Origin: Spirodela intermedia | Taxonomy: Eukaryota > Streptophyta > Magnoliopsida > Alismatales > Araceae | Length of the DNA: 64,000 bases | Assembly: GCA_902729315.2 (NCBI GenBank) | Contig: LR746272.1 | Span: 1,240,001-1,304,000, forward strand | Direction: 5' to 3' | Shown: one piece after another, positions 1 to 64,000 of the stretch | Layout: every line of letters begins with the position of its first letter | Position numbering within the stretch: the first letter of the stretch is position 1 | Position numbers and translations under genes: made by a program | Notes under the pieces: model-generated | The model's input: the letters and a program-made list of their open reading frames with translations, nothing else | Database searches by the model: none | Told to the model about the DNA's origin: nothing

Positions 1-133
1 TTTCAATAGGGTGGTGGCATCTTCACTTTGGGGAAGCTTTATCAGTGGGTATGCAGTTTATCCACAAGTCCTGTCTTATTTATCTTGTACTCCCTGAGTG
101 TGACAGTTTGACATGGCTTTCATGCCTAGTTAG

Positions 134-1358
134 CAAGGAGGCTATCTGGAAGTATGCTGGTGGAAGCTGCCAACTATCAGATAAGGAATGAAGTTATTAA
201 ACGGGTATGTATGGTTGTTTGTCTGCATGATGGGTTCGTTCTCCAAATTTAGATGATTCCATTAAACTTCAATGAATATTATTTTCAGTAGTATCATGCC
301 ATGACAATCCTTATGTAGCTGCTTATTAGTCATTGATGATGACCCGAGGCCTATTTACAACTATGCTCCAAGCATTGTGTTTGATGATTTCAAATCTTTC
401 AAATCAAATTCTAGTTATAATTGAAACTCATAGGTAATAATGGATCAGTGAACCATCCACGATTGACTAACCGTGCATTCTGATATCTGAAAACTAGCGT
501 ATGCAGCATCTTCACATCAATGGGTAAATTAGGTTGCATTCAGGTTTTGTCCATTAATTATTTGTCTCCTCCTCGCAATACATTATTTCAAACTGAACAA
601 AGGACTTGACCTGGTTACGCATACTATTGCCCCTCTTCACTGGGCAGGGAGGGCAGTTTGCAGCCGTCAACTTGGAGTCCAGAGTAGGACTACTTGCGGC
701 AAGACAGGTCATTATCCAGTTCCCTTTGCCTTTCTTGTATGTATCTATATATATATATATATATATATACATTCGCACACACATAAGTCAATCTATTTCT
801 ACTTTTTATTCGATTACCGGAGATGTGGCAAATATCAATCCTCACTGACTAATGTCCATGCACCTAGGGTCTTGCCCGTGCAGCCTCGCGGTACCTTGGC
901 TTCAGGAGTGCAGTGATGCTGCTTGGACCGCTGTATGCTTCCATTTCATTAATCTTTATATTTTTCTCCGATTATCTTACCGTAAATTATTCTTCATCTG
1001 TACCCCTCATTTTCGTTGATTTAAAGATCATTTCATCATGCTTTCCCAACCATTATATTTTCATTCTTATCTGATTAGCCTGTGCCATAAATTTTAAATA
1101 AATGGCTATTTCCTTGGCTAATATAATCAGCCGCCCATCTCCAGGCTGTGGGGGACGTTCCTGGCCGATGTGGTGATCCAAATGCTTGGTACCGACTATG
1201 CGAGAATTCTCCGCGCAATCTATGCCTTTGCGCTGGTGGGATCACTTAATTCCGTAAATTATATTCCACATGAATTGTTCGTCTTGGACTCATAGCCTCC
1301 TGCACAGATTCGCCTCACGAGGGCTCCTGGCTGGACATCTGTCAGCAGCAACCGTTGA
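134..1358 (+). CDS. 3' exons of a small predicted membrane protein gene (5' end outside or unresolved)
   Basis: Five exons join in one frame: 134-204, 648-707, 868-932, 1145-1235 and 1308-1358, with a TGA stop at 1356-1358. All four introns have GT/AG ends and the phases match. The joined protein reads ...VEAANYQIRNEVIKR, GGQFAAVNLESRVGLLAARQ, a GLARAASRYLGFRSAV stretch, a hydrophobic LLGPLLWGTFLADVVIQML segment, GTDYARILRAIYAFAL and IRLTRAPGWTSVSSNR. The order glycine-rich hydrophobic segment, then tyrosine-arginine-isoleucine motif, then basic tail resembles the C-terminus of the bacterial UPF0174/YaaW family, known in plants as uncharacterised organelle-targeted proteins. That family link is a weak memory-based guess. 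The first exon begins mid-codon, so upstream exons must exist. An open stretch near bases 2-48 could be one but is not secure. Function unknown. Confidence 0.62.
744..769. repeat. (AT)n microsatellite in intron
   Basis: An alternating TA tract lies in the intron between the exons ending at 707 and starting at 868. It is a simple repeat with no other visible role. Confidence 0.9.
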
Positions 1359-2409
1359 AGCTCCTTAAGCATATATAGTGCGAGCTCCCTCCTCGAACCC
1401 CCCCCCTTCATCCCCACCTGCGGACTCGATGCCACCTGGAAGAGCGTTGCAGATTTGGCATGGGCTTTGGGGGCTCTGGCCTGCTCGATCAACAGATGTT
1501 ATATGTGCAAGGCAGAAGTCGTTTGTTCTTGGAGATGCAAGCAAGCTTAGGGAGGTTGCTGGTGAAAGCTGAAACCCAGAAGCTCTGTCTGTCCCAGTTG
1601 ATCCAGTTACGCTGGCAGATGTTTATATGATCACTCGTTCATTTCCTTTGGCCCCCATTCTCTTTCTGTCCCACTTCTGAACACAGACGACGATGATTTA
1701 GTGCAAGGATCCTTAGGCTCTAATAGGGTTTACATAAGTAAGAGAGAGAGAGAGAGATGGGCTGAAAGGAGTCATCATGCAACGACGATGCAACAGAGAT
1801 TAAATTCAGCTGGGTGAATGATTGGCATTCCTTGGGTTGATAACATCACGGCGGCTGATGTCAATAACAGAGCTATTTGGTCAACGGACGGTGTCCCTCC
1901 GGGAAGGGCTGTCCATAAGTGGTATTAGCCACCCCTGAAGCTCTTCGTCCACCGTTCTTGGGGAGAGTGTCTCCACCCTAGGCGTCGTCACCATGGAGGC
2001 CATGCTGATCAACTCCGCCCTCAGTTTCCTCCCTTTCCCCACTATGAAAAGCTTTGCTCATTAACCTGGTAATCTTGGCATCGTGGTTTGAGGGCTTATG
2101 ATCGTCTGTACGAGTTGTTTCCCGAAAAATGTGGTCTAAGATAGAAAGATAACTTTGTGAGTCGTACTACTTACTATATACGATATTTACATCGTTATTT
2201 TCATTTTACAGCTCTTCGAGTTTGCTTGCCAAGTGATACGATGCCGCCTTGCCACACGAAATCCTACCAATTCCTCCGCTTGCTTACTCGTCTGACATGA
2301 TCAAATGATGGTATTCATGGGGAGCATCCATGCCGTTGAGAGAGAGAGAGGAAGAGAGAGAGATAATGGAGTTCATCGGGGAAGTCTTCTGCTCAAAGCT
2401 CTTGTGGAC
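1359..2409. other. Intergenic stretch, no gene seen
   Basis: This holds the presumed 3' untranslated region of the first gene and a short (GA)n tract near 1742-1757, with another GA-rich patch at 2339-2363. Reading frames are short and show no family resemblance. Confidence 0.6.
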
Positions 2410-2825
2410 ATGCGAAGAGTGCCGGTCGTCACCTTTGGATCGAGCTTCCAGTTGATCCCCCTCAACGGCAAGGGGACCGCCGCCTACCCGTACAAGTAAT
2501 CCGATGCCATGAGGGAAGAAATCCTCAGCGTCATTCGTCTCGGCTGCAGATACTTCGACACCGCAGTCTTCTATCTCTCCGAGAAGCCTTTCGGCGAAGC
2601 GATTGCCCAAGCCCTGAACCACGGACAAATGGAGTCAAGGGATGAGCTTTTCATCACCACCAAGCTCTCGACTGGGAGATCAACGATGACGAATGCCGCA
2701 AGATCAGCCAGATTTCCCAAGGCAAATCTTGTCTTGGCGAAATGTATCGCTCCAGTGAGGAGCAATACAAGTCCGTAATGTAACTGTGGGATGGGGAGAT
2801 CAGATGGGTCTGGATCGGCTGAACG
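2410..2825 (+). pseudogene. Aldo-keto reductase (AKR4-type) pseudogene with the centre deleted
   Basis: The N-terminal part opens at an ATG at 2410 (MRRVPVVTFGSS), runs into an in-frame TAA at 2497-2499, and resumes in the same frame as SDAMREEILSVIRLGCRYFD. It keeps the AKR landmarks FDTA (catalytic Asp), a Tyr five residues on, GEAIAQAL, and ESRDELFITTKL with the catalytic Lys. From about 2670 the sequence switches frame to what is normally the C-terminal end of the protein: DWEINDDECRKISQI, then SLGE-like CLGEMYRSSEEQYKSV, a TAA, and LWDGEI. Roughly 200 central residues are missing, including the catalytic His region and most of the barrel. The stop, the deletion and the frame change make it non-functional. 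No intact copy lies in the window. AKR4 members include chalcone-reductase-like and aldose-reductase-like enzymes; the exact subfamily cannot be told. Confidence 0.82.
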
Positions 2826-4807
2826 AGTGAAGCCATTCATCCTTGTATCTTCGAATCATCAAGCAAGACCCTCAGTATCTGTCATATCAAAATTATTATT
2901 TGTGGCAGAAGCCTCGCAGAGAGCACCGCCTAGAGGGCAGCACTAGAGTTTGAGTTTGCAGTGAAGTAGCATTGGGCTCTTATCCCCATGTCCACCAGTA
3001 AGAGAAGGTATGGCCTTCTCTGTATGTAGAAGCTTGGGGAGCCCATTATTGATATACTTTTATGTTGTTTACCGTCAATTTTGTTAACTCATGATGGCTG
3101 TGCTAGATACACATAGAAAGTTAGTTCAAAGGTTTTACCGATCATAGTAAAAATGCAAATATATTTTTATTTTTTATTTTGAATCAAGGTGAATTAAACT
3201 ACCTAAAAAATAGAAGAAAAAACTTATTTCAGAGCTCAGCTCTAAGTAGGCGTCCCAATATTTCTCTTGTTGAAGAATTACAAGGAGAAGGAGATCAGCT
3301 CTAGGAAGGATCTCCAGTCATCTGCCTCCCACATATAATCGGCACTGCCCACAAAGTCTTCTAATAACCAGTTAACAGTTTCCTAACATCAAGTTATTGG
3401 GGACAAGCGTCGCCTTCTTGATCACCAGAAATTAATGCAAACCCTAGTGAGAGATAGAGGAGGTGAGAGATAAGAAACATCAAATTCTTCCTGTGGTTTG
3501 GAGAATCTTCTTACGCCCACGGTTGCATAACTCACTTGTTCTTCCTTCCGAAGTAAGAGAATCGTTTTACAACAGGACGCACACAAAAGGCAATGGCTGC
3601 CCTCCCTGTATATCACAAAAGGGGTTAGAAAAAACACATTAGAACATTCTCCACATCTCCAACACAAGTAACCCCAAAGTCAACAGCCCCCTTAGTACCT
3701 TCTTAAGTAGGAGGCTATTAGACCTTTCTTTAAATTTGGACTGACCAAAACGTCATAATCAAGCCACACACAATTGGTAAGTTCAAAGTAGCCTTCATAT
3801 CTCTTATTATCCATCTAAGCTACGGAAGTGGCTATGAAGGGTGTGCCTATCTTGACATAAAATTTAATGAAACAAGCTTTTAAATATAAAGTGTAATTAA
3901 ATTTGTTGTTTAATGATGTTTGGATAGTATATATGAAGAATTTGGAAATATAGATAATTTGGATTCATGTGTGTACGAAAGTTATTGAGCCATCAGACCT
4001 AAAAGCAATTAAGAATGAGCAAAGGGAGGCCATACTGATAGCTAGGTCTTTTTGTTTATTTTTTTAATGGTTAATGCATGGCTATTTTTAACACGTCTCA
4101 TATACAAGGTGACTTTTTGAATTTTTCATGAGAACAATATAAGTGAAGTTAATCTCAAAGAGCACCAAGACTAATTGGCGACAAGTAAACGGCAGCAACC
4201 TGTTGTTAATCTCAAGACTAATTGGCGACAAGTAAAGTACTCATTTTCATAATCACACTGTAATATAGCATGAAAATATTCTTCAGAATCGTGGTCAACT
4301 AAAGCATTCTTCCTCACCAATTCTTTTCGGAGCTCCATCTGAAATTCTCCTCACTATCACTTTCTACATCACAATCCTCCTTCCATCTACCTACTCCATC
4401 TCCCTGGTTGGAGATGCTGGCTTTGTGGGGTGCCGAGGAGATCATGCTCCCGCCCATTCAGCTAGTCTTCCTGTAGATTAAGACCTAATGCTCCCCCCGG
4501 TCCCTAAGTTACAGAGAGTGCAGTTGGCCGTGCTCAAGAACGAAAGCGTGGCGCAATTTCTTAATCAGGGAGCCGTCTCCGTCTGATAGAGGCCCATCTA
4601 TCCTTATAGATAAGAAATGCCCGAGGAGATCATGCACAAGGCAAGGCCTTCCATCCTCGCATATCAAAAGGGAACGCCTGCTTGGTTTCTGAGAAGTTTA
4701 CTTCCAGGCGCTAATCGTGTGATAAGTCCCAGCCTCTTTCATTTATGGCCTCCGTTCGAAGTTTGGGAAACCCCTCTGTGAGTCCACGGATTCTGAGAGA
4801 TACCTTC
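2826..4807. other. Intergenic region upstream of the MS1-like gene
   Basis: AT-rich DNA without a supported gene. It contains an imperfect direct repeat (4148-4189 and 4204-4235). The right part must hold the MS1-like promoter and leader, but I see no clear TATA box that decides the start of transcription. Confidence 0.5.
4148..4235. repeat. Short imperfect direct repeat
   Basis: The segment beginning gttaatctca and ending attggcgacaagtaaa occurs at 4148-4189 and again at 4204-4235. The second copy lacks ten bases (agagcaccaa) present in the first. It looks like a small local duplication with a later deletion. Confidence 0.85.
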
Positions 4808-7370
<2,563 letters not shown>

Positions 7371-10300
7371 CAAGAGCAAGGAATAGCTTCGAAGGGCTGC
7401 TCGTAAAATGGCACGATATTTCATTGACCTTCAATTTGAAGTATCTCTACTGGTTAATAATGGTTTCGAATGAAGTTTCTCTCGGGTCACTCGCATCCAA
7501 TGGATCACGAAAGTTAATTGGGTCTCGAAGATATCAGAATTGACAGTTGTGGTATATCATGCAACAGCATACCTTAAATGGAATCACGTCGAGAAAGATA
7601 GAAGTCTTTAATACAGATTCCATATCCCATTTTACTCGGAATTTCTCATCAAGATAAATCGCTAATAACTAACATAATGTCTCACGATGCCGATTACACA
7701 TGTCAGACGTATTAGAATCAAGTGAGTAGAAAACACAACGTAGACAACTAAGAGGCATGAGAGAGAGGGCGAGAGAAAGAGGGAGAGAGAGACAGAGAGA
7801 GGGTGATGTGGAGGGAGAAAGATAGGAGAAAAAGAGTGTCTCGAGGCTGGCTTACCCCAACTCCACTTCAGTTCTCATGTAGAATGAGAGGGGGCCATCT
7901 AAGGGAGTTCTCCATTGGCAACAGTCACCTTCGGTTCTCCAAAGTCCCACCTTATCTTACATTGTCCACCCTGTCTGTACTCCAACAGATATAAATTAGA
8001 TGTTTTATAAATACCCCGGAAATAGATAATCTGTAATAAAATCTCATGGGTGTTCACGATGTTCGTTTCTTATTGGTTAAAAAAGAGAGAGTAATATAGT
8101 ACTTTTCTCCATACTCAATAGTATAAATGTGCTGATCCTAATCTGGGGGAACACACCAAATCTGGATAAAGATTACTCATTGGGTGGTTCATTTCTCTTG
8201 GAATGGACTAGCCAGAATTTCGGCAGGCCTGGGCTGTTTTAAAATCAAACTTGCAGGGGAGCTCATCTCGCTCCATCCTGGGCCTGCCGCATAATACCCA
8301 GAAGGAAGAGGGAGAGAGAGAGCCCTGAAATGATTGCAGGGCAAGTGATTGTTGTCTTGGCTAGGTACGTTAACCGACCCTTGTTGGAATATGCTCTACG
8401 TTAGTAGCGGTCGATAAACGGTCAGAATTGAAATGGGCCTGTTTATACAAGTTTATCCTAGATAACTCAGCCATTCTAGTTTGATAACCTTGCGAGTAAC
8501 ATGAGGCTTGGCTGGGAATAAACTTGGATAAATTAACCTTATTCGACCAAAAGGGTCGAATGACTAGGTTAACCTGGTTGGTTAATCGTAACTGGTTATC
8601 AAACCAGCATGCAGGGATTAGCCTGACACGAGTCCCACAGTACCCTTGAGCATTAGATATTTCAATAAGAGTGAAGATAATTTAACACTGACGATGATGT
8701 TCACTGCAGAATGAGGATGATGGCTGTATGGATCGAAGAGTACATTCGAGTTCTTCACTTGGTCTATGAGCTATTTTCTTTCCCTCACGGATCCGTTTTA
8801 CCAAGTCTGCAAAACATTTATGAGAGCAACAAAAATAGAACACTGACCACATGGTGGCTGGGTGAATGGGATCAGTGTCATCTTAAATTTATCATGTCCA
8901 GCCTACTTGAAAAGCTAAACCTTATCTCATGTACGGATAGTTATCCCAGAGGAGATAAAAAGGGTAACTCGTGTAACAATGGCAATGCTTCATGGTGTAA
9001 GAGCTATCCTACGCTTTCTTGATGAACAGCATACATTTTAGTTCACTCTCAAGGAATTCCCACCACCGGGTGTCCCAAAGCCAGTAATAAATATAAATCC
9101 TATGGAAAACAATTGTGCCAGCAGTGACGTTCAGAGTGGAGGAAGGTTATACATTAATGGCGAATGCGGTGATCTAAATATTCATTAACAAGTTGAGGAT
9201 TTTTTCTTTATAAAAATTAGCCAACCAGAAGGTTTACATTGAATAAATACTCTCGGTTCCAAATCTTTGTCATGGTTGAGAGGAGCAAAGCACAAAAGGT
9301 CCTTCCGTTTTCAATGGGTCCCAGTTAAAGAAAACAAAAAATCTCTGAAGCAAGTGCGAGCCCAACACAGATGAAATTATTCCTAACAAGATAGAGAGAC
9401 AAAACAAAGAATTGAGCGAAACAAGAGCCGAAAAAACGAAGCTCCTTGGGTAGGTGAATTCAACTCAGCCATCTAAGTCTTCGAGAAGCAACAAGCTGTA
9501 CCCGAGACAGACTTCCTGGTAATCAAGGTGGGCTATCGGAAGAAAACATATTTATGATCTGTGCTCTTAGATCCTATGAGAACACAAGGGCATCCGGAGG
9601 TCGTCTTTCGCCATCTTTAGGCGTAGCAGCCGGGAAAAGGTCAAGTAAAACTCCATCCTGATGTTCCACAAGTTCAGTAGGTCTTCTTCAACCACTTGTC
9701 CCCCTTCCAATTCCTCCAACTTTCCTCTCGTGTTCTGAAGTGAACCAGAAGTAACAGATGGCGGTAGTGGTGAGATAGTGTGCCCTCCTTTTGAAAAGAG
9801 ATAGGTGGCATATATCAGAGATTCGATAGTTTTGACTTTTCTATTTCTCTGTACCATTTCCTCTCTTTCGCATTCCTATCAGCAGCACATGGCCTGCTCT
9901 GTGGGTATCACTAGAGCTTTCCGATAAAGCTAAGAGAGAAAGAAAGGTCTCGGGTGAGGCTAAAAAAGATAGCCCAACGACCCAGATGCCCAGATGGAAG
10001 AATCCCCCACAACCTCCTCGAATCATTAGGGTTTTTCAGCGGGTGTCTGCCTTTTGTTAAAAGACAATATGCTACATCTCTTTCACGTCCATTGTTTATG
10101 CATATCTGATAAAATTATTAGAAAAAGCCTCTCTATCCTTTGATCCTTTTCGGATTTCCTCCTGTTTATGCAGTTTCTTTAGCTTTGACAGCTCCAAAGC
10201 CTCAGCCTCCATCTATCACACTCTGGCAAGCGGCTTTATCAAGTTAGAAGGACCCCTTCCATCTAATCCAATTCTTTTACAATGGCTGGCTAGCACACTA

Positions 10301-12880
10301 ATCATCTCCTCTCCTCTCCTCGTCAAGCCTTTTTCTTCCAATTTACTTCTTTTTGTTTCCATTTTCTTTGTCTTTCATATGAATCGTGTCCACTACTGCG
10401 ACCAAGAATGATGCAAGCGCATGAAATGGTGGTTCTCATCCAAAAAGGGGCTTGTCAACACAAAAGGTGGGTGCGGAGGTGGGCAAGTTGATTACCCAAA
10501 GAAAGCATATCAATCAGTGGAAAAGTATGAAGCGTCTCTTATGATCCACCGTTCCATATGGATACCCTCTTCAGGTTCGCTTTAGCTATCACCCCCCGGG
10601 CACCATAGATGTTTGGTGCATATGACGTAAATAACAGAGTATGGGTGAGTGAGCCATTTGGGTGTCAACGACCGGCATGAACGTATCACAATTTTTCTGG
10701 AGCAGCTGAAGAAAAAGAGATGATTTTTGAGAAAACACTACATTTTGGAGTGAATCCGCGGGGTAGACGAGGGAGATTTGTACTATCTGTAGCCCTCATC
10801 CGATGACGACGGAGTAGAGATGCCCCATCTTTGCAATGGATTCCGAGAGTGCATGCACCCATGTTCAAAGATATCTTCCATTGTCCCCCTTGAACCCGGT
10901 TCCTTTGTGTACGATTCCCCCGAAAAGTAATTTAACCTTCTCGAGGAAGAAAAATGTGGTCTTTTTTGAGACAGATCTATTCAACGTCGTTATTGATCAT
11001 TCTGAGCTCCATTTGAAGCATTTTAGGCAGGAAGTCACCGAACTTCATACTCGAGTCTCTTCCATCTTCTAAGTCTTCACCTCAGAAGGATTTGTGGCGA
11101 CCCATTCGTTCTAATTTGTTCGTTTAACTCGAAAACTAATTTACGGTATTGTTTGACGTCGTTCATGGTAGATATTTCCATCGACATGCAAAGCTAAGCA
11201 GGCAACTTCCAGGATCCCCCGTGTCCCCCTATAATAACAGAGGAGTCTTCGGATTCCACCAGGCAGGGATAATCCAAATCCGCAGGGGCCACTTACCACA
11301 AATTCAACGTAGGAAAAAGCCTTTAGTGTCTCCCATCAAATTTCTTGTCTCTCATCCTACAGTCAGGTAAATTTGTTTTATGCCTATGTGATAGAGAGAT
11401 ATGGAGAGCATAAGGAGAGTAGGTGCTTTCCACATAAAAACAAAGATGCGCGAATTTTCTTTTCTTCAAAGAGGTTATGTGGGTAAGGATTCTCCCCACG
11501 TTGAACGATAATCTAAGTGGATAATCTCAAACTATCAATTTTTCAGTAATCAAAGATAGAGAAAACCTGGGTAAGATTTTAAAATAATCAGTTGATCAAA
11601 GTATATGATCTTATTCCATTGGTTTTAACTTGGTTTAAACTTCGATTACCCAAATCAAGCAATTTATTCTATCCCTGAACTGCCGTCCACTCGATTTTTT
11701 GTCGTCCAAATGATAGAGCTTGGAATAATGGTCTCGAACGCGAAGACACATGTAACAGTAGTCTCACGTTAGCTTCGAGAAATAGAAACGGATGGGCTTG
11801 ATTAGTTCTTTGACACAGTGTCGACTTGGATGATTTGATTTTTTTTCAGAAATCGTATTTTAATTCGTAACAAAACGAGGAAAATCTGCATAACATGTGG
11901 GTTCGTCGGCTTCCTGACCTATAATCAAAGAGTGAAGCGTAAATATATAGACCATTCACCTAAAAGGCTGTCCAAATACGGTTACGTTAGCTCTCCCGAG
12001 TCCCCATAAGGAAGTTGATAATAGTGATTAATACTGTGATAAAAATACTAATAAATATGTAAACGAACGCGAAGGACATTTAAATCGTTAAATATATGAA
12101 GTTTTGGAGTCAATATCCATTTTGATACCATTATTGATGTATGTGTGTAGTGAAAAAGCTGATTGAAACAAAGAAAAAGCGTGGCAAAATTCAAATGGGA
12201 ACATCTTTTTTCTCAAGCAACGTTCCGCTTGCAACTATCTGTTTTTCTCAATCACTACTCTCCAGCGCAAATTCATAGCATTGGTTCCTGCAGTCTTGTA
12301 CACGTACCTGTTGAATCCGTAGTGTCAGTGTTATCGAGAATAAATGTACGCGTACGTCGGCTGTTAGACTCCAGGCTTATGGTCTTCATCTCTTTGTCAC
12401 GTTCCATCTTGTCACCTTGCCCCGTTTGTTCTTTGCTCCATATCCTCTGCTGTATTCATCGATAGGCGCCTCTAGATGCCCAAATAATGAAGATACTTAG
12501 ACGAAGGATGAGCCAACCCTTCAATAGGATATACGATCATATGTTTACCCGGTATTAGATCTTGTCCACACGCTGTTGGGATTATTTATTTGTAGGCAAT
12601 GCAGGGTTAGTCCCCCGTCTGTCACACTCTGAAGCTTCCTCACCGGGCTTTCGTCCTCCTCTGGCTTGTTCACTGTCTTCTCTCCTGACGGGACCTAGGC
12701 CGGACTTCTGTCACTTGATCTGCAACCACTAGACATGCGATAAGGTATCCATCGTAGCTCAGATTGTCATTGGCGAGATGTGTGTGTGTGCGTGTATATA
12801 TAGATATATATATATACTTATTTATGTACATATATACATATCATCACACACATCTAAATATATACACATTAACTTGACAT
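7371..12880. other. Long intergenic region, no supported gene
   Basis: About 5.5 kb of moderately AT-rich DNA. Purine-rich GA patches occur at 7757-7830 and 8308-8322, and a foldback at 8479-8604. The longest open frames, at 8711-9022, 9567-9857 and 10836-11072, have no family signature, no splice-linked neighbours and no biased codon use, so I do not call them genes. Nothing else is recognisable. Confidence 0.5.
8479..8604. repeat. Foldback: inverted repeat with an internal hairpin
   Basis: An 11-base arm gtttgataacc (8479-8489) is matched perfectly by its reverse complement ggttatcaaac (8594-8604). Inside it, attcgacc (8541-8548) and ggtcgaat (8554-8561) form a perfect 8-base stem with a 5-base loop. 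A weaker pairing links acaagtttatcc before 8461 with ggataaat near 8526. It may be a degraded miniature foldback transposon, but no target-site duplication is visible. Confidence 0.55.
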
Positions 12881-12884
12881 GAAG

Positions 12885-13339
12885 GTTAATGAAGAAACGC
12901 AGCCATTGATCTGTTGAGAAGAATCTCCCGAGAGGACCTACAACGACTAGTCAAGTTACAGATGGCATCGTCTATGGTATTCCCGTCAATATTGTCGCCT
13001 TCTCCCCCGTTTACGTCCCCACGGAGAAGGAAATGCCTATCTTCTTTAGTGCCGGCGCCATCGATGCACTGGTCGGATGTACTTTCGGCCATGTTCACAT
13101 GCCAGAGAATGAATTGCCCAGCCGGCGTCTCAACTCCATTCAAAGGGGATCGTGAAGATGACGGCTGCTGCGGACGACAAAGCTTCTTTCTTAATGTGAT
13201 GCATCGAGCTCCGACTTTTTTTGCAGAGAAAGATGCTGATAATGTTGACGTGCCAGATGAGCTGGGGAATCATACTATCGTAGATGGGGATCTCATGGCA
13301 CCTTCTGAGGGACACGAAAGCTGTCTAACTGGTCCCTAG
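12885..13339. other. Unrecognised open region, possible gene fragment
   Basis: Both strands are open for long distances. A + frame starting MRRISREDLQ runs from 12914 to 13339 (141 residues), and a second + frame reads DGIVYGIPVNIVAFSPVY without a conventional start. On the minus strand two frames each carry an IWHVN/LWHVN word about 150 bases apart, and the nucleotides around 13088-13110 and 13238-13260 resemble each other. This could be an old partial gene with an internal duplication, or chance. No family recognised. Confidence 0.25.
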
Positions 13340-14086
13340 TCGTTTCTCCCCGATCGCTAGTCACTGTTCATTCCTGAATCCAAAGCTCCATTAAACAAGA
13401 ACTTCGCTAGATTGGGGAATGTAGTCATTACTGCTGGCACGTCACCTTGTGGATTCACCTTCTCGTGCGAGACAGAGATAGATAGAGAGCGAGGGAGAGA
13501 GAGAGAGAGAGATGCTGCAGCCGTGTGAGTAAAGTGGAGCGGAGAGAGATTGGTGCTGCATCTCTTCGTCTTCCAGCGACATTTTTGGGGCGTGGACAAG
13601 GGAGAAGCGAAAAAAGAGAGGACACGATCCCGGAATCCAGATTTACCCCGAAAACGATGATCTCCAGGGGGGAGGATAGAGAAAGAAAGCTAGGGTTCTT
13701 TCAAGGGGCCCCTCACACGCCGTCTGTGGGAGAAGACAACCTCAGAGTTTTCTGTTCGGAAATATCCTTCTCCCATTAAATTCCCTCGCAACAGTATCCG
13801 ACACCACCCTCCATCCCTCTCGTCGCCTCCGACCCTTCCCCTGGCCCCCACCCATGGTCAACTCGATCTCAGCTGCTTCAGATCACGGCGTTCTTCTTCT
13901 AGAGTTGAACCTCCTTCTCCGTCATCTCTTCTCCTTGTACTATCGGTTTAGCCGCATCCCAGCCGTCCGACACACGACAAACTCGATCAGCCGACACCGC
14001 TCAGGCCGATTCGACACAGAAGCTGACCCATTGAACGTCGCGCCCAGCGTCGGCCAAAGGGGACCACCCACCCCCCACATCCACCG

Positions 14087-14104
14087 CCCCCCCCCCCCCC
14101 CCCC
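14087..14104. repeat. Poly-C tract (18 Cs)
   Basis: Eighteen consecutive C residues, followed by GCC repeats. It may be prone to length error in sequencing. Confidence 0.95.
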
Positions 14105-15377
14105 GCCGCCGGCGGCAACATTTCGGGCGCCCCCGAGCAGACCGACCACCCTGACCCCTTGCCGTCGCTGAGGACGCACGCATCCGACGACGTCGAGCGC
14201 CGCCAGGGAGGACACAAGCACACCCAATGAACGGTCGCGATCCCTGCAACCCGACAGCAGGGAACCAGACGAGCAAGAGATAAAGATAGATTGATAGATA
14301 GATAGAGAGAGAGAGTTGGGATGAGTCTAAAGGCAGAGTCCTCGGCGGTAGAAGAGACCAAGGAGACTGGAGTTCGGAAGAAGGGGGAGGGGGGAGTCGG
14401 CAGGGTGAGGGCTAAGTGGCCCCCCCAACTCCTCCCAGGCCCACTTACTCCCGCTACAGAGTGAGCCCAAAACGAGGGCGCCTGCTGCCAGCTGGACCGC
14501 AGACCAAAGCCCACAACGGAATGTCGGGCCCAGCCGGAGGCCCGCCCGAGCCTTTTGTCTCCACGCCGCAGACAGGACAAGCCCGTAAAACGGACGAGAT
14601 ATTAACGAAAAACCATTTATGACGTGGCCACCTGTGCCTCCAGATCGGCTCGTGTTCCCGGCGGGAGTTAGGACAAGTCGGACGGAGCGTGCGACGAGCC
14701 AACCGCCTGCATGAACAGCTGGAACACACGTGCCAAAGGGCTCTTAAGGTTACGGTCACTCTCCCAAAGGATAAGTGGGAGCTTCTGTTGTTGGCTAGTG
14801 GGCGGAGCCTGTCACTGAGAAACTGTTGGACGAAACTCCCCCGGAGACCCGCCGCCGCAACGCTCACTGGAGAGCCTGGGGGAGCTTCGCTAATTGCACG
14901 GCGGGACCGATCATTTTAATGGGTCCTTTGGAAGCTTCCCATCGTCGGAGGCAGCTTCCTCCGGCGAGGGTTTGAGAGGGTTCCACGGAGAGAGAGCATC
15001 CTTCATGATGGGAGGAGGGTCCGAAGATGGGAGGATAACAGAAAGAAGCGTCCGGAGGTTTGGAGAAGCTTCCTGCGTGTGCCCCCCGAGGATAGAGAAA
15101 TAGATATCCCCGCTACCTTCCGAGAGCTTCTTCCATGTATGAGGTCATCCTGATGGCGGGCATGGAAAGCATTCGCCGGCCCGCGGTGGAAGGGCTTCGT
15201 TTCCCTCGGCAGGTGAGGTTCCACTGCCATGAAAAGAAGAAAACGGAGGAGAATATGTGCCCGGGGGGTGGGAGGGACTGACCACGTAACGTAGTCGAAG
15301 ATCAACCCACCGGACGGTGACAAGACCGCCGCCTGTCCTCTTCCCATACCGGATGGGTAGAGATCAGATGCTCCTCG

Positions 15378-15444
15378 CACGTGGACAACATAAAAAGGCT
15401 CTCCCACGGTAGCCCATGTGCATCTCTGCTTTGCATTACACGTG
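15378..15444 (+). promoter_or_regulatory. Paired G-boxes flanking a TATA-like element
   Basis: CACGTG occurs at 15378-15383 and 15439-15444, with acataaaaagg between them at 15389-15399. G-boxes are bound by bHLH and bZIP factors in plants. The arrangement looks like a core promoter pointing right, but no coding region follows within reach, so the call is tentative. Confidence 0.35.
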
Positions 15445-15800
15445 CGAACAGAACCAACCCGTCCACTCTCTCTATCTCTCCCTCCTCTCACTTGTCTCCT
15501 GCTTTTACTGTTCGAGCGTGAAAAAACTTGGAGGGCTTTGCAGGGAGGATGGCAGAAAGTTAAAAAAGACAAGAAAAAGGTGAAGGAAACAAAAAAATCC
15601 AGTCTTTTGACCCCGGACAGTGTGAAGACAGAGTCAAAACGGGTCTACTGTCGCTGCACTTTCTCTCCCCCACCTCCTCTCAGCCGTCATCACCACTCGC
15701 CTTTTTGTTTTACTCCGCACTTTACCCCCCCCCGTCCCTCCCCCTCTCCTTCTCGATCTCCATCTCTCATCTCTCTGGGGCACAAACCCTCTTTGTAGTG

Positions 15801-18800
15801 CTCTCTCCCACGCTCATTGTGTACACATCAAATCTGAACTCTTCAACATAGTTTATGATCGAACCCTTCGTCCAGAAGTTCATCAGAGTGAGGAGCGACC
15901 ATAGTTTCATGCATGGTTGGATGTCGATGGAATCTAATGCTGACATCTCCGGTTGCTTTAGACAAGCGTTTCGGAACAAAAAGGGCTACACATGGCCGAC
16001 TTTCAGCGGAATTATTTGCCCCTCTGGGACCATGGCTTTCGGCGTTCCCTTTCTCATACTAAAGGAGCATCCCCCACACACACCCGTATGCCTCTATGTG
16101 CCATGACTGATCGCCAAAGTCTCCAGCCAAAGCCTCCGTTTTCAGGCCGCTCTCGGGGCTCAGCGCACGCGGGGTTGCAGAGAGGGTGGGATACTACGGC
16201 GCTTGCATGGGCACGTAGAGAACGAAGGTCTCCACCGCTTTCGTTGTGCCCCCGGGCGTCGAGCATCGCCCTGTCGGCAAGCTCTCGTCGGATCATCTAG
16301 CTGATTCGTCAACCAGGATCTACCAATCCGAACCTTATGCACGTGCGTTGACACGACGGGTTCCAACCTGATCATTGTGTATGAATTTCTTGTGGAATAA
16401 TAATGCGCGTTTTAACTTCGTGAGATTTAACTGGTCCACAAGGGGACTGGGGTGTTGATCCGCAACGTTGTTCTCAGAGCCAACGTGGAATCTCTCCCTC
16501 GACCCTCGCCTTCATCATTTCCACGGCATTGTTCAAAATTAGATTGGTCCATCCGCCTTCGCTAGTCAATAATTGTGCACTTAGTGTACTCGAACTCATG
16601 GTTTGTCGCACAAATGCGTGGGAGTTGTGTTGTCTACATGCCTTCCGGTGAACTCCACTGTGGTGAGAGACAAAGCCAATAATTGATATTGGGGGTGTCT
16701 TCATGATCATTCATATTCCCTCCGGGGAGTGCTGCTTATCATGGCAGCGGCCATGTTTTAAGAATATTTCTTCATTTTTTATGTAAATTAAAGCTCCTCA
16801 ACATACCGTATGATTAATTATTGCAGTCTCCATGTGGGTACCGCGGAATTTCTATATTCTCCATCCGGGTAAGCTAACAAGTGGGATACGGCCAAGATGA
16901 AGGCTCGATGGCGACGACAGACCACCCAGGCAGTATCTCCAGCTTCTTCAGAAAGGAGGCTTCGTTTCCCTATCATATTTTCTTCCTTTCCATCAATTAA
17001 TTGCGGATCCAAGTATGTCCCCGCTCGGGAAAACCCACGGCTGGATCTCTCTGTTGGCGTCACGGAAGGTTACGAGCAGCTCAGGGCGTAGCGTTTGTCC
17101 AGTGCGAGTGGAAGGTGAGGAGGAAGGGGGGTGTCTTCTGGCTGTCTCTTCTGGAGAACAGTGGCATCTTATGGATCCATGTATCCACCGATCTCTCCGT
17201 GTATCCAGCCCTAACTGCAAACCCTTTTCCCCCTCCCCTCTCCGTAGTGACCCACCACCTTCCCACCCTCCATCTTTTTGTTTTTCCTCCATGAAGAAGG
17301 AAGCTTGGCTTTTCAGTCCCCGACATCGCCCATCTCCATCACTACCTGTTGTCAGCTTCCCCCTTTCCCCTACCCGCCCCCACCTCTCCGCCCATCTTTA
17401 AAAAAATCGTCGGCTCTCCAAAAAATGAGCAAAAATGATCATAAAAAAGTGGGATTGTTGCCATATTGTGAGCCTCCATCTTCATTTGTAATCCTCCTAA
17501 TTTGCATAGTCGAGGCCTCCATTTTTGCTCGTATCTCTGAAGATGACCAGAGTCAAATCCTGTTCTTTTTCAATGCATGAGTGCAAAAATAAAACGAGGA
17601 AATCGAACTAGTCCTCGGGAGAGTGCCCTTATCCAATCCTCCTCGGCATTATAAAACTAGAATATGTTATATACGTATATATAATATACGTGAATAGCGA
17701 TGCCCATATACGTCCGAAGCTAGAAAACCTGGCAAAATAGGGTACGCGAGGTATTGTACCCGACGTTTATACGTCGTGTCAGGACACATTTAATACGTGA
17801 ACAGTAGACCTGTTTGGCGTGGTTCGCTTTGGGAAAAGGAGACACGGGTGTGCTCCACTGGGGCACAGTTTAAGCCGGAGGAGCATTGAAACGTGGTCGC
17901 TGGGAGGCATACAACGTTGGCTCCTAAGAAAACAAGAAGCCGCATGCGAAGGCCTTTGAAGAAAGATGCCTGATTCCTCCTTGCCGAATATAATGACGTT
18001 TCCCTCTTAAACTCGATCTCATCTAGCCTTAGCCAAGGGCTGAAATCTCTAATTCTCTAAACCCTTTCGAGTAACAGATATATGGATGTGTTCGTTTTCT
18101 TCAATTTGGATCTTCCTTGTCTTGTTCGTGATTTCATGAAATTTGGTAGTGTTTATCTAGTTACTCGAAGAGAAATCCTTGAGGAATTCGAATGAGAAGA
18201 TGACACTAGAAGCCCACTCTGAATACATTTGGATGTGTGTATTTAAATATATTAAAACAGTTTAACTAGTTTGGAATGGATAATACCAGCCCAGCAGGTT
18301 CTTCCAGCTCCAAGCTGTAGTCTTTAAATCGTCCTAGAGGGCATACGCAGACCTTCCTTCACCAACCCAAGCTTCGTAGCATCATCCCCAAGCTAGAATA
18401 GCGTAAAGACGTTGTTTCGTCCCAGTCATTAGCGAGAAAGGCACTACAAATGTAAAGCACAAGGAATAGATTTGGAATGTTAATAAATGGGTTAGTGAAA
18501 ACAGAAGAAAAGATAGTGTCTCCATCAGGATTGGGCTCAGACCGCGATGAATAGATTCGGAATGATTGCCGTCAACATTCTCCCTGAGCCGATGCATGTG
18601 TAGGGAATCCCCCCCTCCCCACTCCACGCCTCTCTTGACCATTAAAGAAACTAAGCTTTACGATATGACACCGTGCATTAAAGCCATCTTCCATTAATAA
18701 AATCAAGGTAAACGAGATGACTGTCCGGTTGTTTATCTTCTTATAGAGGAGGGACGAGGGAGGAGCGTGGCTTCCCGCGAACATGCTTGGATGTAATGCC

Positions 18801-20227
18801 AAAAGTGCAGTTTCCTCTCAGGCTAGAGAAGAAAAAATAACGCCCCTATTGCACCCTCCGAACCAAAAAAACCTTCCCTGACGAGCGATCCGTGCTAACT
18901 AGGACCCGGAACACCCTTATTACTACACAACACTCGCTCTTCGGTTTCTGATTCTGGGCGCAGCTAATGCCCTGCAGAAGGAGAGATTTACAGAAAGGTA
19001 CCCTTTTTTTTGCCAGTCGGAGGCGTGCTTAAGCTACTAATCCCGTAGGAAGATGGGGGGAAGGTTCAAGAGGAAAAAAATATCAGAATGGATGCTCCCA
19101 TCTGCACGGCGCTGTTCATGAAGGTGGGTAGCTGCTTCTCCCCACCCCCCACCCCCTAACCCTCTTCTTTTGCATCTAGCAGTCACCAAACAAGACACGC
19201 CCACTGTCGGGTGTCCACTTCCACTTCATCTTCTTCCTCCTCACAGGAGCTGAGATGCGGTCACTCTCACAGCCTCCTTACATCGTCCCCCCCGGCCCTC
19301 GCCCCATTGGTTTGTCCGGACCCGCGGGGGGGAAAGCCGCACTGTCCGCACGTGGGTGACCGCAGACCCCATTAGGAAACTTCGCGTTATGATATCCATG
19401 ATGAAAAAGATTTTTCTTTTCTTTTGTTCCCTTACGGAGAGTACGTTAGGGCCCGAAGGTATGGAGGTATTGTACAAGGGCAAACTTTGGAGCGGGAGAG
19501 AGAGAGAGAGAATAATAGAAGACAGACTGCCTGTAGAACAGTAAGCAGACTAGTGGCGCAGAGAAATAGAGATTGCGCGAGAGAGAGAGAGAGAGAGATA
19601 GAGAGAGAGAGCTCACGTGTAACAGGGAGAGGGTCCGGGCTGAATAAATGAATGCAAATTACCGAAGAGGGTGATGAAATTATGGCGGCTCTTGTTTCTT
19701 TGTGGGGATGTCTTTTTTTCCTGTCCCACTGGCTCTTCTAGGTGGCTCAAGTTTCGAGTAATGTGATTGGGTCAGACGCCTCCTTCCCCCGCCCCCCTCT
19801 CACCCTTCCCTTACCGCAATCACTTGGAGGGAAATTATACCATTATTGTCATTGCTGATCCCATTTACTATTTATATTAAGTCCGTCGGAGCTAGAAAGA
19901 CACCACGGCAGTCCTCACTAGTCCCTCCACGAAAATCCCCAAGAAAGCTGCCCGCCCGAGGCTCGGAGAAAGCTGCCTCCGTCCTCCTTTTATCTGGGTT
20001 CTCTCTTCTTCGAGCTTTCTATGTGGGTGTCTGACGATCGAGAGAAAGAAATATTGAAGGGCTCAGGCAAGGGGAAAGGGAGGAGAAGAGAGCGAGACCC
20101 CTCCCGCTACCTTCATCCTCTCCTCTGGGAACATCTAAACGTTTGTTGCGCAGCCCGCCGTCGCTTCACGTTCGGTAAAGTCGGGGAACGGAAATCGGAA
20201 ACCCTCCTCCGGCTCACCTCAAGGGAG
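15801..20227. other. Intergenic region and long 5' flank of the IDD gene
   Basis: About 4.4 kb without a supported gene. It has pyrimidine-rich patches near 17220-17400 and GA tracts at 19496-19511 and 19579-19610. The final part must include the leader of the IDD gene at 20339. Open frames here are short, overlap on both strands and resemble no family. Confidence 0.45.
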
Positions 20228-20275
20228 ATGCTGATGCAACAGATGCAGATGAACAGGGTGAGGCAAGGCGTTTAG
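20228..20275 (+). other. Upstream open reading frame in the IDD leader
   Basis: An ATG at 20228 opens a 15-codon frame (MLMQQMQMNRVRQGV) that stops at 20275, 63 bases before the IDD start codon. The same frame extends upstream in-frame to an ATG at 20021. If transcribed, it would be a uORF able to lower translation of the main protein. Whether the leader reaches this far is not shown by the sequence. Confidence 0.4.
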
Positions 20276-20338
20276 ACATAGGGGAGTGGAGATTTGAATT
20301 ACCCCCAAATTGCGAGAACCCAAGATCTCTCTCCCTCT

Positions 20339-21342
20339 ATGTTTAGCTCCCCCACGCCGTCAATGGCTTCATCCCTCCTCGGCAACACTAACAACGCCAC
20401 CATGTCTTCCTCCTCCGTGCCCCCTCAGCCCTTCGCCTGCCTGGACAATGCATCCAACAACCCCACCAACGGCGGAGGCGGCGTTGGCAGCAAACGGAAG
20501 CGTAGGCCAGCCGGAACTCCAGGTACTTCCTTGCACACGCTTGAATCCCCGAATTGCTGTGAATTCGATTGGTGTTCAGTTGAACTTAAAATAATGACGC
20601 CGATGATCATCTCCTGACCATCTGATGTTGATATCACTAGACCCTGACGCGGAGGTGGTGTCGCTGTCGCCGAAGACGCTGCTGGAGTCGGACCGGTACG
20701 TGTGCGAGATCTGTGGCCAGGGGTTCCAGAGGGACCAGAACCTGCAGATGCACCGGCGGAGGCACAAGGTACCATGGAAGCTGCTTAAGAGGGAGACACC
20801 GGAGGTGAAGAAGAGGGTTTTCGTCTGCCCGGAGCCCAGTTGTCTGCACCATGACCCCTGCCACGCCCTCGGCGATCTAGTCGGCATCAAGAAGCACTAC
20901 CGGCGGAAGCACTCCAACCACAAGCAATGGGTCTGCGGCAAGTGCTCCAAGGCCTACGCCGTCCAGTCTGACTACAAGGCTCACCTCAAGACCTGCGGTA
21001 CCCGCGGCCACTCATGCGACTGCGGCCGCGTCTTCTCCCGGTCCGATCCTCCTTCACGACGTCTCCTCCTTCCTCCGTAAACTTTAACTCCTTTCTTGTA
21101 TATTCTCTCCCATTTCCCATACAAACACGGAATTTAAATCGAATTGAGGTGCCCATAACCGTAATATGATTATAGACCCACCAAAACACAAAGTATCTTA
21201 GATAACACGGTCACATTACCAGTTCTTATTAATTCTTTTTTCTTTGATAATCGTCAGTATTTGGTCTAGGCAAAGTGGTGTGCTTTTTCAAGTATGGAGT
21301 TTCTTTAATATGCGTTTCGCTGATTTTAGTTGTGAAGTTTAT

Positions 21343-21428
<86 letters not shown>

Positions 21429-22559
21429 CTTAGTTATAACCTTTTTTCTGGGTTTGCTATGCTGAGTCTTGATCACCTCAGCGCGTCTGATCGATTCGTC
21501 ATGCTTTCACATCTTTCAATCGAAGTCGAAATTCCCGGAAACAATATACATCGGGTGACTCCAATGTTGATTCATTTAATCTCTCCTCTCCCATTCAGTT
21601 CTCCTTATCTGATCTCGTTCCCGAGATCATTTTCATTCTTATCGGCCTTCTCCTTGTTTTCTGTGTTATCTGATGGGAAGCCCGATTCAGTTTTCAATCA
21701 CTTCTGCATTCGACTAAGCTGGTTACAACCTGCAGAGTAGAGAGCTTCATCGAACACCAAGACGCTTGCCATGCTAGCCGAGCGCGGGCGGAGTTGCAGG
21801 CCTCCCAGACCGCCTGTCTCTCGAGGACCGCCTCCAGTCCTAGTCCCTCCAGTGAGACCAAATTCACCGCCGCTGCATGGCAGTCCCTCCACATGCCGCT
21901 CCCCGCGACCGCCATCTTCTTGCACCAGCACGACCAGAACATATCTCCAGCGTCCGACTACCAGTACCAGCGCCGGGCTCATGTCCCCGAACTCCAGCTC
22001 CTGCCCTCGGCGCCGTCCAACGTCCTCTCTTCCGTCTCCCCTTCGGCGCCCTCCCCCGAGTCCGACGACACCCACGACACCCAGCTTCAGCTTTCCATCG
22101 GCTCCAGCGTCGGACCCATCGACGAAAAGGCGGCGATCCCGCCGACCGGCACCACCGTTGACGACCCTGCACTGGCGGCGGGGAGACTCAAGGAGGAGGT
22201 CCACGATCAGCTGCGGATAGCCATGGTAGAGAGGGCGATGGCAGACGAGGCGAGGCAGCAGGCCGTGCGGCAGATAGAGCTAGCGGAGCAGGAATTCGCG
22301 AACGCCAAGCGGATCCGGCAGCAGGCTCAAGCGGAGCTCAACAAGGCCCACGTTCTCAGAGACCATGCCATCAAGCAGATAAACTCCACGCTTCTGCAGA
22401 TCACCTGCCAGTCCTGCAAGCAGCATTTCCGAGCCAAGGCAGTGGTGACCCCTGAGGAGCACTCCATTGCTGTCAGCTACATGTCATCCATCATGACCGA
22501 AGGTGAAGGAGAGAACAACAATAACAGGAATCATCAGGGGAAGATCTCCACCAACGCAT

Positions 22560-22561
<2 letters not shown>
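20339..22561 (+). CDS. IDD: INDETERMINATE-domain C2H2 zinc-finger transcription factor, SGR5/IDD14-16/LPA1 type
   Basis: Three exons, 20339-20522, 20641-21040 and 21736-22561, join in phase to about 469 residues. An N-terminal [10 protein letters not shown] nuclear signal precedes the ID domain: C2H2 finger 1 ([20 protein letters not shown]), C2H2 finger 2 ([20 protein letters not shown]), a C2HC finger ([20 protein letters not shown]) and a final C2HC finger ([11 protein letters not shown] joined to [11 protein letters not shown] across intron 2). The C-terminus has a long alanine/glutamine-rich coiled coil ([20 protein letters not shown]) followed by [17 protein letters not shown], which marks the subgroup of Arabidopsis SGR5/IDD15, IDD14, IDD16 and rice LPA1. 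These factors act in the nucleus on shoot gravitropism, branch or tiller angle and auxin-related genes. Which member it is cannot be decided. Confidence 0.95.
21347..21422. repeat. Compound (TC)n(AC)n microsatellite in IDD intron 2
   Basis: About 40 bases of TC (21347-21386) run directly into about 36 bases of AC (21387-21422) within the 695-base second intron. Confidence 0.97.

Positions 22562-22612
<51 letters not shown>
22562..22612. repeat. (CT)25 directly after the IDD stop codon
   Basis: The tract starts one base after the TAG at 22559-22561, so it would be the first part of the 3' untranslated region. Confidence 0.97.
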
Positions 22613-22616
<4 letters not shown>

Positions 22617-22810
22617 GATACAACAGTTTCTCTTGTTTCAATAATCTCACAGCTTTGAGTATTTCATTTCCCTCTTCTCGTCGTTTTTTCCCCATCTCTC
22701 GTTATCCATGATCACTGTAATCAGGTATGGTGCCGACGATGGTTGATGAACGAGGTGTTTATTTGTAACACGCGATCTTCTCCTCGTCTCATTTCAAATT
22801 TTTTTATTTA

Positions 22811-22985
22811 TTTGAAAGAAGGGGGATGCTGATCTTGATGATGATGTTTTCGTAGTTTTCTCTTCCATTGAACATTTTCTCAAGCATTTTTTCAACCTTT
22901 GGAGAAGTCTGTCGTAACAAGGAAAATGGTGTCACGAATACCTCTCTCTCCCTCCCCTCCCTCCTTCCCTCCCCCCTCCTCTCCC

Positions 22986-23052
<67 letters not shown>

Positions 23053-23215
23053 ATATACTTGATTCTGCCTTGAGCATTACCTGGCAGTACCCTAGTTGAA
23101 AGAAGGGCGACTCGGATCTTGATGACAATGTTTCCTCGCTTTTCTCTCCCGCTTGACATTTTACAAGGTATTGTTTGAATCTTTAAGGAGGTTTTCCAGA
23201 CAAAGGAAGATTATT

Positions 23216-23259
<44 letters not shown>

Positions 23260-23325
23260 CCTCTCTCTCGCTCTCACTCACCCACTGTGATTCTGTCTTG
23301 AGCGTTATCTAGTGGGTTCCCGAGT
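22811..23325. repeat. Diverged tandem duplication of about 230-285 bases downstream of IDD
   Basis: Unit 1 (about 22811-23094) and unit 2 (about 23095-23325) share, in the same order: ttgaaagaaggg; atcttgatgatgatgtt or atcttgatgacaatgtt; ttttctctt or ttttctctcc; gaacatttt or gacatttta; a CT microsatellite; gattctgccttgagcattacctgg or gattctgtcttgagcgttatctag; and an accctag or cccgag end. The repeats inside differ: CT then TA in unit 1, CT then CA in unit 2. No coding capacity. Confidence 0.8.
22989..23050. repeat. Compound (CT)n(AT)n microsatellite
   Basis: About 30 bases of CT lead into about 32 bases of alternating AT, inside the first unit of the tandem duplication. Confidence 0.95.
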
Positions 23326-23741
23326 TGATGGAACTGATTCAGAGGACTATTCAAACGTGAATCTGCTTCTCCCAGTTCGTCCTCCCTTCCTACTATTGTA
23401 GGAGGAATTTTTTTATAAGCGACTACTGTTTGAGGAGGCTGGAGGAGGGTGCGGAGGTGAACAACAAACAACTGTAGGGCTTCTGTCTTGAGGTTGACCA
23501 TTATTTGACGGGCAGATGTGGACAGCAGTAGTCCTCTGAGACGCGAAGCCGTTCCCATTAGTGGAGGAGCGGCGTCCACACGCACATATACGCGCTGAGA
23601 GATTTAAAGTGTGGCCATCTCTCTTCAATGAAGATCTGCACGGCCCCGCACGCCAACATATATGCAAAATCTTAAATACGTACAGTACAACCAAGTGCCA
23701 TGGTTTTCAGTGCCGCCCTACAAGAGACAGAGCTTTGTCAC

Positions 23742-23745
<4 letters not shown>

Positions 23746-23803
<58 letters not shown>

Positions 23804-23822
23804 TCTCACACACACACACATA
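23746..23822. repeat. Compound (CT)n(CA)n microsatellite
   Basis: CT repeats from about 23746 to 23786 run into CA repeats, which are interrupted once by tct near 23803. Confidence 0.95.
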
Positions 23823-25404
23823 CACACGCATAAATAAACATGTACGCCTCTGCGAGAAAGGCAGTGACAGGGAGGGGCGAGCATCTTTGATAAAAGAAGA
23901 GACAGCATACTGGTGGTCTTTTACGAGTGGAACTCCCTGTCGTCACTTCTCCCTCCCACCCCGCCCCCACCCCCTCCCCCCCCGCCCCCCTTCGGCCTTT
24001 ATCCGTGTAAACTGCGATTTTTCGAAAATGAGAAAGATGAGGGTTTAGATGTAGAGACAGTTTTAACGGCGTAGAGCGAGAAAGAGACAGAGAGGTGGGA
24101 GAGAGTGGGGTTCACTGAGCCAATAGGTTCCTGTTTCTCTTTTCCGTCGACCAATGGGTCATTTGATGGAGGCCACTTTCCAGCTCTCTTTCGGGGACTC
24201 TTTCTTCCTTCCTATCCGGTCTCTCGTCGTTGCACAGTGGGCGGCATGCAGCCCCGCTCCTCATGGGCGTCTCGCAGACGACTACCCTAGCCTGGCTACT
24301 CTATGGGAGGGCGAAACACCCCAACAAACCCCGTCTTAGGCGTGTTTAAACTCTTCTCTACATGAGCATTTGCCTTCCGGAGGAGGTAGCATAGTCCCTC
24401 TCCCTTTTGTCTTCTCACGCACAACATTGACATGTAGTGAAGTCGGATGAGAATACCGTGGCCTTATTCGAGCAAGTCGTCAAGAACAGTGTAGAGACGC
24501 GGAAGAACTGCGACCAGCTTTGGGCGTCGGCCATCTCGAGGTCCGACCATGGTCGAGCACGTTCTCCCTCTTGACCTTCGCGTTTTTGTCCTCAGATGAC
24601 TTCATTCAGTTGTTTCATACAATAACTCGCAATGACCTAAATAATTAGCGGCATTCGTGAAGGGTCCTGCCATTTGCGAAGGAAAACGTAAAACATTGAC
24701 ATTGAGAGTTTAAAAACATCACCTTCTCATTATTCCCTGCTTGTCGATGCACTATGTCTTGGCCGCATTCAACCATTCCTCCTGGGAGTAAGCTTGCTAG
24801 ATCTTGGTATTTCTTAACGAAGGGGGAGAAAGCCACTCGGGATTTATTGGTCTACATCCCAGTTTCAACTCAACATGTGATTCATTCTATTTCCTTTTTA
24901 GGGATTTCCAGATGTCAACCCTCAGTCACATACCTAATGGAAAATTATCGTTCGTTGTTTTCAAAACGATCATTATCCTCGTAAAAAAAGTGCGTATATG
25001 TCTTTCTAAGGCCTGTTACTTATTGATCCATGACCTGACTCGTTGACACAAATTTCAAGTGACTAGAATACATGGAAACCATAGCGAACTCATGCCATAA
25101 AATGTTCACATTATTGGCTACCAGCCATTCCTAGGCTGCCCACCAACGTGATCCATGTTGACAAAAAGAGATAGAAGGAAATAAGATTGCCCTAATACAA
25201 TGTTATCAAAGAGCTAGAGACGGTAACAAAGTAGAACTGATATCATGTTGGCAAAGAAAGAGAGAAAATAAGAAGGTGGCGATATCATATTAACAAGGGA
25301 GAGAGAAAGGCGGCGAGAAAGGAAGACGAGAGAGGGAGAATGGACGAAAGGCCACCCTAAGCCAAGCCCTGTAAAACCCTCACATAATGTTACTAGGACT
25401 AAAT

Positions 25405-25488
25405 ATGGCAAGCCCATAAACATAGCAAGGACCAAGACATGGCAAGCCCAGAAACCAACATATGGCAAGCCCATAAACGTAGCAAGAC
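25405..25488. repeat. Three short direct repeats
   Basis: The unit atggcaagcccataaac begins at 25405 and 25462, with a one-base variant (cag for cat) at 25439. Copies one and three continue with a matching catagcaag or gtagcaag. Confidence 0.85.
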
Positions 25489-26914
25489 TATATCTAACAA
25501 TCCACACAAAATGTGATCAATAATAAGATACGAACCATAGGTTTCAAACAAGCTGGTAAGATGAAACACGATTAATATATGCTCCGTTTAAAACATCGAT
25601 AGATAGTGTCCGTGGTCACAACTACTGGCCGATCGATGGTAGATGAGTCACGACTGATAGAATTTGATTCAAATGCCAATACTCAAAGTGTAACATTGCT
25701 CCTCCACAAAAATGGATATCCATGCCTTTTTTGTCTATTAGTCGGTGGTAAGACGAAATAGGAGGGTTATGAGCACTATTTTCTGGCTAAGTATTCTGCC
25801 CTCCATACTCTTTATAGCTCAGACATAATTTGGATTTGGCCATAGTGATCCTTTTGGGTACCAGTTCTTGGCCTCTGTGGTCACATTTCAGATGCATATC
25901 ATGATAAATGGCCTGGTTGCACACCCACCCAGTTGCTCAGTTCTATTGACACAATAAACAACGCGTTGACATTGTGGTAATCGATACAACACCTCCTCCC
26001 ATTTGACTTGATCTTTTAACAGTGAAGAGCTCAAGCTCCCACCATGCGACAACGTTCCATAGAAAAATTGGGTGGGAGAAGAAAAATATTTATACTAAAT
26101 ATTTAATGTCTCGGTTGAGCTAAGCTGAAATTTACACGTAAAAATAAGAAATAATGTCATTTAGATGTTCTCGGAAACGATCATCACTCTCTCCTAACGG
26201 ATTCGGGAGACTGTACCATGTCTTTAGATCGATATGATCAGCTATTCTCAGCTTCAGCATAATATTTTGACCATCCAGCGCTGGTCAACAGTGCATGAAA
26301 AAAAATATTCGCTAAGTTCTGTTTCTTTTCTAGACCTACTGCCACCGAGTCCGATAGCCTCGAATCGACAATCTGAATCGCAAGAAACCCGTGCGAAATC
26401 GAATGGTGATTTCCCCAATTTCTATCAATTCAAAGGCCCTCGAAATGTATACAACTGATTCGATGTCTTCTCTAAGATGGTCAACCGTAATGATCTCTCG
26501 CTCCAAACTGGACCGGGGGAGTGGAGGATCCCCGGAGAGCGTTAATGGGCCCCGTCCATGGGCTATTTTGAGCGTTGAAGACGGCCACCACGAAAACACA
26601 ACGGCCCGGAAAAGAAGGGCCAACTGCCCCGACACAGCACACCCGCCCCACCACAGGACCAAGTAGAACGGAAGAACGCTGCATGTCGCAGCAGCGCGAG
26701 GCGAAGGCTTCAACGAGGAAGAAGACGAGGGCTCAAGAATCGCAGAAAGGCCTCGCCTCCCCCGTTCGCCGGCCGGCCTTCGGGACCGTTGTTCCTCGCT
26801 ATGAGGCCCGATCTTCTCCTCGACCCATGATGCTTCTTCTCGTCCTCCTTCCGGAAATCTAACCCGGGGGATGACGGAGCTCAGGGACGAGGGAGAAGAA
26901 GTAGAAGGAAGAAT

Positions 26915-28039
26915 ATGCCGTCGATGTTAGGGATGAGCACGACGCCGAGGAAGTGGTGGAGGCTGGCGGCGGCGACGGTCAAAGACAAGAGAAGTCTATG
27001 CCTGGCTCGGCTGCGCCCGCCGCCCACGCGCCAGCAGCGGAGCGGCGGGGGGGGGAGTGGCGCCGCCAGGCTGCGCCACCACCCGGAACTGGAGGCGGCG
27101 GTGATCAAGGCGACGAGCCACGACGAGACCCGCATGGACTACAAGAGCGCCGGCAAAGTGTTCGCTTGGGCGCGAACGTCGCCCTCCGTCTTCCTCCGCC
27201 CGCTCATGTGGGCACTCTCCCGGCGCGTGAGGAAGACCCGCAGCTGGGCTGTGGCGCTCAAGTCCCTCATGCTGGCACACGGCGTCCTCCTCTGCTGTCG
27301 GCCCACCGCAGCCGCCGCGGGCCGCCTCCCCTTCGACCTGTCGAGCTTCCACGACCGATCTTCGTGGGGACTCTCCGCCTTCGTCCGCGCCTACTTCAAT
27401 TTCCTCGATCAGCGCTCGATCTTCCTCACCGACGCCCACCGGGAAAAAGGGATGAGGAGGGTGGAGAAAACGCAGGACCTTATGGAGCTGCTGATGCAGG
27501 TGAGGCCTTACGGTGACGAGGGGGCGGGGGCAAGGCTGCTGCTAGAGGCCATGGATTGCGTCGTCGTCGAGATCTTTGAAGTCTACAGCGCCGTCTGTAG
27601 CGGCATCGCCGGCGGCCTCGTCGGCATATTCGGCGCCTGCTCCGCGCCACCGTCTCTACAGCAGCGCAAGGCGGTGGAAGGCGCGATGGGGATCAGGGTG
27701 CTGCGGAGGGCGGCGGAGCAGAGCTCGCAACTGGCGGCCTATTTCGAGTTGTGTAGGCGCATGGGCGTCCTCAACGCGGCGGAACTGCCTCCGGTGGAGA
27801 GAATCCCCGAGGAGGACATCGAGGATCTCGAGATGCTGCTGTGGTTCGAGGCGTCCAGAGGAGAGACCGGTGGCGGAATAGCTGAAGGAATGGAAGAGGA
27901 CGGAAGGAGGAAGAGGTTAGGGACGGTGGTGACGGAGAACTGGGTGGTGTTTGACGACGAACCGGCGCCGAGCGGCGCCGCCCCATGCAGCTGCTGGGCC
28001 GAGCCCCTGCTTCTCGGGCCGCCCCAGAATGGCCTGTAG
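26915..28039 (+). CDS. Putative clathrin assembly protein (ANTH domain, PICALM/AP180-like)
   Basis: A single uninterrupted frame of 374 residues. The ANTH domain is clear: RKWWRLAAATVKDKRS near the N-terminus, HPELEAAVIKATSHDE around residue 55, then KVFAWARTSPSVFLRP, MWALSRRVRKTRSWAVALKS and LMLAHGVLLC. A middle region has FDLSSFHDRSSWGLSAFVRA and YFNFLD. The domain binds PI(4,5)P2 at the plasma membrane or trans-Golgi and recruits clathrin in endocytosis. Length and lack of introns match the short group typified by Arabidopsis At1g25240 and At1g68110, not the long AP180 forms. The C-terminus is rich in acidic residues and proline, and I see no obvious DPF or NPF clathrin or EH-binding repeat. 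High GC in the coding region is like the neighbours. Confidence 0.93.
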   Translation: MPSMLGMSTTPRKWWRLAAATVKDKRSLCLARLRPPPTRQQRSGGGGSGAARLRHHPELEAAVIKATSHDETRMDYKSAGKVFAWARTSPSVFLRPLMWALSRRVRKTRSWAVALKSLMLAHGVLLCCRPTAAAAGRLPFDLSSFHDRSSWGLSAFVRAYFNFLDQRSIFLTDAHREKGMRRVEKTQDLMELLMQVRPYGDEGAGARLLLEAMDCVVVEIFEVYSAVCSGIAGGLVGIFGACSAPPSLQQRKAVEGAMGIRVLRRAAEQSSQLAAYFELCRRMGVLNAAELPPVERIPEEDIEDLEMLLWFEASRGETGGGIAEGMEEDGRRKRLGTVVTENWVVFDDEPAPSGAAPCSCWAEPLLLGPPQNGL

Positions 28040-30065
28040 GAGCTGATGATCTACCAACATCCCCGCCCGCCGCCGGGAAGCGGAGATCATTGTGAGCCCG
28101 CAGGCCCGTCGCCGTGGAAGAGAGGAAACTCCTTCCTATGACCTGGCTGTGGCCACCTCTGTGCGTACTTCATTATTCTTCTGTTCTCCTTTATAGCGAG
28201 AGAGAGAGAGGGCAAAAGGATTGCAATTTCCTGCCGTCGTATGAAGGAAGCATTTGACTACACTGTTTCCTGGAAATAATATGAAATCAATTAGAAAAGC
28301 TGATTAATTTCTCCCAATAAGATCTTGGTCAAACTATGAACTCAAGAGATAATATTACTTCACTTGATGGACAAAAAGCCCCATCACGCATCAAGTTCTT
28401 GGGGATTTGGAGAAATCCCGGTAGAGAGAGACCCTCCTAAATCGAAGAGAAAGAGATTTCTCTGAGCATTCGGGGACTGTATCGGTTCCACGCGCCATAT
28501 TTTATTCCCTACGAGGATTCGAACCCATATATGATTGATCGAGCGGTCAATCATGCCCATGAATCAAGAAAAAACTAACAGCCAGAGATGGGTCCATATG
28601 GGTGTAGTCAACGGCCAAGGTAAGCCCGTCTTCTGGGCTCATCCTCTCATGGGGATAGCCGGGCTGGAACAATGAGAAAGCTAAAGCCTCTGTCCTAAAC
28701 AATGAATCTGTTCGTCAGTTCATAACTTAACTAATTACACAGGATTCAGCTTCAATCTCCGTCAAGATTAATATCAAGATAATCAGCATGGAAAAGGGGC
28801 ACCAGCCTTGTTATCAAAATCATTAATTTCTATCATTTTCTAAGCATATTATTCGATACCGGGGATCAAAAAGCTATCACTAATACACCTACCCCAAGAG
28901 ATTCCGACTCCAAATGATCATGGCGCAGCAGGCAAATAGAGAACTAGAAGTTTGACCGTTCACACACCTTAAATAATGAGATAACAGATGGCTTCCACAG
29001 GACGGACGAAGAGAGTAGTAGTGTACAAGTCAACGAAAACGGGCATTTTCAGCGAATAAAAGTAATCTTCTCCATCAGCTCCAACAAAGAAAATAATGAA
29101 GAAAACAACATATAAACAACGATATTGAGCATAATTCGCTTATTCTCGCATGCAGAAGTTTATTGTCCAAGCTAAATTGGTAGCCAATCAAAGATTCTTC
29201 CGTCCGTTAAATCACAGGAGCATCCATAAAAATACATACCAAAAAAATTGCCTCGTTCAGTCGTCATACTTGATATGGAAACTGATGCAGAATCACTGAA
29301 GAAATATAATAAAAAATGAGCAATAAAAGGCCACATAATTCCATAATTTCCCTTCGGTCAGTCACTCACTGGAGGAATAATACACATTGGAGACAAGAGC
29401 TACTCAGACAATCATCATTTTTATTTTACCTTAACATGGAGTTTATTTCAAAATAATACGGTAATCAATGAAGTTCAAACAATTAAATGTTCTCTGAAAG
29501 ATAATACATGACAGAAGTAAACCATACCTCAAGGTATACACCAGAGGATGGCATGAAGCCAGATGTGTTACAGTTCTGTAACCGGCGAATTATAAGCAAT
29601 GTTATAAAACTATACATATAGAAGAAGATCAAGCAGTGTATTGATGTATACATCAGGAAGTATAACCATAAGGTTCACCATAATTCTAGCAGATGAAAAG
29701 ATTCTCAATGTAAGGGAACCTATCTAAGTACCCAAGACACTGAATCTCAATGATAAGGAAGAAAATGAGCTCTGTTTTAGGGCTAGATTGGGCACAGTGC
29801 ATAATAGAGACAGATCCATGTTTAACAAATGTTGCAAGAAGCAGACTGAGTATATATTCATTTCAGAACTATCCTGATAAACTGAGCCAAAAGTCAATAA
29901 TTTTGGAAAGACGCAAATGAGCATTCACCCAGAGACATACTTGTCAGATATGGAACCAAAAGGCAAGAAAGTTTCAGTACTACAAGCTATCTAAGAGCAA
30001 ACGCAGAAGGCAACCTTAGTTATGTACACATGGCATAGACAACAAATGCCGTCCCTTGGACCTAC
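28040..30065. other. Intergenic region between convergent ANTH and BPC genes
   Basis: About 2 kb, mostly AT-rich from 28250 on. It must contain the 3' untranslated regions of the ANTH gene (from the left) and BPC gene (from the right). A GA tract lies at 28198-28211. An intact tRNA-type box B sequence is present on the minus strand at 28515-28526, but no tRNA cloverleaf can be drawn around it. Confidence 0.5.
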
Positions 30066-30896
30066 TCATCTGATTATCACAAACTTATTGGTACCATGTT
30101 TGGCCCAGTGAGCCCTAAGGTCGATCGGAGTAGAGAGGTTATACCCTTCACCAACGAGCTTCTCCAAGACCTTCTTAAAAGCGCCATGGCTCATCTTCCG
30201 GCCAGGTATCCTCGTACCCTGCCTCTTGGTGTTCATCGGAAGTGGGTACATCGAGATTTCAGTGGTGCAGCATGCCGATTGCCATCCACCGAGGCCCCAC
30301 CGGTAGCACTGCTGGGGAGTGCCTGTGCATGAACAGACTGGCGTAGGAAGCCTCGAGATATCCAGTTCGACGCCATTGATGACCACGTCCAAGCTCCGTT
30401 TGCCTCCCTTGACGGGCAAAGCAGAAGTACTATTGTTGTTAATGCCATCGCCCCTCTTTGCAGAAGCTTTCTTCGGTTTATCCGGCTTCTGCGCCCTGGT
30501 TGAGTTCATTCCTCGTGACCTTTTTCTTAGTCCATTCACAGCGGGAGCCTTCTCCTCCTCTTTGGACGCCGAGGGATCTGATTGTTTAAGCATTTGAATG
30601 GTGTGAACACTGCCTGCAGATTGGGCATCAAAGGGAACAGCATGCTTGGGGTTCGTAACGTGGAGCATCTTGCTGTTATCACGGCAGGGGTACATCCAGC
30701 CCTCGCGCATGTAGTCCGTGGGAATGGAAGGCTCCTGGACAATGCAATCACGGTGGAGGAATGCCCGCCTGGAGAGGAAAGGTCTCGGTTCTCGCTCTCC
30801 GGCTGACGCTAGCTGGAGACTCAGTCCTCCCTTCCTCTGGGGCTGCTCGAAGTACTCTCCCCAGTTCCTCATTCCCAAGCCGCCATTGCCGTCCAT
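30066..30896 (-). CDS. BPC: BASIC PENTACYSTEINE GAGA-binding transcription factor (class I BPC)
   Basis: One uninterrupted frame of 276 residues. The N-terminus MDGNGGLGMRNWGEYFEQP is the usual class I BPC start. A central basic linker (KKASAKRGDG, VKGGKRSLDVVINGVELDIS) leads to the conserved C-terminal DNA-binding domain: PVCSCTGTPQQCYRWG, GGWQSACCTTEISMYPLP, RIPGRKMSHGAFKKVLEKL, DLRAHWAKHGTNKFVIIR. All five family cysteines are present. BPC proteins bind GA dinucleotide repeats in nuclear promoters and recruit Polycomb-type repressors; in Arabidopsis they regulate homeotic and hormone genes. Length matches Arabidopsis BPC1-3. The leader probably contains an intron: an AG acceptor before gtagcgg at about 31041 and a candidate donor near 31185 (minus strand). 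A GA/CT tract at 31445-31459 lies in its own putative leader or promoter. Confidence 0.96.
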   Translation of the reverse strand: MDGNGGLGMRNWGEYFEQPQRKGGLSLQLASAGEREPRPFLSRRAFLHRDCIVQEPSIPTDYMREGWMYPCRDNSKMLHVTNPKHAVPFDAQSAGSVHTIQMLKQSDPSASKEEEKAPAVNGLRKRSRGMNSTRAQKPDKPKKASAKRGDGINNNSTSALPVKGGKRSLDVVINGVELDISRLPTPVCSCTGTPQQCYRWGLGGWQSACCTTEISMYPLPMNTKRQGTRIPGRKMSHGAFKKVLEKLVGEGYNLSTPIDLRAHWAKHGTNKFVIIR

Positions 30897-32825
30897 GAGA
30901 ACACAAAACAGAGAAGGGATGCGACAAAATACGGAGCGCCACCACGGAGACGGGGAACGGTGGAGAGATCAGCCAAACGAACGTGATCTTAGAAATGATT
31001 ATGCTCAGAAACCTAGAGCATCGATAACAATTCTTCCGCTACCTGAGTAAAGAAAACATGAACGACAAGGAATTTGAGTTAGCGCAAGGAAATCGAATAC
31101 CCATAGGAAACAGAACGGAGAATCAGAAGACCAGAGAACAGTGTAATAAACCCTAGAGCGAGAAAGACAGATCAGAATGACCTGAGAAGCCCCGTCAAGC
31201 CCAACCACTGGGGATTATCGAACAACGCCCTCGAACAGAGATTGCAGGCCTCTGCGCGATTCCGGGGGTAAATCGCCGTGCGGATGCCGGCGGAGATGAG
31301 AGACTGCCAATGCCGACAAACATGAGATGACTGATGCCCAAACCGGAATGCTGAACGAAGACCGAAGCGACAGAAGAAACTGAGAAGCTGGAGGTCTTAT
31401 CTCAGAGACCCGACGACGACGAAGTGTCTCAAGGGTCTGTCGCTTAGAGAGAGAGAGTAGGCGGGAGCCTAAATTTTATTTTGCCGGTCACATATTTTTA
31501 TTTTCCACAAAAAACAGCGTATCGAAAAACAAATTCTGAAATATATTAAATTCGCATCAATATTTTCCCGATGTTATTATTAATCACTTAAAATCCACTC
31601 AATCTCTGCCTTCACAATATTTTTAGAAAAAAGAATTTATTTTCTTCAGTTGTGGTTTTGAAATGGGACCATCAAAAAATGTAATAATTATAATTTAAAA
31701 AATGTACTCAATTAAAGGAATTTATTTCAAAAATTTTATCGGAGAAAATGGTGCAGTGCAGCACGTTGTCAATGATCTTTCTCAAATAAAATATAATTAT
31801 TATATTTCATGTGATGCTCCGGTGTTTTTATGTATTTTATGTATCGAGAGGAGCCATATGACATTTAATCAAAGATCGAAGGATCTATCGGTAATATTCT
31901 GTTGCAAAACTTATGGAGGAGGGTACGCGCAATATCACCGTGAAAAAAGGTAAAAAAAGAAAGACCGGTGAGATCGCTCGTCTTGTAAGAGTGGCAGGTC
32001 AACGCGGACAGCCCGGGCTCACCAGGGCCGGATTGCAACTTTTGCAAATGACGGGGATGATCCGTAAAAAAAAGGGAATAACCGCAGAGAATAGGCCCCA
32101 CCCGGAGGTTTGGCGGCGAACCTAGCGACATACATACATGGGAGTTTAAACGCCGGCCCAACCGTGTCCGCTTGCCATTAAATTGGTGGATCGAAGAGTA
32201 TGGCCCACTAGGCCCATTAAAGCGCCGAGGGTGTGGGGACCACATGCGCCATCCTCGATAAATATGAAACTCTGGAACTACAGGAGTGCAATCATGCAGA
32301 CAGACGCGGATTGCTTCAACAGGGAGGAGAGCAGATGGGTTTAACAGGAGTCAATGCCCGAACCATTTGACCATGCTGTAGAGAGAGAGAAGAGAGAGGG
32401 AGAGGGAGAGAGAGAGAAGGGTCAGCAGCAGCAAGGAAGGGAGGGAGGACAGCTATGGTGCGTTCTTGACTCCCTCTTTAAAGGCTACTAAATGAAAACA
32501 AATGTGGGGGTGGGGGGATGGGGGAGGGGGGAAGAGGGGGTGTTCCTGTAAGAATTTTTAGGGTTGTATGGGGGTCGCGCCGTCATAAGAGGCAGCAGCT
32601 GCAGTCCCTGCGACAGTTCTTGATGGTGGGAATTCAAGGCCAACCAACCCCCTCCCGGTGGGGGGGCGGGGGCCAATTAAAGGCCTCTTCAATGCCCCGC
32701 ATCAAGAGCTGTCTCGGTCCACCTGCGACGCCGCAGTTGAGTCATGGCGGAGGAGGACGACGGAGGGGGGGCGGGCGGCGGAATAGCCCTCCCTCCCTCC
32801 CTCCCTCTCTCATCGGCGGCGGCGA
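30897..32825. other. BPC 5' flank and intergenic DNA
   Basis: The part up to about 31470 is the likely leader, leader intron and core promoter of BPC. From 31470 to 31900 the DNA is AT-rich. From 32380 to 32560 it is purine-rich (GA, then G-rich). The rightmost part is the 3' flank of the HDG11-like gene. No further gene seen. Confidence 0.5.
31445..31459 (-). promoter_or_regulatory. GA/CT repeat in the BPC leader or promoter
   Basis: An alternating AG run on the + strand, about 550 bases upstream of the BPC start codon. This is the class of sequence that BPC proteins bind, so self-regulation is possible. That is inference from family knowledge only. Confidence 0.45.
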
Positions 32826-35800
32826 TCATAGGGTGGGGCAATTCAAGGCAGCCTTAATTTGCTGCACGGTGGTGCTGATGAGGTTGTTGACAGTCGTCAC
32901 TGACTCTAGGTTTAACCTTGCAGAGGGGAGGCTGCTCACGAGGATCTGGAACGCCACCGTGATCAGGGATCCGCCGCCGCCGCTGCCGGGGTTAGAGCTC
33001 GTGGAGGGCCCTCCCGCGGCGGCGGCGGCGGCGGCGGCGGCGCCGTCCTCGTCGGGCAGTATGGTGAACCCCGACGGCAGGAGGGGTATGTAGGAGGGGT
33101 CCTCCCCGCTCATGACGATGTTGATCGCCGGCAGGTCGATGGGGGCGTACACCACCATGGATCCCGACGAGTCGGTGCAGCTCTCCTGCAGTATCAGCAT
33201 GTTGCTCTGGCTCGAATTCAACGCCTGCGCAACCCATGAAAAAATGACGAAATCAGGACCCAGAACTCTTCCTCCGACAATAATGACCAGCGGGCTCGTA
33301 ATAAAAAGAAAGGCATTCAAGCCGCCTTCTTGATTCAGATTGATGCTTTCTAATAACAGCTTCATGAGAGTGGGAGTGACAAGCAGAGTGATTGATGATC
33401 CCATGCCATATCCAAAGAGGAGGAGATGATGATGACCCAGTTGCAGAAATCAATTACCCGGAGGAGGGAGATGCAGTTCCCCGGATGCTGGCCGCTGGAG
33501 ATGTGGGCGACTTCCTGCACCGAGTTGCCGTTGGACAGGACGTCCCACTGAAAGTGGAAAAGAAAGAGCTTCGTCAGCAGAGCGGCGCCGGCGAGGTGAA
33601 GGGTGGGGTTGACCCAGAACGGCAGGAGTACCTGAGACCGGGTCTGCTCGTTGCGGAAGAAGCTGAAGACGTTCTCCGGCGACACGGGCAGCCGGATGGA
33701 GGTGGCGGCGCTGAGGACGACGCCGCTGGGCTGGCCGGGGTCAACGCTCTTGTGGACGGTGACCCTCACGCCGACGTCGTTCATTCCCGAGAGAGTCGTC
33801 CACCGGTGACCCGTCGACGCGCCAATGCTCGAGCAGAAGTTGCTCATCATCCTCTGCGCGAGCTTCATCATGCTCCTCTTCCCCTCGGCGGAGGGAATCG
33901 TCGGAGCTGCAGCAGCCACCATGAAAGAAACCGCATGATTATCCCGTTCCCCGGCAAACAAACCGCCGGCGAACCCCCAATCCGATCTATTACCTCCGAG
34001 GTCGCGGCCGGAGCTGCCATGCATAATCAGAGTCGCGAATCTCTCACACATCCGCTCCATCGTCGCCAGCCATCGCTGGGCGCCGAAGGCCACCCCCTTC
34101 ACCACGAGGCCTCTGTAAAGATGATGAATCGGGCTCTTCTCCTCGATCTCCATGTGCTCTACCCAGGTCACCTGATCCAAGCTACGACGTCAATCCGGCG
34201 GCGAGAGGGAGGGGCGCGGCGGCGCAAAAGGGAGGAAGGCGGCTCACCTTGGAGTACCCGTTGGCCATGTCGTGGATCACGCAGCCGGAGGGGAGCCGCC
34301 GCGACCGGGACGGCGGAGCGAACAGGTTCTCCCTGGACATGTCAACGGAGACATCGACCACCGCCCAAAGGTGCTGCTCGATCTGCTGGCAGTAACGGAG
34401 GAAGTAGAATTCCCGGGTGGGGATGACCGGCGTGAGGATTTGAAACTCCCCGTACATCTGAATCGATCCAGCGTTCAATCAGTAAAAACAAAAAACAGGA
34501 ACTTTCAGGGTTGACCAAACCCGGAGGCCAACGTTGAGTTCAGTGCATACCAATAGCAAAGACCCGGATCTTCCTCCCATCCCGGGTGAGAGGACTTCGA
34601 TAGTCCTAGCCCTCGACACTATCGTCGGAAAAAGCTCCATCCACTTGCTCTGCAATTAGAGAGAGAGAGAGAGAGAGAGAGGAGACGGGATTATTATATA
34701 AGCTAGAGTTCAGGGAATTGGGATCATATCAGATGATAACCAGAGGAGGCCGAGGGATTCACCGAGTCCATGAACATGTCGACCAACGAGGTGGCGCCCA
34801 TCATCACGCCGCAGGAGGCTCTCGACGCCTCGGAATGGATGACCGGGCTCTTCAGTTGGTTTCCAGACCTGGGGAAGAGCCGGTCGTAGCTCTCCAGGTT
34901 AAGCCTCTCTCTGCCGTCGCTCCCAGACTTCATCCACAGCGGCTCGTCGGTCTGAGCCAGCCTAATCAATTCCCCCATTGCGTTAGCCGCAACATCCGCC
35001 ATGAGAGACTTCTCCACCTCTGACATGCCCCCCGGCGGAAACGGCAATGGCGGGACGGACGGCAGGTTCCCCGGGAGGAGGTCGAGGTCCAGGGAAGGAC
35101 CGAGGCTCGGAGAGCTGAATCCCCCGACTGACAAATCTAACGAGGAAGCGGGAATTGGCTGAATAGAAGGTAGCTGAGTGATGGGCCTTCCGAGATACTT
35201 GGAGGCGACGCTGGAGACTCTATCAAGCTGCCATTAAATTAAACTAAAATGTTCAGATGCAGGCAAGGTCTTTAAGATCGAGAAACGAGAAATCCACGAA
35301 GGTGAAAGGATCAACGCTGAAACTAGTTGACGATCGTGTTCCGCAAGTGTTACTTAGAAAGCTGGTTGCACGTTCCCATAATTAGCATCGGGTCAGCGAG
35401 ATAATTCCGCGTGAAGAAGACAAAGAAAGACCTTAAACCCGCAGAGAAATCCTGAGATGCCGAAGAGAGTTCGAGGCTTTACGGAAGAAATGGGGGAGGA
35501 AGATGGATTCCGACCTCTTCTTTCAACCGGGCGTTCTCCATTCGGAGTTTCTCCTCGTCGAAGAAGGAGTCTTCGGCGGCCGGAGGGCCGCCACATGTGG
35601 GGCAGATTATGTTCCTCAGCGCCTCCTTGATGGCGATGTTCTCGCAGCGGATCCTTTCATTCTCCGCCCGCAGCGAGCAGTTATCCGACCTCTCATTTTG
35701 AACCTACGGAGGAAGCAGATCCACTGTAACAACGAATAGGAAAAGAGGGAAAGAGAGGGAGAGGAGGAGAGAGAGAGAGAGAGAGACCTTCATCTGTGTC

Positions 35801-36119
35801 CTCCGGTTCTGAAACCAGAACTTGATCTGGCGAGGCTCCAACCCCAACTCCCTACTCAGCTGCATCCGCTGCTTCTCGTCTGGGTGAGGGCATTCCTTGA
35901 ACATGCTGAAAATTTCGAAGAACAAATAGAAATCCCCGACAACAGGTTATTAAGCCAGCCAAAACCAGGACAAGATTAGCCCAAGGCATGGAAGGAGGAA
36001 GAGGAAGAGGAAGATGGAGCATACGCCTCGAGTGTCTGAATCTGCTTCGGGGTGTGGCGGTGATACCGCTTCTTCCTCCTCTGCGCATCGGGGGTATCTG
36101 GGTCTTCGCCGGAATCCAT
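32826..36119 (-). CDS. HDG11: HD-ZIP IV homeodomain-START transcription factor, HDG11/HDG12-like
   Basis: Ten exons on the minus strand join in phase to about 705 residues (Arabidopsis HDG11: 722): 36119-36025, 35905-35788, 35703-35515, 35227-34763, 34649-34551, 34457-34248, 34171-33994, 33906-33632, 33547-33458 and 33224-32826. The homeodomain spans the first two exons ([19 protein letters not shown], then [12 protein letters not shown]). The zipper-loop-zipper in exon 3 has the CPTC motif. A START domain follows ([52 protein letters not shown]). The C-terminal START-adjacent domain has [49 protein letters not shown] and [15 protein letters not shown]. These nuclear factors act in epidermal and trichome differentiation, and HDG11 is tied to drought tolerance. 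Exon 3 features ([18 protein letters not shown]) favour the HDG11/12 clade over ANL2/HDG1 or GL2. An alanine run (about nine) lies near the C-terminus. Confidence 0.95.
34659..34681. repeat. (GA)n tract before the acceptor of an HDG11-like intron
   Basis: On the gene's own strand this is CT and lies a few bases upstream of the acceptor of the exon starting at 34649, where a polypyrimidine tract is expected. Confidence 0.9.
35766..35787. repeat. (GA)n tract abutting an HDG11-like 5' splice site
   Basis: On the sense (minus) strand the donor reads gtctctctctctct, so a CT run starts with the intron itself, after the exon ending at 35788. Confidence 0.9.
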
Positions 36120-37965
36120 GGCTACCACGGCTAGGCCCGTTATTCCCCACCCCAGTTACTTCAATGGAAGAGCCCTACTCCCCCCGCCTCCGTCCCTGGT
36201 TTTCTTCTTACGCTTCTCGACGACAACTTAGCCCTAGCTCTCTGTTATATCAATGACAGCGACCCATTGGGAGCAGAAAGCTCCCCCGCCGGCGTCGTCC
36301 CTCCGTCAAACCGCAGCAGGGGAGCGCCACCGCCGCTAGAAAATACGGCAAGTTGCCCTGCACGGAGGTGGCGGAGCCGCTGCTGGCCCGGCGGCGTCGG
36401 AGGACGAGAAAAAATGGGTCCTCCACCTTCCTCCCACAGTCTCTCCACTCTCCCCCGCGCAATTAAATGCCGGCTCCCCGCCCTTCGAGCCTCCTCCTTT
36501 TCTAAATGCCTCCTCTGCTACCGCAGCAGCATTACGGAGGTACGGCAGGCGGAGATGAGGCGATCGGCCGAACGGGAAACCGCCGGGCGCGTATCGGGGG
36601 CATCGGCATGAATCCTGGCGGTGACCCTCCTCCTTCCGATTGAAAAGTGAAGCAGACCGCCGAGGAGAGAGAATAAGGCCTTCCCCCCTCCCCGGTCACG
36701 AAGATATCATTCCATATATAGCCGCAGCCTCTAGAGAGAGAAAACCGCAGCTGTAACCGACGCACACCCCTTCTGCTGAGCTTTGAATCTTCTCTTCCCC
36801 TCCCCTTCCTCTGCTCTTCCTTCGAGACTCTCTCTCTCTCTCTCTCACTGCATGCTGCTACAGGGGGTGGTAAACGGTGGGTGGCGAGGGAGGAGGAGAC
36901 GCTCGTCTCCCGAAGGTCAAACAGGCCGAGGAATCCATCGCACGGAGGCAGCCGTCGGATCGCTGGGCCCCGCTTGACCCCCGCGCCGTCGCGGCGAGGG
37001 TGAGGGTAGAACGGGGAGCTGAGGGGAATGGGTCAGCGGGGCCCACCGGGTCCACTCGGTAGACCCGCCCCCACCCCGTCATTAATGGCTGCACCTAATT
37101 TAGAACCTCGTCGCCTAGGCCCAAGGGGAGTTCGGATATTGGGCCCGAACCACATCGCACCGGCCCAATTTGAAATTTCTTAGTCTCGTCTCCGGGGCGC
37201 GGACCCCGAGGCGCTGAGGGCGGTCCGATTCGTGGCCGTCGCTGTGGGCCGTACACGCAGAAGCCCCCGTATTTACTCGCCCATTATGGCCGCCGGACGG
37301 GTGTTTGTTGGGCCGAAGTGCGATCGCATTTAATGGGCTCTCTTTATCTGCCCCTCTTATTCCAAAATATTACCTATGACCCTTGGCCGGCCGTCCACTC
37401 TCGCACGTGTCCCCCGGATATCCCGGGTGCCGTGGCGTGTCCAACGGCCCCGGCTGGGCATCCCGGGGGCACGTGTGCATTCTCCCGGTTGCTTCCCCAT
37501 CCCGGTCTGGATACGCTGCTCCGGAGGTGAGCTTAATGGCCAAGCTAATTTCTCACCGGCCCCAAGGAATGTCAATGCTCTGACTTCCCCAGTCAAACTT
37601 AATATCTTTGAAATCGGCAGGGCCCCCCCAACCCCTATCTATTCATACAGTGCTCACCCTTCGGTACCATATTACTCTCTCTCTCTCTCTCTCTCTCTGG
37701 GGATCTGGGCGAGTCCGGGCCTTGCAAGGCAGAGGGGCCTCGCCCGAGGAGATTTACTGCCACACCCATTAAGCAAGTGGCGATCTTTTTTTAATGAGGA
37801 GGAAAAGGCAGGAAAACATTTAAAATAAATCGAGGTATTTTTGTCTTATGGGCCATCAATTTTTTGTCCCAAAGGGAATATCATGATTTCATAATCCCCC
37901 CTCATTAAGAGCGTGACGTAGTGCAATGGAAGACCGGCATTCCAAGGAATTTATGGCGGAGCCCT

Positions 37966-37999
<34 letters not shown>

Positions 38000-38225
38000 A
38001 GGGGAGAAAATCCCTATCCACTAAAATTTATTGCTTCACCTCTAATTTATGATGAGTAGATACTATTATTAAATATGCCACAACCTCTCCAGAGGGCGCA
38101 TCAGCCTCGGGAGATCTTCTATGCCAGCGAGCCGGGCTGGGCCTGGCACCAAAATGGTAGGGATAAAAACCCGGAAAATGGGCTTCGGGCCTTGATTGCA
38201 TGAATCCTTTCGTTCATTCCGGAGA

Positions 38226-38229
<4 letters not shown>

Positions 38230-38269
<40 letters not shown>
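38230..38269. repeat. (GA)20 microsatellite
   Basis: Forty bases of alternating AG in intergenic DNA. Confidence 0.97.
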
Positions 38270-38271
<2 letters not shown>

Positions 38272-38569
38272 ATGGGGTTCTGGTTCAGATCTTTTTGAAT
38301 CTGGCTCAAGACGTATTGATCTGGGTCCAGCCAATTTATATCGACCAGAGGGAGAATAAAGATTGAGAATTTAGGTCTTTTCCGGAAAATGGGCCGGTGC
38401 GTCCAGAGCTGGCCCAATACATTTTGTTGGGGCATGGGCCTTGAAAATGAATAGAAAAAAGGCCCCGGTCCCACTCGGGTTCCCTTCTGACCCGGTTCTG
38501 AGCTCCAATTGGCTCCAAAACCCCGTTTTTCTAGTCACATGGCCGCCTGTCTGTGTCCGTCTCTGTCCG

Positions 38570-38601
<32 letters not shown>

Positions 38602-41600
38602 CCTCTCTCTCCCTCTCTCTCTCTCTTATACACACACACGTAGAGTGCATGCGGAGCGCGTTGGGGCTGGGTCCGAGCTGCACAATGGCAGAACCTATAA
38701 GACAATTCTCCAGACTTTTATTTAAGATCAGGGATTGAGTTGGCCTCAGACTAGTCTATTTTGACCGACTACGCGTTTCTTTCTTAAATAGCGCTGTTAA
38801 AGGCGGCATTCATGGTTCCTGATCGCCATCGTCTTCATGGCCTGAGATATTCGGGTCAGAACGTGACGTTTTTCTATCAAGTTTTCAGTCATCAAAGCTG
38901 ATGAAACAACTGGACCAGCGGATTACTGCTCGGTGAAAATTGTAGTCTTATAAATTATGGAGGCTTCAAGTCAGGGTGTCAAACGGTCAGGACGGAGCTT
39001 GACTGGCCCGGTAAATTTTTCACAAGACCCAGACCTGGGTCAGTCTGGAGAAAAGCTCGGAAAGGTGGCTTCCAAACAGCCGGAGGCTGGATTTCTGGTC
39101 CACTGAGATAAGGTAGATAGGTAGATAGATAGATGATAGATAGATAGCGAGCGAGAGAGAGAGAGAGAGAGAGAGAGAGGAATGCCACATGAAAAAGGAA
39201 CGAGGTAAGGCCTCGCTTTGAATCTAGACTCATCCAGGTTCCAGATTGTTGTTTCTGTTAACCAGGCCAGGCCTATCTTATTCTTAAATCCGCGAGATTC
39301 CGAGGCGTAAGTCAGAGAAGGGAGCCCGAGCCATGTCAAGCTCCAGCCTTACTCAGCTCGTTGGCATTCCTAACATCTGCCAAGTGCCCGTGTATTGAAA
39401 GAGTGGCCTCCTTACATGAGTGTCGAGGGAGAGAGAGAGAGAGATCACGGTGGGGAACTTTTCGAGCATCAACCCTTGTGTGGTGGAGGAACATGCCGCC
39501 AAGGACTGGTTAATACAGTAGATCCCTCGTCCTCTTTGAAATGAAGTCCAGAAGTGCTTGAATAAGGAATGCTGTGCAGGTCCTCCCCGATGAGTTCCTC
39601 CAAAGACGAGTGAACTCTCGCTGGGTACATCAGGAACTGTCTTTTCAACTAATTAATGGAGTCTACCCCCCCCCCACTACCCCCGTCTACGCGACTAAAG
39701 GACACGAAGAGCTCATAGATCCATGTGGACTCTGCCATTATTCAGGCACCTTATCTGCAGGCGGGTGGTGACCTCGCTGCAGGAGTTGGATCAGGTGGGT
39801 CTAAAGGTATCTGTCAATCTCTCTCTCTCTCTCTGGGAGATAGGGGGATGTCGGCGCCGGGGGTCATTTCCCATACTCTGAAGAGATAGCGGAGAATGCG
39901 GGTTGGCGAGGATGACAACGTTTTAACTCCACACCAAATTTAATTTTTTCCTTCTGTATCGCCATTTTCATGGAGATTGATTCCTTGTCGACTTCGCTTT
40001 ATATAATTCGTTCATTAAAAAACGTACTTGTCCATGTACGTGGTTCTTTCAAGCTGGTAGAGCCGCTCAAGTCCAGACCCAATCAGGGTCATCCGTCTTT
40101 GGTTTGACGAAATGGGGCCCTGTCGGACAAGGTTGGAGGTATTTAGAGACTGTTCCAATTAAAGACAAATGTGTCTATGTCTATCTTATTAGAGATCCAT
40201 GACAATAATTTCCTTCCTACATACAATCATTGAAGCATAAAACAGAAATTCGAGTTCCCATCACGGCCACGCCGTGGCCTAGTGCTGTCTTTTTTCTATT
40301 ATCTTCCCTTCTCCATCCACTCTTGGCTATCAAAGAAGTAGGTAGGTTAGACAAGTACTCGCGTGCACTGGACCTAAGTCTCAAGTGTGATATTCTTGAG
40401 TCATTCAAGATCGTATCCAATCATAAGTGAAGGCATCTACCTAGCTCATTTTGAAACGTAGTATCACAGGCTTGTGTATCGCCCTATCTCTAGGGGTACC
40501 AAGTCGCTTCTGTCGACTGAAATCTTACCAAGCTAAGCTGCAGCAACACGGTTTTCATTCTTTAAAAAACAATTTTTGGCATAATTAATTGCTCGACTGA
40601 TTTAAGCAAAGCCTATTCGCGAAACTGATAGTTGAGCCAAGGCTGACCAATGATTGTGAGAGTTTAGCTCCATGCTTAAAAACCAGAGCAAAACCTATTT
40701 TTACTCTTATCTTGGCATTATTCTCCAACATTGTGATGAAACCTTAGCCTTGTTGGTATGGATAAGGTTTGATCAGTGAGCGAAGATTGCATGATCATCT
40801 TAAACAGGATCTCATCACAAGATTGAATGATGTTAATGGGAGTTGAGGCAAATCGTCGAAGGTAAAGCATAGATTTTCTTATTTGGCAGAGCAGTGGACG
40901 AATGTGTCCTACTTTATTATAAATTCTATTTAAATTCAAGAAGCACCATTCAGCCACTACCTAAAAGCTTTACATAGAATTTTACAAAACCCACCCTAAT
41001 ATTAAGTGCTTCTTGTATTGCATACTTCTATCTTGAAAAATCATATCTGTGGCAATGACTAAGTTGACGAACATACTGCTAAAGAACAACTTGAAAAAAA
41101 AGAAGGAAAAGCAAAAGGGAAATTGAGTTATTCCTTTGTAAAGGAAAAAAAAAAACTAATAAAGATGGTTTATGACATATATGTGTGTCACTAAGCTCTA
41201 TGGCATATTAGTGTGAAGTAAGAAACATAATAAAATCAAATTTTAATTTTAATTAATGCATGAAAAGATGGAAAAATCTCCTTTGGAGACACTTGAATTT
41301 TATGACTAGAGCATGACTTAATATAATACGTAATCATGTCTTCTCACAAAAAAAAAAAAAAAACATAGAACATCACCAATTTTGCATTATGGAAGGAAAG
41401 AATTTCCGTGGATAGTTGCTCTAGGTATTTCGAGTTTAACCGAATATGAAATCAGTGCGAGTGCTAATCAGATCACATGCCCAACGCTTTAATCATATAT
41501 GTTGTAAGAGTTATAAAAAAAATCCACAAATATCGAAGGAAAGAGCATGTTTTTCTTTTTACTCTCCGCAATACGAAATATGTGCTGAGGGCATCTGTTG

Positions 41601-42765
41601 TCCACCTATAATAAAAGTAATAGCCCAAATCATATGATAGTCAAATGAATGGAAGAATCAACTCTTGTTGAGGATTACATGTGAGAAAAAATCACCATAT
41701 TTTCAGTATATATATATTTTTTTAATCTGAGGTATGCTTAGGTCGAGAGTCATTTGAATTATTTGGCAGTAATTAGGGATAAATATCATTGCTAGCCAGT
41801 TGGCCAGGTAGTGGAGCATAAAGGGCGGCCCTTTTCAATCGATGGGTCAATTGTGTGATGCACTATTGATAATTAATCGAAAGAGAATTTTCTGCATCAG
41901 AATATATCGAAATACCATTAAAACTGTTCAAAACGGATTATGCCCCACAACATTATCCACAGTAACGAAGTGAAGGGTTCCCGAACCACGCTTCCCACAA
42001 GAAGATAGCCGTGGGGTCCTCCATGTGCAAGTACTATTGAACCAGCTGAAGAAACAGACAAGCCTAGGCCCCCTACCTAGGCAACACTTGCAGCCATAGC
42101 TTGTAATCTCCGAGCAGAGAAACGGCCAGCATGACCCCGCGACAGTGTTAAGTTGGTCGGATTCTCATCCTTCAGACAACATTACGGCTCTTCCTCCCCA
42201 CTGAATATTAATCCCATTTGAAGAGTTCTCTCCTAATCAAGTGTTCATCCACTGTCGCCTCTGCCTCCCCGGAGGGCATCTTCATCATCTGGCCTCGGCG
42301 TTATCGTCTCTGACAAGGCGGCCGGAGTTCAGGCTTTCAGAGAACATGCGTCCCCTTCGAGCTCTAGGTTAGAACCTAGGTATAGACAGGCAGTCTCCAC
42401 GTTATCCTCAGATCTCACCGGCGGCGAGCCCAAGTACATGTTCACGGCGGTTGCACGTGTTCTCGGAAGCTCTGTTGCTCCCACCAGCGGCATCTCTATC
42501 ATTAGCAAAAGACTGAGAGAGGCCTCTCCATGGTGGTTCTAACTGGACGGGCTCCCGTGGTTGAGCTACCCGGTGAATCTATAATCCACGGGTTTGGCTG
42601 ACTCCTGGGGGGACCTCCGGAAAAGGGTTGACATGAAGAAAAGGGAAATGGGAAGAGGGTCTACATGCTTCCCCCAATGGGTCACTCTCACACTCTCAAA
42701 GAGATAGATGGATAGATAGATGGGTATGCATATATATCTCTATATATACATATTTGTGTGTCTGT

Positions 42766-42767
<2 letters not shown>

Positions 42768-42848
<81 letters not shown>
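42768..42848. repeat. (GA)40 microsatellite
   Basis: About 80 bases of uninterrupted alternating AG, about 1.5 kb upstream of the ZF-HD gene. It is preceded by TA- and TG-rich simple sequence. Confidence 0.97.
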
Positions 42849-42851
<3 letters not shown>

Positions 42852-43252
42852 ATCTTTCACGAGTACTAGTTCGAACCATAGTTGTGCCACTATCATTAGA
42901 CATTCTCATTAAGTCCTTCCTTCCTAAGGATATGCGATACCATTCCCATGAAAAAGGAGGCAATTGTCAACATTGTGCGGGACCTAGACTGAGATGGAGA
43001 CCCGTCCTCCTCCCATTTTGGGCAGGTAGTAAAATGGGCTGGACCGGCGAGCTAGCCCATGAATGATAGAAAGGACAGTCGGCATGAAACACACCTCCTG
43101 TGTATTTGGGTGTCAGCTAGATAGGCCCTTGCATTGCCAAATTCAGGCCGAGTCTGACCACCTTACACATGCCTCAGAACCAAGGTTCCGAAAAAGGATT
43201 TAGGGCCGGACTGCTATGAAGCATTAGCTCCTCTCGCAACAATATACGCACC

Positions 43253-43256
<4 letters not shown>

Positions 43257-43292
<36 letters not shown>
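43257..43292. repeat. (AG)18 microsatellite
   Basis: Thirty-six bases of alternating AG in intergenic DNA. Confidence 0.95.
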
Positions 43293-43294
<2 letters not shown>

Positions 43295-43781
43295 ATTGCA
43301 AGTCAATCATTTTGTGAGAGAAAGAAATCGACTGACTTTTAATCAGACCAAATCAAAGTCTACACCTGACTGAGACAAGGACGAGCCAGCTGGACTGGAG
43401 CATTTTTTTTTCAAGACTTACAGTGTGATACTGGAAATTGAAGCCTATTATACTAATAGCTCAATCGTTGGGGTCAATTATGGCATTAAGGTCGACTATT
43501 CAGAGGGTGTTATCCCCTCACCGTTCCTCATTCAAGTGTCACCTTCCCAATTGGTTGAAATAGTTGACACGTGTCCTGGAAAATCACCGAAGAATTTGAG
43601 ATCCATTCTATGCTTGACGATTCTTCTTATAAGATTTTTTGCGAAAAAATACACATAATCCATAATATTAAATAATTTATGAGATTATCTTTAACGTCAT
43701 ATCATTCGTGGATGAATGTTATGGGCTTCATTTAACTAAATAAATATATCAAAAATATTAAAATACTTTATAAATATTTAA

Positions 43782-43864
43782 TTTCCTCTCTCCCACTGTT
43801 TTATGGAGAAGATGTTACCTGTTTACAAATTATCTTTACTTGTTTCCTCTCTCCCACTGTTTTA
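43782..43864. repeat. 22-base direct repeat, 60 bases apart
   Basis: tttcctctctcccactgtttta occurs at about 43782-43803 and again at 43842-43863 in AT-rich DNA. Too short to call a transposon. Confidence 0.85.
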
Positions 43865-44293
43865 AATACTAAATTACAATAGTTGACTATTTCATTCTCA
43901 AATCGCAATATTTTTTATGTGTTTCAATCGAATAACCGAAAATCGTGTTTGAATGATCCCCCTGATCAGAAACGCAAAAATCGATTCCGCGAGGCGTGTT
44001 CAAGCAGAAAGGTCTTCGAGACTGCGTCGTGACAACTTCAGGCGCAGAATTCCAGAACCAGCCGTTTAGGTCACCGATAAACGGAGTTCCCAATTCCGGA
44101 TGGCAAGAACGTAATACGCCCTGTATTTAGGGTCTCATGATTGCCATCGGGATCCCATTTCATCGTGTGCTATAGCGGGACGCCCAAGTTTTGTTTTTCG
44201 CGGGACCACTGTGGACTCTGGAAGATAGAGGAGCCGACATTTTGGAGTGTGGGGGTTGGGGAGAGAGGGAGGGAGACCCAGAGATTGCGAGAG

Positions 44294-44298
<5 letters not shown>

Positions 44299-44341
<43 letters not shown>
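44299..44341. repeat. (GA)21 in the ZF-HD leader
   Basis: The GA run and the following GGGA repeats lead to within a few bases of the ATG at 44381. The 5' leader of the ZF-HD gene is therefore almost entirely purine on the sense strand. Confidence 0.9.
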
Positions 44342-44342
<1 letters not shown>

Positions 44343-44380
44343 AGGAGGGAGGGAGGGAGGGAGGGAGGGAGAAAGAGAGG

Positions 44381-44881
44381 ATGCATCCAGAGAAGGGCAA
44401 GGAGCAATACAGGGAGTGCATGCGGAACCATGCGGCGACACTCGGCACCTACGCCGTGGACGGCTGCGGCGAGTACACCCCCGACCCTTCCAGCCCCAGA
44501 GGCCTGCAGTGTGCTGCCTGCGGTTGCCATCGGAGCTTCCACCGCAAGTACGTAGCGGTCGGTGAAACGGGCGGTGGTGGGGCAGGCGGCGACAGCTTCA
44601 TGGTGGGGTTCTCGCCGCCGTCGGCCTCCGATGAGAGGAACGACGGCAAGAAGAGGACGCGGACCAAGTTCTCGTCGGAGCAGAAGGAGCAGATGCTGCA
44701 GTTCGCAGAGAAGATTGGTTGGAAGGTGCAGCGGAAGGACGGCGGACAAGACGAGATCGCGAGCTTCTGTCGGGAGATTGGCATTACCAGACAGATGTTC
44801 AAGGTGTGGATACATAACCACAAAGGCTCCTCGACGTCTTCCTCCACGACCACGGGCACCAACACCACCGCCACCGATTAA
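44381..44881 (+). CDS. ZHD: Zinc finger-homeodomain (ZF-HD/ZHD) transcription factor, short type
   Basis: One intronless frame of 166 residues. The ZF-HD dimerisation finger is at residues 9-60: YRECMRNHAATLGTYAVDGC, GEYTPDP, then LQCAACGCHRSFHRKY, with the invariant cysteines and histidines in place. After a glycine-rich linker comes the plant-specific homeodomain (about residues 88-147): KKRTRTKFSSEQKEQMLQFA, WKVQRKDG, and recognition helix ITRQMFKVWIHNHK. ZHD proteins are nuclear and form homo- and heterodimers; in Arabidopsis they act mainly in floral and stress-related programmes. The N-terminal arm before the finger is only eight residues, and the tail is serine/threonine-rich. The start at 44381 is the first ATG in the frame after the GA-rich leader. 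Confidence 0.95.
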   Translation: MHPEKGKEQYRECMRNHAATLGTYAVDGCGEYTPDPSSPRGLQCAACGCHRSFHRKYVAVGETGGGGAGGDSFMVGFSPPSASDERNDGKKRTRTKFSSEQKEQMLQFAEKIGWKVQRKDGGQDEIASFCREIGITRQMFKVWIHNHKGSSTSSSTTTGTNTTATD

Positions 44882-44989
44882 AGCCGACCCACCCCTTTCC
44901 TTGACCCATTTGAGGGGCAATGACGAGAAAAGGCCCTCAGAGAGAGGAAAAAGGGGAGAAGTGGGGGCGCAGAGAGAGGAAGAGAGAGG

Positions 44990-45025
<36 letters not shown>

Positions 45026-45297
45026 AAGAGAGAGGAGGCGGAGTTAGAAATTGTGTCATTTTTTCAACTTCTCGTAATTACCTTGAGGATCTTGTGGGTC
45101 GTCCACTCCACCTACTTTCTTTTAGTTTGCTGCTCAGTTTTGCTGCATTTCATTTCATGTTCCTAAAGCCTTCCTCATCCTCCCGTTTCCTTGGGACACA
45201 TCGTTTTGCTTACCTGAGCTGAAAAGAGACTCATAATGATATTGTTTCGTGTGGAGGGAGAGAGAGAGAGAGAGAAAGGGGGGGGGAGGGAGCGAGA

Positions 45298-45330
<33 letters not shown>

Positions 45331-46167
45331 GGGGAGAGAGAGAGAGAGAGGGGGAAGACAGAGAGAGAAAGAGAGAGAAAGGGGAGAGGTGGGGGAGAGA
45401 GAGAGAGAAAGAGAGAGAAAGGGGGAGGGATGGGGGGGGGGAGAGAGAGAGAGATAGAGTAACAGGGAAAGAGAGCCCCGTAAGCTCAACACACCGTAGA
45501 GGGAGGGAAGACGGAGAGAGAGAGAGAGAGATATATGGGTGATAGCAGACGGCCACATGATAAGACGAAGGGACTGTGTTTTTTCATGTCAATCCCTATT
45601 CAGGGTTATACTCTCCTGGGTAGAGATCGGGCCATACTTATTTTCATCTACATACTTAAAATTCGGGAAAAATGAGCCAAACCCGCTCTATCTTCGGGTC
45701 AAAGACTCCCCCCCCCTCCCCCACCTCTCCCTTAAATCATACCCTCTTCTTTTTTTATTAATAATAATATCCCAAGCTACATAGCTATCCTCCAGTGAGG
45801 AGCGAGACCAAGTCAAGATTTTGACAGGGTCGGTGCAACCAGTCGTTGGGCAAAAAAATCGGAACTGATGATTCCAAAAATAGCCTCCTATTGCAGTCTT
45901 CAGCAGATGGGCCTGGTCGGGCCGGGTCATTTTCTTCTCGGGCCCGGACCAGGCAAAGGCTGGGAAAAAAAGCCCGGAGACAAACTCGGGGCCGGAAGTG
46001 GGGCACGGAAATCTGAGGCTCCTATCGTCTTAGGATAAGGAGAGAATCCACGGAAAAGAATAGCCATGGCAGGACGTCCTCCTGGATAATACGGCCGCCT
46101 CTCCCTTCCCCGCTGCCGCAGGCAGACGTCTCAGCAACAACAGACCGCCACCTTCTCATCCTCCTCC
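44882..46167. other. Intergenic region with dense GA-rich simple sequence
   Basis: 44980-45035 and 45254-45535 are almost pure purine (GA with G runs). Apparent open frames there encode only Arg/Glu or Ser/Leu dipeptide repeats and are not genes. 45540-46080 shows nothing recognisable; the last 100 bases should hold the PsbY leader. Confidence 0.6.
45254..45535. repeat. Imperfect (GA)n-rich purine block
   Basis: Nearly 280 bases of GAGA interspersed with G runs, on the + strand. Translations give only low-complexity dipeptide repeats. Confidence 0.9.
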
Positions 46168-46758
46168 ATGGCGGCCATCTCCACTGTCGCCTTCCTCGGC
46201 GCCAGGTGCGCGACTCCCAAGTCGCCGCCGCCCAAGCCGGCGACGAGGCCTCCCCCGCAGGCCCTCTCCATCAGGGACCTCTCCAAGAGCCTGCTCACTC
46301 TTCGCATCCCCGCCGAGCGGCTCTCGGCGCCTGCGGCCCTCGCCGGCGCCGTCTTCGCCACCCTGGGAACAGCCGACGCGGCCCTCGCGGCTCAGCAGAT
46401 CGCTGACATCGCCGAAGGCGACAATCGCGGGCTGGCTCTTCTCCTTCCCCTCATCCCCGCCATCCTTTGGGTCCTCTACAACATCCTCCAACCGGCCCTA
46501 AACCAGATCAACAGGATGACGAGCGAGAAGGGGCTCGTCGTGGGCGTGGGGCTCGGCGGCGGAATGGCGGCCGCGGGGTTCCTCTCCACGCCCTCCGCCG
46601 CGGCGCTGCAGCAGATCGCCGACGTTGCGGAGGCCGCCGCCGGCGGGGACAACCGGGGCCTCGCCCTCCTCTTGCCCCTCGTCCCCGCCATCCTGTGGGT
46701 GCTCTATAACATCCTCCAGCCGGCGCTGAACCAGATCAACCGGATGAGGTCCGGTTGA
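46168..46758 (+). CDS. PSBY: PsbY precursor, photosystem II core protein (two-unit polyprotein)
   Basis: One intronless frame of 196 residues. The N-terminal 60 or so residues are a basic, Ser/Pro/Ala-rich chloroplast transit peptide. Two near-identical mature units follow: QQIADIAEGDNRGLALLLPL with PAILWVLYNILQPALNQINR (about residues 75-113), then QQIADVAEAAAGGDNRGLALLL with the same membrane helix (about 150-194). Each unit is one transmembrane helix. They are separated by a second hydrophobic Ala/Gly-rich segment ending in a thylakoid-type cleavage region (FLSTPSAAA). In plants the nuclear PsbY gene encodes such a polyprotein, cut into two small subunits near cytochrome b559 of photosystem II. 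Light-driven expression is expected but no specific element was identified. Confidence 0.97.
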   Translation: MAAISTVAFLGARCATPKSPPPKPATRPPPQALSIRDLSKSLLTLRIPAERLSAPAALAGAVFATLGTADAALAAQQIADIAEGDNRGLALLLPLIPAILWVLYNILQPALNQINRMTSEKGLVVGVGLGGGMAAAGFLSTPSAAALQQIADVAEAAAGGDNRGLALLLPLVPAILWVLYNILQPALNQINRMRSG

Positions 46759-47190
46759 CGATCGGAGGTCGTCATCGTCGCTGTACATCCAACGAATGTT
46801 TCTCTTTGTAGTAAAAGATGAGCCATATCTATCTGTCTCATCACCATCATGTGGCCCTTGATACGTCGGATTCGTGCTGTTTCAATGAATCAATAAAGTT
46901 TCGGCCCATGACCGGAGGGAAGTGGGCCCATGGAGGATCTGATCGTGGGCTAATAAGCCCAAATCTGAGTGGGTTAAAGCCCAACCTCCTTAATCTTGGG
47001 GGATGAATCCTCTTAATGGGCCTAATCTAGGACCATAATGCGACATAATTTGTTTCTGGTGGATCCAGGCCATCAAAAGACCCGAAGTCCACTATGATAA
47101 TTTGGCCCAGACGGATCTGACGCAATACAAAAATGGGCTTCAATAAATAAATCAGGTCACATAGAGGAAATGAATCACTGGCCCGCTAAA
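46759..47190. other. PsbY 3' flank
   Basis: Likely PsbY 3' untranslated region (an aataaa-like aataaag at about 46890) followed by unremarkable intergenic DNA. Confidence 0.5.
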
Positions 47191-50100
47191 GTATGGATTT
47201 CAAGCAGAACCAAACGTTGGCTGGGCTACAACAAAAAAATATAAATAATATTCATTTCTTCAGTGTTTAGCTCGACTCCCTTTAAAAATTGATATATACA
47301 TTGATTTACATTGATGTATATATCAATACTGAAAATTAAAAAATATTTCATAAATATAAGCATACATTGATTTTTTTATTAAAATATTAATTTTTAATTT
47401 TAAAATAAATTCAAATATTCGGACTATAAAAATATTAATATAAATATATACATACACACAGAAAATTCATAATTTATAAAAACACATAAAATGTGAAATG
47501 TATACCTTAGTTGATAAAAATAGTATATGTAGTCAAAAATTATACATTTTTTCAATATGACAAGGTTTCCTAGTCAAAATCAAAAACCTTAAAAGGGTTG
47601 TGCACATAAAACTCACATGAATTTTCAATCTTTTATAGATACTTTGGGCTTCTCAAAGTGTTTTCAATTATTTTAACCTATCTTTAAAAAAAAAATCCAT
47701 GTTGACAAAATAGTTTACAAGTAAATTCTTAAACCATTTAATTATCTTTAACATTAAGACTTAGACATAGTACTATTATACTCTAAAATTTATTGAAAGT
47801 TTAATAAAAATCATGATCAAATAAATTACATCTTGTTTTGCTTAAGTTTTTATATACAAGCATAGCTCAAAGGGGTTGGTCTATATATAGTGAGCAAATG
47901 CAACATGATACACAAAATTAAAAAAATGAATAGACCTAAAGTTATCATATTGTTTACCAACCATTATCATATTTCTCTTATTTAATAGTTAAATAAAATT
48001 GATTTATTAACTATTTTCTCTTCTTTAATAGACTAAGTGGAATAGCAAGAGGTAATTATTTTTTTACGATTTATGTTCTATTTTTTTGCTTTATCAATGA
48101 GTATATGTGTTAACACATATTTTCACATAAATTTTCTATTATCAGTACAAGTTTACTCAAAATAATCTCTCTTTTTATGTATGTTCACTATAGTCTCTTT
48201 CTCTCACCATCACTAAGGACACAAAAAATTTACAGTGATTTGTTCCTCATTAAACTATGTATAACTCAAGAGTATACTTCATATCAAAGTTTACTATTTC
48301 TTTTAGAAAATATAAGTTGATTTCACAAGATCAATGGCTTGATCACATAAATTTGATCTCTATAAATATCACACCCTTCATAGGTACCAGACATCTTTCA
48401 ACATCATATGCCCTAACTAAAACACAAGTCTCGTTAGATACTACACCCTCATGAGCAGTGCAAGGCTTTTAATATCACATGCCTTAGCTCAAAATTCTCT
48501 CCACTCATTACTCAAGTATCTTGGGACCTGAAAGAAAGAGTCAACCTTTGAAGTAAGTGTTGGCTTAAATTACTATTGTAGAATGAGATACTTGATGGAG
48601 CTTTTAGTTCTTTTTTGTAGCATGTACCAACTTGACTTTGATGAATGTTCCTTTAAGTACAAATGAATGTAGTAGATATATCTTTTGTTTAAAATTATTA
48701 TTTTTTCTTTGTAAGCTATGTATTTTTATTCTCAATATTCTCATGTCTTCTCACATCAATTTTATTTGAAACTTGGTCTAAAGATTCTTGATTTATCAAC
48801 AATCATCATTACTTTTAGGTTGAGTCTAAATAAGTCTATTTGATTGATAATTATCTCAATGTGTTATGTCAATGTGTCACTATTCAGAATGAGTGGCAAT
48901 ACTTCTCCCCTTTCATGACCTTTTGATGGCTTCTCACAAATACTTCAAATTTATTAGGGTATAGGTTTCAAATTTGAATCTTGTTAGAGATATTCATGCT
49001 CAGATATTTCTTTTTTTTATCAATTCTTTGGTGTACCATCATTTAAGTTCTAATTTTGAATTATGTAAGTGAATTTATTTCTCTCTGATTTGTAAGTATT
49101 TAAATTTTTGAGAGTTCACCCTTTATGTTGCTTAGGTCCTAAGTTCAAATCCTACTACACCTAACTTTGTATTGTTTGATTTTCAGATAATTTTCTTATT
49201 AATACTTTTAACAGTTCCTCACTCATGTTCTAAGTTCAAAACCTAGTGATGTTTTCATATTTCTTACTATTCCAAATACTTCCTCACATGTGTTGAAACC
49301 TGATTTTATGTTCTTATATACAGGTTATATGACATTATATTAAATTTTACATATGAATATATCAAGGATATAGCTCATTGTATTCATTTGTTAGCCACAT
49401 GATTATTCAAGCATCAACAATATATCTTTTTAAAATTTCTTGAGTATGTTAGACTTCTAATATAAGTCTTTATAAAATTTATTTATTTATTATCAAATAT
49501 TTAATAAATAAATTTTTACTTGAAGTATCAAAAATAAAGGCATCAACACATGCATGTATCTAAAAAAGTGACTCCTCAATGAAGAGAATAAAGGTTACAA
49601 CCATTAAGCATTCATATTTTCTTGAAGAAAAAAAGTGAGAACTAAATGTCTACACCAAAACATCAAGCTTTTCAATTTCTATGGGTCAACAACTTTATAT
49701 TTCAAAAAGTATATAGTTTTTAAAACAATAAATAATGTAATTTTATTTTTTGTGAAATATCATAATAGCATAGGTTGTGAATAGTAGTATGTTCACTATG
49801 TGTATTAGTCATATTTAATGGCAAAAATCTCAACCAATGAGTGAATGTTGAACATTTTTGTCACTAGTTAACAAGAGTCATAAATCTAGGGATGGAATGA
49901 TAAATTAGAATATTTTCACTACAAAATATGGAGAGTTTGTTGTTGAATCAAAAAGAGGTTCCCTTCAAAAAGTAGAGTAAATAAAAATTCAAGTTGCTAT
50001 GAAAACCAACGTGTCATTTATCTATTAAAGAATTAATGACTTGCATGAATTAACATATCTTGACGTGTTGACTTGCCCAATCCATATAAACCCAAATTTT

Positions 50101-51650
50101 GGTGGGCCATCCAAGCATTCATTGAAAAAAAACCATGCACCTCTTCTTTGCTAATATTTTCCATCATGGGGACAACTAAAATTGTGTTATGGTACTTATT
50201 AGTATTCTCGTGATTATTTTTATATTATATCATATACAACCTTTTAACCCAGCAAGTTCTGAAGGGACATTGTTTGAAGGCAACTCAATTATAAAGATTT
50301 TTATTTATAATATTGATAAAACTAATCTTTAATGGGTATAAGTGAATATTTGTGGATAATTACTTGAATGAAAACTTAGAAAGTATTGTCAAGTTCAGAT
50401 TTGACAACATCATTAAAAAAAAATATCCCTCTTTATGATGTGTGTAATTTATGGATTATGTGGTTTGTTTTATTTCATCGTTATGATCTAATTAGTCATA
50501 TTTTGATCTAGTATTTTTCAATACGCATGGCACTATTTTTAACATTTTATTCAAATTGGAACCTAAAGATGATATATATATATATATATATGTATCTTAT
50601 TGTCTTGAAAAGATGTGTGTGTAAATAGAAGTTCACACTACTTTAATAATAATAATAATAGTCATAATAATAATTAATAACTTAACCATGATAAATTTTA
50701 ATGATTCAATATACAACATAAAAGACATATCTCACTCTCTATACAAATTGGGTCATGGTTAATAGATTCAACCTATGTGAAGTCATAATCTCTATTTAGG
50801 CTTAGTAGTGTGCCCTCTATAACATACAACATACATAGAAGTCATGCTATTTTTATCAAGTGGAACATTGCAGAAAAAGTTGTGGAATAATAAAAAATTT
50901 AGCATTAAATACATAAGGCACAAATTTGACTTTACAAGGATCAAAATAATGTACTCAAATTCACAAAAGTTGTTACAATATCACTTGATGTAATTGGAGT
51001 TGCATGAAATAGAATATTTGAGACTTGAATCCACAAGATACAAATTTTATATTTTGGGGGGCTAGAAACTAAGTACTTATTATCAGCATGAATTAAAAAA
51101 ATTTAGTCCTTGAATCCAAAAAGATTGACTAAGGCAACTCCTAAATCTACAAAGTTGGTTTGAGTCCACAAGACAAGAGACATCAGATAATGAGAAAATT
51201 CATTCTAAACAAGATGATTTTATGATTAAAATGTGCTGAATTTTGAATTTGTTAAAATCAGTTATGACACTCGTAAAATCAGGTCAATTTAGGGGGTAAA
51301 AGCATGAAAATTATTGAAAATTAAGGCTCTAATGCATTGTTCATGAAATTTACTAGAACATAATCTGGTTTGGGACCCTTTTGTAGTCAAACTTTCATTT
51401 TTCGTGAATCTTTGACCATTAGTTTTGAGCTTCTCTTATCGTATTTTACATCACTAGGCTGTAAATATTCCCAAGTTAGGCCATTAATATACCATACCAT
51501 TTATTCTCATAAACCCAAATTCTTTTTTTAATATTTTTACTATATTATGTTATTTTAAAAATATGAACATTATATATGTGTTAATTAATGTCATACTGTT
51601 CCTATAAATTATTTAAAATGACGGATAATCTTTATTCTAAAAGTATTTCT
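47191..51650. other. AT-rich gene-free island
   Basis: About 4.5 kb that is much richer in A and T than the flanks, with almost no open frames over 60 codons on either strand. I see no LTR ends, terminal inverted repeats or transposase or reverse transcriptase remnants. Several box-B-like words recur (48964-48980, 49142-49152, 49233-49243). It may be an old, heavily mutated transposon graveyard. Confidence 0.55.
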
Positions 51651-51813
51651 GGATCAGCCACTACTTATTTCTTTGTACATTGAATGTTTTGTCCTTTTAA
51701 AATAAAGGAAAGCCCATTGAATTTGATTGGCATCTCGTATCCAGTTGTCAGTAGGATGATCCGGCGGATCACTAGAACTTTGGACACGCCCATGCAGCAA
51801 GAACCGATGACAC

Positions 51814-51844
<31 letters not shown>

Positions 51845-51986
51845 CGCCTAAGAAGGGTTCGCCCTCCCAAAAGGACACCTGCCGCTTTTTCCCCACCGCC
51901 AGCCCTAGCCAGGACCCTCTCCCTCTCCTCGAGCGTCTCCCATCGTCTTCTTCCTCTGGCGTCACGTCGACGAGCATATATCTCCG
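51651..51986 (+). promoter_or_regulatory. Probable promoter/leader of the methyltransferase gene
   Basis: Composition changes abruptly from AT-rich to GC- and pyrimidine-rich DNA. A (CT)n tract lies at 51814-51841, about 145 bases before the ATG. No clear TATA box. Confidence 0.4.
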
Positions 51987-52787
51987 ATGTCGAAGTCGTC
52001 CTGGGGGCTTCTCTTCTCCTCTCTCAAGCCCCTGGCACTTCTCCTAACCCTCTGTTTCCTTTCCCTTCTCCTCCTCTTCTCCCGCTCTGCCACCTCTCCG
52101 CTCACCCCGAAGCATAACCCTAGCGCCGCCCTTTTCGACCTGTCTTTCGACCTACCCCCGTCCTCCTCCGGTGCCGGCGCCGCCGGCGGCATACGGATTC
52201 GTCCTGGCAGCCGGAGTTACAGAGAGTACATTGCCCGGCAGCTGAACAAGACCCTCGACCCCCGTCTTCGCCGCCTCTGGACAACCCGCGACTGGGAGCG
52301 CAAGGTCGCCGTCTTCTCCTCCTTCTTCCTCCGCCATCAGTCGGAGGGGCTCCTCCGCAACTCCTCGCGCGCCCTCTGCGTCGGCGCCCGCACGGGCCAG
52401 GAGGTGGCGGCGCTTCGCCGCGTGGGGGTGACCGACTCCCTAGGCATTGACCTCGTCCCTGCTCCGCCACTGGTGGTCGCCGGCGACTTCCACCGGCAGC
52501 CCTTCCCCAACCAGAGCTTCGACTTCGAGTTCTCCAACGTGTTCGACCACGCCCTGCTGCCGGCGAGGTTCGTGGCGGAGGTGGAGCGGACGCTGCGCCC
52601 AGGCGGGTTCTGCGTCCTCCACGTCGCCCTCCGCCGCCGCGGGGACCGCTACTCGGCGAACGACCTCTTCTCCGTGGAGGCCCTGGTGGCGCTCTTCCAC
52701 GACTCCGACCTGGTGGGAACTCGCAAGGTCGACGGGTTCGGCCTCGACACCGAGGTCGTCATGCGCAAGAGGAAGACGACGACATAG
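51987..52787 (+). CDS. Membrane-anchored SAM-dependent methyltransferase (type 11-like)
   Basis: One intronless frame of 266 residues. Residues 13-32 form a hydrophobic signal anchor (LKPLALLLTLCFLSLLLLFS) after a short basic N-terminus, suggesting a type II Golgi or ER membrane protein. The catalytic domain has a motif I-like LCVGARTGQEV (about residue 130), an acidic GIDLVPAPP, a motif II-like GDFHRQPFPNQSFDFEFSNV, and LRPGGFCVLHVA. This matches plant proteins annotated as S-adenosyl-methionine-dependent methyltransferase superfamily with an N-terminal anchor. The substrate is unknown. GC content is much higher than in the AT-rich island to its left. Confidence 0.85.
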   Translation: MSKSSWGLLFSSLKPLALLLTLCFLSLLLLFSRSATSPLTPKHNPSAALFDLSFDLPPSSSGAGAAGGIRIRPGSRSYREYIARQLNKTLDPRLRRLWTTRDWERKVAVFSSFFLRHQSEGLLRNSSRALCVGARTGQEVAALRRVGVTDSLGIDLVPAPPLVVAGDFHRQPFPNQSFDFEFSNVFDHALLPARFVAEVERTLRPGGFCVLHVALRRRGDRYSANDLFSVEALVALFHDSDLVGTRKVDGFGLDTEVVMRKRKTTT

Positions 52788-54163
52788 CAGAAGGAAATAC
52801 TATTACCCCTTGCCATCCATGCGGAGGACGAAGAGGAAGGGGCCATAGCCGCAGTTGCTGCTCTTCTTTGCAGGAAACACATCCTTCATCAACCTGCTCA
52901 TCCCATCCCATTCTTCCACAGATTCTTCCTTTTGCCTCTTCCCCAATCTCCCCGGTTCTTCCTCTTCAAAACCCCACATTCTTCTCCGTCAAGAGGAGAA
53001 ATCTGCATAGTACTCGATTATCTGATTTCGCTCTCGATGCGATCATCGGCCCTGAGAGTTGGAGGGGATACAATCTCTCTCCCCCCCCTTCTCTGTCTCT
53101 CCCTCTCTCTCTCGCTTTCTGTCTACTCTCTGACTTTCCTGCGGGTAGCTGCATGTGACTTCCTGGGCGGTGTGAGAACATCTGTTGACGCAGCAGAGCC
53201 AACGGAGGGCAGGCATTGTCCGGCAGCACGAATATGCAGCTTTTCTCTTCCTCCTCCGCTGCCTTCTGGAGATGGCTGGTCGGGTCCGCTGCCCTAAATT
53301 AAAATGGGGTTTTTTTGTTATAATTTTATTAATCAACGTATGAATAAAATCGTACATTTGTCCTTCAAAGGATTTGCCCAATAGCTAGTCTCTCCGATAA
53401 TTTATTTTAATTAATTGAGGATGTTTATATTTTATTACGAAATAAAACATTGTTGTGGGAATGAGGGCACATCCGGTATTCCGTAAAAATAGAGGGATGT
53501 CCGCTGTCTAATTCGCAATCGACGCTTGGCGTGGTCCGCTGATCGGACCGGTGGATCTTGTGGGTCCCACATACTTCGACCGGACGTTGGGAGACGGTTG
53601 AAATGCTAACGGACGGCGGCAGGTGGCGCCCGTGCGCGCTCACGTGCATTGGAGAGAGAGAGAGAGAGAGAGAGGGGGGGTGGGGTGGGCTGCCTGCACC
53701 GGTCGGCCCGCAGATTCAGCAGTGTTGTGTACGGGCTGCTCGCCATGTGCCCCACAAAAGGAGAGGACTAGGCACCTGAATCAGCCCCCCTTTTCACGTC
53801 GACGTGAGTGAACACCAAAATCTCACTCTTGGGAGTAATTTTCCCGATCTTGTGCCCCCACCCCTGCACCGTCCATTTTCGAAAACCGCAGAAGTCGGAC
53901 GGTCGCGATTCGAGGAGCAGCTTAAGAAAGCCGACATCGGGAGGACACCCTCGCCCAAAAGACGGACGCACGATTGGGAGGCACGCCCTCCCCTTCCCTC
54001 CCTTCCCTTCCCTTCCCTTCCCTTCCCTGCCCTTCTTCCCGACCATTTCTTTATCCGAGGTCGGCTGGTCCTTTAATGGCGCCCGCGCACGCCTGTAAAG
54101 CCCATCCGTCCCCCTCTTCTACATAAGAGGCCTCAGTTTTCTCCGGCACCTGCGAGAGAGAGA
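52788..54163. other. Intergenic region, no supported gene
   Basis: It holds the 3' flank of the methyltransferase gene, a GA tract at 53652-53674, and a TTCCC pentanucleotide repeat at 53993-54028. No convincing coding sequence. The right end leads into the BAG-like gene. Confidence 0.5.
53993..54028. repeat. (CTTCC)n pentanucleotide repeat
   Basis: Consecutive cttcc/ttccc units about 35 bases long, roughly 140 bases upstream of the BAG-like start codon. Confidence 0.85.
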
Positions 54164-54192
54164 ATGATGAAGCTGAGATCGAGGAGGCTATT

Positions 54193-54229
<37 letters not shown>

Positions 54230-54731
54230 TCCAAGAACGGCGGTGGCGTCGCCGCCGGCCGTGGGGAGATTAAATGGGAGCTCCGCCCCGGGGGGATGCT
54301 AGTGCAGAAGAGGGACGACGGCGGCGGCGGCGGCGGCGGCGGCGAGGTGATCACGGTGAGAGTCTCCGCCGGCGCGCAGGGGCATGACGTCTGCATCGAA
54401 GCCACCTCCACTTTCGGTGAGCCCTCTCCTTCTTCTTCCTCCACTTTCGGAGAAGACTACGAGGGGCTGAGCTTTCGGGGGCGATGGGGTTTTTGCAGGG
54501 GAGCTAAAGGCGGTGCTGTCCATGGTGACGGGGCTGGAGCCGGCGGCGCAGAGGCTGCTCTACAAGGGCAAGGAGAGGGAGGACGGGGATTTCCTCCACA
54601 TGACGGGAGTGAAGAACATGGACAAGGTGCTGCTGCTGGAGGACCCCGCCGCCAAGGAGATGAAGCTGCATGCCCTGAGGAAGACGACCCACCCGCCCAT
54701 CGGATCTCCCCTCCCCACCATCAAGGTTTAG
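54164..54731 (+). CDS. Short BAG-family-like protein with ubiquitin-like domain only
   Basis: Two exons, 54164-54416 and 54499-54731, give 161 residues. After a basic start (MMKLRSRRLFK) comes a serine run encoded by AGC repeats, then GEIKWELRPGGMLVQKRDDG, a glycine run, and a ubiquitin-like fold: EVITVRVSAGAQGHDVCIEA, FGELKAVLSMVTGLEPAAQR, LLYKGKEREDGDFLHMTGVK and DKVLLLEDPAAKE. This is the N-terminal half of plant BAG1-4 co-chaperones, in which a BAG domain that binds Hsp70 should follow. Here the protein stops soon after the ubiquitin-like domain, as in the Arabidopsis short relatives At5g14360 and At5g40630. Without a BAG domain, Hsp70 binding by the usual route is not expected. The intron interrupts the ubiquitin-like domain. 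Confidence 0.9.
54196..54230. repeat. (AGC)n codon repeat in the BAG-like gene
   Basis: A trinucleotide run coding for about twelve serines. A GGC repeat at 54320-54343 in the same exon codes for about eight glycines. Both could vary in length between individuals. Confidence 0.95.
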
Positions 54732-55064
54732 GTTTCTTCTGCTGATTCTACGAGGGAGAGGGTTCCCTCCCCTGTCTGTCTGAGACCAAGTAGGTGAAGG
54801 GTTTTCTTCTTGTGGTCGAACCCCCCAGATGATGTATGATGGGAGAGGTTTAGAGAGATGGGCTCTCTTCGCCCGTTTTATCATGAGACGTAGTCTGGCT
54901 AGTGCCCTTGCTGACTTGACAAATGCATATAACAATATCACTCATCAGCCCAATGTTTGTGTGCCATTCGCTTATTTGTAAAAGCTACAGTGAGCGGCAG
55001 TGGCACAGCGGAGACACCAACTGAATAAATCAATATATTTTAAAAATAATAATAAAACGGGAGT

Positions 55065-55103
<39 letters not shown>

Positions 55104-55308
55104 AGTCATGTCTTTCATAGAAACTTGGATAATATAACACTCATTGCCAATTGACTTCTCAGATACATGGCTCCTGCTAGAAGTGTCGCAATCGGAGTTA
55201 TACCCATCTGAAAAACAACAGCGTTCATTCTTCAAATGAAGAGAAATATTTAGAGAATAAATCGATTCCAAGCCGCGGCCAGACCTGAAACGGGGGAGAA
55301 GATGAGGT
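54732..55308. other. Convergent 3' flanks of BAG-like and COX11 genes
   Basis: Untranslated and intergenic DNA with a GA tract and G run at 55072-55105. No gene. Confidence 0.6.
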
Positions 55309-58084
55309 CTACTCATCACCAATCTTGAAGAAGGTGTATGATAAGATCAAGTTGTTGACACCGTCCATCTTTGGGTCGGTCTCAAACTCGGGATCAATGT
55401 AGAAGAACACCTGCAGATCGCCTCAGGAGATGCCGGTGAATCATCTGGATCAGTTGCAGAATCGAGAGAGAGAGAGAGAGAGAGACGGGCCAACTCCTTA
55501 CAGGCATGTCGATCTGTTCACCGGGGAGAAGACGCTGTTCTTCGAAGCAGAAGCATTGAATCTTGTTGAAGTAAACCGCCGCCTGCAGGGTGTCAAAGGG
55601 ATTGACTATTCTGATACGCTTTAAATAGAAGGAAACCATGAGACAAGGTGCCAACAACTTAACCGAACTGTTTTGCATTGCAAATGAAAAAGAAGTCAAA
55701 GGAGATTGCGGACAAAGAAGGAATCCATGGTGGGTCACCAAATGACTAGATTCTGAAAGCGTTTTTCTCCCCCCAACCTCATCCCAGTTCTTTCGGACTC
55801 GTAGCAGGAAAGATAGTTGTACCATGTCATTTAATTTTAAAAAATATCAGGAAAAAAAAATCTAAGCGTAAAGCTTTGAATGACGTATATAGATCACCGG
55901 ATTTTTCAGCACCAAAGTTTGATTGATCTAAATACCTTTCTCCAAAGAAAAAGTTGTGAAGAAACAATTCCCGTATGATCATATGACTTGGGCCCCTATG
56001 TAGACAAGTTTGGGCCCATATGACCATTCCCGTAGAATAGAAACAGGAGTGGGGGACAAGAAAGTCAACAAATGTTGACCCAGAAGACCTAAGATTCGTA
56101 TACTCCTGGAGCAATTAATGTCAAAATGCATAGTATGCGACAACCACCAATGGCGGAAGAAAAATATTGAAATGTCTGCTGGAGCTAAGTTGATGATTCG
56201 CTTGTACTTTGAATAATGATGAATCGAAGCCAAAGGGGTATCGAACCTTCATGGGTGTGACGTTGTACGTGGAGACGCCAGTTATTGGGGTTGAGCTCCG
56301 GTTTTCAGCAGTATAAAATGCAAGAGCGCTTTCTCCAGGCTTTACTCTCACCTACGAGGAGAGAAGGATCAACCACATGATCACAAAAAAATGATGAACA
56401 AGGACTAGACAGAGTTGCAACGTCCCCCAAAGAACATACCTCCCTTTGCGTCGGGATGAATTTCCATGGCATCCCATCTGCAACGTCGGCATTGAATTGA
56501 ACGATAAGCTCCCTGAAAGTACAACAGGAAATGAACCCATATTTCAACAGAATTGAATCAAACGAAGATCGAACACCAGAAGTCCCTTGATTAATACGAA
56601 GATACATCAAGAAAGATAAAATCAGTGCAACAGTAAAACAATGTTTAATTCACTCCAAAGCAGATGGTTCTTTGCAGCTGTTAGTTGCTGAGGAGAACCT
56701 CAACGTAATTCACAATAAGGAATAAGAGCAAAGGCATCCAAGTGTCTCCTTGATGTTAGTTTTCTCACACCATGACTCAGACCCATCTGAACTGTGATTC
56801 AACAGGCTTCTCAATGGTCAACAGATGTGCCCAAAAAGGACTTCTCATCAATCTGATGTTCGATGCTCAGATATGTGTTGATCTTTCTCTCAGGAAACTA
56901 CTGATGAGAAGGGGGAATAATATCTAGCATTTGCGTGATTTTCCCAGAAGTCGCCCTAAAAGGATCAACTGTTTCATCTCAAAAAATAGCAGAGGTTCGG
57001 TAAACAGCCCCATTTACCAGTGGAATTCCTCATGAACTTTATGGCACAGCCATTTCTCCACTCGATCTTCAAGAAGATCTCACATGATCTGCTCAGTTCT
57101 TCGACTAAATCACTACACGTGACCACAAACACTAATGGAACATGCCTTTATTCACCTAAAAACAATACTCCCTCAGTAATCACAGCTTCTCACTCGGTGG
57201 GCGGTTTCACTTTCGATGGAGACTCCACAGTCAACTGTAGCCTCTCACGCGATATAAGAGTCCAACGCGGCTATGCTTTTCACTTTGACATGCAATCTAT
57301 TGTGTAAAGGCTCCGGGATCATGTCTGATAATAGTACAGGAATCTTTCACCTTCTGTCACCGGCGAAAGCTATATAGGGAGGAACAGTAAGCGCGAATAC
57401 CATGAAAATTCAGGGTAACTGATAAACAGAAACTCGATCTTGAGCGTTTAAAGATATTCAGGGCATTTATGATTCTAAATTCACGAAAACGCAAAGAAGA
57501 AACGATCGTAGTCAATTATCGTTAGCCATTCATTCACCGAAGAAACGGTTGACCCTAAACAGTACCTTGAAGACGTCGCACCATCCTGGGAGTGCCGCGC
57601 AATCTTTTCCTCCACGGTCTGTCATTCCTTGTCAAAAACCATGGGTTCAATCATGTCGCAGATTGAATAAGAAATTAAGAGAACATGGAACATAGACGGA
57701 ACTTCGCCGGCTTACCTCGCGGCGTTGGACGGTGCCACCATATCCGGTGGCCTGGCAGAAGCGTCGGTATAGTGGGACGGCGGCATACGATGCGCCCACC
57801 ATGGCGCAGGCCACGCCGACGAGATATACGAGAGTCTTCTGCGACCTCTTGTCCCTTGCGGCAGCCGCAGAGACGCCGGCGGAAGAAGAGGAGTATTCAC
57901 GCGGAGTGCCGGCACATGGAAACAATCGGGGCCGCGAGGGCGCCGCTGTGGCAGGGGCACATCTGAACAGGAAGGGGAAGGCCGCCCGATCAGACGAAGG
58001 AGAGAATTTAACCTGTGAAAGATGGCGGCAGAGGAGGCGATTTCTCGCAGCGGCTGCTACAGGTCTCAGAAGGGGCGGTGGCAT
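55309..58084 (-). CDS. COX11: Cytochrome c oxidase assembly protein COX11, mitochondrial
   Basis: Six exons on the minus strand join in phase: 58084-57716, 57618-57566, 56512-56440, 56351-56247, 55582-55502 and 55410-55309. They give about 260 residues. An in-frame ATG at 58147 would add 21; [17 protein letters not shown] fits a mitochondrial presequence better. The protein has one membrane helix ([20 protein letters not shown]) followed by [14 protein letters not shown], then the copper-binding immunoglobulin-like domain: [50 protein letters not shown], the Cys-Phe-Cys copper motif in [20 protein letters not shown], and [15 protein letters not shown]11 sits in the inner mitochondrial membrane and delivers copper to the CuB site of cytochrome oxidase subunit 1. 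The catalytic cysteines are all present. Intron 5 carries a CT tract on the sense strand (55465-55484). Confidence 0.96.
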
Positions 58085-58147
58085 TTCGTGGAGGAGGGGT
58101 TGACGCCGGCCGGAAGGACGGCCGCGCCTGTAGCCTCCGATATTCAC

Positions 58148-59024
58148 CCACGGGGTACGGGGTACGGGATTTCAGATCTTCCGGGCTGACCCTGTGAACT
58201 CGTGACTCGCCGAATCGTCGGATAACTCGCTACTCCCGACTCGTTCGTCACCGGGACTGCTTTAGAGTCCGCACCGAACCTCGTGAACCACCCCCCACAC
58301 CCCCTTAACATATTCTTTTAATTCGATTTTCCTAGTAATTATCAAGTAAATTAGCCATTTTATGGATATTAATTAATTAATTTTATAATTTAAATATACC
58401 CCAAGTCCGAAGCCCAGCCCTCTCTCTCTCTCTGAGAGTTAAAAGGGGATGAAAAATGGGACAAACACGGTCCATTAAAGTTAGTTTGGGCTCGGGGTGA
58501 ATGGGGAAGCGCGGGCCGGCCCGTTGATACCTTCACTGATTCTTTATAGAGATCGGAGAAAAACTGAGAAATAGAAAAAATAGAAAAATAAATATGTTTG
58601 TGTAAATATCAAGCTCATGTAATTAGATATCCTTTCTGGTAGAATCTCTGGAAATATCTAGCAATCTTCAGAGGCAGATTTCGACGGACGCCTCGAAGTT
58701 CTACGCATGCGATCCTCTCTCCGTCGTAAACAGACGAAGAAGTGACGTGAATTCAGAGAAGAAGTGACGGGAGCCTCTGGTTGATTCGTCGTTGTCAGAG
58801 ATGAAGAAGAAGAAGAAGAACAGGCAGGCGACGATCACGTTAGATTCCTGAAACAAGACGAACAGCAGAGAAGAACCGAACGAAAGAGGGCCTTCGAAGA
58901 TGCGATATACGACATTTTTTTCAACAACCGAAAGAAAGAATGATTCGAGAACATCGTCTGACGATGTCGATGCCGATTCGGATCTGGTCGGCTTCTCACT
59001 GCCATCTTCGTCGACGCCGCGCAA
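58148..59024. other. COX11 5' flank and downstream flank of tandem gene 1
   Basis: The left part is the COX11 promoter region. The right part (58640-59024) is presumably the 3' untranslated region of the first tandem gene; the words aaagaaagaatgattc (58931-58946) recur after the fourth copy. A minus-strand open frame at 58701-59024 has no family resemblance. Confidence 0.5.
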
Positions 59025-59294
59025 TCATTGCTGAGGAGCGGCAGCAACGGCACGGCCCTGGACAGGACAGGGGATCTGAGCCGCCCGTCGACTGCGACAG
59101 TACCTGTAGATCAAGAAGGCGTTGGAAGCAACCAACGCCAAAGATATGGCGAAAATGATGGCCGCTTTCAATTCCCACGGGTGAATTGGCTGAAGAATGA
59201 TGAGTATATCAACGACCACGAGAGTGACTGTCATCGGAGTGAACACGATGAGGTCGAACCCCTCCGAAATTCCTCTCATATCTGGCTGATCCAT
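59025..59294 (-). CDS. Tandem small two-pass membrane protein, copy 1 (unknown family)
   Basis: An 89-residue frame. The N-terminus MDQPDMRGISEGFDLIVFTP leads into a first hydrophobic helix (about residues 15-37) with an Asp at position 29 inside it. After a short IHPWELKAA turn comes a second helix (43-63), then YRYCRSRRAAQ and a Pro/Ala/Gln-rich tail ending PQQ. The basic stretch after helix 2 predicts that both ends face the cytosol (inference). An in-frame ATG at 59318 would add GGRLSRR-type residues; similar codons precede copy 4, so either start is possible. A TATA-like sequence lies on the minus strand at about 59567-59558. I recognise no family. Confidence 0.7.
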   Translation of the reverse strand: MDQPDMRGISEGFDLIVFTPMTVTLVVVDILIILQPIHPWELKAAIIFAISLALVASNAFLIYRYCRSRRAAQIPCPVQGRAVAAAPQQ

Positions 59295-60020
59295 CCTTCT
59301 GCTCAGTCTGCCTCCCACACTCCGCGCATCAGCGACAGAAAAAAAAGAAGCAACAACGCGGTGAAAAGATCATACGACGTACCGTTCTTGGAGCGCTGCT
59401 CCCTCGTTCAACCTCCTTTCTCCCTTCACTGCCGCCAAGAGCCCTCTTCCACCTCCTTTCGACCCTCACTTCTCTGTCCCCGTCCTCCCTCTTCTATCTC
59501 TTCTCCTCTGTTGTTTCTGCTGAAGTGTGCTTCCACAGTTCCCAGAGACATGCACATCTATAAATAGGCTAGTATTAGTGGGCCCTCTTGTATTAGGGGG
59601 CCTCTAATCAAATCGGAAGCCTATTATTAATATTTATTATATTGAAATTAGCCGTGCTTCATTAAAATTTAAACCAAAAAGTATAAATATATAAACGAAC
59701 TAAAGATAGTGATAAGTCAAATCCCCCTCTTAAAATATGATCAATTTTCTTCTTATTGAGATCCTACATAAATAATCTAGTGTTCCAATAACTCGTCTAT
59801 TTTTCTCTCTCTCCCTCTCTCTCTCTCTCTCCATCTCTCTCTCACTCACTGTCCCACACACACAGTTGACTGAAAAAAGTTCGTCTGCTGCAACAACCTA
59901 AAGAATGGATGGATTAATGTTTCAAGAATGAACACCCTCCCTCTCTCTCTAGAAATTGAAATAGAAAGTCGTTTGGTGCAATAATGCAAGGAACAGAAAC
60001 ACGTAATGCTTCCAGAATGG

Positions 60021-60067
<47 letters not shown>

Positions 60068-60185
60068 GCTAGCTCGCTCAAGAAGTCTACTGACCAACCT
60101 TGGTACTTTCACATTATAAACGTGCGACGAAAGAAATCTTCAAGAACGGCAGGAGCGGCAGCAGACCCCCCTTGTATGATCGTCC
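59295..60185. other. Spacer between tandem copies 1 and 2
   Basis: Contains the leader and promoter of copy 1, AT-rich DNA at 59580-59790, CT tracts at 59800-59840 and 60023-60062, and the 3' flank of copy 2. No further gene. Confidence 0.55.
60023..60063. repeat. (CT)20 microsatellite in the tandem-array spacer
   Basis: About 40 bases of alternating CT, preceded by aatggag. Located 3' of copy 2 in its reading direction. Confidence 0.95.
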
Positions 60186-60509
60186 TCAAGCAGCAGCAGC
60201 GGCAACAGGAGCGGCAGCAGCAGCGGCAACAGGAACGACATCGGAAGCGGCGGCAGGAGTGGGAACGAGGACTTGAGCAGGCCATCTGCAGCGCCAGATT
60301 CTGTAGAGGATGTAGCAGAAGGCGGCGAACAGCGCCGCCGACACGGCGGCGATGAGGGCCACCTTGAGAGCCAGCGGCTGAATTATCGCGAATACGAAGG
60401 CGGTTTCCACAACCACGAGAATCGCCACCAGTATCGGAACCCACAACAGTGGATCCAACTCCCGTGGCTCCTCTCGCATCCTGGCCCCATAGATCCTTCT
60501 AACATGCAT
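60186..60509 (-). CDS. Tandem small two-pass membrane protein, copy 2 (unknown family)
   Basis: A frame of 107 residues from the ATG at 60509. A TATATATA box at 60598-60606 lies inside the upstream continuation of this frame, which argues against longer starts and places transcription start around 60570. N-terminus MHVRRIYGARMREEPRELDP, then a hydrophobic helix (LLWVPILVAILVVVETAFVF) with Glu at residue 35 where copies 1 and 3 have Asp. A second helix follows IIQPLALKVALIAAVSAALF, then YRIWRCRWPAQV and a tail of alanine/valine repeats. It is the most diverged copy and the only one with a long poly-Ala tail. Same layout and strand as its neighbours. Confidence 0.68.
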   Translation of the reverse strand: MHVRRIYGARMREEPRELDPLLWVPILVAILVVVETAFVFAIIQPLALKVALIAAVSAALFAAFCYILYRIWRCRWPAQVLVPTPAAASDVVPVAAAAAAPVAAAAA

Positions 60510-61274
60510 CTCCCCCACCTCTGCCTTCCAAGCTTCTTTCTCTCTCTCCCCTTTGGCCTTTCTCTTGTTGCAACGGCGGATGGATTGAAGGAGCGAGTAT
60601 ATATAGAGAATGGGGTCCATTGGCGTCTGATCCAGAGCCTCTTGAGATATTTCTCGGATCATGCAATGGAAATCGTTGCCCTGACTCACCTATGGATCGG
60701 TGCGACCCGACTTCCACGTTTGATGAAGCAGTATGTATTTAAATTAATTTTATATTGAAAGTACACAATAGTGCATGGCTGTAATGTAATCTTCAACGCT
60801 TCTCGGAAAAGAGAAAAAAAATGACAAAAAATGAGGAATCTAACCGCGTAGAAATATATTTGTCGTATTTTAGTCAGATTAAATATTTTGAAGATAGGTC
60901 AATTTTAAATAATTATAATTTAAATATTATGGTTTTATGCAATTAATCAATAAAATTGGAATCGGTTCATAGTCCCGAAGATTGAATGTGACAACGAAAT
61001 CCCGCAAGAGCGGAAGAGTTAATCAGCGAAGAATGTAAATCTCTCTCTCTCTCTCTAGGAAATCCCAGCAGGACATACGAAAGAGTTCCTGCCTTCCTTT
61101 ATTTTCCAAGATGAGAGAGAAAGAACGCGACAAGAACGCAGCTCTCTCTCTCTCTCTCTGTCTCTGTCTCTCTCGCTCTCTTAAGAACGAAAAGAAAAGA
61201 ATAAAGGAAGAATACAAAGAATCTAAGGATAGAAGAGCGGGCTGTGATTTGCTTCGCTTAACATCGCCATGCCG
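60510..61274. other. Spacer between tandem copies 2 and 3
   Basis: Holds the GA-rich leader (CT on the + strand at 60535-60550) and TATA box of copy 2, an AT-rich stretch at 60730-60970, CT tracts at 61040-61057 and 61141-61174, and the 3' flank of copy 3. Confidence 0.55.
60598..60606 (-). promoter_or_regulatory. TATA box of tandem copy 2
   Basis: ctatatata on the minus strand, about 90 bases upstream of the chosen ATG. Spacing fits a short leader. Confidence 0.6.
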
Positions 61275-61550
61275 TCATGGTTGATCAGGAGCAGGGGGCA
61301 CGGCAGGGCTAGAGGAGGAGCTGGAGAACTGAACCGCCCTCTGCCTGCGGCAGTATCTGTACACCAAGACGGAGATGAAGGTGAGGAGCACGGCAGATAC
61401 GCCGGCGATGAGGCCCCATTTGAGTCCCCGAGGAGGGATGTCCTGAAACACGAGGAAGACGTCGATGGCCAACAGAATCACCGCCGCAAAGGGAGAGAAC
61501 ACGACCAGATCGAACGCCTCCGGATGCTGTTCTATCCTCACTGTTTCCAT
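61275..61550 (-). CDS. Tandem small two-pass membrane protein, copy 3 (unknown family)
   Basis: A 91-residue frame starting at the ATG at 61550, preceded by a (GA)n leader on the sense strand and a TATA-like catatatc at 61635-61628. N-terminus METVRIEQHPEAFDLVVFSP, helix 1 with Asp30 inside (AVILLAIDVFLVFQ), DIPPRGLKW turn, helix 2 (GLIAGVSAVLLTFISVLV), then YRYCRRQRAVQ. The tail is a serine run followed by Pro/Ala and ends PDQP. FDLVVFSP matches FDLIVFTP of copy 1, and YRYCR is identical in both. No known domain is recognised. Confidence 0.75.
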   Translation of the reverse strand: METVRIEQHPEAFDLVVFSPFAAVILLAIDVFLVFQDIPPRGLKWGLIAGVSAVLLTFISVLVYRYCRRQRAVQFSSSSSSPAVPPAPDQP

Positions 61551-62293
61551 CCTCTCTCCCTCTCTCTCTCTCTCTCTCTGGGTGTCGCTGGGAGCGGGGT
61601 GACCACTTGATATTGAATGGGATGACGATATATGTAGCTGCCGATGGGAATCTGTTGTGATTATCTTGCTAGGATCAAGTTGGAAGAATCAACGGTCAAG
61701 ATTATAGTCGTTCATGGAGCTGCCACCACCGCGATCGGAGCCATTCATACCCGACTTGGCTCCAAAGTTTGTTAAAAAATGCATGATTTCCAAGCCCATT
61801 TGAAACATACGTACGAATAATTTTAGATTAAAATTATGAAATAATTCGTGATTCCTTCAGAAATTACTGAAAGGGGATAAAACAAAGAGGAAAACAATCA
61901 TTTAAATTTCATAAAAATTTAATAATCCTAATTTTTATTCAAATTAGCTTAATTTTTATGGAAAATCTCCGAAGTATATCACATGTACGTCGCCGTCTCC
62001 TCGCTCTCTGTCGATCGATCAGCGGAAGAAGAAGAAACGGAAAACAGAAGGAACAAGAAGCAGAAACCCTTGTTCCTTGTTCAGGGATGACAGCAGAAAG
62101 CCGAAGATTGCATCGGAATCCCTCGATCAAAATGAACAGCGGAGAAGAGAACGCAGTTGACGCGTTTTATTCCCCGAATGGAGAGCGAGAACGCTTCAAG
62201 ATTTCGCCCTCCGGAAACATTCTGCTTACAAGAATGAAAAGAAAGAATGATTCAAGAGCCCGCCCCACCGCCTCCTCCTCCGCCGCCGCGCCG
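61551..62293. other. Spacer between tandem copies 3 and 4
   Basis: Contains the GA leader (61555-61580 as CT on the + strand) and TATA region of copy 3, an AT-rich stretch at 61800-61950, and the 3' flank of copy 4. The copy 4 flank includes aaagaaagaatgattc at 62238-62253, identical to the sequence after copy 1. Confidence 0.6.
61628..61635 (-). promoter_or_regulatory. TATA-like element of tandem copy 3
   Basis: catatatc on the minus strand about 80 bases before the ATG, at a spacing similar to copy 2. Confidence 0.45.
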
Positions 62294-62563
62294 TCATTGC
62301 TGAGCAATAGGAGGAGAGGCAACGGGATGGACGCGGCTGTCGGAAGGGCTGGGGCCCCGCGCTGTCCTTCGATTACGCCAGTGTTTGTAGGCCATGAAGG
62401 AGACGATGAGGAGCAGTGCTGCAGATGCCCCGGCGATGAAGGCCGCTTTCACCTCCCATGGTTGAATGTCCGCGGCTATGAACAAGACGACGGCGGCCAA
62501 GAGAAACACAGCCGTCGGAGCGAGTACAACAATATCGAACGTTGGAAAGGGTGGTTGGTTCAT
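62294..62563 (-). CDS. Tandem small two-pass membrane protein, copy 4 (unknown family)
   Basis: An 89-residue frame, the same length as copy 1. N-terminus MNQPPFPTFDIVVLAP (copy 1: MDQP...FDLIVFTP), helix 1 (TAVFLLAAVVLFIAA), the turn DIQPWEVKAA matching copy 1 HPWELKAA, helix 2 (FIAGASAALLLIVSFMAY), then KHWRNRRTARG and a Ser/Pro-rich tail ending IAQQ. Unlike copies 1-3 it has no acidic residue in the middle of helix 1. The first ATG after the TATA box (62696-62690) is probably 62611, in frame, which would add a hydrophobic MCFLLLPVVG start. The QQ-stop context and downstream bases are shared with copy 1. Confidence 0.72.
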   Translation of the reverse strand: MNQPPFPTFDIVVLAPTAVFLLAAVVLFIAADIQPWEVKAAFIAGASAALLLIVSFMAYKHWRNRRTARGPSPSDSRVHPVASPPIAQQ

Positions 62564-62689
62564 CCTTCCGCTGATTCTGTCCCCAACAACTGGGAGAAGA
62601 AGGAAGCACAAAGGACTCCCCCTCTCTCTCTCTCGAACTGTGACTCGGGGTGGAGGGAACGAACCACAGTTTCAAATGGCATGGAATGA

Positions 62690-62696
62690 ATATATA
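62690..62696 (-). promoter_or_regulatory. TATA box of tandem copy 4
   Basis: ctatatatt on the minus strand, about 130 bases upstream of the MNQPP start and 80 upstream of the in-frame ATG at 62611. A GA stretch (CT on + at 62622-62635) lies in the presumed leader. Confidence 0.6.
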
Positions 62697-62850
62697 GGCG
62701 GTGCCCCTGGACCGAGCCGAGCCGGGGTTTATAGAATTCCGGCCCGGAGACCACTCTGAGCCCGGTTCGGTCAGACCGCCACGTCACAGGCAGTCATAGG
62801 CGGGGGAGAAATACGATCAGCGTCGTCCGTGGATTGGTTAACGCTCCCCT

Positions 62851-62860
62851 AGTATAAATA
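62851..62860 (+). promoter_or_regulatory. TATA box of the cyclin-like gene
   Basis: agtataaata is a good TATA match, with attgg (reverse CCAAT) about 20 bases upstream at 62833-62837. Transcription would begin near 62885-62890. Confidence 0.55.
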
Positions 62861-62876
62861 TCATTGTGCAGTAGGG

Positions 62877-62912
62877 ATGCAGAGGAAGAGGCGAATTGGT
62901 ACGTTTCCTTAG
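62877..62912 (+). other. Very short uORF near the start of the cyclin-like transcript
   Basis: An ATG at 62877 opens 11 codons (MQRKRRIGTFP) and stops at 62912, 29 bases before the presumed main start. It lies only about 17 bases after the TATA box, so it may be upstream of the transcription start and untranslated. Confidence 0.3.
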
Positions 62913-62941
62913 GTGGAGGCCAGTGGTAAGTATCCTCTACG

Positions 62942-63237
62942 ATGCGTGAGCCGGCCTTCCTCGTTGAGCCACGGAGGCGGCAATTGCTGGACTTTCTGAT
63001 GAATGCCTGTGTGGTAAGTCGACTGAGAAGTATTGTGAGCTCTAGCTCTCTCTCTTTCGCGGCTGCTCGCCGTAGATTTCCCCCTAGGCTTTTCCCCCAG
63101 CCTTCTCATATTTTTTTCCGATATTCCCGTCTATTTCTCCTTTTAATTTGAGGGAAAAAGTGGCTCGGCGTCGCTCCGATCGTGAAGTACACGGCGCTGT
63201 CCTTTTTCGCGGATAGATTCCTCCCATGTCTGCCCAG
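62942..63237 (+). CDS. 5' exons of a probable cyclin J18-like gene (cut by the window end)
   Basis: Exon 1 runs from the ATG at 62942 (MREPAFLVEPRRRQLLDFLM then NACV) to a GTAAG donor at about 63014-63016. Exon 2 reads WLGVAPIVKYTALSFFADRF followed by LPCLPR, ending at a GT donor at 63238. The acceptor is either after ag 63152, which breaks the frame, or after ag 63160, which keeps it, so 63161 is preferred. RRR-LLDFL and PIVKYTALSLF-DRF are the opening of plant CYCJ18 proteins, small cyclin-box proteins of unclear role in cell division. The cyclin box itself lies beyond the window. Identification is from memory of a short stretch, hence moderate confidence. Confidence 0.55.
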
Positions 63238-64000
63238 GTACTACTCGTTTCATTCCGATAACAATTTTTCAGGATACGAGGTTGTGATGTTGGCGGTGCC
63301 GTGTTTCTTCATGTGCGGTGCATGTCGCTGTGATTCCCTGTGGTTACTCATAGATACCTGGTTAACTGTCCAGTTTATTACCCTTATATGTCCTGGAACA
63401 CAGGAATGTTCTAAACCGTGATGCGGATACAAGTTGTCGGAATCTTTAATCCATTTCTCTCTAGTCACATTGAAGAAGCATCTTCTTCTTCTTTTTTAAA
63501 TGCCGTTGTAATCGATATAAATATGGCCTTATGATGTTGGAACGCAGTTTAAATTCAAATGTTCGAATTTTTTGACACAAAAAATTCTAGGTGTTATGGA
63601 ATGGAGAGGTAGTTAGATAGTCTTTTGTAATATAAAACTATACTCCTCCGTAGTTGGTATCTTATTTGGATTTTGGAACGAGTGATTGTCTTATTCTTAG
63701 CACCAATCAGAATAAACATTTATAGTTAAATCTAACGAGACAAATTTAAAATATCCGGATGGTATCATCAAGTTTGCTAACGTCCTAGATGAAAACAATG
63801 CATCTATGCAAGGTGGATGCGATGATCTTCCCTTTATCCCTCTTCACCCTTCGGCTTTATCCAGTCCAGGCTGTTCCAATACTCATGTCCTCTTCTGATC
63901 AGTGCTCCCTCTGTACTCCGACAATCACCCCACCTGCCAACCTTTGTTCTCCGGTTGCTGAGTACATCTCGTATTACCCACTAATCTTGTTGTCAAACTC
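63238..64000. other. Probable intron of the cyclin-like gene
   Basis: No further exon of the cyclin-like gene could be recognised, so this is read as a long intron or the remaining flank. It is AT-rich from 63470 onwards with no other feature. Confidence 0.4.

Follow-up and report, generated by a model that had tools for sequence, protein, structure and literature searches.

Four tandem genes for probable small two-helix membrane proteins in Spirodela intermedia

Pmp3/RCI2 proteins are small two-helix membrane proteins of plants and fungi. For a second class, the OEP7-type signal-anchored proteins, moderate hydrophobicity of the membrane segment (limit 0.4), together with a positive stretch behind that segment, is described as an ER-avoiding targeting signal (PMC4010795). 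Among duckweeds, a further source (PMC8825320) deals with clone 7747 of S. intermedia and with tandem expansions in Lemna minuta; a literature search of limited extent found nothing on the four-gene array described here, which lies in a 64,000-nt stretch of S. intermedia contig LR746272.1 (the window).

The array consists of four minus-strand frames: copy 1 (59025..59294; 89 aa), copy 2 (60186..60509; 107 aa from the second of three in-frame ATGs, which lie at 60662, 60509 and 60479 and give 158, 107 and 97 aa), copy 3 (61275..61550; 91 aa) and copy 4 (62294..62563; 89 aa). Frame positions, lengths and stops are as given by a sequence-only reading of the window, with stop spacings of 1161, 1089 and 1019 nt. 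The four lie on one strand at regular spacing, with no other recognised gene in between, and are apparently separate, single-exon genes. A COX11 gene adjoins the array, and a plus-strand gene at 62942, possibly cyclin-J18-like, has no match in Pfam. Four plus-strand ORFs that overlap the array (243, 123, 113 and 97 aa) gave no match in a Pfam scan up to E 0.1, a result that does not prove them non-coding.

The results of homology, hydropathy and model analysis support the proposal that the four frames are a tandem family whose products are small membrane proteins with two helices and, behind the second, a basic patch. Among 131 ORFs of 60-160 aa in all six frames of the window, exactly these four contain two separate 19-residue segments with Kyte-Doolittle values above 1.8. 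A conserved Asp stands directly ahead of helix 1, the hydrophobic core of which begins at residue 11-24 across the copies; helix 2 begins at about residue 41 and runs into an Arg-rich patch (YRYCRSRRA in copy 1), followed by a Pro/Ala/Ser-rich tail that ends in PQQ in copy 1 and is long and rich in Ala, Pro and Val in copy 2. Two of the motifs proposed for the family hold for three of the four copies: copy 2 has LDPLLWVP instead of FDxxVF/L-x-P, and copy 4 has VK instead of the LK of the I-x-P-xx-LK turn. Two helices joined by a short turn are indicated by hydropathy in all four copies and by an AlphaFold2 model of copy 3 (helices at residues 11-35 and 41-77). Confidence in the model, built from a four-row alignment, is moderate (mean pLDDT 70.9, pTM 0.47), with block pLDDT values of 80-86 at residues 21-70, 66 at residues 11-20 and 60 at residues 71-80, and low confidence in the tail. 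A helical-face conservation pattern was looked for in the copies and was not found (p 0.26-0.68).

The homology of the copies extends beyond shared composition and plan. With a null of 2000 shuffles that preserve composition segment by segment, all six pairs outscore every shuffle (z 5.6-9.3), and one continuous frame aligns over the core in all copies without a frame shift. Protein searches of the 136.5 Mb genome yielded no match beyond the array at E<=0.001; a match of copy 4 on C11, at E 0.1, lies inside a 687-aa frame. With the composition correction off, copy 2 matched 25733-25852 of the window (E 0.005), a match that we rejected because the matched stretch, read in its frame, has internal stops and no array-like plan. 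At the DNA level, copy 2 together with its leader matched a single place beyond the array, 44 bases on C8 (E 2.3e-7), which sits in the GC-rich triplet-repeat part encoding the tail and which we take to be a repeat rather than a relative. A scan of prokaryote genomes with copy 3 gave 247 pattern matches and no relative among them.

The further claim that the proteins fit no known family is supported: nothing exceeded a Pfam cut-off, no solved structure matched significantly by profile or by fold, and no hit clearly placed the proteins in a known family. The best solved-structure profile match was ExbD, at E 0.38; Foldseek against the PDB gave 48 matches at E<=10 and none at E<=0.001, the best, a chain of the yeast oligosaccharyltransferase complex (E 1.9), being set aside. 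Residues 8-67 of copy 4 align with DUF2157 (PF09925) at E 4.2e-4, but the score of 20.5 bits falls short of the cut-off, 32.4, and the match holds for this copy alone of the four; we do not assign membership, and the alignment reads as a generic hydrophobic match. PF01679, the Pmp3/RCI2 family, was absent for all four copies in Pfam searches up to E 5, a range in which most matches with E above about 0.1 are lost to the HMMER filters.

The sequence-only reading had also called the family recently expanded, and the divergence of the copies does not support this. Maximum-likelihood (ML) dS among the copies is 0.94-2.09 (0.65-1.22 by NG86), the tree is star-like, with an internal branch of 0-0.11 (codon ML), and identity to copy 3 is 29-42%. 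The dS values suggest duplications that predate the genus, and, if so, relatives would be expected in other duckweeds or aroids. We consider the chances evenly divided that the four, rather than being new in Spirodela, are local members of a broader family of short plant membrane proteins, one not described by Pfam-A whose members may carry labels such as 'hypothetical' or 'transmembrane protein' elsewhere. The age of the duplications speaks for such a family, and the lack of any Pfam family over the cut-off speaks against it.

According to the explanation that we propose, each gene would encode a membrane hairpin of 89-107 residues composed, in order, of the Asp, helix 1, an I-x-P-xx-(L/V)K turn, helix 2 and the Arg-rich patch. 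Helix 1 lies near the N-terminus and therefore leaves little space for a presequence. Only 27-39 residues separate the end of the helix 2 hydrophobic core from the stop. Helix 2 would therefore emerge from the ribosome no earlier than termination, which would make insertion mostly post-translational, with both termini cytosolic. Net charges for copies 1-4 are +5, +2, +3 and +5 after helix 2, 0, +1, +1 and -1 in the turn, and -3, +1, -3 and -1 ahead of helix 1; given the N-terminal charges, the positive-inside rule favours a cytosolic C-terminus only. A two-span hairpin with both termini cytosolic is probable. We infer the topology, the insertion route and an accessory role: most likely the products would be membrane-embedded accessory or adaptor proteins with the basic patch and tail facing the cytosol.

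Compatible with the hairpin explanation is a location in the outer envelope of the chloroplast or mitochondrion, with an ER-avoiding signal as in OEP7-type proteins; we judge this location unlikely. Lys and Arg residues from helix 2 to the C-terminus number 5, 3, 4 and 6 in copies 1-4, as the signal would require, and octanol-scale means lie around the 0.4 limit: 0.38-0.56 for helix 1 (0.44, 0.38, 0.40 and 0.56) and 0.26-0.44 for helix 2 (0.39, 0.37, 0.44 and 0.26). However, these values straddle the limit and vary among copies, and the rule comes from work on signal-anchored proteins, which have a single segment. The COX11 gene that adjoins the array is a matter of proximity only.

The four copies likely form a coding family, and purifying constraint on them is modestly supported. 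Omega is below 1 (0.60-0.68, codon ML), but omega=1 is rejected only marginally: on the core omega is 0.60-0.62 (p 0.026-0.033, codon ML), while over all 75 columns (p 0.058-0.062) and in four of the six pairs omega=1 is not rejected, and NG86 dN/dS is near 1 for copies 2 and 3 (0.64/0.65). The second codon position is the most conserved in five of six pairs. All four frames are intact in this genome and open over 75 codons, an outcome with P 0.0017-0.027 in a neutral simulation (star tree, substitutions only, the copies' own base composition). It is improbable that the copies are functionless frames, decaying or arisen by chance and kept open by high GC: the marginal omega, the G+C of 0.53-0.61, which makes stops rarer, and the shifted start of copy 2 would fit such frames, but the neutral simulation and the strong amino-acid similarity in every pair argue against them. 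For copy 2 by itself, the site that is ATG in copies 1, 3 and 4 is ATC (AGAAGG-ATC), and its start has therefore shifted. Because the ancestral start codon is lost and the copy 2 branch is the longest of the four, copy 2 may be decaying.

The duplication unit had been thought to include promoter and leader, and beyond the ORF it can be traced in some flank pairs but is undetected at p<0.05 in seven of 12 comparisons. The 3' flanks of copies 1 and 4 (58826..58950 and 62099..62257, minus strand) are homologous, with a score of 56 against a null mean of 24.2 (sd 4.2) that none of 400 random sequences matched. For the 5' flanks, copies 3 and 4 (61588..61647, around a TATA-like element, and 62638..62710, with TATATA at -133; minus strand) and copies 1 and 3 resemble each other at p 0.003 each, uncorrected for six pairs; the remaining nine of 12 comparisons gave p 0.020 to 0.680. 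A TATA-like element had been claimed for every copy. A strict element (TATATA or TATAAA) no more than 200 nt from the start is present in two: copy 2 at -111, with the ATC site taken as the start, and copy 4 at -133 and -170. Copies 1 and 3 have looser elements; over the 450 nt scanned, the sole strict element of copy 1 is at -399, and copy 3 lacks one. The GA tract of the reported GA-rich leader is present but largely reflects genome background, (GA)n being a genome-wide simple repeat. A genome search with the 200 bases ahead of copy 3 gave at least 22 matches besides itself, some overlapping, all confined to the final 46 query bases, where the GA tract sits; about 37,000 (AG)n loci are reported for S. 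intermedia (PMC7645714).

Past the stop, AATAAA occurs at 123 nt in copy 4, within its 3' flank, and at 172 nt in copy 3; copy 1 has none of five signals within 400 nt, and copy 2 has a variant only, at 385 nt. It is very improbable that the copies belong to longer genes as their terminal or inner exons, a reading that the intron-free treatment of frames in the genome search would leave room for, since each has its own stop and its own ATG in fair context (A at -3 in copies 1, 3 and 4, and likewise for the third ATG of copy 2) and two of the four, copies 3 and 4, have AATAAA.

The explanation that we propose, namely an old local tandem family of small accessory proteins, each a membrane hairpin with its two ends in the cytosol, is in our estimate about as likely to hold as to fail. 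A bolder form of it is possible and rather doubtful: a hairpin microprotein family without earlier description, which originated in duckweeds or in their aroid ancestors, underwent duplication in place beside COX11 and was long kept as four diverged paralogues, perhaps with labour split by organ or condition. A small uncharacterised family would in itself be no surprise to a specialist. If old and retained, the array would offer a compact system in which to test the function of uncharacterised membrane microproteins, with genes short enough to escape annotation.

In common with OEP7-type proteins (PMC4010795), the array proteins have a segment of moderate hydrophobicity with at least three basic residues behind it; they differ in having two membrane segments, not one, and only some of their helices fall within the 0.4 limit. 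With Pmp3/RCI2 proteins they share very small size, two membrane helices and the absence of a long soluble domain, whereas the Arg-rich patch and the Pro/Ala/Ser-rich tail belong to the array proteins.

The four frames of the sequence-only reading are all present on the minus strand, at 59025-59294, 60186-60509, 61275-61550, and 62294-62563 (copies 1-4), and its stop-to-stop distances of 1161, 1089, and 1019 bases are confirmed. Full-length protein identity to copy 3 is 29-42% (33-42% after trimming to the core), with 12 invariant columns in the full-length alignment and 12 in the core alignment, including D14, P20, P40, K44, S52, Y64, and R68 (copy 3 numbering). Global core scores were compared with those of 2000 shuffles in which residues were shuffled separately within five segments that we chose (N-terminus, helix 1, turn, helix 2, and basic patch), so that the plan common to the copies stays intact in the null. 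The real score exceeds all 2000 shuffles in each of the six pairs (z 5.6-9.3). A six-frame census of the whole window yielded 131 ORFs of 60-160 aa counted from the first Met; mean hydropathy exceeds 1.8 over two non-overlapping segments of 19 residues in exactly four of them, and these four are copies 1-4.

Differences between copies are fewest at codon position 2 in five of six pairs, the exception being copies 2/4. A four-taxon codon model applied to columns from FD on gives omega 0.60-0.62 and rejects omega=1 (p 0.026-0.033); with the uncertain first 12 columns included, omega is 0.67-0.68 and p is 0.058-0.062. Omega is below 1 with both column sets, but the rejection of omega=1 is marginal; pairwise, it is rejected at 0.05 in two of six pairs. 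In neutral simulations (star tree starting from one copy, base composition of the copies, substitutions only, 3000 runs), all four frames stay open across 75 codons in a fraction 0.027 of runs at 0.2 substitutions/site/branch and 0.0017 at 0.5. Taken together, the codon-position pattern, omega, and the simulation favor, short of proof, reading the copies as real genes that evolve with modest constraint. On the opposite strand, four ORFs of 97-243 aa overlap the array, the longest (61958-62689) lying antisense across copy 4; a Pfam scan of all four up to E 0.1 gives no match.

The proposal that the family is recently expanded is not supported: maximum-likelihood dS between copies is 0.94-2.09. 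Internal branch length is 0-0.11 across three topologies and both column sets. We conclude that either the copies are old, with splits near each other, or the signal is saturated.

The duplication unit had been proposed to include promoter and leader. Flank comparisons (simple repeats masked; null of 400 first-order random sequences; 12 comparisons, p uncorrected) uphold this for some pairs: the 3' flanks of copies 1/4 are clearly homologous (score 56 vs. 24.2 +/- 4.2 for the null, 0/400), and p is 0.003 both for the 5' flanks of copies 3/4, spanning the TATA region, and for those of copies 1/3. The remaining nine comparisons, however, give p 0.020-0.680, with seven at or above 0.05. Because homology in some pairs reaches beyond the frames, flanking DNA did belong to the duplication unit, most of it having since diverged past recognition. 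GA-rich leaders are weak evidence of common control, since the leader of copy 3, used as a genome query, finds at least 22 matches besides itself, located in its GA-tract end, and the S. intermedia genome is reported to hold ~37,000 (AG)n loci, which make up 1% of its assembled sequence (PMC7645714). Separately, a BBR/BPC-type GAGA-binding protein gene lies at 30066-30896 (PF06217, 276.8 bits) in this (AG)n-rich genome.

The start codons of copies 1, 3, and 4 are preceded by AGG (A at -3), whereas copy 2 reads AGAAGG-ATC at the aligned place, its frame remaining open further upstream. With ATC in place of the ATG of its sisters, translation of copy 2 would have to start either upstream, in former leader (107 aa from 60509), or five codons downstream, at the ATG at 60479 that aligns with Met6 of copy 1 (97 aa). 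Its branch is the longest of the four (1.48-1.55) and its tail is Ala-rich, making copy 2 the best candidate among the copies for decay or a new role.

An AlphaFold2 model of copy 3, built from the four-row alignment, has helices at 11-35 and 41-77 (mean pLDDT 70.9; pTM 0.47), with pLDDT of 80-86 in blocks 21-70, 66 in block 11-20, and 60 in block 71-80. A Foldseek search with this model returns 48 matches at E<=10 and none at E<=0.001. Net charge is +2 to +5 behind helix 2 vs. -1 to +1 in the turn, which under the positive-inside rule would place the C-terminus and, given two helices, also the N-terminus in the cytosol; N-terminal net charges (-3, +1, -3, and -1 for copies 1-4) lend no support to a positive-inside orientation. 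The hydrophobic core of helix 2 stops 27-39 residues ahead of the stop codon, a distance that, set against the length of the ribosome tunnel, suggests that helix 2 would be inserted post-translationally.

Downstream, the array adjoins a minus-strand gene for the cytochrome c oxidase assembly protein COX11 (55324-58084), whose first exon (57647-58084) matches a fragment of PF04442 under the cut-off (E 3.6e-4) and whose further domain part (55324-56357) also matches PF04442; the three PF04442 matches returned by the genome search all fall in this gene. Upstream, and divergent from copy 4, lies what looks like the start of a plus-strand gene at 62942, with a likely first exon at 62942-63013; it gives no Pfam match and may resemble cyclin J18. 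Elsewhere in the window are a PsbY precursor with two PsbY repeats (46168-46758; PF06298, 99.9 bits) and ORFs with Pfam matches to the PHD/At1g33420-like (6024-7370), BIRD-IDD zinc finger (20625-21080), ANTH (26915-28039), ZF-HD (44381-44881), and methyltransferase (51987-52787) families.

In protein searches of the plant's own genome with each copy and one blended query, every match at E<=0.001 falls within the array, and one extra match has E 0.1; the first search stage let only 4-5 candidates through and might overlook a very distant paralogue. At the DNA level, copy 2 finds a 44-base match on another contig (E 2.3e-7), within the triplet-repeat tail. Pfam-A gives no match over the cut-off for copies 1-4, in agreement with the reading that they belong to no known family. 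We conclude that the four copies are a genuine, old, local family, probably of membrane hairpins. Plant genomes commonly contain such uncharacterised tandem families.
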